Under the pieces are notes generated by a model. It did no database searches. It was not told the origin of the DNA and saw nothing but the letters and a program-made list of their open reading frames with translations. Of a DNA stretch of 64,000 bases, positions 1 to 64,000 are shown piece by piece. Made by a program: the position numbers and the translations under genes. Origin of the DNA: Haloplanus sp. CK5-1 (lineage in GTDB: Archaea > Halobacteriota > Halobacteria > Halobacteriales > Haloferacaceae); the NCBI RefSeq assembly GCF_037201915.1, contig NZ_CP147505.1, positions 1,240,001 to 1,304,000 of the forward strand, in the 5' to 3' direction. The stretch's first letter is position 1. Each line of letters starts with the position of its first letter.

Positions 1-187
1 TGAACCGAATGTCGCCCTCCGTCGGATCGAGTCGGCGTGTGATCAGGTTGACGAGCGTCGACTTCCCGGCCCCGTTCGGGCCGATGATCGAGACGCGTTC
101 GTCCTCCTCGACGGTGAGATTCACGTCGTCGGTGGCGACGAGGCCGCCGAACTCCTTGACGAGCCCGTCGGTTTCGAGCAGCGTCAC
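1..187 (-). CDS. livG: ABC transporter ATP-binding protein, LivG type (partial, 5' end only)
   Basis: Only the first 62 codons are inside the window; the gene runs off the left edge. It would encode the cytoplasmic ATPase that powers a branched-chain amino acid/amide-type (HAAT family) importer. The visible part has the expected short first strand and a perfect Walker A motif, GPNGAGKST, at residues 36-44. I chose the GTG at 187 because it overlaps the livM stop in a GTGA arrangement, the same junction seen between livM and livH, which indicates translational coupling. It is the last visible gene of the operon binding protein-livH-livM-livG. The substrate cannot be read from this fragment. 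Confidence 0.88.
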   Translation of the reverse strand, partial: MTLLETDGLVKEFGGLVATDDVNLTVEEDERVSIIGPNGAGKSTLVNLITRRLDPTEGDIRF

Positions 188-732
188 TGGTCGTCACCTC
201 CCGTGACGTAGTCCCGGACGTCCCTGAAGAAGCCCCAGAGCCCCCGCGGGAACGTCCAGATGGTGACGACGAACACCAGTCCGAGTATCAGGTGCCAGAA
301 CGGGGCGATGGCGTCGATGGGGTGGCCGCCGCTGACGATGTTCTCGACGTAGAGGTAGACGCCGGCACCGACGATCGGGCCGAACAGCGATCCCGTGCCA
401 CCGAGGACGGTCATGATGACCACCTCGCCGCTCTCGGTCCAGTACAGCGACGAGAGCGGGACGTACGTCCCGTGGATGGTGAACAGGCTGCCGGCGATGC
501 CGGCGAACAGGCCGGAGAGGATGAACGACATCAGTTTGTACCGCCAGACGTTGAGACCCACGAACTCGGCGCGCTGTTCGTTCTCGCGGATGGCACGGAA
601 CACCATGCCGTATGGCGAGTGGAGGATGCGGTAGGCCAGCGCGATACAGAGGAGCGTCAGGACCGCGACGAAGGCGTACAGGGAGGTTCCGAGCAGGAGG
701 CCGAGCACGGAGGGAAGCTCTTCCTCCAGTGG

Positions 733-740
733 AATCGCCC
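733..740. repeat. 8-bp target-site duplication of the livM IS (left copy)
   Basis: AATCGCCC here is repeated exactly at 1681-1688 on the other side of the IS. Collapsing the two copies into one restores the livM frame. Confidence 0.92.
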
Positions 741-1680
741 GGCTGTGTTGAATCGCTGTAAGGCGTAAAGATTCACTGTTTGACGAAGCGCTTGATGTTA
801 TAGACGACACACATCAGCGCGATTTCTCGGAACTCACGAAACCATGACCGCGCTCGCACGGCGAAGCCGAGCGAGCGCTTCACAGCAGAGTTCACGGTTT
901 CGGTCATAGAGCGCTGATTGTAGCGGTTATCGTCGATTCTGGCGTTGTGTGCGTGGTCGTACGGAGCGAAGATGCGGTGCTTGATCAGTGGTCTGATGCC
1001 GAGATCGCGTAATCCTTCACGAAGCGATTGCTTGTCATAGCCTTTATCGGCGGCAAGAGACCGCAGATCGCCCGCGTTCCGGCGGGCGATCTGCTCAGCA
1101 AGGTCTGCGTCGCTTCCTTTTCGATTCGTTGAGCAGTGAACGTCAAGAACGGCTTGAGACGCTGTATCGACGAGTTTCGTGACTTTGAGCTTTTGAACGC
1201 GGTAGCTGATTCGCTGGCAGTAGTGGCGGCTGGCTGGTGAGCGGTCGTAAAACGTGGCGTCGATCGCGGCGTGTTCAGAGAGTTCGTGCAGCTGCGCCGA
1301 CTGGCGCAGCAGCACTCGACAGATGCTCATGCTGATCCGGTCGAACGCCTTACACAACGTGGACGGCGCGGGGAGATCGGCCGCGTTGAGGCCGATCTCT
1401 CCGGTTATTTGTGGCATTTCTTTGAGCAGGTCGATCGTCATGCGGTACGACGAATCGAGGTAAATCCGCAGACAGTGAAGGGAAACGAGTGCATAGTCGG
1501 CGAATCCGCCGCCACCTTCCGGGGCGGCGGATTCGCCTCCATCGCCAGTAACTCTTTGAGCAACCGGTACAACCTCCCCGATGAAGCGGGAGATTTGCGT
1601 CATAGACAACCGCACTCTCTCGCTTCAACTCCTTTGATTTAGCGGCCTACCTCGCTGCTGTATGGCGATTCAACACAGCC
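741..1680 (-). mobile_element. IS5-family (ISH1-like) insertion sequence, 940 bp, complete
   Basis: Perfect 16-bp terminal inverted repeats, GGCTGTGTTGAATCGC, lie at 741-756 and, inverted, at 1665-1680. The element is flanked by an 8-bp target duplication AATCGCCC (733-740 and 1681-1688). It carries one transposase gene reading from the 1680 side. An 8-bp duplication and this transposase type fit the ISH1 group of the IS5 family, although 940 bp is shorter than I remember for ISH1 itself. It interrupts livM. Intact ends, intact transposase and an intact duplication suggest it may still be active. Confidence 0.93.
773..1615 (-). CDS. IS5-family (ISH1-type) DDE transposase
   Basis: A 280-residue transposase that would catalyse cut-and-paste movement of the surrounding IS. 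The DDE triad can be placed at IDATFYDR (first Asp), ADKGYD (second Asp) and MTETVNSAVKR (Glu followed by the Arg/Lys signature), in the order and spacing of IS5 transposases. An N-terminal helical region precedes the catalytic core, and the protein ends in VVYNIKRFVKQ close to the element end. The start at 1615 (or the Met four residues further in) leaves about 65 bp to the IS end for a promoter. The frame has no lesions. Confidence 0.92.
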   Translation of the reverse strand: MRLSMTQISRFIGEVVPVAQRVTGDGGESAAPEGGGGFADYALVSLHCLRIYLDSSYRMTIDLLKEMPQITGEIGLNAADLPAPSTLCKAFDRISMSICRVLLRQSAQLHELSEHAAIDATFYDRSPASRHYCQRISYRVQKLKVTKLVDTASQAVLDVHCSTNRKGSDADLAEQIARRNAGDLRSLAADKGYDKQSLREGLRDLGIRPLIKHRIFAPYDHAHNARIDDNRYNQRSMTETVNSAVKRSLGFAVRARSWFREFREIALMCVVYNIKRFVKQ

Positions 1681-2228
1681 AATCGCCCCGAACAGGTGGG
1701 CGGTTTCGACGCCCGTGAACCCGTTCTCGCCGCCGGTGATGAACGCGAGCGGCGAGGAGGACATGTAGAACAGCATCTGGGCAAAGGCGAGGGTGAGAAT
1801 GGCGAAGTAGATCCCGCCGCGGCGAAGCGAGAGGAAGCCGAGGACCCACGCGAGCAGGACCGCGACGGTCGTGCCCGCGGCGACCATGAGCACCGGCGAG
1901 CCGGTGACGTGTTGGCTGAAGACGCCGGCTCCGTAGGCGGCGCTCCCCCAGAAGGCCGCGTGGCCGAACGAGAGGAGCCCGGTGTAGCCAAGCAGGAGGT
2001 CGAAGCCGAGCGCGAAGATGCCCCAGATGAGGATGAGCGTCGCGAGGCTCTGATACCCCTGAAGCAGATCGCTCACGACGGGCATCCGTGCGAAGACGAA
2101 CGGGAAGAGCGCGAGGACGACGGCGGTCGCGGCGACGGTTCGGAGTTCGTCGCCGCGGGGCGCGAAGATACCGACCGCGTCGGCCAGCGACTCCTCGCCC
2201 GTCTCGGCCGCGGGTGCGGGTTCGTCGC

Positions 2229-3167
2229 TCACGGTGCCACCCCCTCCTCACCCAGGAGGCCCTGTGGCCGCACCAAGAGCACGATCGCCGCGATGGCGTA
2301 GAGGCCGACCTGTGCCCACGCGGAGTACGTCGCCACGAGAACGGCCTGCGTGATGCCGAACAGCGTCCCGCCGAGGACGGCACCGGCGATGGATCCGACG
2401 CCGCCGATGACGACCGTCAGGAACGCGGGGACGAGGATCTCGTTGCCGATGGTCGGGTTGACGGGGTTGAGCGGCCCGCCGACCACGCCGGCGACGCCCG
2501 CAAGCGCCGCCCCGATGCCGAACACGACGAGGTACGGCCGACTCAGGCGGATACCGAGCAGTTCGACCATCTCGGGGTCGCGGGTGCCGGCACGCACCAC
2601 GAGGCCGAAGTCGGTGTACTCGACGAGGAGGTAGACGATCAACACCAGCACCGCGGTGATGCCGATGACGTAGTATCGCCACTGCGAGATGGGGATGGCG
2701 GAGAGGAAGGGGACCGAGGGCGCGCCCTGTGCCCAGGTCGGCTGGCTGAACGGGAGACTGCTCGATCCGAAGAAGGCCCGGAACAGTTCCTGAACGATGA
2801 TGGCGAGCCCGAACGTGACGAGGATCTGGTCGGTGTCGGGGCGGTTCTTGAACGGTTCGACGACCCACCGCTCCATCGCCAGGCCGACGACGAAGACGAC
2901 CAAGGGGACGATGAGCAACGCGGGGATGTATCCCCAGCCTAGTCCGAGTTGGGCGTACCCCCACTCCGCGAGCAGTCCGCCGGTGTTGATCTCCAAGGCG
3001 ATAAGCAAGCCGGCGTAGGTGCCGATCAGATACAGTGCCCCGTGGGCGAAGTTGACGAACTTCAGGGTCCCGAGAATGATTGACAGACCGACCGCCAACA
3101 GGACGTATATCGCACCCTGTTGGAGGCCATTGAGCAGGACTGTTATTATCTCGATGTGGAAACTCAT
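2229..3167 (-). CDS. livH: Branched-chain amino acid/amide-type ABC transporter permease LivH
   Basis: First of the two membrane permeases of the importer, 312 residues, which is normal for LivH. It is almost entirely hydrophobic with about eight membrane segments. The N-terminus ends a segment with the family signature LGTLKFVNFAHGALYLIGTY, and the C-terminal part carries the glycine-rich GGVGSIAGAVLGG loop of the family. The start ATG at 3167 lies about 110 bp after the binding-protein gene, and the stop overlaps the livM start. The gene is intact, but its partner livM is broken by an IS and the upstream binding-protein gene has lost its promoter, so the transporter as a whole is probably not made. 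Confidence 0.92.
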   Translation of the reverse strand: MSFHIEIITVLLNGLQQGAIYVLLAVGLSIILGTLKFVNFAHGALYLIGTYAGLLIALEINTGGLLAEWGYAQLGLGWGYIPALLIVPLVVFVVGLAMERWVVEPFKNRPDTDQILVTFGLAIIVQELFRAFFGSSSLPFSQPTWAQGAPSVPFLSAIPISQWRYYVIGITAVLVLIVYLLVEYTDFGLVVRAGTRDPEMVELLGIRLSRPYLVVFGIGAALAGVAGVVGGPLNPVNPTIGNEILVPAFLTVVIGGVGSIAGAVLGGTLFGITQAVLVATYSAWAQVGLYAIAAIVLLVRPQGLLGEEGVAP

Positions 3168-3275
3168 GGGTTCTCCCCGTCGGGTGGGCCGACGCGTGTC
3201 ACAATCGGTGTCATGGTACGTGTAGATTGATTATGTCCAATAATAGTCTTGTGCTACCGAACGGCACGACGGCGA

Positions 3276-4631
3276 CTATTCGTCGCCGTACTCGCCGAGT
3301 TCGCACTCCGCGGCCGGGCCTTCGTCGCAGCCGTAGCCGAGTTCGTCACGGCCCGTCAGGTTGATGAGTTCGTAGTACTGCCCCGTCTGCTGTTCGGACT
3401 CCGGTAGGCCACGGACGACTGGAACGGCGCGCTGGGCCTGGTGGTCACAGGCACGCATCGTCTCCGAGCCCATGCCGATGTTGTCGTACTCGTAGTCCTC
3501 GAGTTGGCGGATGACCTCGGGGGGGTAGAAGGTGCCGGCGCGCTCGACGGCCGCCGCGTACTGGAGCGTCTGAGCGTAGGCGAGCTGTGCCACCCCGGAG
3601 GGGACGCGGTCGTACTCGTCTTGGAACGCCTGGAGGAACTCCTGGGACGGCGTGTTGTCGATCTGGGAGTCCCACGCGACGGTCCCGAAGACGCCCTCGA
3701 TGGACGCACCGGCCGCTTCGGCCATCGGGCGGTTGTACAGCGGGAGGAGGATCTCCATGTCCTCGTCGAGGCCGGCGTCGACCGCCTGGCTGACCGACGT
3801 CGCGCCGTCCAGCCCGTAGTGGTTGAGGACGAGGACGTCGGCCCCGGAGTTCGACGCCTCCGAGAGGTACGAGGAGTAGTCGCTGGTGCCGAGCGGCGTC
3901 GCCACGGAGTCGACCTGCTCCCACCCGGCCGTGTCGGTGAGGAACTGGTTCATCGACTCCTGTTGGGTCTGTCCCCAACTGTAGTCGGCGTAGAGCTGGT
4001 AGAACTGGAGGTCCTCACCGTACTCCTCGCGGACGACCGGTGCGAGCGCCTGTCCGGTCATGTAGGCGTTGAACACTTCGCGGAACCCGTACCGGACGCA
4101 GTTCTGTCCAGTCGTGTCGTTGGAGTGAGTCAGGCAGGCCATGAACATGACCTTCTCGCGCTGACACAGTTCTTGGACGGCGATGGCGACCGCCGAGGAG
4201 GACCCGCCGGTCACCATGATCACGTCGTCACGCTGGATCATCCGCGACGCCGACTGGCGCGCGCTGTCGGCGTCGGTCGCCGTATCCCCGCTCACCGAGT
4301 CGATCTGGTAGTCGAGGACGCCGTCGCCCGAGAGGTCGTCGAACTGGGAGTCGACCCAGCCGCCGCCGTTGTTGAGGTGGTCGACCGCGAGTTCGTACGC
4401 CCGGAGTTCGTCCTCCCCCTCGGAGGCGTACGGCCCGGACTGGGGGACGTTGAACCCCAACGTCGCCGTGTCGCCCTCGATGGGGTAGTTGCCGAGTTCG
4501 GGATACTCGGAGTCGCCACCGCCACCGCCACCGCCGGAACAGCCTGCCAGTCCTACCAGCCCGGCCGCGCCAGCCGCACCGGCCGCCTTGAGCACGTCGC
4601 GTCTATCCGCACCATCGCCATTGTTAGGCAT
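3276..4631 (-). CDS. ABC transporter substrate-binding lipoprotein (LivK/amide-binding type), Tat-exported
   Basis: A 451-residue extracellular binding protein, first gene of the importer operon. Residues 10-11 are the twin Arg of a Tat signal (DRRDVLKAAGAAG), followed by the lipobox LAGC and a glycine linker; this is the usual haloarchaeal way to anchor a binding protein outside the cell. The body is a type-1 periplasmic-binding fold (LGFNVPQSGPYASEGEDEL, then GGSSSAVAIAVQELC). The ligand could be branched-chain amino acids, urea or short amides; I cannot separate these. An ISH11-like IS is inserted directly before the ATG, and the 7-bp duplication includes part of the start codon, so the coding frame is intact but its own promoter is now 1.1 kb away. 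Confidence 0.9.
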   Translation of the reverse strand: MPNNGDGADRRDVLKAAGAAGAAGLVGLAGCSGGGGGGGDSEYPELGNYPIEGDTATLGFNVPQSGPYASEGEDELRAYELAVDHLNNGGGWVDSQFDDLSGDGVLDYQIDSVSGDTATDADSARQSASRMIQRDDVIMVTGGSSSAVAIAVQELCQREKVMFMACLTHSNDTTGQNCVRYGFREVFNAYMTGQALAPVVREEYGEDLQFYQLYADYSWGQTQQESMNQFLTDTAGWEQVDSVATPLGTSDYSSYLSEASNSGADVLVLNHYGLDGATSVSQAVDAGLDEDMEILLPLYNRPMAEAAGASIEGVFGTVAWDSQIDNTPSQEFLQAFQDEYDRVPSGVAQLAYAQTLQYAAAVERAGTFYPPEVIRQLEDYEYDNIGMGSETMRACDHQAQRAVPVVRGLPESEQQTGQYYELINLTGRDELGYGCDEGPAAECELGEYGDE

Positions 4632-4636
4632 ACACA
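4630..4636. repeat. 7-bp target-site duplication of the ISH11-like element (left copy)
   Basis: ATACACA here is repeated at 5706-5712. The next base is G on both sides, so the duplication could be counted as 8 bp. The left copy contains two bases of the binding-protein start codon. Confidence 0.88.
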
Positions 4637-5705
4637 GAGGGTGTCATAGAACAGTTCGCATACCAAAGAGCAGGGTGAACGCTGAGGTGGAATGCGTTCA
4701 GCGACCCTGCAAGATGATCCTTCGGTAGAATCGTTCTTCAATGCCGTGGAAACGGAGACGTTGGCGTTGTTCGAGCACCTCTCCTTCGAGTTTCTTGAAG
4801 GGTTCGACGTGTTCGCCCCGGCGGAGACGGGGCGAACACGAGATCTTGAGCCGCCCGAGATGATGCGTGGCTTTCTCCATTGCTATTACAAGAACATCTA
4901 CGGTATCCGTCCGGTTGCACGAGAACTGAACAACACCGTTGTCTGGCTCAGCTGTAGCTTCGATCGACCGCCGTCGAGAGACGCGGTCGATCGATTCCTC
5001 ACTGATCTTGAGCACGTTGTTGACCGGGTCTTCGACCATCTCGTCGAGCAGGCCGCCTTGCGGGGCCTGCTCGACTTGACGTATTCTATCGATTCAACCG
5101 ACGTGAGAGCGATGCCCGCCGATCCAGACGCATCGAAGTGCTATGATCCAACCGATGACGAGTACTACTACGGCTACGGCTGCACGATCGTCTCAACCGG
5201 GCAAAAGATCCCGATTGCAGCCGAGTTCACCGAGAGCAAACAAGCACCAGAAGAGACGGCGATGCGCGTCACGCGTGACGCGCTCGCCGTCGGGAAACCG
5301 ATGTGGATGCTTGGAGACAGTGCCTACGACACGCTCGACTGGCACGACCACCTGCTGGCCGCAGGGGTCGTGCCAGTCGCTCCGTACAATCCACGAAACA
5401 CCGACGACCCGAAAGATATCGAGTACAGGGTAGAAGACCGCATTGAAAAACACAGCAACGACGTTCAGCTGAAGCAATCAACGCTAGACGAGACGTACAA
5501 CCGCCGGAGTGGCGTCGAACGAACCAACGAATCAGTCAAGGGCTGCGGCCTCGGGCGAACGCACGCCCGAGGCCGCGTCCATGCACGAGCGCAGGTGTTC
5601 CTCGCGTTGTGTCTGCGCCTCGTCGTCGCAATCACCAACTACGAACGCGGAGACAATCCGGGAAGCACAATCATCACGGTGTGAGAAGAGTTCTATGACA
5701 CCCTC
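4637..5705 (+). mobile_element. ISH11-like insertion sequence, about 1069 bp, complete
   Basis: Inverted repeats GAGGGTGTCATAGAAC at 4637-4652 and its complement at 5690-5705 bound the element, with a 7-bp direct repeat ATACACA outside. One transposase gene fills the interior. Length, 7-bp duplication and transposase size match what I remember of Halobacterium ISH11 (about 1068 bp). The element is unlike the one in livM (different ends, transposase and duplication length), so the operon was hit twice independently. It sits between the binding-protein ATG (4631) and that gene's original promoter. Confidence 0.92.
4692..5684 (+). CDS. DDE transposase of the ISH11-like element
   Basis: A 330-residue transposase, complete from ATG 4692 to TGA. 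Catalytic landmarks are YSIDSTDVR (first Asp near residue 134), MLGDSAYD (second Asp) and RRSGVERTNES (Glu), the order of IS4/IS5-type DDE enzymes. The N-terminal third (residues 1-110) is probably the end-binding part. The gene fills the IS, leaving 55 bp on the left and 21 bp on the right. No frameshift or stop is present. Family assignment to ISH11 is from memory of size and ends, not from a search. Confidence 0.9.
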   Translation: MRSATLQDDPSVESFFNAVETETLALFEHLSFEFLEGFDVFAPAETGRTRDLEPPEMMRGFLHCYYKNIYGIRPVARELNNTVVWLSCSFDRPPSRDAVDRFLTDLEHVVDRVFDHLVEQAALRGLLDLTYSIDSTDVRAMPADPDASKCYDPTDDEYYYGYGCTIVSTGQKIPIAAEFTESKQAPEETAMRVTRDALAVGKPMWMLGDSAYDTLDWHDHLLAAGVVPVAPYNPRNTDDPKDIEYRVEDRIEKHSNDVQLKQSTLDETYNRRSGVERTNESVKGCGLGRTHARGRVHARAQVFLALCLRLVVAITNYERGDNPGSTIITV

Positions 5706-5770
5706 ATACACAGTGTGGTGGCCACAACGTTAATAATAGTTACTGTTGAAACAACCTGAATCGGGGGACC
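5706..5770 (-). promoter_or_regulatory. Displaced native promoter region of the binding-protein operon
   Basis: This stretch was directly upstream of the binding-protein ATG before the ISH11-like insertion. Read on the minus strand it has an AT-rich box CTATTATTAA (about 5730-5739). In the uninterrupted order that would lie about 24-34 bp before the ATG, the right distance for a leaderless haloarchaeal promoter. A small inverted repeat GTTG-AAA-CAAC (5745-5755) lies just upstream and could be an operator. The role is inferred from position. Confidence 0.55.
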
Positions 5771-6442
5771 TCATCGCAGGCCGTCGGCGACGGCGGGGAG
5801 CGTCGACACCTGGGTGTCGGGGGTCGCACCGATGGTCTCCGACGGGTCGCGGTGGCGGTTGATCCACGTCGTCGCCATCCCCGCGGTCCCGGCCCCGGCC
5901 ACGTCCCAGGCGTTGGCGGAGACGAGTCGACACTCCCCGATCGGTCGGTCGAGCGTCTCCGCGGCGTGGCCGTACACCGCCGGATCAGGTTTGAACGTCC
6001 GCACGCCGTCCGCGCTGACGATTCCGTCGAGGTGCTCCGAGAGGCCGGCGTTCGACGCGAGACGGTCGAGCATCTCGGGGTTCCCGTTCGAGAGGACGAC
6101 GACCTCGTGACCGGCGTCGGAGAGCCGGTCGAGCGTCGCGGCTGCCTCCGGGAACGGATCGAGGTGGTCGTACGCCGAGCGGAGTCGGTCGCGGGTCGAC
6201 GCGTCCGGGTCGAGGTCGTACGCCGCGAGCGCGTAGTCCAGCGCGCGGGCGGTGAGCTCCCAGAACGGTTCGTACTCGTCCATCTGCGCGCTCTGGTAGG
6301 AGTACTGGAGCTGTTTGCGTCGCCACGTCTCGTCGACCGCCGCGACCAGTCGCTCGGCGACGCCGAGTTCCGCCCCGAGGCGGTCCCGAACGCTACTCGT
6401 GTCACACAGCGTCCCGTACATGTCGAAACAGAGGCCGACCAT
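5771..6442 (-). CDS. HAD-superfamily haloacid dehalogenase type II-like hydrolase
   Basis: A 223-residue HAD hydrolase. Motif I is FDMYGTLCD (nucleophile Asp near residue 7), motif II is VVLSNGNPEM, the conserved Lys is in FKPDPAVYGH, and the late acidic region is SANAWDVAGAGTAGM. The YGTL/SNG/SANAWD pattern is that of (S)-2-haloacid dehalogenases, which hydrolyse 2-haloalkanoates; many archaeal members have unknown natural substrates. I placed the start at ATG 6442 (MVGLCFDMYG) because the frame upstream has no family similarity. It is transcribed toward the displaced promoter of the importer operon. Confidence 0.85.
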   Translation of the reverse strand: MVGLCFDMYGTLCDTSSVRDRLGAELGVAERLVAAVDETWRRKQLQYSYQSAQMDEYEPFWELTARALDYALAAYDLDPDASTRDRLRSAYDHLDPFPEAAATLDRLSDAGHEVVVLSNGNPEMLDRLASNAGLSEHLDGIVSADGVRTFKPDPAVYGHAAETLDRPIGECRLVSANAWDVAGAGTAGMATTWINRHRDPSETIGATPDTQVSTLPAVADGLR

Positions 6443-6579
6443 ACGGGTCCAACGCCCACCGGCCCCTTGATTCGTTCCCCGACCGATACAGCGTGGACCA
6501 CACGGCGGCCGGTGATGTAGCCGACGCCACCTCGAAACCGCCCCGGTGTGGCGTCGGAAGCGTCGCGAACGGCTGTGTG

Positions 6580-6780
6580 TCACGCGACGTTGACGCCGTG
6601 GCGCGCGAGGAACCGTCCGACGTCTTTGATTTCGGTCGGACTACCGATGATGCGACACGCCCCGTTGGTCGCGAACACCGTGACCGCGAACTCGGTTTCG
6701 AGGTCCCCTCTGAGCCCGGTGAGCGACTCGCAGGGGACCACGATCTGGGTGCTGTCTCGCAACCGTTCGGGCGTCGGCAT
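6580..6780 (-). CDS. Small haloarchaeal conserved protein (VNG_1110C-like)
   Basis: A 66-residue protein from ATG 6780 (MPTPERLRDSTQIVVP). It resembles a small family I remember next to the DRG GTPase in haloarchaea, with the pattern CRIIGSPTEIKDVGRFLARHGV near the C-terminus. No membrane segment and no metal motif. It is divergent from the GTPase gene, with about 117 bp between the starts. Function unknown. The frame stays open 54 bp further upstream, but the shorter start fits better because the extension would overlap the GTPase promoter region. Confidence 0.6.
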   Translation of the reverse strand: MPTPERLRDSTQIVVPCESLTGLRGDLETEFAVTVFATNGACRIIGSPTEIKDVGRFLARHGVNVA

Positions 6781-6896
6781 CGGTTGGGGTAGTCGACTCG
6801 GTGCCGCGATATAACCGTGTCGAAGTTCTATCACTTGCCGTGCGAGGGCGGCCCGAAAGAACAGGTTTTTCGACGGCGACGGCGGAACGTCGGGTA

Positions 6897-8009
6897 ATGG
6901 GTCTGGAGGAGGAGATCGACGACCTCCGCGAGGAGATCGCCGAGACGCCGTACAACAAGTCCACCGAGCAGCACATCGGGCGGCTGAAGGCGAAACTCGC
7001 GGAGAAAAAGGAGAAACTCGAACGCCAGGCCTCTTCTGGCGGCGGTCAGGGGTACGCCGTCGAGAAGACCGGCGACGCGACCGTCGGTTTGGTCGGCTTT
7101 CCGAGCGTCGGCAAGTCCACCCTGCTCAACGCCCTCACGAACGCCGAGAGCGAGGTCGGCGAGTACGAGTTCACGACACTCGACGTCAACCCAGGGATGC
7201 TCAAGCACAACGGGGGCAACATTCAGATCCTCGACGTGCCGGGGCTCATCGAGGGGGCCGCCGGTGGCCGTGGCGACGGCCAAGAGGTGCTGTCGGTCGT
7301 TCGGACGACCGACCTCGTCGTCTTCCTCCTCTCGGTGTTCGAGATTCAACACTACGACCGCCTCCGCGAGGAACTGTACGCCAACAAGGTCCGCCTCGAC
7401 ACGTCGCCGCCGAACCTCTCGATCAACAAGACCGGCAAGGGTGGCCTGCGTGTCACCACCACGGACGACGTCTCCCTCGAGGAGGGGACGATCAAGAGCG
7501 TCCTGCGGGAACACGGCTACGTCAACGCCGACGTGACGATCCGGGGCGACTGCTCCATCGACGAACTCATCGACGGCATCCAGGACAACCGCGTCTACCT
7601 CCCCTCGATCGTCGCGGTCAACAAGGCCGACCTGATCGACACGGACTACCTCCCGACGGTGGAGGAGGAGTTGCGAGACCACGGCCTCGATCCCGACGAC
7701 GTGATCTTCATCAGCGCCGAGGAGGAGCGCGGCCTCGACGCGCTCAAAGAGGAGATCTGGGACGCGCTCGGACTCATCCGCGTGTACATGGACAAGCCGG
7801 GCCGCGGCGTCGACTACGAGGAACCACTCGTGCTCCGTCGGGGCGAACACACCGTCGACGACGCCCTCTCCAGACTCGGCGGTACGCTCGACGAGCGCTT
7901 CCGCTTCGCCCGCGTCACCGGGCCGAGCGCACAACACGACGAACAGCAGGTCGGCCGCGACCACGAGTTACAGGACGAGGACGTGATGCGCGTCGTCGCG
8001 CGGCGGTAA
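6897..8009 (+). CDS. DRG/OBG-type GTP-binding protein with TGS domain
   Basis: A 370-residue GTPase of the DRG branch of the OBG family, a cytoplasmic factor linked to ribosomes or translation. An N-terminal basic/acidic coiled region (residues 1-55) is followed by the G domain: G1 GFPSVGKST, the G3 loop in LDVPGLIEGAAGG, and G4 NKAD. The C-terminal TGS domain begins near IRVYMDKPGRGVDYEEP and ends MRVVARR. ATG 6897 was chosen because it starts the family-typical MGLEEEIDDLREEI; the longer frame upstream is not coding-like. The stop overlaps the start of the next gene (TAATG), indicating an operon. Confidence 0.95.
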   Translation: MGLEEEIDDLREEIAETPYNKSTEQHIGRLKAKLAEKKEKLERQASSGGGQGYAVEKTGDATVGLVGFPSVGKSTLLNALTNAESEVGEYEFTTLDVNPGMLKHNGGNIQILDVPGLIEGAAGGRGDGQEVLSVVRTTDLVVFLLSVFEIQHYDRLREELYANKVRLDTSPPNLSINKTGKGGLRVTTTDDVSLEEGTIKSVLREHGYVNADVTIRGDCSIDELIDGIQDNRVYLPSIVAVNKADLIDTDYLPTVEEELRDHGLDPDDVIFISAEEERGLDALKEEIWDALGLIRVYMDKPGRGVDYEEPLVLRRGEHTVDDALSRLGGTLDERFRFARVTGPSAQHDEQQVGRDHELQDEDVMRVVARR

Positions 8010-8443
8010 TGATCGACCGTCGGACGCTGGCGGCGATGCTCGCTCTCCTCGCGGTCCCGTGGTCGATCCAGACGTTCGCCGGCGGCCGCCCACCCACGTA
8101 CGTCTTCGCGTGGGGACTGGTCAACGTCGACCCCGTCGGGGTCACCCTCCTCACCGACTTCCTGTTTCGGTACACGATGGGACTGCCGCCGTACATCCTC
8201 GCGTGGCCGCTCTCGGTGGGCTGCTATCTCCTCGCCCTCGCGAGCGCCGTCGCCGGTCGGGTCACCGGCCGGGAGGATCGCCGCGTGACCGCCGGTCTCC
8301 TCGCCGCCGCGGCCGTCGCGCAGGTGACCCTCGCACGCGGGTTCTCGGTCCAGCCCGACCGGGCCGCGTGGCCGCTGGGAGCGGTCGCCTGCCTCGCCGT
8401 CGCGTGGCTGGTGTACGCGGCTCCGTTCGCCCACGGGGACTGA
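8009..8443 (+). CDS. Haloarchaeal membrane protein (TIGR04206-like)
   Basis: A 144-residue protein with about four membrane segments, predicted in the cytoplasmic membrane. It starts MIDRRTLAAMLALLAVPWSI; a short conserved soluble loop (GGRPPTYVFAWGLVNVDPVG) sits between the first two segments. I recall this as a haloarchaeal family of unknown function (TIGR04206), often beside the DRG gene. The ATG overlaps the GTPase stop by one base, so the two are probably co-translated. No enzyme motif is visible. Confidence 0.72.
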   Translation: MIDRRTLAAMLALLAVPWSIQTFAGGRPPTYVFAWGLVNVDPVGVTLLTDFLFRYTMGLPPYILAWPLSVGCYLLALASAVAGRVTGREDRRVTAGLLAAAAVAQVTLARGFSVQPDRAAWPLGAVACLAVAWLVYAAPFAHGD

Positions 8444-8481
8444 ACGGTACGCTTTTCGGCGCGCCTGCCCTCGGTTCGCCC

Positions 8482-9267
8482 ATGTCCGGCACGCTCGACC
8501 ACGTCATGATGCGAGTCGCCGACCTCGACGACTCGCTCGACTGGTACCGCTCACACCTCGACTACGAGGAGAAGGACCGCTGGGAGGCAGAGGACTTCAC
8601 CATCGTCTACCTCGGCCCCGAGGAGATGCACGAGGAGGGCGCGATGTTGGAACTCACCCACAACCACGACGGCAGTCCCGAGGAGATGGGGGACGCGTGG
8701 GGGCACATCGCCGTCCGCGTCGAGGACGTCTACGACGCCTACGCGGAGTTGATGGACGCGGGCGTCGAGGACTACCGCGACCCCGACTCCTGTGGCGGCG
8801 GCTACGCGTTCGTGAAAGACCCGGACGGCCACGAGGTCGAAATCGTCGAACGCGACCACGGCGAGCGCTGGAGCCTCGATCACACCATGATCCGAGTCGA
8901 GGACGCCGACGCCGCGCTGGGCTTCTGGATCCGGAAGTTCGGCTACGTCCCCGGCCGGCGCTGGGAGTCCGACACCTTCGCCAACTACTACGCCGAACCC
9001 GCGGGCGCACCGCCCGAGGCGATGTCGGTCGAACTCACGTACAACTACGACGGCCGGAGCTACGAGATGGGGGACGCGTGGGGGCACCTCTGTGTCCGGG
9101 TCGACGACCTCCACGACGACTGGGCGCAGTTGATGGAACGCGAGGCTCCCGACTACCGCGACCCAGCCTCGTGTGACGACATGTACGCCTTCACCACGGA
9201 CCAGGACGGCCACGAGATCGAACTCATCGAACGCGAGAGCCTGTCGCCGCCGCTGTTCCCGGAGTGA
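8482..9267 (+). CDS. Two-domain VOC protein, glyoxalase I-like
   Basis: A 261-residue protein made of two tandem vicinal-oxygen-chelate domains. Each begins with a His strand (LDHVMMRVADLDDSLDWY; LDHTMIRVEDADAALGFW) and ends with a Glu strand (GHEVEIVERD; GHEIELIERES). The internal GDAWGHIAVRV and GDAWGHLCVRV strands provide the middle His of each domain. The pattern LELTHNHDGSPEEMGDAWGH matches lactoylglutathione lyase, so a role in methylglyoxal removal with a haloarchaeal thiol is likely; another VOC chemistry cannot be excluded. ATG 8482 gives MSGTLDHVMMR. The repeats imply an internal gene duplication. Confidence 0.85.
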   Translation: MSGTLDHVMMRVADLDDSLDWYRSHLDYEEKDRWEAEDFTIVYLGPEEMHEEGAMLELTHNHDGSPEEMGDAWGHIAVRVEDVYDAYAELMDAGVEDYRDPDSCGGGYAFVKDPDGHEVEIVERDHGERWSLDHTMIRVEDADAALGFWIRKFGYVPGRRWESDTFANYYAEPAGAPPEAMSVELTYNYDGRSYEMGDAWGHLCVRVDDLHDDWAQLMEREAPDYRDPASCDDMYAFTTDQDGHEIELIERESLSPPLFPE

Positions 9268-9318
9268 CCGCGTGATCGGGACCGGGAGTTAAAATAGGAC
9301 GGCCGGGTACACCGTAGT

Positions 9319-9870
9319 ATGACGAAATATTCGACCGGCTCCGACCGGGGCGGCGGTGACGGCGACGCCTGCGAACTCTGTGGCTACGAGACGACGAACC
9401 TCGAACGGGCGAACGTCGCCGGCGCGAACCTACTCGTCTGCTCCGACTGTGCACCACACGACGACTCCGCGGGCGGGAGCGGGGTCGGTGGCCGGGGCTC
9501 GGGATCCGGCTCGGGCTCGGAATCGTCCGGTTCGCGAACCGACGCGGACGAACCCAACCGCCGGAAGCGCGCGGCCCAGAACACGGCACGCATGCACGAC
9601 GCCGCCAAGAGCGACACGAAACACTGGGAGAAGGAGGGAACGGACTACGAGGACGACCGCCTCCCGTACCTCGTCTCGGGCTACGGCGACCGGGTGGAGA
9701 CCGCCAGACAGGACGCGGGCCTCACCGTCGCGGAACTCGCAGCCGAGGTCGATGTCGACGAGGACGACGTCCTCGCCCTCGAACAGGGCCGTGCATCCCG
9801 CGCCGGCGTCGGCGGCTCCGTCGTCCGTGCCGTCGCGGAGCGACTGGGGATCGACCTCGTCGACGAGTAG
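9319..9870 (+). CDS. Multiprotein bridging factor aMBF1 (zinc ribbon plus HTH)
   Basis: A 183-residue archaeal MBF1, a DNA- or ribosome-associated coactivator-like protein. The N-terminal zinc ribbon has CELCGYET and, after a spacer, VCSDC (residues 18-46). A Gly/Ser-rich, very flexible linker covers residues 50-75, and a conserved basic segment RRKRAAQNTARMHDAAK follows. The C-terminal helix-turn-helix of the Cro/XRE type is at about residues 120-180 (VETARQDAGLTVAELAAEV). The long Ser/Gly linker is typical of haloarchaeal copies. It is monocistronic by spacing. Confidence 0.93.
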   Translation: MTKYSTGSDRGGGDGDACELCGYETTNLERANVAGANLLVCSDCAPHDDSAGGSGVGGRGSGSGSGSESSGSRTDADEPNRRKRAAQNTARMHDAAKSDTKHWEKEGTDYEDDRLPYLVSGYGDRVETARQDAGLTVAELAAEVDVDEDDVLALEQGRASRAGVGGSVVRAVAERLGIDLVDE

Positions 9871-9907
9871 GGAACCGTTTTATCGCTCGGGCGTCGGATG
9901 TCCCGGC

Positions 9908-11101
9908 ATGCAGACGCGCGCCCCCGAAGAGCCCGACGTTCGGGAGTTCGACGCGACCGTCACGGCGGTCGACGGCCGAGCGGTCGTTCTCGACCGGACG
10001 TACTTCTACGCCGAGAGCGGTGGCCAACCCGCGGACCGTGGCACCCTCGCCGGCGTTCCCGTGACCGACGTACAGACCGACGACGACGCCGTCGTCCACC
10101 ACCTCGCCGACGATTCCGGACTCGACGTGGGCGAGACGATTCTGGGCGTCGTCGACGACGACTTCCGCACCTACTGCACTCGCGCCCACACCGCGAGTCA
10201 CCTCCTCTACGGTGCGGGGCGCCGACTCCTCGACGACCTCGGCTACGGTGGGTTCGGCATCGACGCCGAGAAGGTTCGGGTCGACTTCGCCACTTCGGTC
10301 GACATCGACGACGACGTGTTGGTCGAACTCGAACGCCTCACCAACCGAGCGGTGTGGGACTCTCGCCCCGTCTCCTGGGAGACGGTGCCGGTCGACGAGG
10401 CCCGCGCCCGCGACGACGTCGCGTTCAACACCAAGACCGAAGAGGGGGTGATGGACGACGCCGACACCGTCCGCCTCGTCGACGTCGAGGGGTGGGACGT
10501 GGCGGCCTGTGGGGGCACACACGTCTCGAACACCCGCGCGGTCGGCCCCGTGGAACTCCTGGACCGGTCGAACCCCGGCGAAGGACTCACGCGCGTCGAG
10601 TTCGCCGTCGGCCCGGCGGCCATCGACCGCCGTGCGACGCTCCACCGGGCCGCCCTCGACGCCGCACAGGACCTCGGAACCAACGCCGCCGACCTGTCCG
10701 AGGCCGTCGCCGACCTGCGGGCGGACCGCGACGCCCTCGAAGCCGAGTCTGCGACGTACAAGGCCGAAGTGCTCGACGCCCGCCTGTCCACGCTTCGGAG
10801 GGTCGAGGATGACGAGGCGGTTTGGCGCGTCGGCACCGTCGCGGATTTCGGCCCCAACGAGGTCGGCGACGCCGTCCAAGACCGGGTCGGCGACGACGCC
10901 GACGTGATCGTAGCCGTCGGCGAGGAGGACACGCCGTACGTGGTCGTCGCGACGACCGACGACGCCGGCGTCGATGCGGGCGAGGTGGTCGACGACCTGA
11001 CCGACGCGTTCGGGGGCGGCGGCGGTGGCGGGCCGACGTTCGCGCAGGGCGGCGGCCTCGACGCCGACCCGGAAGCGGTCGTCGCCGCGGTACGCGACTA
11101 G
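9908..11101 (+). CDS. alaX: Alanyl-tRNA editing hydrolase AlaX with DHHA1 domain
   Basis: A 397-residue stand-alone editing enzyme that hydrolyses mischarged Ser- or Gly-tRNA(Ala). It resembles the editing half of alanyl-tRNA synthetase: an N-terminal beta domain (TYFYAESGGQPADRG), the zinc site HTASH near residue 98 and CGGTH near residue 200, then a coiled region and the DHHA1 domain ending GGGGGGGPTFAQGGG. The length places it in the long AlaX class. ATG 9908 starts MQTRAPEEPDV. The stop TAG lies in CTAG, which is also the stop of the convergent gene on the other strand. Confidence 0.94.
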   Translation: MQTRAPEEPDVREFDATVTAVDGRAVVLDRTYFYAESGGQPADRGTLAGVPVTDVQTDDDAVVHHLADDSGLDVGETILGVVDDDFRTYCTRAHTASHLLYGAGRRLLDDLGYGGFGIDAEKVRVDFATSVDIDDDVLVELERLTNRAVWDSRPVSWETVPVDEARARDDVAFNTKTEEGVMDDADTVRLVDVEGWDVAACGGTHVSNTRAVGPVELLDRSNPGEGLTRVEFAVGPAAIDRRATLHRAALDAAQDLGTNAADLSEAVADLRADRDALEAESATYKAEVLDARLSTLRRVEDDEAVWRVGTVADFGPNEVGDAVQDRVGDDADVIVAVGEEDTPYVVVATTDDAGVDAGEVVDDLTDAFGGGGGGGPTFAQGGGLDADPEAVVAAVRD

Positions 11102-12330
11102 CGCCGCCGGAGGAGGAACGCGACGCCGAGGAGCGCGAGCACCCCGATCACGGGCGTGAATCCGGGACTGGTGGCTTCCGTTTCCGTCGTGGTCGCCGTC
11201 CCCGTCGCGGTTGCGCTCGGCGTCGGCGAGGCGGCGGTCGACGTCGCGTCGCTCGGTGGCGCGATGGCCTCGACGCCGACCTCGTTCGAGCGGACGCCGT
11301 CCATGTTGGCCCGGAGCGTGTGCTCGCCGGGCTCGTCGATCCGGACCGCGAGTTCGCCCTCGTCGTCGGTCGTGCCGACCGCGTCGCCGTCGAGGGTGAT
11401 CGTCACGCCCGACGCGGGTTCACCGTACGCGTTCGTCACCGCGACCGGTGCCCGCTCGCCGGCGACGATGCGTTCGTTGGTCGCCTCGATGGTGAGCGAG
11501 GGCTCCCGGGACATCTCGACGGTGAAACTGGCGTTGGCCTCCTCGATACGGACGTCCCGGGATGCGCCCCGATAGCCCTCCCTGTCGACTCGTAGCGTCG
11601 TCCGGACGTTGACCGGCGTGTCGAGGACGGTTCGTCCGTCCGGGCCGGTCCGGGACGTCGCGACCCCGGTGAGGTTCACCCGGGCGTCGTCGACGGTCCG
11701 TGGCGAGTCGAAGTGTGGGTCGACGACGGTGACGGCGACGCTGACGGAGCCGGCTCTCATGGAGACTCGGTTCGTGATGTCGCCCTCGATTTCGAGCGAT
11801 TTCTGCCTGACGTAGTAGCCGGGTTTGCGGACGGTGAGTTGGTAGTTGCCCGCCTGGATAACGTCGGACTCGTACACGCCGCTCGCGTCCGTCGTCCCGG
11901 TCGTTATCTCCAGTCCACCCCGTTCGATCGACACCTGTGCGTCCTCGACGGGTCCGTCGCCGTCGCTCACCTCGAGGCGCACCGAACTCTTGGGGTACAC
12001 CTCGACGTCGACCTCTCGCTCCGACGCCTCGGAGATGACGTACGGACTGGTCCGGACGTACCGTGGGTGCTCCACACCGACCGTCACCTCGGCGCCCTCG
12101 GGAACGTCGACGAACGCCTTCCCGTTCCCGGCGGTCGTCGCCGTCGCCGACCCGCCGTCCCACTCCACATCGAGCTCGGCGTCGCCGATCGGGTTCCCCG
12201 ACGAATCGCGGACTGCGACGGTGATGGTGACCGTCTCACCCGACTGTGCGACCGCGGTCCCCGCAGTCCCGGCGACCGACGCGAGCGTCAGGGCGACGGC
12301 CAGACCCACGACCGTGTAACTTCGTCCCAT
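11098..12330 (-). CDS. Secreted PGF-CTERM surface protein with Ig/carboxypeptidase-regulatory-like repeats
   Basis: A 410-residue exported protein. It has a Sec-type signal (MGRSYTVVGLAVALTLASVAG... cleaved near AVAQS), then about five beta-sandwich repeats with the pattern 'V.V.D..G.P..DA.V.V' seen in carboxypeptidase-regulatory-like domains, then a Thr/Ser/Ala-rich stalk, and finally the tripartite sorting signal: PGF in SPGFTPVIGVLALLG, a hydrophobic helix and terminal RRR. By family knowledge, archaeosortase ArtA would remove this tail and attach the protein to a lipid, leaving it in the S-layer. The ligand or partner is unknown. ATG 12330 was chosen because the signal peptide starts there. 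Confidence 0.9.
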   Translation of the reverse strand: MGRSYTVVGLAVALTLASVAGTAGTAVAQSGETVTITVAVRDSSGNPIGDAELDVEWDGGSATATTAGNGKAFVDVPEGAEVTVGVEHPRYVRTSPYVISEASEREVDVEVYPKSSVRLEVSDGDGPVEDAQVSIERGGLEITTGTTDASGVYESDVIQAGNYQLTVRKPGYYVRQKSLEIEGDITNRVSMRAGSVSVAVTVVDPHFDSPRTVDDARVNLTGVATSRTGPDGRTVLDTPVNVRTTLRVDREGYRGASRDVRIEEANASFTVEMSREPSLTIEATNERIVAGERAPVAVTNAYGEPASGVTITLDGDAVGTTDDEGELAVRIDEPGEHTLRANMDGVRSNEVGVEAIAPPSDATSTAASPTPSATATGTATTTETEATSPGFTPVIGVLALLGVAFLLRRR

Positions 12331-12453
12331 GGACGCATTCACATCAGCTGTCTGTAAAATACCTCTGACCAGTACGGACGGTCCCCACTCCCCGCCAGAG
12401 GTCGGGTCGTCCGGACCGAAGCCCACATTGTCCGGGCGGTCCTCCCTTCGGTC

Positions 12454-12993
12454 GTGACCACCTGCACCGACTACGGGGCCGTGGTGTACGACCTCGACGG
12501 AACGTTGGTTCGGCTGGCGGTCGACTGGGACGCCGCCGCCCGCGACGCCACGTCGGTGTTCGCCAACGCGGGCGTCGACGCCGCCGACGCCGACCTCTGG
12601 TCGCTGTTCGAGACGGCACCGGAACACGGCCTCGCGGACGAACTGGAGTCGGTCCTCGCCGCCCACGAGCGTCGCGGAGCCGAGCGCTCGGCCCGCCTCC
12701 ACCTCGCCGACCGGGTCGCCGAGTGGGACGTTCCAGTGGGCGTCTGCTCGCTCAACGCCGAGGCCGCCTGTCGACTCGCGCTGGACCGCCACGACCTACT
12801 CGACCACGTCGGTGCGGTCGTCGGTCGGGATTCGGTGTCGGAGCACAAACCCGATCCGGAACCCCTCCTTGCGACCCTCGACCGCCTCGGAGTCGACCCC
12901 GCTTCGGCGCTGTTCGTCGGCGACTCCGACCGCGACGCAGTCACCGCCGACCGCGCGGGTGTTGCCTTCGAGTTCGTCGACGCCGTGCAGTAG
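12454..12993 (+). CDS. HAD-superfamily hydrolase (phosphoglycolate phosphatase-like)
   Basis: A 179-residue HAD hydrolase starting at GTG 12454. Motif I VYDLDGTLVRL carries the nucleophile and acid/base Asp, VGVCSLNAEAA stands where motif II Ser/Thr is expected, and the Lys is in SEHKPDPEPLLATL, followed by ALFVGDSDRDAVTADRAG. These are standard phosphatase motifs of the Gph/PGM branch; the substrate is unknown. It is divergent from the PGF-CTERM gene with a 123-bp intergenic region. Confidence 0.85.
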   Translation: MTTCTDYGAVVYDLDGTLVRLAVDWDAAARDATSVFANAGVDAADADLWSLFETAPEHGLADELESVLAAHERRGAERSARLHLADRVAEWDVPVGVCSLNAEAACRLALDRHDLLDHVGAVVGRDSVSEHKPDPEPLLATLDRLGVDPASALFVGDSDRDAVTADRAGVAFEFVDAVQ

Positions 12994-13027
12994 CCGTCGG
13001 CGCGGCGGGCGCGACGGACCCACGTAG

Positions 13028-13034
13028 TTTTTAT
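13028..13034 (+). promoter_or_regulatory. TATA-like box of the rnj transcript
   Basis: TTTTTAT lies in a GC-rich intergenic region about 180 bp before the rnj start codon. A haloarchaeal transcript would begin about 25 bp downstream, near 13058, which leaves a leader of about 150 nt. Confidence 0.5.
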
Positions 13035-13057
13035 CACCCCGGGGCGTACGGTGGCGT

Positions 13058-13210
13058 ACCAGCGACCCGCGGGCAAGTGCGACACGCGGCGTCGCACGCG
13101 GGGACCAGCGACCGACGTGCTGTAAGACGCCGGGGCCGGTGGCCCCCAGACGGGATTTGCATGAGCAACGTGCCACGTCAGTGGTGTTTCGATGCTCGGA
13201 AACCGAAACC
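13058..13210 (+). ncRNA. Structured leader or small RNA upstream of RNase J
   Basis: Two strong hairpins are visible. The first pairs CCCGC (13066-13070) with GCGGG (13098-13102) and, after a six-base one-sided bulge GGGCAA, GTGCGAC (13077-13083) with GTCGCAC (13091-13097). The second pairs GGGGCC (13132-13137) with GGCCCC (13141-13146). The sequence ACCAGCGACC occurs twice (about 13058 and 13104). There is no tRNA-like TPsiC arm. It could be a long 5' leader that controls rnj, or an independent small RNA such as an H/ACA-type guide; I cannot decide. Confidence 0.4.
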
Positions 13211-14563
13211 ATGGAAATAGAAATCGCAACAATCGGCGGTTACGAGGCGGTCGGCCGGCAGATGACTGCCGTCCGCGCCGGTGACGACGTCGTCGTCTTC
13301 GACATGGGTCTGAACCTCTCGCAGGTACTGATCCACGACAACGTCGAAACCGAACAGATGCACAGTCTCGACCTGATCGACATGGGTGCCATTCCCGACG
13401 ACCGGGTGATGAGCGACCTCGAAGGCGACGTGCAGGCCATCGTCCCGACCCACGGTCACCTCGACCACATCGGCGCGATAAGCAAGTTGGCCCACCGCTA
13501 CGACGCCCCCGTCGTCGCGACACCGTTCACCATCGAACTGGTGAAACAGCAGATCGATAGCGAGAACAAGTTCAACGTCGACAACGATCTGGTCAAGATG
13601 GACGCCGGCGAGACGATGTCCATCGGCGACTCGGGCAAGGTCGACCTCGAGTTCGTCAACGTCACCCACTCGATCATCGACGCGATCAACCCGGTGCTCC
13701 ACACGCCCGAGGGCGCGGTCGTCTACGGCCTCGACAAGCGGATGGACCACACGCCGGTGATCGGCGACCCGATCGACATGAAGCGGTTCCGCGAGATCGG
13801 TCGCGAGGGCGAGGGCGTCCTCTGTTATATCGAGGACTGTACCAACGCGGGCCGGAAAGGGCGTACTCCTAGCGAGTCCGTCGCGCGCAAACACCTCCGC
13901 GATGCGATGTACTCCGTCGAGGACTACGACGGCGGTATCGTCGCCACGACGTTCAGTTCCCACATCGCCCGCGTCTCCAGTCTGGTGGAGTTCGCGAAGG
14001 ATATCGGGCGACAGCCGGTCCTGCTCGGTCGGTCGATGGAGAAGTACTCGGGCACCGCCGAACGCCTGGACTTCGTCGACTTCCCGGACGACCTCGGGAT
14101 GTACGGCCACCGCAAGTCCGTCGACCGCACGTTCAAGCGGATCATGAAGGAGGGCAAGGAGAACTTCCTGCCCATCGTGACGGGCCACCAGGGCGAACCG
14201 CGCGCGATGCTGACGCGGATGGGCCGCGGCGAGACGCCGTACGAACTGGAAGACGGCGACAAGGTGATGTTCTCGGCCCGCGTCATCCCCGAGCCCACCA
14301 ACGAGGGCCAGCGCTACCAGTCCGAGCGCCTGCTCCGGATGCAGGGCGCACGCATCTACGACGACATCCACGTCTCGGGCCACCTGCGAAACGAGGGCCA
14401 CTACGAGATGCTGCAGGCCCTCCAGCCCCAGCACGTCATCCCCGCCCACCAGGACCTCGAAGGGTTCGCCCCCTACGTCGACCTGGCGGAAGGACAGGGC
14501 TACGCCGTGGGCCGTGACCTGCACATCACGCGCAACGGCAACATGATCCAGCTGGTGGAATGA
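13211..14563 (+). CDS. rnj: Archaeal ribonuclease J (metallo-beta-lactamase RNase)
   Basis: A 450-residue 5'-3' exoribonuclease of the beta-CASP family. The metallo-beta-lactamase motif 2 is [10 protein letters not shown] (two His, Asp, His) near residue 80; motif 3 is [17 protein letters not shown]; the beta-CASP part contains [25 protein letters not shown] and the late motifs [28 protein letters not shown]. It acts in the cytoplasm in RNA turnover. I use ATG 13211 ([18 protein letters not shown]), the family start; the in-frame ATG 72 bp upstream would translate the structured leader. Its stop overlaps the idsA start (ATGA), as is typical for the rnj-isoprenoid gene pair. Confidence 0.95.
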
Positions 14564-15606
14564 CGACCGATTCGACGGAAGAGCGGGTGCTCGCTGCGGT
14601 CCGCGAGCGCCGCGAGCGGGTCAACGCGGCCATCGACGAGGACCTCCCGCTCGCCGAGCCCGAACGGCTCTGGGAGGCCTCCCGCTACCTGCTGAAGGCG
14701 GGCGGTAAGCGCCTCCGACCCACTGTCTCTCTGCTGGCAGCGGAGGCCGTCGCCGACGTGCAGCCGTTCTCCGTCGACTACCGAACCTTCCCCGCCCTCG
14801 ACGGCGGCGAGGTGGACGTGATGGCCGGGGCCGTCAGCCTCGAGGTCATCCAGTCGTTCACCCTCATCCACGACGACATCATGGACGACGACCCGCTCCG
14901 CCGCGGGGTGCCCGCCGTCCACGAGGCGTACGACGTGGACACCGCAATCCTGGCGGGGGACACGCTCTACTCCACCGCGTTCGAGATCATGGCCGAGACG
15001 GGGGCCGCCCCCGAAAACGGCCTGGAGGCGATGCGGATGCTCGCGAACACCTGCACCCGCATCTGCGAGGGGCAAGCCCTCGACGTGGAGTTCGAACACC
15101 GGACCGAGGTGCTCCCCGAGGAGTACTTGGAGATGGTCGAGTCAAAGACCGCGGTGCTGTACGGCGACGCCGCCGCGACGCCCGCGATCCTGCTCGACGC
15201 CGACGACGACGTGGTGGACGCGCTCTACGACTACGGCATCCACTCCGGGTCGGCCTTCCAGATCCAGGACGACGTCCTCGATCTGACGGTCCCCTCGGAG
15301 CACCTCGGCAAACAACGTGGCTCCGACCTGGTCGAGAACAAGGAGACGCTCATCACGCTCCACGCTCGTCAACAGGGGGTCGACGTGGACGGCCTCGTCG
15401 ACGCCGACGACGCGGAGTCGCTGACCGACGACGCCGTCGAGGCCGCGGTCGATCGGCTGAACGAGGCGGGCAGCATCGAGTACGCCCGCGAGAAGGCCCG
15501 GTCGCTCGTCGGTCGGAGCAAGTCGGATCTCGACGCACTCCCCGACAACGAAGCCCGAGCGATGCTCGAAGACATCGCAGAGTATCTCATCTCTCGGGGG
15601 TACTGA
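14560..15606 (+). CDS. idsA: Geranylgeranyl/farnesyl diphosphate synthase
   Basis: A 348-residue short-chain trans-prenyl transferase that makes the C20 (or C25) isoprenoid diphosphate for archaeal ether lipids. The first Asp-rich motif is [13 protein letters not shown] near residue 107; the second is [11 protein letters not shown] near residue 237. The substrate-binding GGKRLRP is at residues 47-53. The gene is translationally coupled to rnj through ATGA overlap. Length and motifs match the haloarchaeal enzyme, and the frame is intact. Confidence 0.95.
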
Positions 15607-15632
15607 ACGCAGTCGGGCGGTCGCCGCCCCTT

Positions 15633-16580
15633 TTACAACAGAACGTAGACGACGGTGTACGCCAGCCACGCGACGGTGATGGCCGAGAGTCCGGTGACGA
15701 GTGCCGGGAGCCAGTCCGGTGGGCCGATCGACGGTCGGCGGGCGTTCTCGAACCGGATCCGCGGCCGGAGGCCGAGTGCCCCGACGCCGAGTACGGAGAA
15801 CACGAACGGGTAGGAGAGGTCGAGCGTCGGAGCCGGGATGAGTGCGATGCTCGCGGCGTAGCCCGCGCCGAGCGTCGCTCGCGGGCGGACGGCGGTCGTC
15901 GGTCGGAGGCCGGCGGCGACACAGCCGACGATCACGGCCGCCCAGACGGTCGCGAGTTCGACGCCGAACGCGCCGAGGAGGTGGAGGGTCGGGTCGGTCG
16001 AGAGGGCGAGCCGCTCGCCAACGAGCGTCGCCTCGAAGGGGTAGAACACGGCCGGTGGCTCACCGGTGAGGAGGTCACCGAACGGGTGGGTGACGAGGCC
16101 GACCAGTCCGGCGGCGAAGACCTGTCGGGCAGTGAGCGTCGTCTGACGGGCGACGACCTCGCCGAGAGCGACGGCACCGAGGACGAAAAGCAGCGTGACG
16201 ACGGTTCCGAGCGCCCCGCTGACGGCGCCGACGGCGCCGACCACCAAGAGCGCGAGCGGGACGGAGAGCCACCGGACGCGGGCGTCGGCGGCGGTTCGGA
16301 GCGCGGCGAGCAGGGCGACCGGCCCCGCGAGGACGAGCGAGTGGGTCACGGCGCGGTGGACGACGTTCCCCGTCGACCAGAACGCGCTCGCGAGGGTCAG
16401 AGCGTCGCCGCCGGCGACGCCCGCGACGCCGACGACGGCGTACGCAATGTCGACGTCGGGGAGTGCGGCGAACCCGCCAGCCAGGAGGCCGACGGCGAAC
16501 ACCCGGTCGGCGTCCCAGCCGCGGGCGAGGGCGACGCTGGCCACGAGGGCGAACGCGAGGGCGGCGTGGCCGACGAACAT
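15633..16580 (-). CDS. Membrane-bound metal-dependent hydrolase (DUF457/YdjM-like)
   Basis: A 315-residue polytopic membrane protein with about eight segments. The family marks are the N-terminal FVGHAALAFALV with a conserved His, GGFAALPDVDIAY, HRAVTHSLVLAGP (His-x3-Thr-His) and LVTHPFGDLLTGE. Those His and Asp residues lie at membrane edges and are thought to bind a metal, hence the family name; the reaction is not established. I chose ATG 16580. It is convergent with idsA and about 55 bp downstream of the mscS-like gene on the same strand. Confidence 0.8.
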   Translation of the reverse strand: MFVGHAALAFALVASVALARGWDADRVFAVGLLAGGFAALPDVDIAYAVVGVAGVAGGDALTLASAFWSTGNVVHRAVTHSLVLAGPVALLAALRTAADARVRWLSVPLALLVVGAVGAVSGALGTVVTLLFVLGAVALGEVVARQTTLTARQVFAAGLVGLVTHPFGDLLTGEPPAVFYPFEATLVGERLALSTDPTLHLLGAFGVELATVWAAVIVGCVAAGLRPTTAVRPRATLGAGYAASIALIPAPTLDLSYPFVFSVLGVGALGLRPRIRFENARRPSIGPPDWLPALVTGLSAITVAWLAYTVVYVLL

Positions 16581-16635
16581 GCTTCGAATCCGTGGCCACG
16601 AGTGATAAGTTGTCCGGGCGGCGTGGAAACAGGGC

Positions 16636-17184
16636 TCACACCCCTTCGGAGGCGACTTTCGTCCACTCGGACTCGATCTCGGCGTTGCCGCGGACGACGG
16701 TGTCGCCGTCGACGGCGAACCGGGTCTTCCGGAGTTCGATCGACTCGACGACCCCCTCCATGTCGTCGACGCGGACACGGTCGCCGACCTCGAAGTCGGG
16801 GTCCCGAAGGAGGTACACCCCGGCGACCGCGTCCGCTATCATCTCGCTCGTCGCGTAGGAGACGCCGAGGGCGAGGAAGCCGGCGGCCGTCCCCAGCGAC
16901 GTCGCGATGCCGTCCAGTCCCACCACCGAGAGCGTCGAGAGTCCGACCCCGAACCAGAGGAAGATCGCGACGATGGTCGTCAGGAACTGGCGGTAGACGG
17001 GCGACTCCCCGCCCATCGTCCGGGCGAGCATCGCCTTCAGTGCGGTCAGGACGACCTTGACGAGTATCGCCGCCGAAACCAGGAAGACGACCCCCGTGAC
17101 GATCGTCGGCACGGCGTCGACCAACCGATCGAGGAAGTCGACGAACGCCTGCCGGACGAGCGAGGACTGCAACACGCCGAGCAT
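16636..17184 (-). CDS. Small MscS-type mechanosensitive channel
   Basis: A 182-residue protein, shorter than E. coli MscS (286). Two N-terminal membrane helices are followed by the pore-lining helix region GIATSLGTAAGFLALGVSYATSEMIADAVAGVYLL, which carries the Gly/Ala packing pattern of MscS TM3, and then the beta domain DFEVGDRVRVDDMEGVVESIELRKTRFAVDG. The C-terminal cytoplasmic cage is missing, as in several archaeal homologues. It should act as an osmotic-downshock valve or small-ion leak in the cytoplasmic membrane. Confidence 0.88.
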   Translation of the reverse strand: MLGVLQSSLVRQAFVDFLDRLVDAVPTIVTGVVFLVSAAILVKVVLTALKAMLARTMGGESPVYRQFLTTIVAIFLWFGVGLSTLSVVGLDGIATSLGTAAGFLALGVSYATSEMIADAVAGVYLLRDPDFEVGDRVRVDDMEGVVESIELRKTRFAVDGDTVVRGNAEIESEWTKVASEGV

Positions 17185-17235
17185 ACGCTACGTCGGGATC
17201 GCACTGTACGTAAAAGTGGGGAGCGCGTCGCGGTC

Positions 17236-17568
17236 TCAGGCGACCACGCTGTCGACGACCTCGTAGTCGTCGTCTTCGACGCCGATGATCGCCCACTCGT
17301 ACTCCGGATCGAGACGGCTGAGGCGATCCCGGAGGTCCCCTGCGGCGGTCATCCACGTGACGAAACAGCGGAGTCGATACTCTGTCCGCCCGCCGTCTGC
17401 CCGGAGGTTCCGGGGCGACGACGCCTCGTCGGCGTCGAGCGCAGTCACGTGGACGGTTCGCCATTTCCGCTCGGCACGGAGGTCGCCCCCGTCGGCCTCG
17501 ACGGAGTAGCCGAGGCCTCGGAAGATCTCTCGTGCCTCCTCGACGGGTGGCATGGTAACAGGGGCCAT
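17236..17568 (-). CDS. Haloarchaeal conserved protein (DUF7116-like)
   Basis: A 110-residue soluble acidic protein from ATG 17568 (MAPVTMPPVEEAREIFRGLGY). The fold looks alpha/beta, with one Cys and a Trp-rich middle (RCFVTWMTAAGDLRDRL). I recall this as a small haloarchaeal-only family of unknown function. A GTG three codons upstream is an alternative start. No catalytic or binding motif is visible. Confidence 0.65.
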   Translation of the reverse strand: MAPVTMPPVEEAREIFRGLGYSVEADGGDLRAERKWRTVHVTALDADEASSPRNLRADGGRTEYRLRCFVTWMTAAGDLRDRLSRLDPEYEWAIIGVEDDDYEVVDSVVA

Positions 17569-17616
17569 GTACCTCACGATACGGCGGGTTGGATGATAAG
17601 TGTTACCACAGACTCA

Positions 17617-17883
17617 CTATTCGTGTGCCGCGTCCCACCGGTCGGGTTTTCGGTAGTTGCCACAGACGTTGCACTCGATTCGCCCCATCGCGTCCATCGC
17701 GTTGTCGAACGTCTCACACTCGCCACAGAGATACCCCCACCGGCCGTCCCGGTCGGGCGAGCGGTAGGCGACGAAGAAGGGGGCCTCGGAGCCACGGCCC
17801 GTGGCCGTCCGGTCGACGTAGACGGTCACGTCACCCGGGGCGGTTCGTTCCTCGAGCGACCGGTTAGGTTCGGAAGGACTCAC
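17617..17883 (-). CDS. Small zinc-ribbon-like protein (DUF5816-like)
   Basis: A protein of about 88 residues with a C-terminal four-Cys metal site: WGYLCGECETFDNAMDAMG then RIECNVCGNYRKPDRWDAAHE. The spacing suggests one structural zinc. The start is uncertain: GTG at 17883, 17886 or 17892 all lie inside the end of the upstream iron-sulfur carrier gene, so the two genes overlap by roughly 20-29 bp and are probably co-translated. Function unknown. Confidence 0.7.
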   Translation of the reverse strand: MSPSEPNRSLEERTAPGDVTVYVDRTATGRGSEAPFFVAYRSPDRDGRWGYLCGECETFDNAMDAMGRIECNVCGNYRKPDRWDAAHE

Positions 17884-18229
17884 CACAGCCACACTCGGAG
17901 ACGACGTTCGGGTTCTCCACGTGAAACCCCTCGGCCTGTAGCCCGGATTCGAAATCGAGCACCGACCCGCCGATGTAGTCGGCGCTGGCCGGGTCGACGA
18001 ACACCCGGAGGTCGTGTGCCTCGACGATCATGTCGTCGTCTTCCGGTTCGTCGTCGAACCGCATCCCGTACGAGAGCCCGGCACAGCCACCCTGCTGGAC
18101 GAACAGGCGGAGGCCGCCGACGTCCAGATCCATCCCTTCCCGGTCCATCAGCGACAGCGCCTGATCCGCAGCTTCGGGGGTGATTTCGACGGCCCGGTCG
18201 GTCGTCCCGTCCACGGTTTCGGTACTCAT
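17864..18229 (-). CDS. erpA: HesB/IscA-family iron-sulfur cluster carrier
   Basis: A 121-residue A-type carrier that receives and passes on Fe-S clusters. The conserved cysteines are all present: GGCAGLSYGMRF in the middle and SECGCGESF at the C-terminus. An acidic N-terminal tail of about 12 residues is a haloarchaeal addition. ATG 18229 was chosen (MSTETVDGTTDRAVEITPEAA). The symbol is by analogy to the ErpA subgroup; IscA would be an equally fair name. Confidence 0.93.
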   Translation of the reverse strand: MSTETVDGTTDRAVEITPEAADQALSLMDREGMDLDVGGLRLFVQQGGCAGLSYGMRFDDEPEDDDMIVEAHDLRVFVDPASADYIGGSVLDFESGLQAEGFHVENPNVVSECGCGESFRT

Positions 18230-18296
18230 AGGACGTGATACAGCGCCGAGCCTGTTAACCCTGACGGGGCGATGTAACGATTCGTCGTTACGTCGG

Positions 18297-19565
18297 CTAC
18301 TCGAACCGTCGGCGGACGCTCTCGGCGTGTCCGTCGAGCCCCTCCGCCTCCGCGAGGGTCGTGATCGTCCCCGAGAGGTCGGCCAGCGCGTCGCGGTCGA
18401 GACGCTGGACGGTCGTCGACCGGAGGAACGTCTCGACGGAGAGGCCGCCAAAGCGCCGCGCGCCGCCGCCAGTCGGCAGGACGTGGTTGGTCCCCGAGGC
18501 GTAGTCGCCGGCCGCGACCGGGGTGTACGGCCCGAGGAAGACGCTTCCGGCGCTGTCGATCCGGTCGAGAAGTGCCTCGTCGTCCTCGGCCTGGATCGAG
18601 AGGTGTTCGGCCGCGTACTCCTCGGTGAACAGCACCGCCTCGGACATGGATCGCGCGAGGAACACGCCGCTGGCGTCGTTGTCGAGGGCCGCCTCGACCG
18701 TCTCGCGGCGCTCACAGTCGGGGAGTCGGTCCTCGACAGCCTCGGCCACCGCGTCGGCGAGGTCCGGATCGGCGGTCACCGCGACGACCGACGCGTGGGG
18801 GTCGTGTTCCGCCTGCGCGAGCAGATCCGCCGCAACGAACTCGGGGTCGGCGCTCTCGTCCGCGAGGACGAGCACCTCGCTCGGTCCGGCGAGGAAGTCG
18901 ATGTCGGCGTCACCTCGCACCTCGGCCTTGGCCGCGGTCACCCAGCGGTTGCCCGGGCCGACGACCTTCTGGACGGCGTCGACGGTCTCCGTGCCGTAGG
19001 CCAGTGCGCCGACGGCCTGTGCGCCCCCGATGCTGTAGACGACGTCCGCGCCCGCCTCGTGGATCGCCGCGAGCGTCGCGGCGTTCATCTCCTCCGCGGG
19101 CGGGGTCGCCACGGCGACGTGGTCGACGCCCGCGACCGTCGCGGGGACGACGCCCATCAGCGCGCTCGACGGGTAGGCGGCCGCGCCGCCGGGGACGTAG
19201 ACGCCGACCCGTTCGAGTGGTCGGAACCGACGGCCGAGTTCCCGCCCGCCGAAGTCCTCGCGCCAGTCCGCGGGCAGTTGTCGCTCGTGGAACTCGCGCA
19301 CGTTGTCGGCGGCCGTCCGGATCGCGTCCAACAGGTCGTCGTCGACGCGTTCGTGGGCGCGTTCGGCCGCGTCGGTCACGTCCAGGTTCCCGACCTCGAC
19401 GTCGTCGAACTCGCGACAGAACTCCCGTACCGCCACGTCGCCCTCGTCGCGAACCCGGCCGACGATCCCTCGGACGTCCTCTCTGACCTCCTCGACGCCG
19501 GCGTCGCGGTCGAACAGCGCGGGGCGCTCGCCGGGGCCGAGCGCCTCGATTTCGCGTGCTTCCAT
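18297..19565 (-). CDS. hisD: Histidinol dehydrogenase
   Basis: A 422-residue enzyme for the last two steps of histidine synthesis: NAD-dependent oxidation of L-histidinol to L-histidine. Family regions are VYVPGGAAAYPSSALMGVVPA, the NAD/zinc region VVGPGNRWVTAAKAEVRGDADIDFLAGPSEVLVLAD, and the C-terminal ASGTNHVLPTGGGAR with the zinc His. The length is normal for the family. It stands alone here, away from other his genes, as is common in haloarchaea. Confidence 0.96.
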   Translation of the reverse strand: MEAREIEALGPGERPALFDRDAGVEEVREDVRGIVGRVRDEGDVAVREFCREFDDVEVGNLDVTDAAERAHERVDDDLLDAIRTAADNVREFHERQLPADWREDFGGRELGRRFRPLERVGVYVPGGAAAYPSSALMGVVPATVAGVDHVAVATPPAEEMNAATLAAIHEAGADVVYSIGGAQAVGALAYGTETVDAVQKVVGPGNRWVTAAKAEVRGDADIDFLAGPSEVLVLADESADPEFVAADLLAQAEHDPHASVVAVTADPDLADAVAEAVEDRLPDCERRETVEAALDNDASGVFLARSMSEAVLFTEEYAAEHLSIQAEDDEALLDRIDSAGSVFLGPYTPVAAGDYASGTNHVLPTGGGARRFGGLSVETFLRSTTVQRLDRDALADLSGTITTLAEAEGLDGHAESVRRRFE

Positions 19566-19664
19566 GCCCTCCGGTTACGCGGGCGGCCGAAAAGGGATTC
19601 CGGTCCGGGCGTCGCGGGGACTCGAGTCAGTCGTCCGACCCGTCGTGACCCGGTGTGTCGCCGC

Positions 19665-19925
19665 TCACTCCGGGGCGTTGTACGAGTGACCGACCACGAA
19701 CGCAACGGCGTTGAGACCGACCAGTCCGGCGAAGCCGAGTCGGTGCGTGGCGACCACCCCCGTCGCCAGTAGTGGAAGGTAGACGAAAGGTAGGAGCGTC
19801 GCCAGCCAGAAGGCGACGAACCGGACGGGACGGGCCGCGAGCGCCACGATCCGCTGGAGGACCGTTCGGATCGGGGGCGACTCGACGGCAGTGCGTGCGA
19901 AGCGGGGTGATTCGGGGGTGGACAT
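19665..19925 (-). CDS. Small haloarchaeal membrane protein, function unknown
   Basis: An 86-residue protein from ATG 19925 (MSTPESPRFARTAVESPP). It has a soluble N-terminal stretch of 30 residues and two membrane helices (VRFVAFWLATLLPFVYLPLLA and AGLVGLNAVAFVVGHSY). No functional motif is seen. It lies just upstream of hisD on the same strand but about 100 bp away, and is probably independent. The longer frame to 19976 is unlikely because it would include the AT-poor upstream region. Confidence 0.6.
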   Translation of the reverse strand: MSTPESPRFARTAVESPPIRTVLQRIVALAARPVRFVAFWLATLLPFVYLPLLATGVVATHRLGFAGLVGLNAVAFVVGHSYNAPE

Positions 19926-20223
19926 GGTGACTGACTCCACTCGATCCTTGTCACCCATGGTGCATATAACGGCCAAATCGTTGCAGTGTCTTCAGGTGTG
20001 TTCGGACGGCCGGTGCGACGTTTCGCGCCGTTCGGATCGTTTTACGACGGGTTCAAAACCCGTCAAAGGGTTTATACTATCGGCAGATGGCGTCCCTCCG
20101 GATCGTCCGGGCCGATCACTACCTGCGACGCGATGTAACCGAAACACGTAACATGTCGTCCCGGTGGTAGTTCATATCAGTTTCTCGATAATTGTTTGGG
20201 CGTCGAGAGGGTAGCCGGGGGTG
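19926..20223. other. Non-coding intergenic region (298 bp) between a small membrane protein and the MOT1 transporter
   Basis: No reading frame with coding character is seen. It contains an inverted repeat at 20046-20064, an AT-rich box TTTATACTAT (20071-20080) and a second AT-rich patch CGATAATTG (about 20187) closer to the transporter start. These are the only regulatory-looking sequences. Confidence 0.6.
20046..20064. promoter_or_regulatory. Inverted repeat upstream of the MOT1-type transporter
   Basis: GACGGGTT-CAA-AACCCGTC: 8-bp arms and a 3-bp centre, seven bases before the AT-rich box at 20071-20080. It may be an operator for a regulator of the transporter. It also looks like a tRNA TPsiC arm, but no other tRNA parts surround it. 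Confidence 0.45.
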
Positions 20224-21318
20224 ATGGACACGTTGGAGCGACGGCGGACGTCACGGTTCGGGTTCGAGTGGGGCGAGGTGACCGGTGCAGTCGGCGACAC
20301 GGTGACCGTCCTCCCCATCGTCGTCGCCGTCGCGGCGCTGACGGACCTCTCTCTCGCCCGCTTGTTGCTCGGATTCGGCGTCTTCCAAGTCGTCTGGGGA
20401 CTCCACTACGGCTATCCGATGTCCGTCGAGCCGATGAAGGCGCTCGCGGCGCTGGTGATTGCCGGTGGTCTGTCGACCGGCGAGTACGTCGCGGCCGGCC
20501 TCCTCGCCGGCGGCGTGTTACTGGTCGTCGGCCGCGCGGGTGCGCTGGATCGGCTGGCGCCCTACGTCGGCGAACCGGTCGTCCGTGGCATCCAACTCGG
20601 GGTCGGGCTGATCCTCCTCCGGACCGGCGTGACGACGGGGCTCGCCGACCCCACGCTCGCGGCCGTCTCGGCCGTCGTCGCCCTCGGCGCTCTCCTCGCC
20701 GGCTATCGGGGCCTCGCACCGCTCGCGGTCCTCCTCCTCGGTGGCGCACTCGCCGTCTCGGCGACCGGATCGATCACCCCGCGACTCCCGTCGCTCGCCC
20801 TCCTCGACCCGACGACGCTCTCGCCCTCCCGGGACGCCCTCGGCGCGACGCTCGGCCAACTGGCGATGACCGTCGGCAATGCCGCCGTCGCCACCTCGCT
20901 TCTGGTCGGGGAGTACTTCGACGCCGAGACGTCGCCGGACGATCTCTCGACGAGCATGGGCGTGATGAACCTGCTGGCACTCCCCGTCGGCGCGATGCCC
21001 ATGTGCCACGGGAGCGGAGGCGTCGCCGGCAAGCACGCCTTCGGTGCGCGGACCGCCACCTCGAACCTGCTTCTGGGCGGGTTCTACGCGCTCCTCGCCG
21101 TCGTCGCCGTCGACGCCGTCGCCGCGTTCCCGATGGCCGTCCTGGGCGTCGTCCTCGCCCTCGTCGCCGTCGAACTCGGTCGGGCTGGCCTCGACACCGA
21201 CGACCCCCTGCTGACCGGCGTCGTCGGCGTCGTCGCCCTCCTCACGAACGTCGGCGCCGCCTTCGTCGTCGGCGTCGTCGGCTACCACGCCCTCGCCCGC
21301 CTCCGGCGGGAGCTCTGA
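20224..21318 (+). CDS. Putative molybdate/sulfate transporter (MOT1/SulP-like)
   Basis: A 364-residue polytopic membrane protein of about ten segments, resembling the MOT1 branch of the sulfate-permease-like superfamily. The two family marks are YGYPMSVEPMKALAALVIAGG near residue 70 and PVGAMPMCHGSGGVAGKHAFGARTA near residue 260. It would import molybdate (or sulfate/tungstate) through the cytoplasmic membrane. GTG 20221 and ATG 20224 are adjacent; I use the ATG. Molybdate uptake would fit the aldehyde:ferredoxin oxidoreductase elsewhere in the window, but that link is only inference. Confidence 0.8.
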   Translation: MDTLERRRTSRFGFEWGEVTGAVGDTVTVLPIVVAVAALTDLSLARLLLGFGVFQVVWGLHYGYPMSVEPMKALAALVIAGGLSTGEYVAAGLLAGGVLLVVGRAGALDRLAPYVGEPVVRGIQLGVGLILLRTGVTTGLADPTLAAVSAVVALGALLAGYRGLAPLAVLLLGGALAVSATGSITPRLPSLALLDPTTLSPSRDALGATLGQLAMTVGNAAVATSLLVGEYFDAETSPDDLSTSMGVMNLLALPVGAMPMCHGSGGVAGKHAFGARTATSNLLLGGFYALLAVVAVDAVAAFPMAVLGVVLALVAVELGRAGLDTDDPLLTGVVGVVALLTNVGAAFVVGVVGYHALARLRREL

Positions 21319-21330
21319 TCCCGTCCCGAC

Positions 21331-22950
21331 TCAGAACCCCGTCGCAGTGCCGTCTTTCCGGGGTTCGGTCGCCCCCGCCAGGACGCCCTCGGTCAGTCGC
21401 GTGATCTGTCCGCCGCCGAACTCCGTCGGCGGGCAGACCGTCACGTCGTGACCGCGTCTGGCGAGTTTCGGGAGGACGCCCTCCGGGAATCGGTCCTCGA
21501 CGGCGAGCGACCCGTCCTCGAGGTAGCGCCACCGCGGCGCGTCCATCGCCGCCTGGAGCGGCATGTCGTAGTCGAGGATGTTGGCCAGCACCTGCAGGTG
21601 TCCCTGTGGCTGCATGGACCCGCCCATCACGCCGAAGGCCGCCCAGTCCTCCCGTTCTCGGTCCCTGTCGAAGCGCACGAGCCCCGGGATCAGAGTGTGG
21701 AACGGTCGCTTGCCGGGTTCGAGTCGGTTGGGGTGGTCCGGGTCGAGCGAGAACGAACTTCCGCGGTTCTGGAGGGTGATCCCTGTTCCCGGGACGACCA
21801 CGCCGCTCCCGAAGTGCCCGAAGATGGAGTTGATGAGCGAGACGACGTTGCCCGCCTCGTCCGCGACGGTCAGGAGGACCGTGTCGCCGTCCTCCGGCGG
21901 CGGCCCCGGGCCGCCAACCGAGACGTCGCCCGCACGTTCGCCGATGGTCCCGGCACGATCGGCCGCGTACGACTTCGAGCCCAGCGCCGGCACCGACTCG
22001 AACTCGGGGTCGGTGATGTAGTGGTGGCCGTCGTGGAAGGCGCGCTTGAGCGACTCCGCGAAGTAGTGGACGCGTTCGGCCGAGTCGTAGGCGTACGACC
22101 CGGCGTCGATCGCCTCGGCGACGTTCAGTGCCTCCAACGCGACCAACCCCTGATTGTTCGGCGGGAGTTCGTACACTTCCGCGCCGCGGTAGGTCGTCGA
22201 GACCGGATCGACGTACTCCGGTTCGAAGCCGTCGAGGTCGTCGGCCGAGAGCAGTCCCCCCCGCTCGCGGACCGCGCTCCCGATGCGCTCGGCGAGATCC
22301 CCCTGGTAAAAGGCACCGGATCCCTCCTCGGCCAGTGTTTGGAACGTCGACCCCAGGTCCGGGAGCCGCATCACCTCACCCGCCTCCGGCGACCGCCCGT
22401 CGATCAGGTACTCCTCGCGGGCGTCGTCCTCGTCGAACAGCGTCTCGGCGACCGTCCACATGTCGGCGATCACCTCGCTCACCGGGAACCCCTCGGTGGC
22501 GTACTCGATGGCCGGATCGAGCGCCGCGGCCAGCGACCGCCGACCGTGGTCGTCGAGCAGCCGCTCCCACCCGCGGACGGTCCCCGGGACCGTGACCGAC
22601 AGGGGCCCGTCCGACGGCATCGACGCCGAGGCGTCACCGTCCATTTGCTCTCGGACGGCGTCCCGTGTCGCGTCGGCGGGCGCGCCGCCACAACTACGGA
22701 ACGCGCCGACGTCGCCGTCGGCGGTGCGGTAGAGCGCGAACACGTCGCCGCCGATGCCCGTGCTCATCGGCTCGACGACGTTGAGCGCCGCGGCCGTGGT
22801 CACCGCGGCATCGAAGGCGTTCCCCCCCTTGCGCAGCGCCGCTACTCCGGCTTCGGCGGCCAGTGGTTGACTGGTCGCGACCATCCCGTTTCGTGCGTAC
22901 GCAGTCGACCGACGCGAGTCGAATCGGTCGAGGTCCGGTTTCGAATCCAT
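21331..22950 (-). CDS. ggt: Gamma-glutamyltransferase (Ntn hydrolase)
   Basis: A 539-residue precursor that would self-cleave into large and small subunits. The small subunit should begin at the Thr in DGDTVLLTVADEAGNVVSLINSIF, with the downstream motif FGSGVVVPGTGITLQNRG supporting catalysis. The large subunit begins GMVATSQPLAAEAGVAALRKGGNAFDAAV, typical of the family. No export signal is visible, so it is probably cytoplasmic. Likely substrates are gamma-glutamyl compounds such as gamma-glutamylcysteine, the main haloarchaeal thiol. ATG 22950 starts MDSKPDLDRFDSRRST. Confidence 0.93.
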   Translation of the reverse strand: MDSKPDLDRFDSRRSTAYARNGMVATSQPLAAEAGVAALRKGGNAFDAAVTTAAALNVVEPMSTGIGGDVFALYRTADGDVGAFRSCGGAPADATRDAVREQMDGDASASMPSDGPLSVTVPGTVRGWERLLDDHGRRSLAAALDPAIEYATEGFPVSEVIADMWTVAETLFDEDDAREEYLIDGRSPEAGEVMRLPDLGSTFQTLAEEGSGAFYQGDLAERIGSAVRERGGLLSADDLDGFEPEYVDPVSTTYRGAEVYELPPNNQGLVALEALNVAEAIDAGSYAYDSAERVHYFAESLKRAFHDGHHYITDPEFESVPALGSKSYAADRAGTIGERAGDVSVGGPGPPPEDGDTVLLTVADEAGNVVSLINSIFGHFGSGVVVPGTGITLQNRGSSFSLDPDHPNRLEPGKRPFHTLIPGLVRFDRDREREDWAAFGVMGGSMQPQGHLQVLANILDYDMPLQAAMDAPRWRYLEDGSLAVEDRFPEGVLPKLARRGHDVTVCPPTEFGGGQITRLTEGVLAGATEPRKDGTATGF

Positions 22951-22999
22951 ACGTCGGGCGATACTCCATGCGCACAAAACCGTTTTGTGTCGATGGGGG

Positions 23000-23233
23000 T
23001 CACGGCGGCCCGTTCGGGACGTAGAAGTTCTCGCCGCAGTTGTCGCAGGTCAGTTCGGCCAGGTTCTCGGCGTACCGTTCCGCCCTGTCCGTATCCGGCG
23101 TGACACCGTGGTTACTCTGGTTGTTCATGTACGACTACCTCCCCTGATCGCGCGTTTGGAAGGTCACGAGGTTGGTGTCGAACGCCTCCGACGTCGTCGG
23201 CCGACCACACCACGGGCATTCGTGCGTCCCCAT
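23000..23233 (-). pseudogene. Two-CxxC small zinc protein split by an in-frame TAG
   Basis: Read on the minus strand from ATG 23233, codons 1-32 encode MGTHECPWCG... and end ...FQTRDQGR. Codon 33 is TAG (23135-23137). The same frame then continues for 44 more codons, with an internal Met at 23128, through LTCDNCGENFYVP to TGA at 23000-23002. One CxxC lies on each side of the TAG, so the 77-codon whole makes a complete four-Cys zinc site and neither half does. I read this as one ancestral gene broken by a nonsense change; two separate micro-proteins, readthrough or a sequencing error are alternatives. Confidence 0.6.
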
Positions 23234-23293
23234 AGTCGGCGGTCCGAGCCGGTCGGGAAAAAATATTCGGCCGCTCGCGCCCCTCGTCGGTCT

Positions 23294-23578
23294 TCAGTCG
23301 ATGTGGCCTTCGCGCCGGAGCTGGTCGGCGTCCTGCCCGGAGTAGCGCCACTCGATGTTCGCCTTCTCGTCCTGCCAGGACCACGGTTCGACGAGGACGA
23401 CGTCGCCCTCGTTGATCCAGGTTCGGTACTTCATGCGGCCGGGGATGCGACCCATCCGGTTCTCGCCGTCCTCACACCGGACGCGGACGTGGTTCCCGCC
23501 GTTGTGTTCGGTTACGACCGCGAACAGCTCGTCGTCGTCGGGCATCCGGAGGTCCCGTCGCCCACTCTCTTCGCTCAT
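23294..23578 (-). CDS. eif1a: Translation initiation factor aIF-1A
   Basis: A 94-residue OB-fold initiation factor that binds the A-site region of the small ribosomal subunit. The signature [51 protein letters not shown]... is seen with the family's conserved Arg/Lys positions (cited in part). The N-terminal acidic extension ([17 protein letters not shown]) is haloarchaeal. Length and start are normal. It stands alone, with the split zinc protein 60 bp downstream on the same strand. Confidence 0.97.
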
Positions 23579-23679
23579 ACAGGTCGTACGCCACGGGGAC
23601 GGTTAAGTCATCGGAGACGCTCGTTATCGTGTCCCACACACCCCGAAGCCTTTGACGGTTCCGGGAAAACGAACGCGTG

Positions 23680-24693
23680 ATGCGTACCGCAGCTTTCACC
23701 GACCTGACCGGACCGGACGGGGTGGACGTCATCGAACGACCGACGCCGGAGCCCGGACCCGGTGAGGCCCTGATCGACGTCGAGGCCTGTTCCATCAACC
23801 ACCACGATCTCTGGATTCTGGAGGGGGCGTCGGCGATGATCGACCCGACGGACCTCCCCTTCGTCTCCGGCCTCGACGCGGCCGGCGTCGTCGACGCAGT
23901 CGGCGACGGCGTGACCGGCGTCTCGCCCGGTGATCGAGTGGTGCTCTGTCCGAACCTGACCTGTGGCTCCTGTCGGTTCTGTCGGGACGGTCCGGAGAAC
24001 CTCTGTGAGTCGTACGCGCTGTACCACGGCGGCCTCGCGGAGGTAGCCTGCGTCGAGGCCGACCGCTTGATTCACCTCCCGGACGGCGTGGACGCCACGA
24101 CCGCAGCGGCGCTCCCGACGGCGTATCTGACCGCCTACCACATGCTCCGCCGGGCGGCCCTCGAACCCGGCGACCTCGTCTTCGTCCCGGGAGCGACGGG
24201 CGGTGTCGGGGTCGCCGCCGTCCAACTCGCCGACGTGATGGGTGTCCGCTCCATCGGAACCTCCTCGTCGGCGTCGAAACTCGACACGCTCACCGACCTC
24301 GGCGTGGATCACACGGTCGAGGGGACCGATCCCGACCACCTGCGCGAGGCGGTCGGCGACATCGGGACGCCCGACGCCGTCGTAAACCACCTCGGTGGGG
24401 CGTACACCGGTCTCGGCCTCGACGTCATGCGTCGTGGCGGCCGGATGGTCGTCTGCGGGCGCACCGCCGGCCCAACCTCGGAGATCGATATCGGGCACCT
24501 GTTCCGGACGCACAAGCGCGTCATCGGCAGTACGATGGGGACACAGGCCGACCTCGAGCGACTCGTCGGCCTCGTCGCCGACGGCGACCTCGATCCGCGG
24601 ATCGACCACACCTATCCCCTCGACCGGACCGCCGACGCCTTCGCTGCGATGCAGGACCGCGAGACGCTCGGGAAACTCGTCGTCACGCCCTAA
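23680..24693 (+). CDS. Zinc-binding medium-chain dehydrogenase/reductase (quinone oxidoreductase-like)
   Basis: A 337-residue NAD(P)-dependent dehydrogenase. The GroES-like N-terminal domain carries a catalytic-zinc Cys/His region (SINHHDLWILEG) and the structural-zinc four-Cys loop CPNLTCGSCRFCRDGPENLC. The Rossmann domain has GATGGVGVAAVQLA and ends LGKLVVTP. The four-Cys loop places it with alcohol dehydrogenases rather than zinc-free quinone reductases. The substrate is unknown. GTG 23677 and ATG 23680 are adjacent; the ATG is preferred. The stop overlaps the end of the convergent channel gene by four bases. Confidence 0.9.
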   Translation: MRTAAFTDLTGPDGVDVIERPTPEPGPGEALIDVEACSINHHDLWILEGASAMIDPTDLPFVSGLDAAGVVDAVGDGVTGVSPGDRVVLCPNLTCGSCRFCRDGPENLCESYALYHGGLAEVACVEADRLIHLPDGVDATTAAALPTAYLTAYHMLRRAALEPGDLVFVPGATGGVGVAAVQLADVMGVRSIGTSSSASKLDTLTDLGVDHTVEGTDPDHLREAVGDIGTPDAVVNHLGGAYTGLGLDVMRRGGRMVVCGRTAGPTSEIDIGHLFRTHKRVIGSTMGTQADLERLVGLVADGDLDPRIDHTYPLDRTADAFAAMQDRETLGKLVVTP

Positions 24694-26324
24694 GTCATCG
24701 TCTCGGTGAATCGGTTCGTCCCTCCGTCGGTTCCGGCGATGACGAGTTCGTCGCCCTCCTCGATCCGGAAGTCGGGGCCGAGGTCGGTGACCACCTCACC
24801 GTCGCGTTCGACCGCGACGACCGTACAGCCGGTTCGGGCGCGCACGTCGGCTTCCCCGAGGGTCCGGCCGACGAGTCCCGGCGCGTGGGTCCGCACCACC
24901 TCGACTTGCTTGTCGAGCGAGATCACTTCCTCGGATTCGAGGATGGTCGACGCCAGCATCCGGCCGCTGATCGACGCGAGCGAAAGGACGTAGTCGGCGC
25001 CGGCGCGGTACATCTTCTGGACGTTCTCCATCTCCTCGGCGCGGGCGATCAGTTCGACCTCCGGGTTTAGATCCCGGACCACGAGGATAGCGAACTCCGA
25101 GAGCGTGTCGTCCGGGAGCGCGAGGATGACCGTCCGGGCGTCCCCGACGCCGGCACGTGAGAGTGCGTCGGGGTCGGTCGCGTCGCCGACGACGTCGACA
25201 CCCGGGCCGTCCTCCAAATCGAGGACGGTGTGCGGGACGCCCGCCGTCGAGAGCGCACTGGCGACGGTGGCGCCCACTTCTCCCTGTCCCAAGACGACGG
25301 TCTGTCCCCGGCGGAATCGGCGCATCTCGGCCGTCGCCAGGTCCCGCAGTCGGTCGAGTTGCGTCTCCCGCCCGGTGACCAACAGCACCGTTCCCGTGTC
25401 GAGCGTGGCGTCGGGCGACGGCGGGCTCTCGAACTCGCCGCGGAACCACGCGCCGATGATGTTCACGCCAGTCCGCTCCCGGATGTCGCTCCCCGCGATG
25501 CTGTTGCCGACGAGGGAGCTCCCCCGCTGGATCGGGAGTTCCGCCACCTCGAAGTCCTCGCCGACCTCGATGGTCTCACCGAGGTCCGTCGAGACGTCCG
25601 TCGTAACCTTCGAGGCCAGTCCCTCGCCCAACAGTGCTCGCGGCGAGAGCACCTCGTCGGCCCCCGCGAGTCGGTGGTAGCGTTCGTTGTCGGGGTCGTC
25701 GACGACGCTCGCCGTCCGTATGTCCTCGGCCACCTCCTTCGCCGTGAGGACGACGCTGGTGTTGATCGGATCGGTGTCGTCGGCGACCAGACACCGCGCC
25801 GTCGAGAGGCGGGCGGCCGCCAGTCCGTCGCCCGACTGGGGGTCGGCGTGGATCACGTCGTACCCCTCCTTGAACTGATCTTTCGCCCGGTCGCGGTCGG
25901 GTTCGACGACTAGGTGGTCCACGTTCCAGGAGTCGAGTTCGGAGACGAGCGTCTCGCCCCGGGGCGTGAGCCGACAGATGACGACGTGATCCCGCAGGTC
26001 CTCCGGCGCGCTCGTCGGCACCGTCGTCGAGATGGCCTCCTCGAACAGCGGGAAGACGAGCACCGGTAGGGCGAGGAAGATGAGCACCACGCCGGTCAGG
26101 TCCATCGCGATGACCAGCACGTTCATCTCGGGGCTCTTCCACGGGGCGTCGGAGCCAAAGCCCGTCGTCGTGAACGTCTCGACGACGACTTGGATCGCGT
26201 GCAGGAAGCTGATCGGCGACCCCTCGAAGACGCTCATCCCGGTGTCGTACACGGCGGCGTAGGCGAGCATCACGCCGCCGAGGACGACGACGTAGATCAG
26301 CGTCCGGCGCTGCCAGGTGTCCAC
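24690..26324 (-). CDS. Kch-type potassium channel with double RCK (TrkA) regulatory domains
   Basis: A 544-residue membrane protein starting at GTG 26324. Two membrane helices flank the selectivity filter TFTTTGFGSD (residues 51-60). After a third hydrophobic segment come two RCK units: the first TrkA-N at VVICRLTPRGETLVSELDSW with its TrkA-C near EDFEVAELPIQRGSS, and the second TrkA-N at TVVLGQGEVGATVASALSTAG with its TrkA-C ending DELVIAGTD. The second NAD site GQGEVG is the more canonical. It should gate K+ flux according to nucleotide binding. The start lies 4 bp after the MFS stop, implying one operon. Confidence 0.92.
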   Translation of the reverse strand: MDTWQRRTLIYVVVLGGVMLAYAAVYDTGMSVFEGSPISFLHAIQVVVETFTTTGFGSDAPWKSPEMNVLVIAMDLTGVVLIFLALPVLVFPLFEEAISTTVPTSAPEDLRDHVVICRLTPRGETLVSELDSWNVDHLVVEPDRDRAKDQFKEGYDVIHADPQSGDGLAAARLSTARCLVADDTDPINTSVVLTAKEVAEDIRTASVVDDPDNERYHRLAGADEVLSPRALLGEGLASKVTTDVSTDLGETIEVGEDFEVAELPIQRGSSLVGNSIAGSDIRERTGVNIIGAWFRGEFESPPSPDATLDTGTVLLVTGRETQLDRLRDLATAEMRRFRRGQTVVLGQGEVGATVASALSTAGVPHTVLDLEDGPGVDVVGDATDPDALSRAGVGDARTVILALPDDTLSEFAILVVRDLNPEVELIARAEEMENVQKMYRAGADYVLSLASISGRMLASTILESEEVISLDKQVEVVRTHAPGLVGRTLGEADVRARTGCTVVAVERDGEVVTDLGPDFRIEEGDELVIAGTDGGTNRFTETMT

Positions 26325-26327
26325 GGT

Positions 26328-27641
26328 TCACCCACCCCCGCCCGTCGTCTCCGCTACCCGGTTCGGTTCGTCGGAGGGGTGCGCGATCCGCCACCGGAGC
26401 ACGAGGACGACCGCCGTGCCGACGAGGACGAACCCGCCGGCGGTGACGAAGGCGGCGCGGTAGCCCGTCGCCGCGATCCAGCCGCCGAGGATCCCGCCGA
26501 TCCCACTCGCCACCGACGAGAGCGCGCTGTACACCCCCAGCGCCTCGCCACGGACGATGGCCGGCGAGAGGCGAGTGACGAGCATCCCCGACGTGACGGC
26601 AACCACTGCCCACGCGAGGCCGATCACGCCGAACACGATGACCGTCGGGGCGAGTACTCCGCCGACTGCGACGACGGCCGGGAACGCGATACCCCTGACT
26701 GCAAGGCCGATGGCGTGGAGCGTCGTCGCCCCGTAGCGCGCGCTCAGGGTCGCCGTCGCGCCGAAGAAGACGGCCGCCGCGACGTTGAGTGCGAGGTAGA
26801 GTCCGAACACGCCGTCCGAGCCCATCCCCACGCCCGCGAGGTAGGCAGGGAGCGGGGCGAAGAAGGCTCCGAACCCGGTGAACGCGAGGACGACGGCGAG
26901 AAAGAAGACGGCGAGTTCGGGTGTGAATCGGCGGGTGAGGCGGCGCGGGTGCAGCCCTCGGACGTCGACCCGGCGGGGGGTAAAGGGGAAACTCGAGCCA
27001 CGGATTCCGAACCGGGTCGCGCCGCGGATCGCTCGCCTGAGCCGCTGCGGTGCCGGGGCGGATCCGGTGGGGGGATCGGCCGGCAGCGATCGCGCGGCGA
27101 CGCCGCCGCCGATCCCTGCGCCCGTCGCACAGACCAGAGAGACGACCCGCTGGGTGGTCCGCGGATCGAGGCCGATCAGTCGCTCCCCGGCGACGATCAC
27201 CAAGAAGCCAACGAGGAGGCCGAGCGCCCAGCCGATACCCTGGTACCGGTTGAGGGCGGCGATTCGGTCGCTCCACTCGGGTTCGGGCACGTCGACCACC
27301 GCGAGGAGAGTCAGGACGGGCAGCGCCGCCGCGAAAGCGAGCCAGACCGCCGCGTTCGCGGCGATCACGATCGGGATCGACTCGACCGCCGAGACGACGA
27401 CCATCGAGACGGCCACGACCCCGATGGCTAGAAGGACGTACCGCCGCCGCCGGCCGGTTCGGTCGGACAGCCAGCCGACGCCGAGTGCACCCGATGCGCC
27501 GGCGACGGCGGCGACGGCTGCGAGGATGCCGAGCGTCACGGGACCACCACCGAGTTCGACGACGTACAGGGGGACGATCAGCGAGGCTCCGCCGAGCCCC
27601 ATCGATGCGAGCCCCCACGCGTAGAGCCACCGGTCGGACAC
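26328..27641 (-). CDS. Major facilitator superfamily transporter
   Basis: A 12-segment membrane transporter of about 437 residues. Family marks are WLSDRTGRRRRYVLLAIG after the second helix (the MFS G-x-x-x-D-R-x-G-R-R motif) and a central cytoplasmic loop rich in Arg/Pro. The start is unsure: GTG 27641 leaves space for divergent promoters, while GTG 27698 would add 19 residues. The substrate is unknown; drug efflux or sugar export are possible. It is followed at 4 bp by the channel gene. Confidence 0.85.
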   Translation of the reverse strand: MSDRWLYAWGLASMGLGGASLIVPLYVVELGGGPVTLGILAAVAAVAGASGALGVGWLSDRTGRRRRYVLLAIGVVAVSMVVVSAVESIPIVIAANAAVWLAFAAALPVLTLLAVVDVPEPEWSDRIAALNRYQGIGWALGLLVGFLVIVAGERLIGLDPRTTQRVVSLVCATGAGIGGGVAARSLPADPPTGSAPAPQRLRRAIRGATRFGIRGSSFPFTPRRVDVRGLHPRRLTRRFTPELAVFFLAVVLAFTGFGAFFAPLPAYLAGVGMGSDGVFGLYLALNVAAAVFFGATATLSARYGATTLHAIGLAVRGIAFPAVVAVGGVLAPTVIVFGVIGLAWAVVAVTSGMLVTRLSPAIVRGEALGVYSALSSVASGIGGILGGWIAATGYRAAFVTAGGFVLVGTAVVLVLRWRIAHPSDEPNRVAETTGGGG

Positions 27642-27729
27642 GCCCGCCTCTACCGACCGCCGGTACTTGTGCGATTCGACCGGCGACTGTGGGGACACGC
27701 CTTTGTCGTCGGCCCGCGACGACCCCGTC

Positions 27730-28737
27730 GTGCTCGGACCTGCCGTGTGGCTCGGACTCGCAGTCGTCTCGACGGCGGTCATCTGGGCCGGGAGCACCCG
27801 CCTCGAACGCTCAGCCGGCCGACTCAGCAGACGGTACGGCCTTCCGGCGGCCGTCCACGGGGCCGTCGTCGTCGCCGTCGGGTCGAGTTTTCCGGAGCTC
27901 AGTTCGGTAGTCGTCAGCACGCTCCTCCACGGCGAGTTCTCGCTCGGTGTCGGCGCAATCGTCGGGAGCGCCATCTTCAACCTCCTCGTGATCCCCGCCG
28001 TCGCTGCCCTCGCGAGCGAGGAACTCGAGGCGACCCGCGACGTGGTCCACAAGGACGCTCAGTTCTACATCATCAGTGTCCTCGTCCTCTTCATCACCTT
28101 CGCGCTCGGCGCGACGTACGTCCCCGGTGGCACCACCGAAGCGGCGATTCTCACCCCGGCGCTCGTTCTCCTCCCCCTCCTCACCTACGGAGTCTACGTC
28201 TTCCTGCAGTATCAGGACACTCGTGACTACGCCTCCCCGTCGCCGACCGGCATCGACGCCCGCCGGGAGTGGGCGACCCTCGCCCTCGCACTCGGACTCA
28301 TCTCCGTCGGCGTCGAGGGAATCGTCAGGGCCGCGCTGGGCTTTGGCGCGTACTTCGACACCCCCGCCTTCCTCTGGGGTGTGACCATCATCGCCGCCGC
28401 CACCAGCCTCCCGGACGCGTTCGTCAGCGTCCGCGCCGCCCGCGACGACGAGGACGTGACCAGCCTCACGAACGTCCTCGGGAGCAACACGTTCAACCTC
28501 CTCGTCGCCATCCCGGTCGGCGTCCTCCTCGCGGGGTCGGCTACCGTCGACTTCCTCGTCGCCGTCCCGATGATGGGCTTTCTCGCCGTCGCGACGCTCG
28601 TGTTCATCGTCTTCACCCGCACCCGACTCGAACTCTCGATCGTCGAGGCGTACGCCCTCCTCGGGCTGTACGCCCTCTTTCTGGGGTGGATGGTCCTCGA
28701 AACCGTCGGTGTCGTCGACCTCGTTCGCGGCCTCTGA
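27730..28737 (+). CDS. Sodium/calcium exchanger family protein (CaCA)
   Basis: A 335-residue antiporter with two inverted halves. Each alpha-repeat is visible: VAVGSSFPELSSVVVSTLLHGEFSLGVGAIVGSAIFNLLV in the N-half (cited in part) and AAATSLPDAFVSVRAA then LGSNTFNLLVAIPVG in the C-half. The G-S-x-x-F-N signature supports Na+(H+)/Ca2+ exchange in the cytoplasmic membrane. I use GTG 27730 so that it does not overlap the divergent MFS gene; the frame is open from 27667. Confidence 0.88.
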   Translation: MLGPAVWLGLAVVSTAVIWAGSTRLERSAGRLSRRYGLPAAVHGAVVVAVGSSFPELSSVVVSTLLHGEFSLGVGAIVGSAIFNLLVIPAVAALASEELEATRDVVHKDAQFYIISVLVLFITFALGATYVPGGTTEAAILTPALVLLPLLTYGVYVFLQYQDTRDYASPSPTGIDARREWATLALALGLISVGVEGIVRAALGFGAYFDTPAFLWGVTIIAAATSLPDAFVSVRAARDDEDVTSLTNVLGSNTFNLLVAIPVGVLLAGSATVDFLVAVPMMGFLAVATLVFIVFTRTRLELSIVEAYALLGLYALFLGWMVLETVGVVDLVRGL

Positions 28738-28771
28738 CCGTCACGACGACCCGGTGACGGACGGTGCTCTC

Positions 28772-30610
28772 TCAGTCCGACTCGCCGAGGTGTGTCTGTC
28801 GCCGCCCGAACAGCCGTTCGCGGATACTCCGGTGTCCCGGGCGTTCGGTGAGCAACACCGAGCAGTCGAGGTCGTCGATCACGTCGAGGCGCAGCGAATC
28901 GGCCACCACGCGGGTGAACAGTCCCCGCTCGACCGCGCCGATGACCACCAGCGAGTGGTCGGTCGCCTCCCTGGCGATGGCCGACTCGACGTCCCCCGAG
29001 TCGTCGACGACCAGTTCGGCGTCGTCGAGGCCGTAGTCGGTCGCCCACCGCTGGAGGAACTCCTCGCCGGCCGTTCGCTCGTTCGGGTCGTCGACGACGT
29101 GGAGGAGCGTACTCTCCGCCCCGGCGGTCACGCCGAGTGCGCGTGCGATTTCGGCCCCGAGCGCGCAGTCCGGTGAGTCGACCGTGGGGAGGAGCAGTCG
29201 GGACGGGTCGAGGTCCCGGTCCTGGAGCGCCAGGAAGTCACACGGCGGCGCGCCGCCCAGATCGGTCAGCGACCGGCCGCCACGACCGGCGGTCCACGAC
29301 CGGTCGTCGTCCCAACCGATCATCAGGAGGTCGGCGTTCTCGCGTTCGGCCACGTCGAATATCTCCTCGAACGAGCGGTGCGAGACGATGGTCGACGTTT
29401 CGACCTCGATGTCGTAGTCGCGGACGATCGACCGGATGTTGTCGAGTTTGCTGTCGGACTCGTCGATGATCCGCCTGTGCTGTCCGGAGCCGTACCCTCC
29501 CGTCCGCTGGTCCGGAACCTGCACGACGTGGACGGGGTGGACGACCGCCTCTTCGCGTTCGCCCGCGACGAGACAGGCGAGTTCGACCAGCCGCGTCTCG
29601 GTTCGGGGGTTCGAGATGGGGACGACGATCCGGTACGTACCGTTCTCGTCGGCCGTCCGGTCGCCCGTGTTGACCAGCGGGACGTACGATCGCCCGGCGA
29701 GACTCCCGAACAGCCACTCTCGGGAGGAGAGCTGCCGTTTCGCACCCTCGAACCGGGCGGATTCGAGGCGGTGCTCGGTCGTCTGGAAGTAGTTGACGAC
29801 CGTCACCAACACGACGCCCCCGACGGTGTTGCCGAGCAACACGGGGATGGCGAACTCGGTCAGGCCGACGACCACCGAGAGGTCGTCGACGAACACGAGA
29901 TACACCATCTCGGTGTACGAGACGACGATGTGAAACAGGTTGCCGAGCGGCACCGAGAGGAAGGCGAGATACACCACGACGATCCGGGAGATGGTGTCTC
30001 GGGCGGCGTACTCGACCCAGACGACGCCGGCGACGATCAGGCCGGCGAACGCGGCCTTGGCGAACAGCGTCCCGGGCGCAGTTTCGACCCCTTTTCGGCC
30101 GAGGTCGACCGCCGTCGCCGCCGTCTCGGGCGAGAAGATACCACCCCACGCCAGCGCGGCGGCCCCGACCGTCCCGCCCGCGAAGTTCCCGAGGAGGACG
30201 ACGATCCAGTTGCGCAACAGCGCCGGAACGCTCACGAGGCGTTCGAGCGTCAGCGCCACCGGTGGGAGCGTGTTCTCCGTGTACAACTGGTAGCCGCCGA
30301 TGATGATGTAGATGAACCCGAGTGGGTAGAGCAGCGCTCCCAGGATCGGGTGGCCGTCGGTCGACGCCGTCAGCGACGCGTACAACAGGAACGTGATGGT
30401 GATCGCGAAACCGGCCGCCAGCCCCGAAAAGAACAGTTCCCGGGGTCCTGCGGTGATCTCCTCGTCGGCCGCGGCGACGATCCGCTGGAACACCTCGTCC
30501 GTCGAGAACCGGTCGCGGACGACCTCGCCGACCGCCGGTGCGCCGCTTCGCGAGCGTTCGACCGCCTCGCGCACCGTCTCCTCCGGGTCCGGTGGGTCGT
30601 CCTCACTCAT
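28772..30610 (-). CDS. Formate/nitrite-type channel fused to two universal stress protein domains
   Basis: A 612-residue fusion. Residues about 35-310 form a six-helix formate/nitrite transporter (FNT) channel: AGPRELFFSGLAAGFAITI, LLGNFAGGTVGAAALAWGG, LGNLFHIVVSYTEMVYLVF and VLLGNTVGGVVLVTVVNYF. Residues about 340-480 and 490-600 are two USP-like alpha/beta domains; the second has VVIGAVERGLF, close to the ATP-binding G-x2-G-x9-G region. The pairing suggests a small-anion channel controlled by nucleotide or stress state. The frame is continuous through the junction, so the fusion is real in this sequence. Confidence 0.88.
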   Translation of the reverse strand: MSEDDPPDPEETVREAVERSRSGAPAVGEVVRDRFSTDEVFQRIVAAADEEITAGPRELFFSGLAAGFAITITFLLYASLTASTDGHPILGALLYPLGFIYIIIGGYQLYTENTLPPVALTLERLVSVPALLRNWIVVLLGNFAGGTVGAAALAWGGIFSPETAATAVDLGRKGVETAPGTLFAKAAFAGLIVAGVVWVEYAARDTISRIVVVYLAFLSVPLGNLFHIVVSYTEMVYLVFVDDLSVVVGLTEFAIPVLLGNTVGGVVLVTVVNYFQTTEHRLESARFEGAKRQLSSREWLFGSLAGRSYVPLVNTGDRTADENGTYRIVVPISNPRTETRLVELACLVAGEREEAVVHPVHVVQVPDQRTGGYGSGQHRRIIDESDSKLDNIRSIVRDYDIEVETSTIVSHRSFEEIFDVAERENADLLMIGWDDDRSWTAGRGGRSLTDLGGAPPCDFLALQDRDLDPSRLLLPTVDSPDCALGAEIARALGVTAGAESTLLHVVDDPNERTAGEEFLQRWATDYGLDDAELVVDDSGDVESAIAREATDHSLVVIGAVERGLFTRVVADSLRLDVIDDLDCSVLLTERPGHRSIRERLFGRRQTHLGESD

Positions 30611-30683
30611 TGGCCGGAGCGACCGACCGGAGCCACTAAGAGGTTGAGGTTTCAGCCGTTCCGGCGGGCCCCCACGCCCGGAG

Positions 30684-30689
30684 TTATAA
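30684..30689 (+). promoter_or_regulatory. TATA box of the cytochrome P450 gene
   Basis: TTATAA, 26-31 bp before the ATG at 30715, spaced for a leaderless transcript. No strong inverted repeat lies beside it. Confidence 0.55.
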
Positions 30690-30714
30690 CCGTCCGAATC
30701 GGCATGTAGTACGT

Positions 30715-32091
30715 ATGTCGGACGAGACGACAGCCGGGGGGGCGACGACGACGGACGCCGCTGCGCCGCTTCCGCCGTACCCCGACACCGTCGGGCATCC
30801 GCTCCTCCACACCGTCGGGTCGATGCGGGATGTGTTCGGCTTCCGCGACCGGGCGATGGCCGACCGCGACCTCGTCCGGATCAAACTCCTCGGCCCCGGC
30901 GACGTCTACCATCTGGGCCACCCGGACCACTTCGAGCGCGTCCTGTTGAACGACCGCGAGAACTTCCGCAAGTCCGACGACTTCCGCATCGCGTTCGAGG
31001 GCGGCCTCGTCGCAGTCGAGGGGGAGACGTGGCGGCGACAGCGCGAGACCCTCCAGCCGCTGTTCGCACGGGACAGCCTCGTCGACTACGCCGACGGCAT
31101 GGTCGAGGTGATCTGCCGTCGGAGCCGCCGCTGGGAGTCGGGCACCCGGATCGATCTCACCCACGAGACCAGCCAGTTGAGTCTCGACGTGCTGTTCGCG
31201 ACGCTGTTCGGCCGCGAACTCACCGTCGGCGGCGACGAGGAAATCCGGACGGCGGCCGACCACCTCCAACACTGGTTCGCCCCCACGTCGTACCCGCTCC
31301 CCACCTGGGTTCCGACGCCCGCACGCTGGCGGTTCAAGCGTGGCAAGCGACGGCTCCAGCGGGTCGCGACGGAACTGCTCGACGAGAAGGCCGACGACCC
31401 GCCGACGGATCCGACCGCCGCGGACGACCTCCTCTCCTTGCTCGTCGGCCTCCGTGAGGCCGGCGTCGAGAGCGAGGCCTTGAGCGACGAGCGCATCCGA
31501 GATCAGGTGGTGACGATGATCTTCGCGGGCCACGACACCACCTCGACCGCCATCGCCTTCGCATTCTACGCGCTGGCGACCCACCCCGACGTGCGCGACC
31601 GCTTCCACGCCGAAGTCGACGCCCTCGATTCGGTCGGGATCGACGCCCTCGATGCCCTCGAGGTGACCGAACGGATCGTCACCGAGGCGCTGCGGCTCTA
31701 CCCGCCGGTGTACACCATCCCTCGCGAGACGACGACCGACGTGACGGTCGACGGCTACCGGATTCCCGAGGGGTCGCCGACGTGGCTCACGGTCGATCAG
31801 GTCCACCGCGATCCGCGGTTCTACGACGACCCCGGGACGTTCCGCCCGGCGCGGTGGGACGGCGCCCTCCGCCAGCGTATCCCCGACTTCGCGTACGCGC
31901 CCTTCGGCGGCGGTCCTCGCCGCTGTATCGGCCGCCAGTTCGCGTTGATGGAGGCGAAACTGGCGCTGGCGGCCATCGGCCGCGAGTACCACCTCGCCTG
32001 GCCCGACGACGCCTCCGACGACGCGCCGATGATTCCCGGGATGACCGCGCGCATGGCTCCCGAGACGGCCTTCCGCGTCGTAGAGCGGTGA
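30715..32091 (+). CDS. Cytochrome P450 monooxygenase
   Basis: A 458-residue P450, cytoplasmic and without a membrane anchor. I-helix oxygen-binding motif FAGHDTTSTAIAF near residue 270; ExxR motif EALRLYPPVYTIPRET; heme loop FAYAPFGGGPRRCIGRQFA with the proximal Cys near residue 405. These are the complete set of catalytic motifs. Haloarchaea carry a small conserved P450 group (CYP174), and this one may belong to it; the substrate is unknown. Redox partners could be one of the ferredoxins in the window, but no adjacent reductase is seen. Confidence 0.94.
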   Translation: MSDETTAGGATTTDAAAPLPPYPDTVGHPLLHTVGSMRDVFGFRDRAMADRDLVRIKLLGPGDVYHLGHPDHFERVLLNDRENFRKSDDFRIAFEGGLVAVEGETWRRQRETLQPLFARDSLVDYADGMVEVICRRSRRWESGTRIDLTHETSQLSLDVLFATLFGRELTVGGDEEIRTAADHLQHWFAPTSYPLPTWVPTPARWRFKRGKRRLQRVATELLDEKADDPPTDPTAADDLLSLLVGLREAGVESEALSDERIRDQVVTMIFAGHDTTSTAIAFAFYALATHPDVRDRFHAEVDALDSVGIDALDALEVTERIVTEALRLYPPVYTIPRETTTDVTVDGYRIPEGSPTWLTVDQVHRDPRFYDDPGTFRPARWDGALRQRIPDFAYAPFGGGPRRCIGRQFALMEAKLALAAIGREYHLAWPDDASDDAPMIPGMTARMAPETAFRVVER

Positions 32092-32134
32092 AGCCGGCAC
32101 CCACATTTAACCCCGACGCCCCGCACGGACACGT

Positions 32135-32365
32135 ATGGCCAGAAGCCTGCGAGTGTCCGTCGCCGACGCCGTCCGGAACGCCGTCCCGTTCCTCGTCATC
32201 ACCGTCTTCTGGATCGCCGTCATGGTCGCCGTCTACGGGCTCTTTCTCGCGACGAAACCCACCGGAATCACCTACGACCCGTGGGTCCACGCGTTCGTCT
32301 TCGCCGTTCCCGGCGTCGGGTATCTGGGACAGATCCTCCAGCAAGCGCTCGTCGGGCGTGCGTGA
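32135..32365 (+). CDS. Small two-helix membrane protein, unknown
   Basis: A 76-residue protein with two membrane helices (VPFLVITVFWIAVMVAVYGLF and WVHAFVFAVPGVGYLGQIL) joined by a short polar loop. It lies 43 bp after the P450 on the same strand, so co-transcription is possible. No recognised motif. It is the last gene before the lower-GC accessory island. Confidence 0.6.
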   Translation: MARSLRVSVADAVRNAVPFLVITVFWIAVMVAVYGLFLATKPTGITYDPWVHAFVFAVPGVGYLGQILQQALVGRA

Positions 32366-35300
32366 CGCCCGCGACGGGGACGAGAGGCTCCGAAACGAGG
32401 GACTACCAGTCGGCTCACTGGACGTGATGTCAGGCGCTCTATAGACTGGAGCCGGATAATTCGGCGTATCAGTACCCAACATGCGGGACGAGTTCTTCTT
32501 CTATACTTCCGTGACATCCCGCATCGCACCGACCAATTTGTCGACCCGTCCCTCGCTAATTACGGGTGTGACTTTCGTTTCCCACTGCCGTTGCTCGCCA
32601 TCGACTGGAATCACTTCGGGGTACTGAATCGTTCCCTGCCGTTCCACGCACTCGCGGTACTGCGACTCGATTTCACTACCGATTTCGTCACCAACGGCTT
32701 CGGTGGGCGTTTTGCCGGCGATTTCGTCGTTCGAGCGCCCCGTCAACTCTTCATAGACCGCATTGACACGCTCGATGTAGAACTCGCGGTCCTCGGTCAC
32801 ATCAATGACGAACAGTGCATCTTGGGTGTTCTCGAACACGGTCTCGGCCAACTCCAGTCGTTGCTCGCGTTCGATACGCTCGGTGGTATCTTCTTGGAAT
32901 CCAACCCAATTGCTGACCTCACCGTCTTCGTCTCTGATCGGCGCAATCGTCACGTGATTCCAGAACACCGTTCCATCTTTCCGGTAGTCTCGAAGCACGG
33001 TCGACACTAGCTCTTCGTTGTCGATGGCGTCGCGTATCTCGGCAACTGGTTCGGGATCGGTCTCCGGGCCCTGCATGAATCGACAGTTTCGTCCGAGTAT
33101 TTCGGACTCTTCGTATCCGGTTAGTTCACAGAAGCGTTCGTTCGCGTATACCAGCGGGTTGTCCGGCTGATTCGGATCCGTGAGTACTATGCCGACCGGT
33201 GCTTTCTCCATCGCCTCCGTTTTTCGAGTCAGCTCCGCTTCACGGCCTTTGCGCTCGGTGATGTCCGTGACGATGCCGACCATCCGCTCGGTATCGTCGC
33301 CATCGTCGTACACTTCGCCCCGAGATTCGATCCAGATGTCCGTGTCGTTCTCGCACCGGATACGATACTCCGTCCGAAATCGACTCTCGGTTTCGGCGGC
33401 CCGTTCGACAGCAGCAGTGGCTCTCTCTCTGTCGTCAGGATGAATATACGCCGCGAACGCATCGAAGGTACCCTCGAACGTCCCTGGTTCGATCCCGACC
33501 AGTCGTTCCAGCGACTCGCTCCAGCGTACCTCGTCCGTCCCGATAGTCCAGCCCCAGACACCCGTGTCCGTTCCCTCTAGGGCGAGTTGGAGTCGTTGTG
33601 TGATCTCTTCGAGTTCCTGCTCGCGTTCGATCCGTTCGGAGACATCCCGGAAGATGCCGTAGATCACCGGGCCATCGGGGAGCGAGACCGTCGCAACACT
33701 GATATCGACGGGGACACGTTCCCCCTCGGTTGTTACAATAGTTGGCTGTGATCCATCGGGAAGCCGCCGCTTCGACTCACCAGATTCGACGTGTTCTTCG
33801 AAGAATTGCTGATAGAGTTCGGTCTGCTCCGAGGGATGGATCTCGGACTGATGGCTCCCGATGATTTCGTCACTCGACATTCCGAGCAACGTTTCGGCAG
33901 CTTCATTCACCTCGATGAATTCTCCCGTCTCAGCATCTGCAACGAACACGGGGTCGGGGGCCGCCTCAAGGAGGGTCTCGTACCGCTCTCTCACCATCGA
34001 GAGTTCCCGTTCACGCTCTTTTCGTTCCGTGATATTCCGCATCACTAGGACCAGTTGCGTGACTTCGCCATTCTGAGTGATGGGCGTTACTCGCACCTGC
34101 CAGATTCTCGACTCCTCATCTCCTGGCACCACTTGCTCGAATTCAACCGTTTCCTGCCCCGATACACACTCGTCGAACCGCGACTGTACGTCACGCCCGA
34201 CCTCGTCACCCAGCATTTCTCGGGGACTCAGTCCAGTAATATCGGCTCTGTCATATGGAGTGAGCGCTTCGAACGCTTCGTTGACGCGATTGAGCCGATA
34301 CTCCTGCTCGTCGACAACGTCTACGAGAACGAGTGCATCTTGGGCGTTCTGGAACACGGTCTCCGCTACTTCCAACTCCCGTTCGCGCTCTTTGCGCTCG
34401 GTAATATCCCGGCTAATGAAGAGGTGTTGACCGGGGATAATATCCGACGTCCCCGAATACTCGACACTTCTCTGGACGCCATCGGCACCGATTATCGTCG
34501 TTGTATCTCTCTGATCGCCGGTCTCTTGGAAGTCCTGCCACTCGGCATCGAACGCAAATTCGTCGGGGAAAAACTCCGTCAACGATCGGCCGAGTAGCTC
34601 GTTGTCTTCTACGCCGAATATCGAACTCGCTGCTTCGTTCGCGTCTACAATTCTGCCGTCGTCGTTGGCAATAACAATCGCATCGGACGCTTCTTCGAAA
34701 CTCGTTTTGTACTTGTCACGCGACCGTGTGAGCTCTGTCACCTGTCGTTGCGCGGTAACGTCGGGCTTCCGGGGGATCGCAACCGTCATCGTCGTCCCGT
34801 GGTCCGTGGTCTCCGGATCGATGGATCCGTCGTGGCTAGACACGATCCAGTAGGCCAACCAGAGTCCTAGGCCGGAGCCGTGGGTGAGTGGCGTCTCTAC
34901 CCCTGATTTGAGGACCTCGGCTTCGTGGTCGGGAAGCCCGGGTCCATTATCTTCAATCCGAATCTCGATACCGTTCGGAACCGTCTCGATCGCAACCGTG
35001 ACACTGGGATCGTCGCCACTGTGCTTGACAGCGTTCTCGATGAGTTCTTCGATGGCCCGATCGAAGTTCTGTAGCACGTTCCCCTGAATTTCGTCGTCGT
35101 ATTCGACGGTGATCGATGCTGCCGGGTATTCCCGGGTGATCTCCTCGGCAATATCCTCGATAAGGGTTCCAATCTCCGTGGACTGTCGTTCGGAGTTGGT
35201 GGTGATGACTTCTTCCAGTTCGCGGGCTTTCTGACTCAACTCGATCAAGCCGTCGATGTGGCTGAGAGCAGTTTCACCGACGGAATCGTTCTCCAGTTGC

Positions 35301-35673
35301 TTGGCCATGAGATCCGTATAGCCTCGAATGACGGAGATATCGTTGCGAAGATTGTGCCGTAGGACTCGGTGAAGAACCGTGGCGAGGTTGGTTTGATTCC
35401 TGAGTTCGCCCTCGATGAGCTCTTTTTCGAGTTCGCGTTCCAGCAACCGTGTCAGATGGTCAGCAAACTGCGTCTCAGCCTCGGTAAACGAGTCAGAACG
35501 GGGTTCATCCGCAGCAAAACAGACGGTTCCGTAGGGTTCTTCCTCGGTGATGAGTGGGATCCCGAGATACGTATGATGCCCGCTGCGTTCGAAGGCGGGA
35601 TCGTCGCCCCAGCCTTGGTTAGGTGCATCGTGGAGTGCGAAGGGGACGTCGTCTTCGATGGTCTCACGACAGT

Positions 35674-35678
35674 ACGTT
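35674..35678. repeat. 5-bp target-site duplication of the ISH3-family element (left copy)
   Basis: ACGTT, repeated at 37191-37195. Collapsing the copies restores the kinase frame. Confidence 0.9.
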
Positions 35679-37190
35679 CGCTAGTTGTCCACTCTCTTGA
35701 TGGCGGCGGCAACAAGAGTCCGGTCTAACACGGTAAGGACGCTGATACGAGACGAAGTACACATCTGACGCCACGGAGAGTTGAGGAAGAGTCACAAATC
35801 TGGATTGTTTTGGCTGTAGTTGTCGTTCAGACTGATCTCCGAAGACAGCTGTCGCTGTTCGCCAGCCTCGCTTCGCCGAAGCGAGGCGGCTCAACCGAGT
35901 CCGTGTTCGTATCCTGCTGGCAGTCCTTCTCCGTTAGTCCGGTACTTCTCTTTCCAGCCGAGTTCGTCGTCTAACACCCGTTCGATCCCGTGCAAAAACG
36001 CGTCACCAAACGCGAATGTTTTCGGAAGTGCTCGCCCGCCCCGCCGTGGTCGGGCGAGCACGGCCCACTGTAACACGAGCCACAACTGCTCTAACAGAAA
36101 CCCCACGCCCACGTAGAACAGCCGGATTGTCGTCGATGGCGTTGTTGTCAGGGCACGCGCTTCTCGGAACTTCTCGTAGCTCTTCTCTATCCGTGAACGC
36201 TTGTTGTAGGTCGTAGCGACTTGCGCGGGCGTGCGGTCTTCCAGACCGTACGCCGCGTATCCTGTCGCTTTCACACCAGACTTTCCGCGGTCACCGTTCT
36301 GATAGGTAACGTTCACCGCCAGTGGATACGTCTGTTCGTGCTCTTTCCCTTCGCAAATCGTCTCTTCGGTCATGTGTGACGCGGCCTTGGAGAGTTTCTT
36401 CCGGAGCGAGTCTTTCCGGGTTATGACCGGAAAGACTGGCGGTGCTGTCTCCCGAAGAATACCGATTAACTCCCCGACAAAGGCGTCCCTGTCCATGAGG
36501 ATCTGGTCGGTCTCGAATGGGTATGTTTCGACGCGGGCGAGCACGCGCTCGACCGCGTCGGCCTTGCTGTCCTCGCCGTCAACTGGTTCAACCGCCAGTG
36601 TGAGTGGCTTTCCCTGCGCGATGACGAACGCAGTACAGTACCGGTGACACTTCGTGGTTCCATCTCGTGCTTCCATTCTCCTGAACTCGTCCTCGTCGTC
36701 TGGATGACCGTGGAACGGATTGTCCATGAAGTCCAGACAGATGGTTCTCGACCCGCCGCGGTCGAGAACCGTCATCGCCACCAGTGCGAGGATATCGTTG
36801 ACAGCATCAAGCATCGGCTCTTTCTCCAAGGTGTGCAACCAGTCCATCACTGGCTCGCGGTTTGGCGTGTCCTCAGTGTTCGTCGTGACACCGTTGACGG
36901 AGGTTGTGTCAACAGCAGCTCGTAAGACGACTTCCATGATTTCCTCGGAATCGAGGCCGGAGCCCTCGATTCCTTCCATCGGTATCAGCTCAAGCAACTC
37001 CATGCTAAGAGACTTCAACTGGCTGCTCGAAATGTACTCGTCCGGATCTGTGAGGATGCGTTTGAGTCTTGGGAACTCCATCACACACAGGAATCCGGGC
37101 AGCGGCTGAATCAGGCGACTGATTCAGTCGCGTCATTCTAATCACTACGTGTCAGAAACTGGTCTCTTGAGCCAGAGTGGACAACTAGCG
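35679..37190 (-). mobile_element. ISH3-family insertion sequence, 1512 bp, complete
   Basis: Perfect 17-bp inverted ends CGCTAGTTGTCCACTCT at 35679-35695 and, inverted, 37174-37190, flanked by a 5-bp duplication ACGTT (35674-35678 and 37191-37195). One transposase gene occupies 35891-37084. A 5-bp duplication and the transposase type fit the haloarchaeal ISH3 family. It is inserted in the GAF domain of the sensor kinase gene. Confidence 0.92.
35891..37084 (-). CDS. ISH3-family transposase
   Basis: A 397-residue DDE transposase that moves the surrounding IS. Candidate catalytic positions: Asp in TICLDFMDNPFHG, Asp in DQILMDRDAFVG, and Glu in YNKRSRIEKSYEKFREAR, the typical C-terminal Y-x2-R-x3-E-x6 arrangement of the IS4-like DDE superfamily. 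The N-terminal 110 residues are a separate helical region. The frame is intact. Confidence 0.9.
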   Translation of the reverse strand: MMEFPRLKRILTDPDEYISSSQLKSLSMELLELIPMEGIEGSGLDSEEIMEVVLRAAVDTTSVNGVTTNTEDTPNREPVMDWLHTLEKEPMLDAVNDILALVAMTVLDRGGSRTICLDFMDNPFHGHPDDEDEFRRMEARDGTTKCHRYCTAFVIAQGKPLTLAVEPVDGEDSKADAVERVLARVETYPFETDQILMDRDAFVGELIGILRETAPPVFPVITRKDSLRKKLSKAASHMTEETICEGKEHEQTYPLAVNVTYQNGDRGKSGVKATGYAAYGLEDRTPAQVATTYNKRSRIEKSYEKFREARALTTTPSTTIRLFYVGVGFLLEQLWLVLQWAVLARPRRGGRALPKTFAFGDAFLHGIERVLDDELGWKEKYRTNGEGLPAGYEHGLG

Positions 37191-37434
37191 ACGTTTCTTG
37201 AAGCTCTAGTTCGAGCCCGAGCGGGGCTTGTCCGTCTGCCGTGTCGGTCGCGACGACTATCTCCCAGTGGCCCGTCTCTCGATCGATCCGAGCGAGATAG
37301 CCGTTGTTCACGCCGAGATACCGTTTGCCAAGCTCTAACGCCTCGCGCGCTTTTTCGTTGAACGGGATATCCTCTCGAACGATTTCATGGAGTCGTTGAC
37401 GGGCCTCGTGAACGCTCGGTGTGGGCTCCACCAT

Positions 37435-37556
37435 CTCTAGCGTACGCTACGCTCTGGTATCCAAATGGTATAAAGTCACGTTTATTGAATAAGATCACGA
37501 TCACTTGAGGATTCAGCCCATCAAAACTTTCCACGTGGGACTGATTCACACACAGA
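37435..37556. promoter_or_regulatory. Divergent promoter region, kinase 1 / regulator 1
   Basis: A 122-bp intergenic region with an AT-rich core. TTTATTGAATA and the near-repeat GATCACGATCAC are conserved, with few changes, in the matching region of the second cassette (there AGTTTATTGACTA and ATCACAATCAC). The preserved spacing to the regulator ATG suggests a shared promoter/operator, perhaps bound by the regulator itself. Confidence 0.55.
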
Positions 37557-38222
37557 ATGGCTACTGATCCAGACACGAAATCCTTCGTCTTGCGTTCGAC
37601 GTACCGGATGAACGTCGTCCAGTCGCTATCTCGAGTAGGCCAGCTAACGCCGACCTCGATCGCGCAGAAAACGGGGATCCGACAGCCACACGTGTCCCGA
37701 ACTTTGTCCGAACTGCGTCAGGAGGGTCTCGTCTCCCTCGCAGTTCCCGAGGACCAACACAAAGGCCGACTGTACGAATTGACGGAGTTCGGTGAAGAGA
37801 TCTGGTCGGAAACCAACCAGATACATTGGCAGAACGACGTCGCTAACATCCCTTCCACCCACCGAGAGATAGTTGCCCATCTTCACCAAGAACTCGGAGA
37901 GAAAGTAACCGGAGTGGGATATTACGATGGGAGTACTGTCAGCATGTACTATTTCCACGATCAGATGCGGCACAAGTACTCCGAGGAACAGTTCGTGAAA
38001 TCGTCGGAGACCCTGATCGAGGAGTTCAGCCACACCGACACGGAGGCTGCCGAAATCGTCGGCGAACTCCGTTACGAAGTCCAATCGTTTACCGAACTGA
38101 ATCGGATCGTGATCTACTCGGATGGCGGGTTTTTGACGATCGGATTGCAGTCCGAGTGTCAGTTCGAATACCCGTCGTTGATAGAGGACTGTCAATCCAT
38201 ATTGAACGACGCGTCCGAATAG
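37557..38222 (+). CDS. Winged-helix transcriptional regulator of the sensor-kinase cassette (copy 1)
   Basis: A 221-residue regulator. Residues 15-85 are a MarR/ArsR-like winged helix: LSRVGQLTPTSIAQKTGIRQ (helices 1-2), PHVSRTLSELRQEGLVSL (recognition helix and turn) and KGRLYELTEFGEEIW (wing). The C-terminal 130 residues are a conserved alpha/beta domain without a motif I recognise; it may receive a signal. It has about three-quarters identity to the copy at 41921 by eye. It is divergent from kinase 1. No receiver domain is present in the kinase or the regulator, so signal transfer, if any, must be unusual. Confidence 0.8.
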   Translation: MATDPDTKSFVLRSTYRMNVVQSLSRVGQLTPTSIAQKTGIRQPHVSRTLSELRQEGLVSLAVPEDQHKGRLYELTEFGEEIWSETNQIHWQNDVANIPSTHREIVAHLHQELGEKVTGVGYYDGSTVSMYYFHDQMRHKYSEEQFVKSSETLIEEFSHTDTEAAEIVGELRYEVQSFTELNRIVIYSDGGFLTIGLQSECQFEYPSLIEDCQSILNDASE

Positions 38223-38361
38223 CGTATCGTGTGACGTATCCGGGAGAATCGACATCAACGTCGGTCGCTGCTCGCCGTTGTGTTGATAATTTCTACCTAC
38301 GAGGCGGAGGAGCGTCAATACGGCGGAATCTCCCTCGACGATAGACGGTCGTCGAGTGTTT

Positions 38362-38443
38362 CACATTATTCATAGATAGTTCCGGTAGTACACCCGAAAT
38401 GTACGTTCGGAACACTACCGGGCGAGAAACTACTAGTAGGCTC
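38362..38443 (+). repeat. Conserved promoter-start-hairpin element, copy 1
   Basis: An AT-rich box ATTATTCATAGATAG is followed at conserved distance by ATGTACGTTCGGAACACTA and the palindrome CTACTAGTAG. The short frame from ATG 38399 ends at 38491 (30 codons: MYVRNTTGRETTSR...). CGG-AACACTA-CCG forms a small hairpin, and GGCGAG...CTCGCC encloses the palindrome. Related copies lie at 39259 and 42896. A leaderless micro-gene, a decayed gene start or a structured RNA are all possible. Confidence 0.55.
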
Positions 38444-38496
38444 GCCAGCAGTAAAATCACCTTTCTGCGAATCGAAAACAGACGGACGTGAGAACG

Positions 38497-38637
38497 CTAT
38501 TCGTTTTCGAGAGCGTCGTAGATCTCGCGGTGTTCGTCCCGATCTGCCCTGGCGACTCGCAACACGAGTTCTCGACGAATGTCCTCCATCACGTCGTCGA
38601 GTGGTGTTCGTTCGCCTGTCTTCTCTTCCGTTGCCAT
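38497..38637 (-). CDS. Putative antitoxin partner of the Doc-like toxin
   Basis: A 46-residue, highly charged, helical protein (MATEEKTGERTPLDDVMEDI...), starting 25 bp after the toxin stop. Size and position suggest the antitoxin of a toxin-antitoxin pair, but it has no Phd/AbrB fold that I can recognise and no Fic-inhibition motif (S/T-x3-E-G/N). The order toxin-then-antitoxin is the reverse of phd-doc. Confidence concerns a real gene; the antitoxin role is inferred from position. Confidence 0.55.
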   Translation of the reverse strand: MATEEKTGERTPLDDVMEDIRRELVLRVARADRDEHREIYDALENE

Positions 38638-38662
38638 ATCTACCTCTTGACCACGAATCCCG

Positions 38663-39151
38663 TTAATCGTTCGGGTCCGCTGATTCATCGGACAGTTGCT
38701 CGAGTCCATACTCTACGAGGTCGCCTCGCAATCGTTCGATCACCTCGTCCAAATCGACTTCAGTCGTGCGTGCTCGGAGATATTCCAGCACGTCGTCCTC
38801 ATCGACGGCCTTCTCGTCGGTGCCGAACTTCACCAGTATCCCTCTGATTCCCTCGTCGTATTCGAATCGATGACCGTTGAGTAGATAGAACACCGTTGTC
38901 GTGTTGAGTGCAGTGCGTTTGTTCCCGTCCACGAACGGGTGGTTGGCAACAAGGAGCCGAAGGAGATGAAACGCCTTCTCGTGAATCGTCTCTGGAACCG
39001 ACCCGAAGCTCCCCTCGCTGACGTACTCCAGTGCGAATTCGATATCTCCGCGATTGTGGACGCCTGAGCTGGTATCTGCATACTCCGAGACAATGTCCTC
39101 GTGGATGTCGAGGACTTCTTCGACCGACGGATACCAAAACGAGTCGGTCAT
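38663..39151 (-). CDS. Doc/Fic-family (death-on-curing) toxin
   Basis: A 162-residue protein with the Fic-fold signature HPFVDGNKRTALNT (residues about 71-84), matching the H-x-F-x-x-x-N-K-R active site of Doc, which phosphorylates EF-Tu in bacteria. The N-terminus PSVEEVLDIHEDIVSEYADTS... and the early HNRGDIEFALEYV match the death-on-curing subfamily. An acidic C-terminal tail of about 40 residues is extra. It sits between the two sensor/regulator cassettes in the low-GC island. In archaea the target would be aEF1A, untested here. Confidence 0.85.
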   Translation of the reverse strand: MTDSFWYPSVEEVLDIHEDIVSEYADTSSGVHNRGDIEFALEYVSEGSFGSVPETIHEKAFHLLRLLVANHPFVDGNKRTALNTTTVFYLLNGHRFEYDEGIRGILVKFGTDEKAVDEDDVLEYLRARTTEVDLDEVIERLRGDLVEYGLEQLSDESADPND

Positions 39152-39258
39152 TATCGAGGGTTCTCATTCGATTAACCTATCGTTTTCTCTCTACGAATGA
39201 ACGTCACCCAGCGGAACACGACACGGCAGTTCGGTCGATAACCGATACTGTCGAAAGG

Positions 39259-39304
39259 ATGTACGCCCGGAACACTACCGGGCGAAAATCTACTAGTAGG
39301 CCCG
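39259..39304 (+). repeat. Conserved start-hairpin element, copy 2
   Basis: ATGTACGCCCGGAACACTAC continues into CGGGCG, an A/T-rich spacer and the palindrome CTACTAGTAG. GCCCGG-AACACTA-CCGGGC is a perfect hairpin with the same loop as copy 1, and a second stem ACCGGGC/GCCCGGT encloses the palindrome. The frame from ATG 39259 is 27 codons (stop at 39342). This copy lacks the clear AT-rich box of copies 1 and 3. Confidence 0.55.
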
Positions 39305-39332
39305 GTGGAGCTAAAGACGGCATATTTAGTGG

Positions 39333-39399
39333 GGTCTGTTAGAAATCACCAGCAGATGATACGAATGGTGTGCAAGAGATAGAGCGTCAAGTCAGCACA
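39333..39399. other. Possible IS-end remnant at the break in kinase 2
   Basis: Similarity to kinase 1 stops abruptly at about 39400. The adjoining 67 bp ends in GGGGTCTGTTAGAAATCACC (39333 onward), which resembles a terminal repeat of a haloarchaeal IS, and in the kinase reading direction encodes ADLTLYLLHTIRII, like a transposase tail. No second end or duplication is visible. Low certainty. Confidence 0.3.
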
Positions 39400-39428
39400 T
39401 GCCTTCTCCATCGCCTCTGTTTTCCGGG

Positions 39429-41717
39429 TCAGGTCCGCTCACGGTCGTTGCGCTCGCTGATGTTAGTAACGGTACCAACCATCCGCTTGGTATCGTCGCT
39501 ATCGTCGTAGATTTCACCCCGTGACTCGACCCAGATGTGTGTGTCATTGTCGCTCTGGATGCGATACTCGATCTGAAATCCACTCTCGGTTTCGGCGGCC
39601 TGTTCGACAGCAGCAGTGGCTTTCTCTCTGTCGTCAGGATGAATATACGCCGCGAACGCTTCGAAGGTTCCCCCGAACGTCCCTGGTTCGATCCCGACCA
39701 GTCGTTCCAGAGACTCATTCCAAACCACTTCATCGGATCCAATCTTCCATTCCCAGATGCCTGTGTTCGTTCCTTGCAAGGCAAGTTCGAGGCGTTGTTT
39801 CGTCTCTTGAAGTTCCGCCTCGCGCTCCTTACGCTCGGTGATGTCGCGTCCCTCTGGGACCAACAGCGTCACATTACCCTGTTCGTCGGTTATCGGTCGA
39901 ATCGAGAAATCGATAATGGCATTTTCCTCACCGCCTTGTATCTCAACCTCATAGCGGACGAACTCGCCCGCTGCGGCGCGATCGATCGCATCCTGGGTCT
40001 CCTGTTGGGTGGCGTCGTCGCGCTGCCACCAAGCCGCCTCGTAAAACGGTTTTCCGACGACATCTTCCGGGTCAAGACCGCCAAATTCGAGAGCCGGCTC
40101 GTTCACCTCAATAACTGTACCGTCAGGCTCTAACAAGCCCGTAAATTGATTTGTCTGGTTGAAAATTGCCTCGTAGCGACGTTCGCGCTCCCTGCGTTCA
40201 GTGACATCCCGGCTGATGAGCAAATGTTGTCCAGGAATAATACCCGCCGTTCCTGAATACTCAATAATTTTCTCCACGCCATCGGCACCGATTACCGTCG
40301 TTGTTTCACTCTCACCACCTGCTTTTTCGATGTCTTGCCACTCGGATTCGAACGCAAATTCGTCAGGAAGAAATTCCGTTAGCGACCGGCCGAGTAGTTT
40401 CCTCGTTTCTATCCCGAATAACGTACTCGCTGCTGCGTTTGCGTCGATAATCCTGCTCTCATCATTAATAATAGTGATCGCATCAGTCGCTTCTTCGATG
40501 GCTGTTTTGTACTTATCACGCGACCGCGTGATTTCTGTCACCTGTTGTTGAACAGTAACATTCGGCTTTCGAGGGATCGTAACCGTCATGGTCGTCCCCT
40601 GTTCCGTGATCTCTGAATCGATTGAGCCGTCATGGCTGGTCACAATCCAGTAGGCCAACCAGAGACCCAAGCCCGAGCCGTGGATGAGTGGTGTTTCCAC
40701 CCCTGAGTTGAGGACTTCAGCTTCGTGATCAGGAAGCCCGGGTCCAGTATCGCTAATCTGAATCTCGATACCGTTCGGGACGATCTCGATAGCTACCGTA
40801 ACACTGGGATTGTCGCCGGTGTGTTTGACTGCGTTCTCGATGAGTTCCTCGATAGCCCGGTCGAAGTTCTGCAGCACTCGCCCCTGAATTTTCGTGTCGT
40901 AGTCAACAGTGATCGGCGCTGCCGGGTATTCCTGTGTAATCTCTGCAGCAATCTCCTCTATAAGGCTTCCAATCTCTGTCGCCTGTCGTTCGGAACTGGT
41001 GGTGATAATTTCTTCCAGTATACGAGCTTTCTGACTCAAATCGATCAAGTCGTCGATGTGGGTGAGAACGGTTTCACCGACAGAATCATCATCTATCCGA
41101 TCGGCCATGAGTTCCGCGTGGCCTCGAATGACTGAGATGTCGTTGCGAAGATTGTGCCGCAGGACGCGGTTAAGAACCGTGGCAAGGTTAGTTTGCTTCG
41201 TGAGCTCGCCCTCGATGAGTTCTTTTTCGAGTTCGCGTTCGAGCAATCGGGTAAGGTGGTCAGTAAACTGCATTTCAGCCTCGGTGAACGATTCAGTTCG
41301 AGGCTCTTGTGCGGCAAAACAGACGGTTCCGTAGGGTTCGTCCTCAGTAATGAGTGGAATACCGAGATGCGTATGATGCCCGCTGATTTCGAAGGCCGGA
41401 TCGTCGCCCCAGCCTTGGTTTGCTGCATCGTGGAGCGCGAGTGGGGTGCCTTCTTCGATGGTCTTACAACAGTACGTTTCCTGAAGCTCTCGTTCAGAAT
41501 CAGGCTGGGCCTGTCCGTCTTCCGTGTCAGTCGTGACGACGATTTCCCAGTGATCGGTTTCTTGATCGATCTGAGTGAGATAGCCGTTGTCCACGCCGAG
41601 ATACTGTTTGCCAAGCTCTAACGCCTCGCTTGCTTTTTCATTAAATGGCACATCCTTCCGAACGATTTCATGGAGCCGTTGACGGGTTTTATGATCGGTT
41701 ACTGTGGAATCCACCAT
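39429..41717 (-). CDS. GAF/histidine kinase/three-PAS sensor (copy 2), 3'-truncated and frame-shifted
   Basis: A 762-residue paralogue of the kinase at 32501-37434. GAF about 20-155; kinase His box RVLRHNLRNDISVIRGHAEL near residue 185; N-box ENAVKH near 290; G-box GSGLGLWLAYW near 340; then three PAS domains (about 385-760). It ends ERNDRERT where kinase 1 continues with GREAELTRKTEAMEKAP. At 39438-39440 one A is missing relative to kinase 1 (GAGCGG for GAAGCGG), giving the TGA stop. The restored frame matches ten more residues before all similarity ends near 39400. The catalytic core is intact, so the protein may still work. No LOV domain remains. Confidence 0.8.
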   Translation of the reverse strand: MVDSTVTDHKTRQRLHEIVRKDVPFNEKASEALELGKQYLGVDNGYLTQIDQETDHWEIVVTTDTEDGQAQPDSERELQETYCCKTIEEGTPLALHDAANQGWGDDPAFEISGHHTHLGIPLITEDEPYGTVCFAAQEPRTESFTEAEMQFTDHLTRLLERELEKELIEGELTKQTNLATVLNRVLRHNLRNDISVIRGHAELMADRIDDDSVGETVLTHIDDLIDLSQKARILEEIITTSSERQATEIGSLIEEIAAEITQEYPAAPITVDYDTKIQGRVLQNFDRAIEELIENAVKHTGDNPSVTVAIEIVPNGIEIQISDTGPGLPDHEAEVLNSGVETPLIHGSGLGLWLAYWIVTSHDGSIDSEITEQGTTMTVTIPRKPNVTVQQQVTEITRSRDKYKTAIEEATDAITIINDESRIIDANAAASTLFGIETRKLLGRSLTEFLPDEFAFESEWQDIEKAGGESETTTVIGADGVEKIIEYSGTAGIIPGQHLLISRDVTERRERERRYEAIFNQTNQFTGLLEPDGTVIEVNEPALEFGGLDPEDVVGKPFYEAAWWQRDDATQQETQDAIDRAAAGEFVRYEVEIQGGEENAIIDFSIRPITDEQGNVTLLVPEGRDITERKEREAELQETKQRLELALQGTNTGIWEWKIGSDEVVWNESLERLVGIEPGTFGGTFEAFAAYIHPDDREKATAAVEQAAETESGFQIEYRIQSDNDTHIWVESRGEIYDDSDDTKRMVGTVTNISERNDRERT

Positions 41718-41920
41718 CGTTAGAAAATTGCCACTACTCCTGTGTCGATGATCTCCTCAAGTCCTTGTATTCCAATCCATTGACGTGTAGGTATAGGGTT
41801 CATTTCCTCTCACACTATGGTATTCAAGTGGTTAAGAGATAGTTTATTGACTAGAATCACAATCACCATGACCTTCAGCTTCATCAGGACTTTTCTCTCT
41901 GGGATCCATTCCCATACAGA
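41718..41920. promoter_or_regulatory. Divergent promoter region, kinase 2 / regulator 2
   Basis: A 203-bp intergenic region. The part nearer the regulator repeats the first cassette: GGTATTCAAGTGG, then AGTTTATTGACTA, then ATCACAATCAC, at the same spacing to the ATG as in cassette 1. The part nearer the kinase is about 80 bp longer than in cassette 1 and shows nothing recognisable. Confidence 0.5.
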
Positions 41921-42589
41921 ATGGCTGACGATCCGGATGTGAAATCCTTCGTTTCACGTTCAAAATACCGGATGGGCGTTATCCGAGTACTCTCTCAGTC
42001 AGGCCAGCTCACCCCCACCTCGATTGTGGAGAAAACCGATATACGACAACCACACGTGTCCCGGGTGTTGTCGGAATTGCGTGAGAAGGATCTTGTCAGC
42101 CTCGCAGTTTCCGAGAGTCAACGCAAAGGCCGACTGTACGAATTGACGGAGTTCGGGGATGAAATATGGTCAGATACGAACCGAATACATTGGCAGAACG
42201 ACATCGCTAATATTCCTTCCACCCATCAAGAGATAGTCGCCTATCTTCATCAAGAAGTTCGGGAGAAAGTAGCTGCAGTGGGATGTTACGACGGAAATAC
42301 TGTCAGTATGTACTATTTCCAAGACCAGGTGCGGGACAAGTATTCCGAGGAACAATTTGTGGAGTCCTCAGAGACCTTGATCAAGGAACTCAGTCACACC
42401 GATGCGAAGGCTGCTGAAATCACAGGTGAGCTCCGCTACGAGGTTCAATCGTTCACCAAACTGAATCGGATCGTAATTTACACTGATGACGGATTTTTGG
42501 CAATTGGATTGCAGTCAGAGTGCCAATTCGAATACCCGTCATTGATTGAGGAATGCAAGTCTATATTGGACGGAGAAACGTCCGAATAG
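41921..42589 (+). CDS. Winged-helix transcriptional regulator of the sensor-kinase cassette (copy 2)
   Basis: A 222-residue paralogue of the regulator at 37557, aligned without gaps over nearly the whole length. Winged helix at residues 15-85 (LSQSGQLTPTSIVEKTDIRQ, PHVSRVLSELREKDLVSL). The C-terminal domain keeps blocks such as NIPSTHQEIVAYLHQE and FTKLNRIVIYTDDGFLAIG. Conservation of the C-terminal domain as strongly as the HTH suggests a functional sensing or interaction role. Divergent from kinase 2. Confidence 0.8.
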   Translation: MADDPDVKSFVSRSKYRMGVIRVLSQSGQLTPTSIVEKTDIRQPHVSRVLSELREKDLVSLAVSESQRKGRLYELTEFGDEIWSDTNRIHWQNDIANIPSTHQEIVAYLHQEVREKVAAVGCYDGNTVSMYYFQDQVRDKYSEEQFVESSETLIKELSHTDAKAAEITGELRYEVQSFTKLNRIVIYTDDGFLAIGLQSECQFEYPSLIEECKSILDGETSE

Positions 42590-43153
42590 TGTGGTTTGTG
42601 ACAGCTACTGGATAAATTGATCTCTATCCCGACTACTGCTTGCCGTCGTACCAACCGATTCGAATAGACTGAGTCTGGAACCGCTCTTGTGCGGGATAAG
42701 CGCTCTGTATCCACCACGGTCATCCACAGCCGACAGATGTCAGTACTCCCGGCAGACCTCATTCCGGGCCCGTCATCATTGAATCTTTCCAAAACACGTA
42801 GGAAGAGCGGTTAATACGGAAGGGTCGATCTCAACGGCAGAGCGTAATTGAAGCAATACATATTATTTATAAATAGTTATAACAGCATACTTAAAATGTA
42901 CGCCCGGAACACTAACGTCCGGCCTCATCCCTGGCGGCGTGCCGAGTCGGCCGGCTAACCCTCGTGCCGGGCGGCCGTCGGATGCGTGTAACGGCGTCAC
43001 GGGCCGTCCGATGGACGACCCCACTGGTGATTCGTGGAATCACCCATGTAGCGTGCCCGGGTTCGCCGCGCGTCATCGCGCCCTGGTGGGTGTGCTCGGG
43101 CGGGGACTGAAGGCACGCACCCGACGGTACACACCCCAGCGGTTTAACCTCTG
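42590..43153. other. Non-coding stretch (564 bp) at the right end of the accessory island
   Basis: No supported gene. The first 300 bp are AT-richer; then comes copy 3 of the promoter-start-hairpin element (42860-42920). From about 42915 base composition switches to the GC-rich style of the core genome, so the island border probably lies here. Confidence 0.55.
42860..42920 (+). repeat. Conserved promoter-start-hairpin element, copy 3
   Basis: ATTATTTATAAATAG is followed, at the same distance as in copy 1, by ATGTACGCCCGGAACACTA, with hairpin CCGGA-ACACTAACG-TCCGG. Similarity ends just after ACACTA; the remaining frame from ATG 42896 is 20 codons (stop at 42958) and looks unrelated. The switch in sequence falls inside the element, as if a recombination joined the island to core DNA here. 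Confidence 0.55.
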
Positions 43154-44527
43154 TCAGTAGACGTAGTCGCCCTCGGCGACGGAGACGTACCCGCCTTTCC
43201 GGAGGCGCCGCTTGTTCCACTTGTAGCGGACGAACAGTTTCGTCGCGTCCCACCCGGCGGCGAACCGGCGGTCGAACAGCCCGGCGCCGGACTCGTCGGC
43301 GACCATCTTGCGGGCGGTCCGGAAGACCCGATCCCAGTCGTCGGGGTCGTACTCCCGGACCATGTCGGCCATGGTCACGTTTCGGATGATCTCGTCCTCG
43401 ATGGCGTCCTTCCACGCGTCGTTGTACCCCGAGAGGTCGCCCGAACCGGCCAACTCGCCGGCGATGGCCCCGGTGCGGACGGCGACGTGGTCTCCCCCCT
43501 CGTGGAACGCGGAGGTGGTTCCCATGGCGCCGCCGACGAGGGCGATGCCGGCCTCGACCGGCGAGTCGGCCGGCCGCGTCGAGGAGATGGGGTAGGTCTC
43601 GGTTCCCTTGGACTTGCCCCGGTCCTCGACCAGTGGGAAGTCACCGGGCACGTCGTACTCGTCGCCGTACTCGTGTTCGAGGAGGCGCTGGAGGTACTCG
43701 CTCCCGCTGGGCACCGACTCGTCGTCCGGGCGGAGGAGCGCGTACGATTCCGGGTTCGCGACCGACGACAGGTCGAGATCGATGGGCATCGTCAGCCCGA
43801 CCCGTGCCACGTCCTCGTCGTTGGGGAAGATCCAGGGGTAGGCCGTGTGGCCGGGCATGTAGCCCCACCAGAACGTGATCGCGCCGCGGAGGTCCTCGGC
43901 GACGGCCGGTGGAAGGCGTCGGTGTTCCTGGTAGGCGATGTGGTTGGCGGTCGTCGTTCCGAGACGGTCGGTCACCGGATAGGGGAGGAAGCGATCCACC
44001 ACGCGATTGGTGACGGTGCGCTGTGGACCGTCGGCGAGGACGACGAAGTCGGCCCCGACTTGGTCGCCCCCGGCAGTGTGGACGACGTGGCGCGGGTCAT
44101 CGTCGAGAGTCGTCTCCACGTCACGGACGGAGACGCCGACGCGGTAGTCGGCCCCGACCCGTTCGGCCCGGTCGCGGAGCCAGTCGTCGAAGCGCGCGCG
44201 GTGGAAGGTGTAGCCGAAGTTGTCGTAGGTGGCGTCGATACCGGTCGACCGCAGGACACAGGACTCGGACGGGCCGACGAACGCGGCCCGGTCGAGTTCC
44301 GACAGCAGGACCCCGTCGGGGAACTCGTCGGGGTGGATGTCCATGATGTCGACCCAGTAGTCGAGGATGCCGGCGGCGTCGGTCGAGTCGGGGCCGAGTC
44401 CCGTCCGATCCTCGCGTGGGACCCCCTTCTCGAGGACGAGCGTGGACGCGCCGGCCGCCGCTGCCCCGTGTGCCGCCGCTGCTCCGGCGGGACCGCCGCC
44501 GACGACGGCGACGTCGACCTGTTCCAT
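43154..44527 (-). CDS. Geranylgeranyl-reductase-family FAD oxidoreductase
   Basis: A 457-residue flavoprotein. FAD-binding GxGxxG-like start VAVVGGGPAGAAAAHGAAAAG at residues 5-25, then VLEKG; the second FAD motif is FVVLADGPQRTVTNRVV; the third is IALVGGAMGTTSAFHEGGDHVAVRTG. This is the GGR family, which saturates isoprenoid chains of archaeal lipids or quinones. The C-terminus is basic, with WNKRRLRKGG. It is a paralogue rather than certainly the main lipid reductase. ATG 44527 is 111 bp from the divergent dehydrogenase start. Confidence 0.88.
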   Translation of the reverse strand: MEQVDVAVVGGGPAGAAAAHGAAAAGASTLVLEKGVPREDRTGLGPDSTDAAGILDYWVDIMDIHPDEFPDGVLLSELDRAAFVGPSESCVLRSTGIDATYDNFGYTFHRARFDDWLRDRAERVGADYRVGVSVRDVETTLDDDPRHVVHTAGGDQVGADFVVLADGPQRTVTNRVVDRFLPYPVTDRLGTTTANHIAYQEHRRLPPAVAEDLRGAITFWWGYMPGHTAYPWIFPNDEDVARVGLTMPIDLDLSSVANPESYALLRPDDESVPSGSEYLQRLLEHEYGDEYDVPGDFPLVEDRGKSKGTETYPISSTRPADSPVEAGIALVGGAMGTTSAFHEGGDHVAVRTGAIAGELAGSGDLSGYNDAWKDAIEDEIIRNVTMADMVREYDPDDWDRVFRTARKMVADESGAGLFDRRFAAGWDATKLFVRYKWNKRRLRKGGYVSVAEGDYVY

Positions 44528-44638
44528 ACCACACTCCCCGGCCGGCGACGGTATTAATCGCCCGGAACGGATCCGGAGGCCGGTGTCGATGTGTGCCAAC
44601 CTCGTAGACTTATCACCCAGGCGGTCACATCCCCCCGC

Positions 44639-45595
44639 ATGACCGATCCCGACGTCGTCGTCCTGCGACAGAAGGTCCACGGGATGTCCCCCGAGTCGTA
44701 CGGTTCGAAGCTTCGTGACCGCCTCCCCGACCACGAGGTAGCGGTCGCGACCACGCCGGCCGAGGAGCACGACCTGCTGGAGCGCTCGCGCGTCGCGACG
44801 GGGATCAGTTTCGACCCCGAGTGGTTGGAGTTCGCCGAGAATCTCGACCTCTTTGCCTGCGCGTACGCCGGGACGGGCCACCTCGACACCGGCGCACTGG
44901 AGGCGGCCGACGTCGCCGTCACCAACGCCGCCGGCGTGCACGGCCCGAACATCTCGGAGTACGTCGTCGGCGCGCTCGTCGCCCACGAACGCCGATTCCG
45001 GCAGGCGTGGCAACGACAGGAGCGCGCCCACTGGGAGGCGTATCCCGTCGGCGAACTCCGGGGAAGCACCGCCGCAGTCGTCGGCCTCGGTGCCATCGGC
45101 ACGTCGCTGGTCGACCGCCTCGATCCCTTCGGCGTCGAGACGATCGGCGTCCGGTACACGCCCGAAAAGGGCGGGCCGACCGACGAGGTGGTCGGCTTCG
45201 ACGAGGTTCATTCGGCGCTCGCCCGCGCCGACTACGTGATCCTCGCGTGCCCCCTCACCGACACTACGCGGGGACTGATCGACGCCGACGCGCTGGCGTC
45301 GATGAAGGCCGACGCCTTGCTCGTCAACGTCGCTCGCGGCCCGATCGTCGACACCGATGCCCTCGTGACCGCGCTCTGGAAGACCGACATCCGCGGCGCG
45401 ACACTCGACGTGACCGATCCCGAACCCCTCCCGGCGGACCACCCGCTCTGGTCGTTCGAGAACGTCCAGATCACGCCACACAACGCCGGCAACACGCCGA
45501 AGTACTACGACCGCCTCGCGGACATCCTCGCCGAGAACCTCCGGCGGATGGACGAGACGGGAGGGACCGAGGGGTTGGAGAACCAGGTCGTCTAA
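44639..45595 (+). CDS. D-2-hydroxyacid dehydrogenase
   Basis: A 318-residue NAD(P)-dependent dehydrogenase. Nucleotide-binding loop VVGLGAIGTSLVDRL; catalytic Arg in VNVARGPIVDTDALV; Glu in LDVTDPEPLPADHPLW; His in QITPHNAGNTPKYY. The full triad is present. It interconverts 2-oxo acids and D-2-hydroxy acids; the precise substrate is not evident. A TATA-like ACTTATC lies about 30 bp before the ATG. Its stop overlaps that of the convergent FAH-family gene by three bases. Confidence 0.92.
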   Translation: MTDPDVVVLRQKVHGMSPESYGSKLRDRLPDHEVAVATTPAEEHDLLERSRVATGISFDPEWLEFAENLDLFACAYAGTGHLDTGALEAADVAVTNAAGVHGPNISEYVVGALVAHERRFRQAWQRQERAHWEAYPVGELRGSTAAVVGLGAIGTSLVDRLDPFGVETIGVRYTPEKGGPTDEVVGFDEVHSALARADYVILACPLTDTTRGLIDADALASMKADALLVNVARGPIVDTDALVTALWKTDIRGATLDVTDPEPLPADHPLWSFENVQITPHNAGNTPKYYDRLADILAENLRRMDETGGTEGLENQVV

Positions 45596-46314
45596 CGCTC
45601 CGGGGGCGTGATCTCGTTTCGAAGGGTCCCGACACCCTCGTAGGTGATCTCGACGGTGTCGCCCGGCTCGACGGTGCCGGGGTTCGCCGGACTGCCGAAG
45701 GCGATCACGTCCCCCGGGCGGAACGTGAACCGCTCGGAGAGGAAGGCGATGATCTCGTGGGGGTCGAACAGCATGAGTTCCGTGTTGGCCTCCTGTCGCC
45801 GCTCCCCGCTCACGTCGGTGTGCATGTCGATCCCGTGGGGATCGAGGTCGGTCTCGATCCACGGGCCGAGCGGACCGGACGCGTCGAAGGCCTTTCGGGC
45901 CGTGCGCCCGGGCTGATCGAGGGCGTCCAGATCGTTCATGATCGTGTAACCCCGAACCACGTCGGGCACCTCGCCGGCGTCGAGCCGGTGACACTGCTCG
46001 TCGATCACGGCACAGAGTTCGCCCGCGTAGGTCACCTCCTCGGAGAACGTGGGGTACGGAACCGGTCGGTCGTGTGCGACGACCGACGCCGGCGGTTTGA
46101 TGAAGAAGGACGGCTGCTCCGGGACGTCGTACTCCATCTGGTCGAGCGTCTCGGCGAAGTTCCGGCCGACACAGTAGAGCGCCGAGGGCTCACAGGGTGG
46201 TGCGAGGTGGCCGTCCTCGCCGACGACGAACGCCCCCGCGTCCGTCTCCACGACTCCGTCCCGGTACTCGCCGGCGTGAATCTCACCGTCGACCGCGATG
46301 CGTGTGCGTTTCAT
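45592..46314 (-). CDS. Fumarylacetoacetate hydrolase-family protein
   Basis: A 240-residue member of the FAH family (C-C bond hydrolases, decarboxylases or isomerases of small oxo acids). The start of the catalytic domain is LYCVGRNFAETLDQM; metal-binding acids are in EEVTYAGELCAVIDEQ; YTIMNDLDALD and the C-terminal FRPGDVIAFGSPAN complete the pattern. The GELCAVID region has Glu where the usual E-x-E is expected. It is convergent with the 2-oxo-acid-related dehydrogenase, which may share a pathway; this is inference. Confidence 0.88.
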   Translation of the reverse strand: MKRTRIAVDGEIHAGEYRDGVVETDAGAFVVGEDGHLAPPCEPSALYCVGRNFAETLDQMEYDVPEQPSFFIKPPASVVAHDRPVPYPTFSEEVTYAGELCAVIDEQCHRLDAGEVPDVVRGYTIMNDLDALDQPGRTARKAFDASGPLGPWIETDLDPHGIDMHTDVSGERRQEANTELMLFDPHEIIAFLSERFTFRPGDVIAFGSPANPGTVEPGDTVEITYEGVGTLRNEITPPER

Positions 46315-46399
46315 ACACCGTCGGTCCCGCCCACCCGACAAACCGCTTGTGGATTCCCCATCGGCTCGATGCGCCCGTCGTCGACCCCCGCAAGCGTTT

Positions 46400-46422
46400 T
46401 ATGTGTGACTCGGTAACACATA
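46400..46422. promoter_or_regulatory. Inverted repeat upstream of gltX
   Basis: TATGTGT-N9-ACACATA, perfect 7-bp arms, 66 bp before the gltX ATG and 85 bp before the divergent FAH-family ATG. The spacing of about one and a half helical turns between arm centres suits a dimeric regulator. TTTTAT at its left edge could be a TATA box. Confidence 0.45.
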
Positions 46423-46487
46423 CCGCACCCCTACCAGCGGCCCCCGATCCACGCCAGTTTTTACCCGTGGGCCGGTAGGGTGGTGTA

Positions 46488-48203
46488 ATGAACTCCGAAC
46501 TGCGCGACCGTGTCGAGCGAGCGGCGCGGACACACGCGCTCTTGAACGCCGTGAAGCACGGCAGCGACGCCGAGGTCGGTGCGGTTATGGGCCCGCTGAT
46601 GGGCGAGAACCCCGACTTCCGGGAACACGCCGACGAGATTCCGGGCGTCGTCGGCGGCGTCGTCGCCGAGGTCAACGACCTCTCGGCGGCGAAGCGTCGC
46701 GCGGAACTCGAGGAACTGGCCCCCGAGCAGTTGGCCGAACTCGAGGCCGACGACGAGGGCGACGACCACCCCCTGCCGGACCTACCCAACGTGGACGACC
46801 ACGACGAGGTGGTGATGCGCGCGGCACCGAACCCCAACGGCCCGTGGCACCTCGGCCACGCTCGGATGCCCGCGGTCATCGGAACGTACAAGCAGCGGTA
46901 CGGCGGCCGCTTTCTCTGTCGGTTCGACGACACCGACCCCGAGACGAAGCGCCCGGATCTCGACGCCTACGACGCCATCCTCGGAGCCATCGACTACCTC
47001 GGATTCGACCCCGACGAGGTGATCCGGGCGAGCGACCGTCTGGAGACGTACTACGATCACGCCCGTGAGTTGATCGACCTGGGCGGCGCCTACACCTGCT
47101 CCTGTCCGCAAGCCGAGTTCTCCGACCTGAAGAACGCTGGCGAGGCCTGTCCCCACCGGGAGAAAGACGCCGGGCGGACCCGCGAGGAGTTCGAGGCGAT
47201 GGTCGACGGCGAGTTCTCGGCCGGCGAGATGACCCTCCGCGTTCGGACCGACATCACCCACAAGAACCCCGCGTTGCGGGACTGGGTCGCCTTCCGGATG
47301 ATCGACCGCCCCCATCCCCGACCCGAGGCGGCGGATTACCGCTGTTGGCCCATGCTCGACTTCCAGTCGGGCGTCGACGACCACCTCACGGGCGTCACGC
47401 ACATCATCCGCGGCATCGACCTCCAGGACTCCGCGAAGCGCCAGCGCTTCGTCTACGACTACTTCGACTGGACGTACCCCGAGGTGGTCCACTGGGGGCA
47501 CGTCCAGGTCGACGCCTACGACGTGCAACTCTCCACCTCGACGATCAAGGACCTGATCGACGACGGCACCCTCGACGGCTGGGACGACCCGCGCGCGCCC
47601 ACCCTCGCGAGCCTCCAACGACGGGGTATCCGTGGCGAGGCCATCGTCGACGCGATGGTGGAACTCGGCACCTCGACGACCAACGTCGACCTGTCGATGA
47701 GCGCCGTCTACGCGAACAACCGCGACCTGATCGACGACGGCGCGGACCGGCACTTCCTCGTCCGTGACGGCGTCGAGAAGACGGTTTCGGGCGGCCCGGA
47801 CGCCGGCCACCCGCCCGTCCACCCCGACCACGAGGAGCGGGGTCGCCGCGAGATACCGGTGTTGGGTGGCGTCCTCGTCGAACCGGACGACGTGCCGTCG
47901 GCCGGCGACCGCGTCTGGCTGAAGGGCTTTGGCTGCGTGCGGCACGCCGACGGAGACTTCGAGTACGTCGGCGACGACATCGGCGCCGTCCGCGAGGAGG
48001 GTGTTCCGGTGGTCCACTGGGTTCCCGCGACGGGCGGGGTCCCCGTCCGCCTGCGCACGATGGACGGCGACGTGACCGGCGTCGCGGAACCCGCGTTCGC
48101 CGACACCGCCGTCGACGACGTCGTCCAGTTCGAGCGCGTCGGGTTCGCGCGCGTCGACCGGCACGACGAGGACGAATCGGTCGCGTACTTCGCTCACGAG
48201 TAG
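46488..48203 (+). CDS. gltX: Glutamyl-tRNA synthetase, archaeal type
   Basis: A 571-residue class I synthetase of the GlxRS archaeal/eukaryotic branch. In haloarchaea it charges tRNA(Glu) and also tRNA(Gln) with Glu, for later amidation by GatDE. The HIGH-like motif is PNPNGPWHLGHARM near residue 110; the KMSKS-equivalent is YDVQLSTSTIKDLI near residue 350. A Cys cluster CSCPQAEF...CPH suggests a zinc site. An acidic N-terminal domain of about 100 residues precedes the catalytic core, as in archaeal enzymes. The C-terminal part is the beta-barrel anticodon-binding domain. Confidence 0.96.
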   Translation: MNSELRDRVERAARTHALLNAVKHGSDAEVGAVMGPLMGENPDFREHADEIPGVVGGVVAEVNDLSAAKRRAELEELAPEQLAELEADDEGDDHPLPDLPNVDDHDEVVMRAAPNPNGPWHLGHARMPAVIGTYKQRYGGRFLCRFDDTDPETKRPDLDAYDAILGAIDYLGFDPDEVIRASDRLETYYDHARELIDLGGAYTCSCPQAEFSDLKNAGEACPHREKDAGRTREEFEAMVDGEFSAGEMTLRVRTDITHKNPALRDWVAFRMIDRPHPRPEAADYRCWPMLDFQSGVDDHLTGVTHIIRGIDLQDSAKRQRFVYDYFDWTYPEVVHWGHVQVDAYDVQLSTSTIKDLIDDGTLDGWDDPRAPTLASLQRRGIRGEAIVDAMVELGTSTTNVDLSMSAVYANNRDLIDDGADRHFLVRDGVEKTVSGGPDAGHPPVHPDHEERGRREIPVLGGVLVEPDDVPSAGDRVWLKGFGCVRHADGDFEYVGDDIGAVREEGVPVVHWVPATGGVPVRLRTMDGDVTGVAEPAFADTAVDDVVQFERVGFARVDRHDEDESVAYFAHE

Positions 48204-48317
48204 CCACCGACCGTCCGTCGTCGACACGGGCCGTCACCGACCTCGAGGTAGCGACCGTCTCGAACCACTCACCGCCGTCGGTGTCACGGACGGCCCGTCG
48301 TAGAACCGGCCACGACA

Positions 48318-48506
48318 CTACTCGTAGTACACGTTAACTTTCCCGCCACACTCGTCGTGGTTGTTGCACCAGAACGATTCGCGCTGCGAGCGATTGAAGA
48401 TGCTGGTGATCCCGTCTCTTTTCACTTCGACCGGCTCCGTCCCCTTCGGGAGTGCGACTTGGTTTTTATGCCCACACCACGGACATTCGACGTCGAAGGG
48501 GGCCAT
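48318..48506 (-). CDS. Small zinc-binding protein, unknown
   Basis: A 62-residue protein with a four-Cys site: VECPWCGHKNQ near the N-terminus and WCNNHDECGGKVNV at the C-terminus. It ends YYE. Probably a structural zinc knuckle; no HTH or catalytic part. It is convergent with gltX. Such small CxxC proteins are common and poorly characterised in haloarchaea. Confidence 0.7.
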   Translation of the reverse strand: MAPFDVECPWCGHKNQVALPKGTEPVEVKRDGITSIFNRSQRESFWCNNHDECGGKVNVYYE

Positions 48507-48714
48507 ACCCGTACTACTCGAACGGCTGGCTCAGTTATTTTGTCACTTGAGCGTTCGCAACTCCGGGTGCCGTCTCTCGTAGCGGGTGTAAGTCGGTGCA
48601 ACCGGATCGCGAGGCCGGGTGCGATCGGTTCCAAGCGCTACTGTGGTAGACGGGCAGCGAGTAGCCGAGACCACCCGACAGAACGTTTATTGTCGGCGTC
48701 GCCAACGGCCGGGC
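48507..48714. other. Divergent intergenic region with a promoter for the aminotransferase gene
   Basis: 208 bp without a supported gene. GTTTATTG (about 48685-48692) lies about 25 bp before the aminotransferase ATG at 48715, suitable for a leaderless transcript. Nothing else stands out. Confidence 0.45.
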
Positions 48715-50028
48715 ATGGCGGACACCTCTCCGACGACCGAATCGAACGCCATCCCACACTGGTACACGGACGACGACGTACTCACGCTCGTCGACGGCGA
48801 CGGCGTCACCGTCTACGACGACGGCGGGGAGGCGTATCTCGACTTCGCCTCACAGCTCTACTGTGTCAACGCCGGCCACGGCGAGGAACGGATCGTCGAC
48901 GCCATCACCGACCAGGCCTCGCGGATCGCCTACGTCTCCTCGGCGAAGGACAACGACGAACGGACGGCGCTCGCCCGACGGCTCGCCGAGGTCGCCCCCG
49001 GAGACCTCTCGAACGTCTTCTTCTCGGTGTCGGGGAGCGAGGCCAACGAGTCGGCCGTCCAGTTCGCCCGCGAGTACACCGGTGGCCGGAAGGTACTCAC
49101 ACGCTACCAGTCCTACCACGGCGCGACCTACGGCGCGGCGTCGCTGACGGGCGATCCCGAGACGCGAAACGCGATGGGTAGACAGGTCGAGACGGGCGGC
49201 GCGGCGAAGTTCCTCCCGCCGCTGACCCACCGGTCCCCGTTCGACGGCGACACGCCGGCCGAGGTCGCCGAACAGGCCGCCGACCATCTGGAGTACGTCA
49301 TCCACAACGAGGGGCCCGACTCCATCGCGGCGATCCTGATGGAACCCGTGGGCGGGACGAGCGGTGCGTACCCGCCGCCGGCGGACTACCTCCAGCGCGT
49401 GCGCGACCTCTGTGACGAGTACGGAATCCTCCTGATCACCGACGAGGTCATCACCGGCTTCGGCCGGTGTGGGGAGTGGTTCGGCGTCGACACCGAGGAC
49501 GTGGTGCCCGACCTGCTCACCTTCGCGAAAGGGGCCACGAGCGCGTACGTTCCCCTCGCGGGCGTGATCGCGGGGCCGGAGATAACCGAGCACCTCCACG
49601 ACGCCGGCATCGACGTCGGCCAGACGTTCGCCGGCCATCCACTCGCGTGTGCCGCGGGTCGGGCGGCCATGGACGCCTACGCCGACGGCATGATCGAGAA
49701 CGCCCGGAAACGGAGCGAGCACCTCGAGGACCGACTCCGCGAACTCGCCGCCCACGACACCGTCGGCACCGTTCGCGGCCGGGGACTGCTGTGGGCCGTC
49801 GAATTCACCGACCCCGCCACCGGGGACCCGTTTCTCAACCCCTGGATCGAGTCGGGCGACAACCCCGTCGACGACGTGATCGACGAGACCCAGGATCGGG
49901 GCGTCCTGATCGGTGGTGGGCGGCCACGGACCCAGATCATCGTCTCGCCGCCGCTCCCGGTCACCGACGCCGAAATCGACGAGGCGGTCGACGCCCTCGA
50001 CGCGTCGGTCGAGGCCGTCTTCGGCTGA
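48715..50028 (+). CDS. Class III (omega-type) aminotransferase
   Basis: A 437-residue PLP enzyme. SVSGSEANESAVQFAREYTGG is the PLP-phosphate region, LLITDEVITGFGRCGEWFG contains the PLP-binding Asp, and the Schiff-base Lys is in LTFAKGATSAYVPLAGVI. Class III members transfer the amino group from omega-amino acids or amines. It lies 75 bp before the aldehyde:ferredoxin oxidoreductase on the same strand. An omega-aminotransferase would produce an aldehyde that such an oxidoreductase could oxidise; this pathway link is inference. Confidence 0.9.
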   Translation: MADTSPTTESNAIPHWYTDDDVLTLVDGDGVTVYDDGGEAYLDFASQLYCVNAGHGEERIVDAITDQASRIAYVSSAKDNDERTALARRLAEVAPGDLSNVFFSVSGSEANESAVQFAREYTGGRKVLTRYQSYHGATYGAASLTGDPETRNAMGRQVETGGAAKFLPPLTHRSPFDGDTPAEVAEQAADHLEYVIHNEGPDSIAAILMEPVGGTSGAYPPPADYLQRVRDLCDEYGILLITDEVITGFGRCGEWFGVDTEDVVPDLLTFAKGATSAYVPLAGVIAGPEITEHLHDAGIDVGQTFAGHPLACAAGRAAMDAYADGMIENARKRSEHLEDRLRELAAHDTVGTVRGRGLLWAVEFTDPATGDPFLNPWIESGDNPVDDVIDETQDRGVLIGGGRPRTQIIVSPPLPVTDAEIDEAVDALDASVEAVFG

Positions 50029-50103
50029 CGTGGGGAGTGGTCGGGTACACGACCGTGGACGTGAGGGCCACCGTTTAATATCGCGGCCCACCCGTCTCCG
50101 ACC

Positions 50104-52156
<2,053 letters not shown>

Positions 52157-52210
52157 GGCGACTGCTGTCCAGCACGAATAATTAAGTCGGTGACTGTGGT
52201 ATACGTCAAC

Positions 52211-52954
52211 ATGGAACTGACCGAACGGCTACACTTCGACCACGAGGACCGCAGGGACGTCTACGAGTACGTCGAGGCCCACGGGACCGTCCGTGCGGGC
52301 GAGGCCCGCCGGGCGCTGAACCTCGATCCGGAGGCGTTCGGTCACCACGTCACCGTGTTGCGGCGTGACGGCTACATCCGCCGGGAGGGAAACCACCTCC
52401 GCGTCGCGTACCAAGAAGAGACGGCCGAGCACCACGATACCACGGGCCTCGCCTACACCATCCGGGCGGCCGAGCAGTCGGACCTCTCGGGGTTGATCGG
52501 CGTCATCCGGGAGGTGGCGGAGGAGGGGACGTACATCGAGGCCGAGACGGTCGCCGACCTGCTCGACCACGAGGAAGTGATCCTCCGGCACAACGACGTC
52601 CGGTCGCGGATGGTGTTCGTCGCCACCGTCGACGACGAGGTGGTCGGCTGGGTCCACCTCGACCTGCCCGAGATGGAGAAACTCTCTCACACCGCCGTGT
52701 TGACGGTCGGGCTCCTCCCCGACCACCGTGGCAACGGCATCGGCGGTGCGTTGCTCGACCGCGGTGTTCGGTGGGCGAGAGAGCACGACTTCGAGAAACT
52801 GTACAACAGCGTCCCGTCGACCAACGAATCCGCGGTCACCTTCCTCGAATCCTGCGGCTGGGAGATCCAGGCCATCCGCGAGGATCACTACCGCATCGAC
52901 GGCGACTACGTCGACGAAGTGATGCTGGCGACGTGGCTCTCCGATCGCGATTGA
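52211..52954 (+). CDS. Winged-helix plus GNAT acetyltransferase fusion
   Basis: A 247-residue protein. Residues 10-80 form a winged-helix-like domain (RRDVYEYVEAHGTVRAGEARRALNLDPE, then VTVLRRDGYIRREGNHLRV; each cited in part). Residues 90-245 are a GNAT N-acetyltransferase with the acetyl-CoA loop LLPDHRGNGIGGALLDRGV. Such HTH-GNAT proteins may acetylate proteins or act as acyl-CoA-dependent regulators. ATG 52211 (MELTERLHF) was chosen; an AT-rich box AATAATTAAG lies about 30 bp upstream. The longer frame would include the promoter. Confidence 0.85.
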   Translation: MELTERLHFDHEDRRDVYEYVEAHGTVRAGEARRALNLDPEAFGHHVTVLRRDGYIRREGNHLRVAYQEETAEHHDTTGLAYTIRAAEQSDLSGLIGVIREVAEEGTYIEAETVADLLDHEEVILRHNDVRSRMVFVATVDDEVVGWVHLDLPEMEKLSHTAVLTVGLLPDHRGNGIGGALLDRGVRWAREHDFEKLYNSVPSTNESAVTFLESCGWEIQAIREDHYRIDGDYVDEVMLATWLSDRD

Positions 52955-53009
52955 ACCCGTTTCCCACACCCGATCGCACGCGGTCCCGCGACCGGGTGTG
53001 CGACGACGG

Positions 53010-55247
53010 TCACTCGGTCGTCTCGTACCGACGGCGTTCCTCGTCCGCGATCTCGCCCCCGTACCGGTCCAGCAGCGGCCGGTAGGCGTCGCCGAGCGAC
53101 CGCATGCACTCCCGCGTCGAGACGTAGTCGAGGTCGGCCGCGACCCGTTCCCAGGTGTGGCCCTGTAGCGACTTGCGGACGAGCAACCGCTCTTCGCGAG
53201 CCGAGAGGTCGGCGTCGGGGGCCGTGAGGTGGGCGAGCGCGAGCTCTCGGAACGCCCCGGGAGCGGCGTCGTAGAGGCCGGGGCCGTCGGCCGCGGCGGC
53301 GACGACGCGCCACTCGTGGTCGGTGAGCCGTGGGGAGTGGCCCGTCGCCGTCGCCCCGAGAACCGCCCGCGCCACGTCCGGGTCGAGGTCACGGAGCGCG
53401 TCGGAGCACGCGTCGCGCATCCGTCGCCGGAAGCGGCGGCCGTGTCGCTCCCGTAGGTCCCGGCCCGCCCGACTCGTCGGCCGGAGCATCACCGCCGAAT
53501 ACTCCCCGCTCGCGGCGTTTCGCGTCGTCGAGCAGTGGACCGTTCGGTAGCCGTTCCGCCGCCAGAACCGCACCAGCCGTGGGGTCGCGCCGTAGCCGAC
53601 GCCGAACCAGTCGACCTCGTCGTCGAACTCGTCGTGACAGCCCTCGAGGAGTCGGGAGCCGAATCCCCGGGATCGAACCGCGTGGTGGGTCGCGATCCGC
53701 AACACCCGGTAGCCGACGGGGACGCCCGCGCGGAGGTCTCGCAACTGGCTCGTCAGCACGTCGGGGAGCATGTTTCCTCGGACGCGCGCGCCCTCGTACA
53801 TCTCGGTCCGGAGCGACTCCCGGAGGCCACCCTCGCGGGCGAGGAGGGCGACGGCGGCGACGTGGCCGTCGACGGTGAGTGCCCGGGCGAGGAGGTTCGG
53901 CGCGTCGAGCAGCCGGGCCAGGTCGTCCGGTTCCGTCCGGTAGTGGGCGAGGACGAGGAGGCCGAACGCCTCCCGGAGCAGGTGTTCGTCGTCGAGCAAC
54001 GCGTCCGGCGAGAGCGTCCGGTAGGTCGCGTCGGCGGGCGTCGTCCCGGCCAGCAGGGGATCGACGGCGGGGCGGGCGTCCAGCAGGAGCGCACGGAATG
54101 CCCACACCTCGACGGGGTCGCCCGCGGCGTAGCGGACCGGGTCGTCCAGACGGACGTCGACGGCCTCGCAACCGTCCGCCGCGAGTCGGTCGCGAAAGCG
54201 CACCTCGAAGCCGCGGCCGGTCCCCTCGTAGCCGTGGACGGTCGTCACGAACGCCGTCGCGGGCGGATCGGACCCCTCGACGAACGTCGCCAGCCGATCG
54301 ACGGGGAGGGCGGCCGCCTCGTCGACGATCACGGCGTCGGGTTCTTCCGGACTGTCGACCGCCGCCGCGGGGTCGAGATATCGGACGCGACCCTCACCCA
54401 GCGACAGGACGTGTGCCTCCTCGTCGTGGCTCGACTCGCCGAGCGTCGAGAGCAGGTCGGCCGCGTGGTCGAAGACGGCTTCGGCGTTCCGGTACGCGGG
54501 GGCCGTGACTAGGACGTCCCGACCCTCGGCGGCGAGGCTCCCCGCGGCGAGGCCGGCGGCGGCGGACTTCCCCCGCCCGCGGTCGGCCTCGACGACGACG
54601 GCGACGCCACGCTCCCGGAGGCGTTCGAGCGCGGCGACGGCGTCGACCTGATCAGCGGTGAGACAGGCCTCGTAGGCCGCCGGCGGGAAGGCGGCGGCGT
54701 CCGGGACCGCGGTCGGCGTCCGGGACCGGGCGGGCGGCGGGTCGGTCAGACCGTCGCGTTCCAGCGTCCAGTGGTCCACGTCCACGACGGCGACGCCCGG
54801 ATGCTCGCGGAGCGTCTCGACGAGGCGACGACGGAAGTGTCCGGTCACGTCCTCGACGGTGAAGGGCGGGACGGCGAGTCGCTCGTCCGTGTCGGTCCGG
54901 CGGGCCGGCCAGTCGTCGAGCGGCGGCGTGACGAGGACGAGGAGGCCGCCGCCGTCGACGGCACCGACGACACGGCCGAGGACGTTCGCGGTGAACCCCT
55001 CGTGGGCGTCGACGACGACGGCCTCGCGCGTGACTCCGAGGAGACGAGCGGCGTCGTCTGGGCGGACACGGTCGCCCCGGCCTTCCCGCGTCGTGACCAC
55101 CGTCGCGGTCAGGTCGTCCAACACCTCGAGGACGTCTTGGGTGGCGTCGAGGCCGCGGTCGCGGTCGCCGGCGAGAACGAGTATTCGCCGCTCGTTCGCC
55201 CGCCGTGCCTCGGCGACGAGGGCGGCGACGGTGGCAGCGAGGTCCAT
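53010..55247 (-). CDS. tmcA: tRNA(Met) cytidine acetyltransferase TmcA
   Basis: A 745-residue enzyme that makes N4-acetylcytidine in tRNA (and in archaea also rRNA) using acetyl-CoA and ATP. Domains in order: an N-terminal DUF1726-like region (1-170), an RNA-helicase-like ATPase with Walker A EADRGRGKSAAAGLAAG near residue 245 and Walker B VIVDEAAALPV, a GNAT domain with RIATHHAVRSRGFGSRLLEG near residue 500, and a C-terminal tRNA-binding helical domain. ATG 55247 begins MDLAATVAALVAEARRANE; the frame upstream is not coding-like. Divergent from the dioxygenase gene with 118 bp between starts. Confidence 0.95.
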   Translation of the reverse strand: MDLAATVAALVAEARRANERRILVLAGDRDRGLDATQDVLEVLDDLTATVVTTREGRGDRVRPDDAARLLGVTREAVVVDAHEGFTANVLGRVVGAVDGGGLLVLVTPPLDDWPARRTDTDERLAVPPFTVEDVTGHFRRRLVETLREHPGVAVVDVDHWTLERDGLTDPPPARSRTPTAVPDAAAFPPAAYEACLTADQVDAVAALERLRERGVAVVVEADRGRGKSAAAGLAAGSLAAEGRDVLVTAPAYRNAEAVFDHAADLLSTLGESSHDEEAHVLSLGEGRVRYLDPAAAVDSPEEPDAVIVDEAAALPVDRLATFVEGSDPPATAFVTTVHGYEGTGRGFEVRFRDRLAADGCEAVDVRLDDPVRYAAGDPVEVWAFRALLLDARPAVDPLLAGTTPADATYRTLSPDALLDDEHLLREAFGLLVLAHYRTEPDDLARLLDAPNLLARALTVDGHVAAVALLAREGGLRESLRTEMYEGARVRGNMLPDVLTSQLRDLRAGVPVGYRVLRIATHHAVRSRGFGSRLLEGCHDEFDDEVDWFGVGYGATPRLVRFWRRNGYRTVHCSTTRNAASGEYSAVMLRPTSRAGRDLRERHGRRFRRRMRDACSDALRDLDPDVARAVLGATATGHSPRLTDHEWRVVAAAADGPGLYDAAPGAFRELALAHLTAPDADLSAREERLLVRKSLQGHTWERVAADLDYVSTRECMRSLGDAYRPLLDRYGGEIADEERRRYETTE

Positions 55248-55293
55248 GGACCGCCGTACCGCGGCTGCGAACAAGGGCCTTGTCCTCCGGACC

Positions 55294-55342
55294 GGTGACG
55301 TCGGTGTCACGTGGTGACGGTGGTGTCACACAGTGGTTATAT
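55294..55342 (+). promoter_or_regulatory. Tandem palindromic operators and TATA box of the dioxygenase gene
   Basis: Two copies of the 17-bp palindrome GGTGAC-N5-TGTCAC stand in tandem: 55294-55310 (spacer GTCGG) and 55313-55329 (spacer GGTGG), 19 bp apart. The TATA-like GTTATAT (55336-55342) follows at once and lies 24 bp before the ATG at 55366, a leaderless spacing. A repressor bound at the second site would cover the TFB-recognition region. The divergent tmcA gene shares the region. Confidence 0.7.
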
Positions 55343-55365
55343 CCGTCCGCCGCCTACCGAGAGGC

Positions 55366-56307
55366 ATGCCTGCCGACATTCCGGGCGTCCACCACGTCAC
55401 CGCCATCGGGAGCGACCCCGCTCGAAACGCCGCGTTCTACACCGAGACGCTCGGCCTCCGTCTGGTCAAGCGGAGCGTGAACCAAGACGACGTCTCGGTG
55501 TATCACCTGTTCTACGGCGATCACAGCGGGTCGCCCGGGACGAGCATGACCTTCTTCCCCTACCCCGACGCGGCCCCCGGCCGACCGGGGACGGGACAGG
55601 CCACAGCCGTCGCCTTTCTGATCCCGGCGTCGGCCGTCGACTACTGGCTCGACCGCCTCGCCGACGCCGGCGTCGACGTCGACGCCCCACGCGAGCGGTT
55701 CGGCGATACGGTCGTTCCGTTCCGCGACCCCGACGGTCTCCCGCTCGAACTCGTCGCGCGTGCGGACGCGCCGGCCGGCGATCCACCGGCTGGACCGGTC
55801 CCCGCCGACCACGCGATCCGCGGCTTCCACGGCGTCACCCTCTCGCTGGTCGACACCGACCGGACGGCGACGCTCTTGGAGTCGATGGGGTTCGACGAGA
55901 CGGCGTCGGCGGGCGATCGGCGGCGCTTCGAGGCCGAGGGCGATCTCGGCTACGCCGTCGACCTCCGAGAGCTTCCCGACGGACCACAGGGTCGGCCCGG
56001 CGCGGGAACGGTCCACCACGTCGCCTTCCAAGTGACTCGCGAGGACCACGCCGAGTGGCGTGACGTCCTGATCGACCACGGCCTCCGACCGACGGAGGTC
56101 ATCGATCGAAAGTGGTTCGAGTCGGTGTACACCCGCACGACGGGTGGTGTTCTCTTCGAGTACGCGACGAAGGAACCGGGATACACCGCCGACGAGGACC
56201 TCGAGAGCCTCGGCGAACGCCTCGTCCTCCCCGAGTGGCTCGAGGACCGACGGGACGAGATCGAGGTCGAACTGCCACCCCTCGACCTGCCGGCTGCCGG
56301 CGAGTGA
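55366..56307 (+). CDS. Ring-cleaving dioxygenase (two VOC domains)
   Basis: A 313-residue protein of the MhqO/LinE-like group of Fe(II) extradiol-type dioxygenases that open hydroquinone rings. First VOC domain starts GVHHVTAIGSDPARNAAFY; second starts RGFHGVTLSLVDTDRTATLL; metal-ligand candidates are His in HHVTAIG, His in TVHHVAFQV and Glu in GGVLFEYATKEPG. Bacterial relatives are induced by quinones through MarR-type repressors, which fits the tandem operators here. ATG 55366 starts MPADIPGVHHV. Confidence 0.87.
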   Translation: MPADIPGVHHVTAIGSDPARNAAFYTETLGLRLVKRSVNQDDVSVYHLFYGDHSGSPGTSMTFFPYPDAAPGRPGTGQATAVAFLIPASAVDYWLDRLADAGVDVDAPRERFGDTVVPFRDPDGLPLELVARADAPAGDPPAGPVPADHAIRGFHGVTLSLVDTDRTATLLESMGFDETASAGDRRRFEAEGDLGYAVDLRELPDGPQGRPGAGTVHHVAFQVTREDHAEWRDVLIDHGLRPTEVIDRKWFESVYTRTTGGVLFEYATKEPGYTADEDLESLGERLVLPEWLEDRRDEIEVELPPLDLPAAGE

Positions 56308-56354
56308 CTCCCGGCGTGTGTCGGCCTCACACCCCGTCTCGCGTTTGAAAGCGC

Positions 56355-56360
56355 TTTTAT
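56355..56360 (+). promoter_or_regulatory. TATA-like box of the L7Ae operon
   Basis: TTTTAT, 111 bp before the rpl7ae ATG. Transcription would begin near 56384, giving a leader of about 87 nt that includes the stem at 56388-56459. Confidence 0.5.
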
Positions 56361-56387
56361 GGGCCCCCCTGTTACTGATCCCTACAG

Positions 56388-56459
56388 CCTGCCCGGGGTT
56401 GATGACGCGCTTCGCCATCAGGGACTCAGCCTGGTGAGGCGTGCGAGCCCACGGGCAGG
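56388..56459 (+). promoter_or_regulatory. Structured 5' leader of the rpl7ae mRNA (candidate autoregulatory element)
   Basis: CCTGCCCG (56388-56395) pairs with CGGGCAGG (56452-56459) to close a branched leader. Inside, TGATG-AC-GCG (56400-56409) pairs with CGC-CATCA (56413-56420), leaving a two-base bulge, and CTCA/TGAG (56425-56438) forms a second arm. GA-rich internal loops could host a kink-turn. Archaeal L7Ae is known to bind kink-turns in its own mRNA leader, so feedback control is likely. The exact kink-turn is not certain to me. Confidence 0.5.
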
Positions 56460-56470
56460 GGGTACAAATC

Positions 56471-56833
56471 ATGTCAGTTTACGTCAATTTCGATGTCCCG
56501 GCGGATCTCGCCGACAGCGCCATCGAGGCGCTCGAAGTAGCGCGAGACACGGGTAGTGTCAAGAAGGGAACGAACGAGACGACCAAGGCGGTCGAGCGTG
56601 GCAACGCCGACCTCGTCGTCATCGCGGAGGACGTCCAGCCCGAAGAGATCGTGATGCACCTGCCGGAACTCGCCGACGAGAAGGGAATTCCGTACGTCTT
56701 CGTCGAGACGCAGGACGACGTCGGCCACGCGGCCGGTCTCGAAGTCGGGAGCGCGGCGGCCGCCATCGTCGATGCGGGCGACGCCGATGAGAGTGTCGAA
56801 GACATCGCCACGAAGGTCGAGGACCTCCGGTAA
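56471..56833 (+). CDS. rpl7ae: Ribosomal protein L7Ae
   Basis: A 120-residue kink-turn-binding protein of the large subunit, also part of box C/D and H/ACA guide RNPs and RNase P. The RNA-binding signature [20 protein letters not shown] is complete, followed by the conserved [16 protein letters not shown] and the C-terminal loop region. ATG 56471 ([13 protein letters not shown]) follows a structured leader. It is the first gene of the L7Ae-S28e-L24e-Ndk operon, six bp before S28e. Confidence 0.97.
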
Positions 56834-56839
56834 GCCACC

Positions 56840-57064
56840 ATGAGCGCCGAAGAGAGTGCCAGCGACTCGATGCCCGCGGAGGTAATCGAAGTCGTCGGCA
56901 AGACCGGCATGCACGGCGAGGCCATGCAGGTCAAATGTCGCATCCAGGAGGGATCGAATCAGGGCCGTATCATCACGCGCAACGTGCTTGGCCCCGTCCG
57001 AGAGGGCGATATACTCCAGTTGCGCGAGACCCAGCGCGATGCTGACTCCATCGGGGGACAGTAA
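56840..57064 (+). CDS. rps28e: Ribosomal protein S28e
   Basis: A 74-residue small-subunit protein with OB fold. The family signature [22 protein letters not shown]...ETQRDAD (in part) is clear. An acidic N-terminal extension ([15 protein letters not shown]) is typical for haloarchaea. The stop shares a base with the L24e start (TAATG). Confidence 0.97.
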
Positions 57065-57264
57065 TGGTCGATACACGCATCTGTGACTATTCGGGCGAGG
57101 AGATCGAACCCGGCACGGGGACGATGTACGTCAAGACGGACGGCACGATTCTGCACTTCGTCGACTCCAAAGCCGAGAAGAACTACTTCCTCGGGCGCGA
57201 ACCCCGGGATCTGGAGTGGACCGCCGAGGGACAGGCGAGCGGCGGCGACGCGGGTGGGGAATGA
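57064..57264 (+). CDS. rpl24e: Ribosomal protein L24e
   Basis: A 66-residue large-subunit protein. N-terminal [19 protein letters not shown] is the family start, with [15 protein letters not shown] further on. Of the usual four zinc Cys only the one in RICDYSG is seen, so the zinc site has been lost, as in other haloarchaea. The ndk start overlaps its stop (ATGA). Confidence 0.95.
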
Positions 57265-57725
57265 GCGACGCCGAGCGCACCTTCGTGATGGTCAAGCCCG
57301 ACGGCGTCCAGCGAGGGCTGATCGGCGAGATCGTCTCTCGGTTCGAGGACCGCGGCCTGAAACTCGTCGGCGCGAAGTTCACCCGGATTCCCGAGGAACA
57401 GGCCCAGGAACACTACCGCGAACTCGAGGACGAGCCCTTTTTCGACGGTCTCGTCGAGTTCATCACCTCCGGTCCCGTGCTGGCGATGGTCTGGGAGGGC
57501 CAAGACGCCACCCGGCAGGTCCGCAACATGATGGGGAAGACCGACCCTGCCGAGTCGCCGCCCGGAACGATCCGTGGCGACCTCGGCCTCGACCTCGGCC
57601 GGAACGTCATCCACGGCTCCGACCACGAGGAGGACGGAGCGAACGAGCGGGAGATCGACCTCTTCTTCGACGAGGACGAACTCCACGACTACGAGAAAGT
57701 CGACGAGACCTGGCTGTACGAGTAG
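57261..57725 (+). CDS. ndk: Nucleoside-diphosphate kinase
   Basis: A 154-residue NDP kinase that balances nucleoside triphosphates with ATP as donor. The N-terminal [15 protein letters not shown] is the family signature; the catalytic His lies in [14 protein letters not shown], followed by the conserved Ser-Asp. The C-terminal acidic [14 protein letters not shown] is haloarchaeal. It is the last gene of the ribosomal operon. Confidence 0.97.
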
Positions 57726-57783
57726 GCCGCGCGGTGTCGACCCGTTCAGAAGGTTTTTGTCGATCCGTGACACGCCGTCGTGT

Positions 57784-58080
57784 GTGACCTCACACGAGTT
57801 GGACAAGACGCCGGACGACGATGCGTTCGACGAGAGCGAGTTCATAGAACTGTCGGTCGACGGTCGGTCGATCCTCCGCCTCAACGTGCTCGACGATGCA
57901 CTCCTGTCGAGCGTCGACGAGGCGGCCATCGTCGCCTGGCTCGAAGCGATGGGCGAGGGAGTCGCGGAAGAGCTGGCGGAGGAACAGGACGTCGAACCGG
58001 AGGAACTTCTCGAATGGCACGCTCCCGACGTTCGGGTGTACGACACCGAGAACGAGGACTGGGAGGAGCTGTCTCCCTGA
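57784..58080 (+). CDS. Acidic conserved protein, unknown
   Basis: A 98-residue very acidic protein from GTG 57784 (TSHELDKTPDDDAFDE after the initiator). The middle LLSSVDEAAIVAWLEAMGEGV is helical. No motif is recognised; isoelectric character is extreme even for a halophile. A T-rich stretch (TTTTTG, about 57753) between ndk and this gene may be the ndk-operon terminator, so it is probably a separate unit. Confidence 0.6.
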   Translation: MTSHELDKTPDDDAFDESEFIELSVDGRSILRLNVLDDALLSSVDEAAIVAWLEAMGEGVAEELAEEQDVEPEELLEWHAPDVRVYDTENEDWEELSP

Positions 58081-58231
58081 GCGTCGTCCGTGGCACGACC
58101 CAACGACGGACGGGTCGTCACGTCGGAATCGGTCGGCCCCGGTGTCGGAGACGGGCCAGTATTCGGCACCGTCGACGGCGCTGACTCCCCCCGCTCGATC
58201 GGAACACGACGGGACCTGACCGTACGAGTAG

Positions 58232-58948
58232 CTACGGGTCGACGAAGTAGCCGGTGACGAGTCGTTCTTCGGCCCGACGCAACCGGTAGGAGAGCGTCGA
58301 CCGCGGCACGTCGAGTGTCGACGCCAGGTCGTCAAGCGTCACTTCCCGTGGCGTCCGGTAGTAGCCGTGATCCACGGCTGCTCGCATCGCTCGCCGTTGA
58401 TCCGGGGGGAGTTCGACCGATCCCAGCGAGTCGTGCCCCCACCCTTCGGCCTCGCACAGGTGACCCATACGGAAGGAGAGTCCCGACCGCAGATTCGCGC
58501 CGAGAGCGTCGTACAACAGGCCCACCTTCTCGTCGGACTTCATGAGGATGCGCCAGCGGTGACGACTCCCTCGTCGCGTGGTGCAGTACAGGGATCCGTG
58601 GGGGAGATACTGGCCGGCGAGCGTCTGAACGGACTCGCCGTCCTCGACGCCTTCGAGGTGAGTGTAGATCACCCGCTCGTCGTCCGACCGCTCCAGCACG
58701 TCGTGGTACCGCGTGGCCGTACAGTCCGTTGCGGTCACCGAATCCGTCCGCACCGTCTCGTCGAGGCGGAGTCGTTCGACCGCGTCGAGCGCCGCCGTCG
58801 GGCCGATCAGTCGCTCGATGCGCCAGAAGCGGTCCGTGCTCACACAGCCGTGTAACGCCTCGGCGACGAGTGTCGGGTGCTCGATGAACACGTCCATCAC
58901 CGGATCGGCACCCATCTCGTACACGACATCGAACGTGAACTCACGCAT
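58232..58948 (-). CDS. Bacterio-opsin-activator-type HTH regulator
   Basis: A 238-residue regulator of the haloarchaeal HTH_10/Bat group. The N-terminal 150 residues form a ligand- or partner-binding beta-rich domain; the C-terminal HTH is TLDDLASTLDVPRSTLSYRLRRAEERL, the family signature. It is divergent from the methanethiol-oxidase operon, with 154 bp between starts and a 20-bp palindrome near the operon promoter, so it is the likely local regulator. No PAS or GAF domain is present. Confidence 0.87.
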   Translation of the reverse strand: MREFTFDVVYEMGADPVMDVFIEHPTLVAEALHGCVSTDRFWRIERLIGPTAALDAVERLRLDETVRTDSVTATDCTATRYHDVLERSDDERVIYTHLEGVEDGESVQTLAGQYLPHGSLYCTTRRGSRHRWRILMKSDEKVGLLYDALGANLRSGLSFRMGHLCEAEGWGHDSLGSVELPPDQRRAMRAAVDHGYYRTPREVTLDDLASTLDVPRSTLSYRLRRAEERLVTGYFVDP

Positions 58949-59041
58949 CGGGCACCCTCCAAGGGTCGTGAGACGTCATCGACACGCCTCGGCGTACGCC
59001 CGCCAGCGCATAAGACTTCCCTCCGATCGGTCGACCGACAC

Positions 59042-59073
59042 GAGTTGTCGTTCGACAACTCAATTATTATTTG
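59042..59073 (+). promoter_or_regulatory. 20-bp palindrome and TATA box of the methanethiol-oxidase operon
   Basis: GAGTTGTCGTTCGACAACTC (59042-59061) has 9-bp arms around a TT centre. The AT-rich box ATTATTATTT (59064-59073) follows at three bases, about 30-39 bp before the ATG at 59103. A regulator on the palindrome would contact the TFB-binding region. It faces the divergent Bat-like regulator gene. Confidence 0.65.
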
Positions 59074-59102
59074 TGTCCACTACGTGGGTGGTATTGCCTC
59101 GC

Positions 59103-60506
59103 ATGAGTACCGACGAACCAAGCCAATCGACCGAGGAGCATGGCCACGAACACCACGAAGTAGAGGGACCGGGGTATCCGACGCCCGCGGCGATGCGAAC
59201 CGAGTCCGAACGCGAGAAGACGGCGTTCGTCATCGCGCTCCGTGTCGGGATGGACGTCGACGGCTCCGACTTCATCGGCGTCGTCGACCTCGACCCCGAA
59301 TCGGACACGTACAGCGAACTGATCGACACCGTCGAGATGCCGAACAAGGGCGACGAACTCCACCACTTCGGCTGGAACACCTGTTCGTCGTCGTGTCACA
59401 CCGAGGGGCTGATGCGCGATCACCTGATCGTGCCCGGACAGCGGTCCTCGCGCATCCACATTCTCGACGCCGAGGATCCGCGGGACATGGAGATCGAGAA
59501 GGTCATCGAGCCCGAGGAGCTCTTCGAGTACGACCTGTCGGCGCCCCACACGGTTCACTGTGTCCCCGGTGGCAAGGTCGTCATCAGCATGCTCGGGGAC
59601 GCCGACGGCGAACTCCCCGGTGGCTTCCTGCAACTCGACCAGGAGGACTTCTCCATCGACGGCCACTGGGAGGCCGACCGCGGTGACATGGAGATGAACT
59701 ACGACTACTGGTACCAGCCCCGCCACAACGTGATGATCTCGACGGAGTGGGCCGCGCCGAAGACCTACTACCCCGGCTTCGACCTCGACGACGTTGAGGC
59801 GGGCAAGTACGGCGACAGCATCCACATCTGGGACTGGGAGAACAAGGAACACCAGCAGACCCTGACCTTCGGCGAGGAGGGGCTGATTCCGCTCGAGATC
59901 CGGATGCCCCACGATCCCGAGGAGACGCAGGGCTACGTCGGTGCCGCCCTCTCCTCGAACATCCTCCGCTTCTGGGAGGAGAGTGACGGCGTCTGGGAGT
60001 GGGAGAAAGTCATCGACGTCGAATCGCGCGAGCATCCCGACTGGGACATGCCCGTCCCCGGGCTGGTGACCGACATCGTCCTCTCGCTGGACGATCAGTA
60101 CCTGTTCTTCTCGAACTGGCTGCACGGCGACATGCGGATGTACGACGTCAGCGACTTCGGCAACCCCCGACTTGTCGACCGGATCTGGGCCGGCGGCAAC
60201 TTCGGTGACCGACAGGAGATCCAGGACACCGAGATCCGAGGTGCCCCCCAGATGCTCCAGCTCTCCCGCGACGGCAAGCGCGTCTACTGGACGACGTCCC
60301 TGTTCTCCTCGTGGGACAACCAGTTCTACCCCGAAATCGGCGAACAGGGATCGCTGATGATGAAGGCGGACGTCTACCCCGACGAGGGGCGGATGGAACT
60401 CGACGAGGACTTCCTCGTGGACTTCGGCGACGCTCCGGGCGGTCCCGCCCGCGCCCACGAGATCAGGTGGCCCGGCGGCGACTGTACCAGCGACGTCTGG
60501 CAGTAG
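59103..60506 (+). CDS. Methanethiol oxidase (SBP56/SELENBP1 family)
   Basis: A 467-residue member of the selenium-binding-protein family, whose characterised members oxidise methanethiol to formaldehyde, H2S and H2O2 with copper. The Cys region is HHFGWNTCSSSCHTEG (residues about 90-105), matching the reactive Cys of human SELENBP1. His-rich metal positions are in SAPHTVHCVPGG and YQPRHNVMISTEW. No signal peptide, so cytoplasmic, unlike bacterial MtoX. ATG 59103 sits 30-39 bp after the AT-rich box. The ferredoxin ATG follows its stop immediately. Confidence 0.9.
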   Translation: MSTDEPSQSTEEHGHEHHEVEGPGYPTPAAMRTESEREKTAFVIALRVGMDVDGSDFIGVVDLDPESDTYSELIDTVEMPNKGDELHHFGWNTCSSSCHTEGLMRDHLIVPGQRSSRIHILDAEDPRDMEIEKVIEPEELFEYDLSAPHTVHCVPGGKVVISMLGDADGELPGGFLQLDQEDFSIDGHWEADRGDMEMNYDYWYQPRHNVMISTEWAAPKTYYPGFDLDDVEAGKYGDSIHIWDWENKEHQQTLTFGEEGLIPLEIRMPHDPEETQGYVGAALSSNILRFWEESDGVWEWEKVIDVESREHPDWDMPVPGLVTDIVLSLDDQYLFFSNWLHGDMRMYDVSDFGNPRLVDRIWAGGNFGDRQEIQDTEIRGAPQMLQLSRDGKRVYWTTSLFSSWDNQFYPEIGEQGSLMMKADVYPDEGRMELDEDFLVDFGDAPGGPARAHEIRWPGGDCTSDVWQ

Positions 60507-60824
60507 ATGCCCCACGAGGTCACCTTGGAGTGGCGTGACGGGCGGGAAGCGACGATCGACGTCGCCGAGGGCGAGACGATCATCGACGCGACCGAGCGCG
60601 AGGGACTCGGTGTCCCCTACGGCTGTCTGTACGGCGCCTGCGCCACCTGCACCGGGCGTCTACTGGACGGTGACCTCGTTCACGTCGAGCGGGCGAACGG
60701 GCTGAAACCCCGACACCGACAGCGTGGTTACGTCCTCCTCTGTGTGGCCGAACCGCGTTCGGATTGTCGGATCGAAGTCGGCGCGGACGTACAGGCCGAT
60801 CTCGTACCAAACCCCTGGAAATGA
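60507..60824 (+). CDS. Plant-type 2Fe-2S ferredoxin
   Basis: A 105-residue ferredoxin. The cluster ligands are CLYGACATCTGRL (C-x4-C-x2-C) near residue 40 and the fourth Cys in VLLCVAEPRSD near residue 79. It begins on the first base after the methanethiol-oxidase stop and its own stop overlaps the next gene (ATGA), so the three form a tight operon. A role as electron carrier in sulfur-compound oxidation is inferred from this context. Confidence 0.93.
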   Translation: MPHEVTLEWRDGREATIDVAEGETIIDATEREGLGVPYGCLYGACATCTGRLLDGDLVHVERANGLKPRHRQRGYVLLCVAEPRSDCRIEVGADVQADLVPNPWK

Positions 60825-61537
60825 ACCGAACCCACCGCCGCGTTTTGACCGCCGTCTTCGGGAGCGCCGTCCTCTCGACGCCGGTCGCCGCACACGGCGT
60901 CGGGACTGCCGCGGCCGGACTCGGCTTCCCGCTCGTCGTCGCCGCCTCGGTCGGTGCCAGCCTGTTCGGGGGCGGTCTCGTCCTCGCCGCCGCCGGTCGG
61001 CGGAACGTTCCGATCCGACGGGTCGTCCTCCCCTTGCTCGTCGCCCTCGGCGGGCTCTCGGTCGCGCTCGCCCTCGACGTGGTCCCGATCAGTGCGGTCC
61101 TCGGCGTCACCGTCGGCGTGGGACTCGCCACCGCCGTCCGCGGGCGCACCCTCACGGACTGTGGCACCTGTGCGGACGCCGCGCTGGGGGCCGTGACGCT
61201 CCACCGCGGCCTCGAAGGGGTCGTCCTCGCCACGCTCTACGCCGCCGACGCGGCGCTCGGTGTCGCGGGTGCGGCCGTCCTCGCGGTCCACGCCATGGCG
61301 GAGACGGCCGCCGTCGGCTCGCTGTACGCGACCTCCCGGCGGTACGCACTCGGCGCGGTCTGTCTCCTACAGGTCGGGTTCGTCGGCGGCGTCGCCGCGG
61401 GGTGGCGCGTCGTCGACGCCGTCCCACCGGCGCTCGAGGCGGGACTGCTAGCACTCGTCGGTGGTGTCCTCCTCGCCGTCGGCGCTCGGGAGGGCTACCT
61501 CCGCTACGCCGGGCGGCGGTCGGCCGTCGCGGGATGA
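60821..61537 (+). CDS. ZIP-like membrane metal transporter
   Basis: A 238-residue membrane protein of about seven helices. It starts MNRTHRRVLTAVFGSAV with a signal-anchor-like helix. Two helices carry the weak ZIP pattern: LHRGLEGVVLATLY (H-x3-E-G) and AVHAMAETAAVGSLY (H-x3-E). A periplasmic Cys pair DCGTCAD precedes them. It may bring copper or zinc to the operon's enzyme. The ZIP call is tentative; the family resemblance rests on the two His/Glu helices. Confidence 0.6.
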   Translation: MNRTHRRVLTAVFGSAVLSTPVAAHGVGTAAAGLGFPLVVAASVGASLFGGGLVLAAAGRRNVPIRRVVLPLLVALGGLSVALALDVVPISAVLGVTVGVGLATAVRGRTLTDCGTCADAALGAVTLHRGLEGVVLATLYAADAALGVAGAAVLAVHAMAETAAVGSLYATSRRYALGAVCLLQVGFVGGVAAGWRVVDAVPPALEAGLLALVGGVLLAVGAREGYLRYAGRRSAVAG

Positions 61538-61664
61538 GTCGGGGTCTCCGGGCCTCGCCACGGCGTCCGTCACCGGGGAGCGGTGGAACGGTCCGCTCCT
61601 GCCGGCCGTCGCTCGGCCGGACGCCTGTCGGCGTACGGATACTCGAGGGAGAGGGTCCGACCGC

Positions 61665-63005
61665 TCAGGCCGAATCCGACTCGTCGACCGACTCGGCGTC
61701 GCGTTCGTGGATCCGAACCGTCGAAATCCGGGCACCGTCGACGCCAGTCACCTCGATGGCGCGTCCAGCGACGTCGACGCGGTCACCCACTTCGGGCGCG
61801 CGGTCGAGTCGGCTGAGCACGACACCGCCGATCGTTCCGACCGTCTCGTGGTCGATGTCGACGTCGAGTACGTCGTTGACGGTCGATATCGCGACGCCGC
61901 CGTCGGCGTCGAACCCCCCGTCCCCCCGCCGGCGGATCGTCGATTCACGCTCGTCGGCGTCGAACCCGTCGCGGAGATCACCGACGACGGCCTCGACGAC
62001 GTCCTCGACCGTCGCGATACCCTCGAACGATCCCCACTCGTCGATCACCGCGGCCACCTGCTGGTGCTCCGCCCTGAACTGCAACAGGAGGTCGTTGATC
62101 GCCGTCGTCTCCGGGACGACGATGACCTCGTGTGCGATGTCGCCGGCCGTCGTCGCCGCGTCCGCCTCTTCGCTCGCGCGCAACACGTCCTTGACGTCGA
62201 CGAACCCGACCACCTGGTTCGGGTCGTCGGCCTCGACGACCGGATAGCGCGTGTGGCCGGACTCGAAGACGGTCTCGCGAAGAGCCGATAGCGTGGCGTC
62301 GGCTGGCACGCTCGTCACGTCCGGCCGTGGAACCATGACCTCCCGCACGGTGGTGTCGTCGAGTTCGAACACACGCTCGATCATCGCTACCTCCTCGACG
62401 TCGATATCGCCCTCCTCTCCGGAGCGTGCCAGGACCCGCCGGATTTCGCGTTCGCCGAGCGTCTCGTCGGACTCGGAGGCCGGCGGTACACCCAGAAACT
62501 GCGTGAACGCGTTGGCCGCCCCGTTGAAGACGACGATCCCCGGGTAGAAGATGTAGTAGAAGAGTTTCATCGGCGGTGCGAGCAACAGCGAGAGTCGCTC
62601 GGTCCGGGCGATGGCGAACGTCTTCGGCGCGAGTTCACCGAAGACGACGTGGAGAAACGTGATGATCAAGAAGCCGATGGCGACGGCGACGAGGTGGACG
62701 AGCGCCGTGGGAAGGACCGACCCGAGTACGGGTTCGAGGAGCGACGCGATTGCCGGTTCGCCGGCCCACCCGAGGCCCAGCGAGGCGAGGGTGATACCGA
62801 GTTGCGTCACCGCGAGGTAGTTGTCGAGGTCGTTCATCACGTCTTGGAGGGCCGCCGAGCCAGGGCTCCCGTCGGCGGCGAGTTGTTCGACCGACGTGGC
62901 ACGGACCCGCACGAATGCGAACTCCGCGGCGACGAAGAAGCCGTTCAGCACCACGAGGAACAACGCGACGAGGAGCCGTGCGATGGAGAGGCCGACGTCT
63001 ACCAT
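61665..63005 (-). CDS. CNNM/HlyC-type membrane protein with CBS pair and CorC_HlyC domain
   Basis: A 446-residue protein. DUF21 membrane domain (residues 1-190) with GFFVAAEFAFVRVRATSVEQLA and the family pattern VFGELAPKTFAIARTE. Then a CBS pair (VMVPRPDVTSVPADATLSAL... and VVPETTAINDLLLQFRAEHQQ..., each in part) and a C-terminal CorC_HlyC domain that includes GTIGGVVLSRLDRAPEVGDRV. CNNM homologues transport or sense Mg2+; the bacterial name hemolysin is historical. ATG 63005 was used; a GTG two codons upstream is possible. Confidence 0.92.
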   Translation of the reverse strand: MVDVGLSIARLLVALFLVVLNGFFVAAEFAFVRVRATSVEQLAADGSPGSAALQDVMNDLDNYLAVTQLGITLASLGLGWAGEPAIASLLEPVLGSVLPTALVHLVAVAIGFLIITFLHVVFGELAPKTFAIARTERLSLLLAPPMKLFYYIFYPGIVVFNGAANAFTQFLGVPPASESDETLGEREIRRVLARSGEEGDIDVEEVAMIERVFELDDTTVREVMVPRPDVTSVPADATLSALRETVFESGHTRYPVVEADDPNQVVGFVDVKDVLRASEEADAATTAGDIAHEVIVVPETTAINDLLLQFRAEHQQVAAVIDEWGSFEGIATVEDVVEAVVGDLRDGFDADERESTIRRRGDGGFDADGGVAISTVNDVLDVDIDHETVGTIGGVVLSRLDRAPEVGDRVDVAGRAIEVTGVDGARISTVRIHERDAESVDESDSA

Positions 63006-63109
63006 CGACACACTCGGTAGCCGGCGGCGCTCGTGTCAAACGAATCCATACTGGCACGTCCCCGCGAACCCACTAAAAATGTCGTCCCGGTCGGAGCCCC
63101 GCCGTCCAG

Positions 63110-64000
63110 TCAGTCGTCAGCGGCGTGGGCGTCGTGCTCGCAGACCGCCGGCTCCGGTGCCACGTCGATGGCCGGGTTCTCGTCGAAGAAGCCCTCGGGT
63201 GCGAGTTCGAAACTCGCCACCTCGACCGGCAGCACCGGCCAGTCCTCGGGTCGGGTGCGGTGGTTGACGCCGAGCGTGTACCAGACGACCAGATCCTCCT
63301 CGACGATGTCGCGGTCTTGGCTGGTCCACTCGCGGAGTCCCGATGGATCGTCGTTCTGGGTCGGGTAGTCGCCGCCGGCGTACATCTCGTCCTCGTCGTA
63401 CGGCGTCACCCAGAAGTCGTCGTCGACGAACCCGGCGCGCCGGCGGGCCGGCGACCCGGGCTGCATCGGCGACCCCACGTTCGTCTTGGGGTGGAGTTTG
63501 TATCCGGTGTTGTAGCCGTAGGCGTTCGTCTCGTTGGGATTGACGGTCTGCCAGTACCGCCCGCGGTTCGGATCGATGCCCATCCGTGCCTCCTGTTCGG
63601 ACTCCAGTAGCGTCTCCTTCATCTACCACCCCTGACCCGCGGGGTTGTCGGACTCCTCGTGGTTCCAGGCCACGTCGTCTACCGGTTCGTTGTGGACCTC
63701 GTACACCGAGTTCTCCTCGCCGTCGATGTCGAAGTCCATCCGGAAGTTGAAGTGGTGCTGGTGGAGGGAGGTCTTGATCTGCGGGGCGGCCACCTCGTAG
63801 AACCCGCCCGTGCCGTCGGCAGTCGTCCCCTCGGGCACCACACCGTTAGAGTCGATGCCGGTCAGGCGCATCTCGGCCTCGATCCGACCGTCCTGGTAGA
63901 AGTAGTAGTAGAAGGCGTAGTCGTAGTTGTAGACGGTGGTGATCTGTGAGATGACCAGCTGCCGGCGACGCCGGACCTCCGTGTTGCCCTTGCGGACCTC
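63110..64000 (-). pseudogene. Copper amine oxidase, C-terminal part, split by an in-frame TAG (partial at the right edge)
   Basis: The gene enters from the right edge. The topaquinone site is VYNYDYAF (Tyr codon 63923-63925), and a copper site HQHHFNFRMD follows. The frame then reads NPAGQGW, TAG (63623-63625), and continues in the same frame with MKETLLESEQEARMGIDP, ending VNHRTRPEDWPVLPVEVASF... and PEGFFDENPAID, all typical amine-oxidase C-terminus including the third-copper-ligand region. Both sides of the TAG align to the family without a gap, so this is one gene with a nonsense codon. Truncation would remove about 170 residues, including the HRTRPEDWP copper ligand. Confidence 0.8.

Follow-up and report, generated by a model that had tools for sequence, protein, structure and literature searches.

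Mobile elements that exploit Xer/dif recombination (IMEX and the pdif modules of plasmids) carry no recombinase gene, transport toxin-antitoxin cargo and rely on the resident Xer proteins and a universal single-copy chromosomal site; pdif sites pair in inverted orientation. A review of the subject reports no site for the Xer proteins of haloarchaea; four XerC/D-like genes of Haloferax volcanii have been deleted and the cells stayed viable (PMC7776575). Integrons are regarded as bacterial, and only recently did bacterial-type IntI and attC reveal them in some archaeal MAGs (PMC9668308). Integrative elements of the tyrosine-recombinase type, including the archaeal SNJ2, pNOB8 and SSV types, target the 3' ends of RNA genes (PMC8371274). 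Among archaeal guide RNAs, the haloarchaeal H/ACA hairpin HP2 is a predicted guide for positions 1956 and 1958 (E. coli 1915/1917) (PMC2584109), and it is homologous to Pf7 stem III and Pab40 (PMC2584109; PMC4652768).

Here we analyzed a 64,000-nucleotide stretch of the Haloplanus sp. CK5-1 genome (hereafter the window) and compared one of its loci with these systems across 391 haloarchaeal genomes. We propose, with a probability of roughly 0.86, that the locus belongs to an integron-like cassette platform of haloarchaea that is anchored at the 3' end of a universal single-copy H/ACA guide-RNA gene. The open-licence papers that we searched yielded no description of such a platform.

The core motif and its surroundings

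A window search for the core motif ATGTACG(NN)CGGAACACTA returned three exact copies on the plus strand, at 38399, 39259 and 42896, as an earlier sequence-only reading of this DNA had noticed. With up to three mismatches allowed, 0.05 matches are expected by chance, and the window is otherwise free of matches to the motif. A fourth exact copy lies outside the window in the same genome, on the minus strand (G000:C1:448742). The downstream palindrome ascribed to copies 1 and 2 is present in both, as CTACTAGTAG at 38430-38439 and 39290-39299, and is missing from copy 3. Copies 1 and 2 form the local hairpin CGCCCGG-AACACTA-CCGGGCG, with G-U pairs in copy 1, whereas the left arm of copy 3 pairs with a CCGGGCG about 60 nt downstream instead of locally.

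A pattern scan of one-per-species genomes produced at least about 30 haloarchaeal loci, mixed with unrelated chance matches. Their alignment resolved into two classes, whose first ~19 nt are identical and which diverge after that. Class A, represented in the window by copy 3, is a 79-nt conserved element; class B, represented by copies 1 and 2, is a short site in which a 7-bp inverted repeat (CGCCCGG/CCGGGCG) surrounds the 7-bp spacer AACACTA and is followed by CTACTAGTAG. The three copies in the window are two different things, namely the end of a guide-RNA gene (copy 3) and two attachment sites (copies 1 and 2).

The covariance-model search of haloarchaeal genomes that had been suggested as a check was decisive: the class A model matched 384 of the 391 genomes, nearly always in single copy, and the class B model matched 87, with up to seven copies. 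Of the natures that the sequence-only reading had offered for all three copies, a small RNA fits copy 3, on the opposite (minus) strand, and ends of recombining or mobile elements fit copies 1 and 2, as cassette attachment sites. Leaderless micro-genes beginning MYARNT found no support: the reading frame is unconserved, the anchor sequence contains 1-nt indels, and the ATG itself varies in other genomes (NNTRTCG, GTG and others). In the haloarchaeal genomes examined, no ordinary gene was seen to begin with the motif.

The window carries, in order, an ISH3-interrupted kinase-regulator cassette, site B1, a Doc cassette, site B2, a second kinase-regulator cassette, the guide-RNA anchor and the chromosomal flank. 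The leftmost unit (33200..38398, plus strand) is a diverged paralogue of cassette 2 (79-82% nucleotide identity), and its left attachment site was not found. Its kinase gene is split by an ISH3-family insertion sequence (35678..37191) with perfect 18-bp terminal inverted repeats and a transposase gene at 35891-37084 (minus strand); its winged-helix regulator gene (37557..38222, plus strand) gives HVO_A0261_N and HTH_5 matches. Site B1 (38399..38448, plus strand; arms 38404-38410 and 38418-38424, spacer 38411-38417) opens cassette 1, an 860-bp unit of the toxin-antitoxin type (38399..39258, plus strand) whose family occurs in 13 arrays and 10 genera. It contains a gene for a Doc (Fic-fold) toxin (38663..39151, minus strand; TIGR01550 DOC_P1, 59.4 bits against a cut-off of 38.65) and a 70-aa ORF (38497..38709, minus strand) with no Pfam match that, judging by position alone, probably encodes the Doc antitoxin. 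Site B2 (39259..39308, plus strand; arms 39264-39270 and 39278-39284, spacer 39271-39277) opens cassette 2 (39259..42895, plus strand; 3637 bp), with a GAF/PAS/HATPase sensor kinase gene (39429..41717, minus strand) that is the intact paralogue of the ISH3-split one, and a winged-helix regulator gene (41921..42589, plus strand) of the same cluster as that at 37557-38222. Beyond the anchor, on the side of the guide RNA, the fixed flank of the chromosome (43154..45994, minus strand) is kept beside the anchor in the same genus.

The duplicated cassette type also explains why copies 1 and 3 lie downstream of the two regulators. The AT-rich upstream box noted at these copies is real, their flanks being the ends of the two paralogous cassettes. 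In several cassette types such a TATA-like box (42855-42895 and 38362-38398 in the window) ends ~12-20 nt upstream of the core; it may act as a promoter reading into the following cassette, or else serve the recombinase as an accessory site.

The guide-RNA anchor

The anchor (42896..42974, minus strand) was assigned by covariance model, structure and target to the 3' hairpin, of HP2 type, of a box H/ACA guide sRNA. On the minus strand, class A folds into two stems, lower and upper, separated by an internal loop whose two strands are invariant, and its conserved UGA/GAC residues were read as a typical k-turn signature. The pocket strands of the anchor are GAGGGUUAG and CGUUAGU. All 50 aligned sequences have an ANA box (ACA or AUA) directly 3' of the lower stem; in the window it is ACA (42897-42899). 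Over the 19 pairs of the fold, 97.5% of cells are paired, with double-sided changes in 8 pairs; slid alignments used as controls reached at most 45%, and shuffles likewise fell far below the observed value. The RNA strand is the minus strand because its G-U pairs would be A-C on plus. A plus-strand small RNA or micro-gene at the anchor was considered and rejected on these A-C pairs and on the occurrence of the ANA box on minus only.

When the LSU rRNA was searched, the best target of the pocket was H69, GGUAAC[U]AUGACCCUCUU, at E. coli U1915, with 11 Watson-Crick pairs and 1 wobble against 8 at the next best LSU site. Counted on the alignment, the ANA box stands about 16 nt from the predicted modified U at native ends and about 17 nt at cassette-type ends; the H/ACA rule is 14-16 nt. 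A permissive Rfam search of the anchor gave weak matches only, including a sub-threshold HgcG on the minus strand, and an Rfam search of the window returned nothing. From this comparative evidence, the identity of the anchor as a box H/ACA guide RNA is strongly supported, and its modification activity is predicted.

By target, structure and universality, the anchor is probably the HP2 hairpin of the literature (Hvo2; homologue of Pab40/HgcG and of Pf7 stem III). The two are alike in the 23S H69 target (E. coli 1915/1917), the two-strand pocket, the k-turn and the ANA box. They differ in that a role as integration anchor is not described for HP2 in the papers found, and that cassette-bearing strains have the ACA box shifted by 1 nt. 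A second candidate hairpin, GAUGA and then CUACA, was seen at ~43000-43110 on the minus strand, upstream of HP2 in the RNA, and may be HP1. One MAG labelled as a Halobacteroidaceae bacterium (L114) also carries the haloarchaeal anchor, and probably contains misbinned haloarchaeal DNA.

Cassette arrays and their cargo

In the 35 array loci that were fetched, every class B site lies on the anchor's strand and upstream of the anchor, with none on the other strand. No class B site was detected outside haloarchaea in a phylum-wide genome draw, or in collections of viral contigs, phages and plasmids. The site shows the architecture of a tyrosine-recombinase attachment site, with inverted arms around a spacer of 6-8 bp that is identical in both partners (CGCCCGG-AACACTA-CCGGGCG). 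The B spacer equals the anchor spacer of the host in 82 of 100 site pairs, and it agrees in 13 of 16 where the host anchor has GACACTA. The selection for structure suspected from the sequence alone holds for copy 3, as an H/ACA RNA; the hairpin of copies 1 and 2, which is well conserved across class B without compensatory pairs, is better read as recombinase arms.

The arrays contain 99 inter-site units with a median length of 909 bp, of which 63 are at most 1.2 kb (often ~0.8 kb) and 13 at most 350 bp. Eleven families of units recur over their whole length, and ten of the eleven are found across genera. In the best cross-family case, two units are 97.4% identical over 755 of 760 bp in genomes of different families and with different neighbours. 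Some units measure 5-10 kb, have degenerate sites at their borders and may be composites, and in some genomes the same cassettes also sit singly at degenerate B sites elsewhere. One lone, well-conserved site (L228:9761, minus strand, identical with G000:C1:448742) adjoins a gene for a DUF2270 membrane protein, ~10-13 kb from two tyrosine-recombinase genes of the same genome (439012 and 462099).

Type II toxin-antitoxin genes dominate the cargo of the recurrent families (Doc/Fic, DUF433 with DUF5615, a MarR-type HTH with a PemK-like protein, DUF3368, UPF0175 and HicA); permeases, kinases, CBS or P-type ATPase proteins, or TnpB make up the cargo of others. Within several families, the genes always point the same way with respect to the site (Doc 21/21 minus, PemK-like 10/10 plus), as would be expected of a gene and a site that move as one unit. 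An ORF-less family of ~245 bp, usually adjoining the anchor, was found in 11 arrays and 8 genera (L192, L202, L204, L207, L208, L209, L210, L213, L216, L221 and L222); an Rfam search of one member returned nothing. This family carries GGCGACCGAG...GGTCGAGCTTTTGC...GCAAAAGGTCG repeats. That class B sites delimit exchangeable cassettes arranged in arrays is, on sequence grounds, strongly supported.

Half-site exchange, proposed mechanism and comparison with known systems

In genomes without class B sites, the RNA usually ends in CCGGGCG-ANA (on plus NNTRTCGCCCGG, NNTRTCG), at about 31 of 52 readable anchors, these being the better-scoring matches. In arrays with class B sites, the anchor end is native in 1 of 34 and of the cassette type, CCGGGCG-U-ACAU, in 33 of 34, and the leftmost B site looks native in 9 of 34 (for example L219, L221 and L222), with one more ambiguous; these counts treat sites as independent though the genomes are related. 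A point against the platform is that most arrays begin on the left with a cassette-type site, as would be seen after a loss of older native sites. The right halves differ between the classes and the left half changes from the native form to the cassette form, leaving CGCCCGGAACACTA as the only shared stretch. Since both halves differ, the exchange must fall within it; in the window, the crossover interval common to the anchor and cassette sites, CGCCCGG-AACACTA, is at 42901..42914 (plus strand). In hosts with an altered anchor (CGCCCGC with GACACTA; CACCCGG), the left arm and spacer of the B site follow the host sRNA and the right arm stays CCGGGCG. A native end at the outermost site together with a cassette end at the anchor is a pattern indicating conservative site-specific recombination. 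On the simplest reading, each cassette in turn would have given the RNA its 3' end and been selected for compatibility, with arrays growing at the anchor.

We propose the following mechanism. The fixed anchor would be the 3' end of the guide-RNA gene, which lies on the minus strand and ends at 42896, and the site of a cassette would be a copy of this RNA end (ATGTACGCCCGG-AACACTA) joined to a second arm (CCGGGCG) and the CTACTAGTAG motif. A recombinase supplied in trans, presumably a tyrosine recombinase, would swap strands within the AACACTA spacer, and the cassette would enter just 3' of the RNA gene, replacing the last nucleotides of the RNA with an equivalent end that keeps the ACA. Earlier cassettes would be pushed outward, giving one-sided arrays of a single orientation.

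No recombinase gene was recovered inside the arrays with nine phmmer seeds, no integrase was found near the anchors of 17 array genomes among the matches listed, and Phage_integrase does not rank with the most frequent families of 87 cassette proteins. Excised or circular cassettes were likewise not seen. Across the genomes as a whole, tyrosine recombinases are numerous. One of them, an Xer-like protein of 335-345 aa, is present in 387 of 391 genomes, usually in single copy, is about 60-66% identical across families and falls below the XerA equivalog cut-off. It is as common without cassettes as with them, and this universality makes co-occurrence uninformative on its role. No universal counterpart of the known archaeal dif was found, the dif pattern being no commoner than its reversed control. 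A conserved motif near the Xer gene turned out to be the gene's own coding sequence. In genus g26, a second Xer-like paralogue (~49% identical) occurs in 5 genomes (L323-L326 and L329), all with B sites. We tentatively name the resident Xer-like protein as a candidate for the cassette recombinase, acting in trans. Equally tentative is the wider idea of a second, independently evolved integron, in which this protein might insert recombinase-free cassettes at the guide-RNA 3' end and RNA function might police their acceptance.

The arrays might instead have arisen by tandem accretion of ordinary integrative elements at the RNA 3' end, the units being decayed relics that lost their integrase. The same site logic is used by tRNA-targeting integrases (PMC8371274), some units reach 5-10 kb, and tyrosine recombinases are plentiful in these genomes. 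We nevertheless consider accretion unlikely, given that nearly two thirds of the units (63/99) do not exceed 1.2 kb, that many compact ones hold a single toxin-antitoxin operon, that units recur intact from end to end in several genera without integrase remnants, and that the B site is absent from the phage, plasmid and viral collections searched.

Integration by a transposon or a casposase/Cas1-like enzyme would make the shared 19 bp a target-site duplication. Direct repeats of ~19 bp do flank each unit, and the 3' ends of RNA genes are known casposon targets. A duplication predicts two host copies, yet in L219, L221 and L222 the outermost repeat is host-native and the anchor repeat cassette-type; inverted arms flank the spacer, and no transposase is common to the cassettes, which makes this origin highly improbable. 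We give just as little credence to copies 1 and 2 being functional small RNAs or leaderless ORFs themselves: the conserved B hairpin and the TATA-like box before some copies would suit such a role, but the hairpin has no compensatory pairs, the box is missing from many copies, no frame is conserved, and the sites occur at cassette borders only.

The cassette platform would be built of parts unrelated to those of integrons, with cassettes in 87 of 391 haloarchaeal genomes and the anchor in nearly all, and it bears on how gene exchange among haloarchaea can be so free. With it, a guide-RNA gene joins the known targets of integration, a conserved feature that resembled a small RNA or micro-gene finds an explanation, and the question of which recombinase moves the cassettes where the Xer site is unreported becomes testable. 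The B site can also be used to find toxin-antitoxin and accessory-gene cassettes in haloarchaeal genomes.

Among described systems, the Xer/dif modules share with the haloarchaeal cassettes their recombinase-free toxin-antitoxin units and a universal single-copy site. The resident Xer expected in every host of such modules has its counterpart here in the near-universal Xer-like protein, whose use is the candidate proposed above. In contrast, the B core is unlike archaeal dif (TATAA-N6-TTATA), and the haloarchaeal sites are all direct, unlike those of pdif pairs. Elements of the SNJ2/pNOB8/SSV type likewise carry a copy of an RNA 3' end with a 7-bp spacer between inverted arms, and their integration likewise restores the RNA gene. 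Their listed targets are tRNA genes, coding genes and intergenic sites (PMC8371274), whereas the haloarchaeal target is a guide-RNA gene and the units have no integrase and stand in tandem arrays of up to seven sites. Bacterial integrons (IntI/attI/attC), with CALINs and the integrons of archaeal MAGs (PMC9668308), resemble the platform in their tandem arrays of small one-orientation cassettes at a fixed site, in exchange between hosts, in toxin-antitoxin and ORF-less cassettes, and in that some arrays have no neighbouring integrase. They differ in their parts: IntI (TIGR02249) exceeds its cut-off in 0 of 35 array genomes, the attC boxes RYYYAAC and GTTRRRY occur at 0 of 101 B sites, the haloarchaeal anchor is an H/ACA RNA gene, and the haloarchaeal cassette families differ in how their genes are oriented to the site. 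Although it works like an integron, the platform falls outside the integron family by its defining parts.
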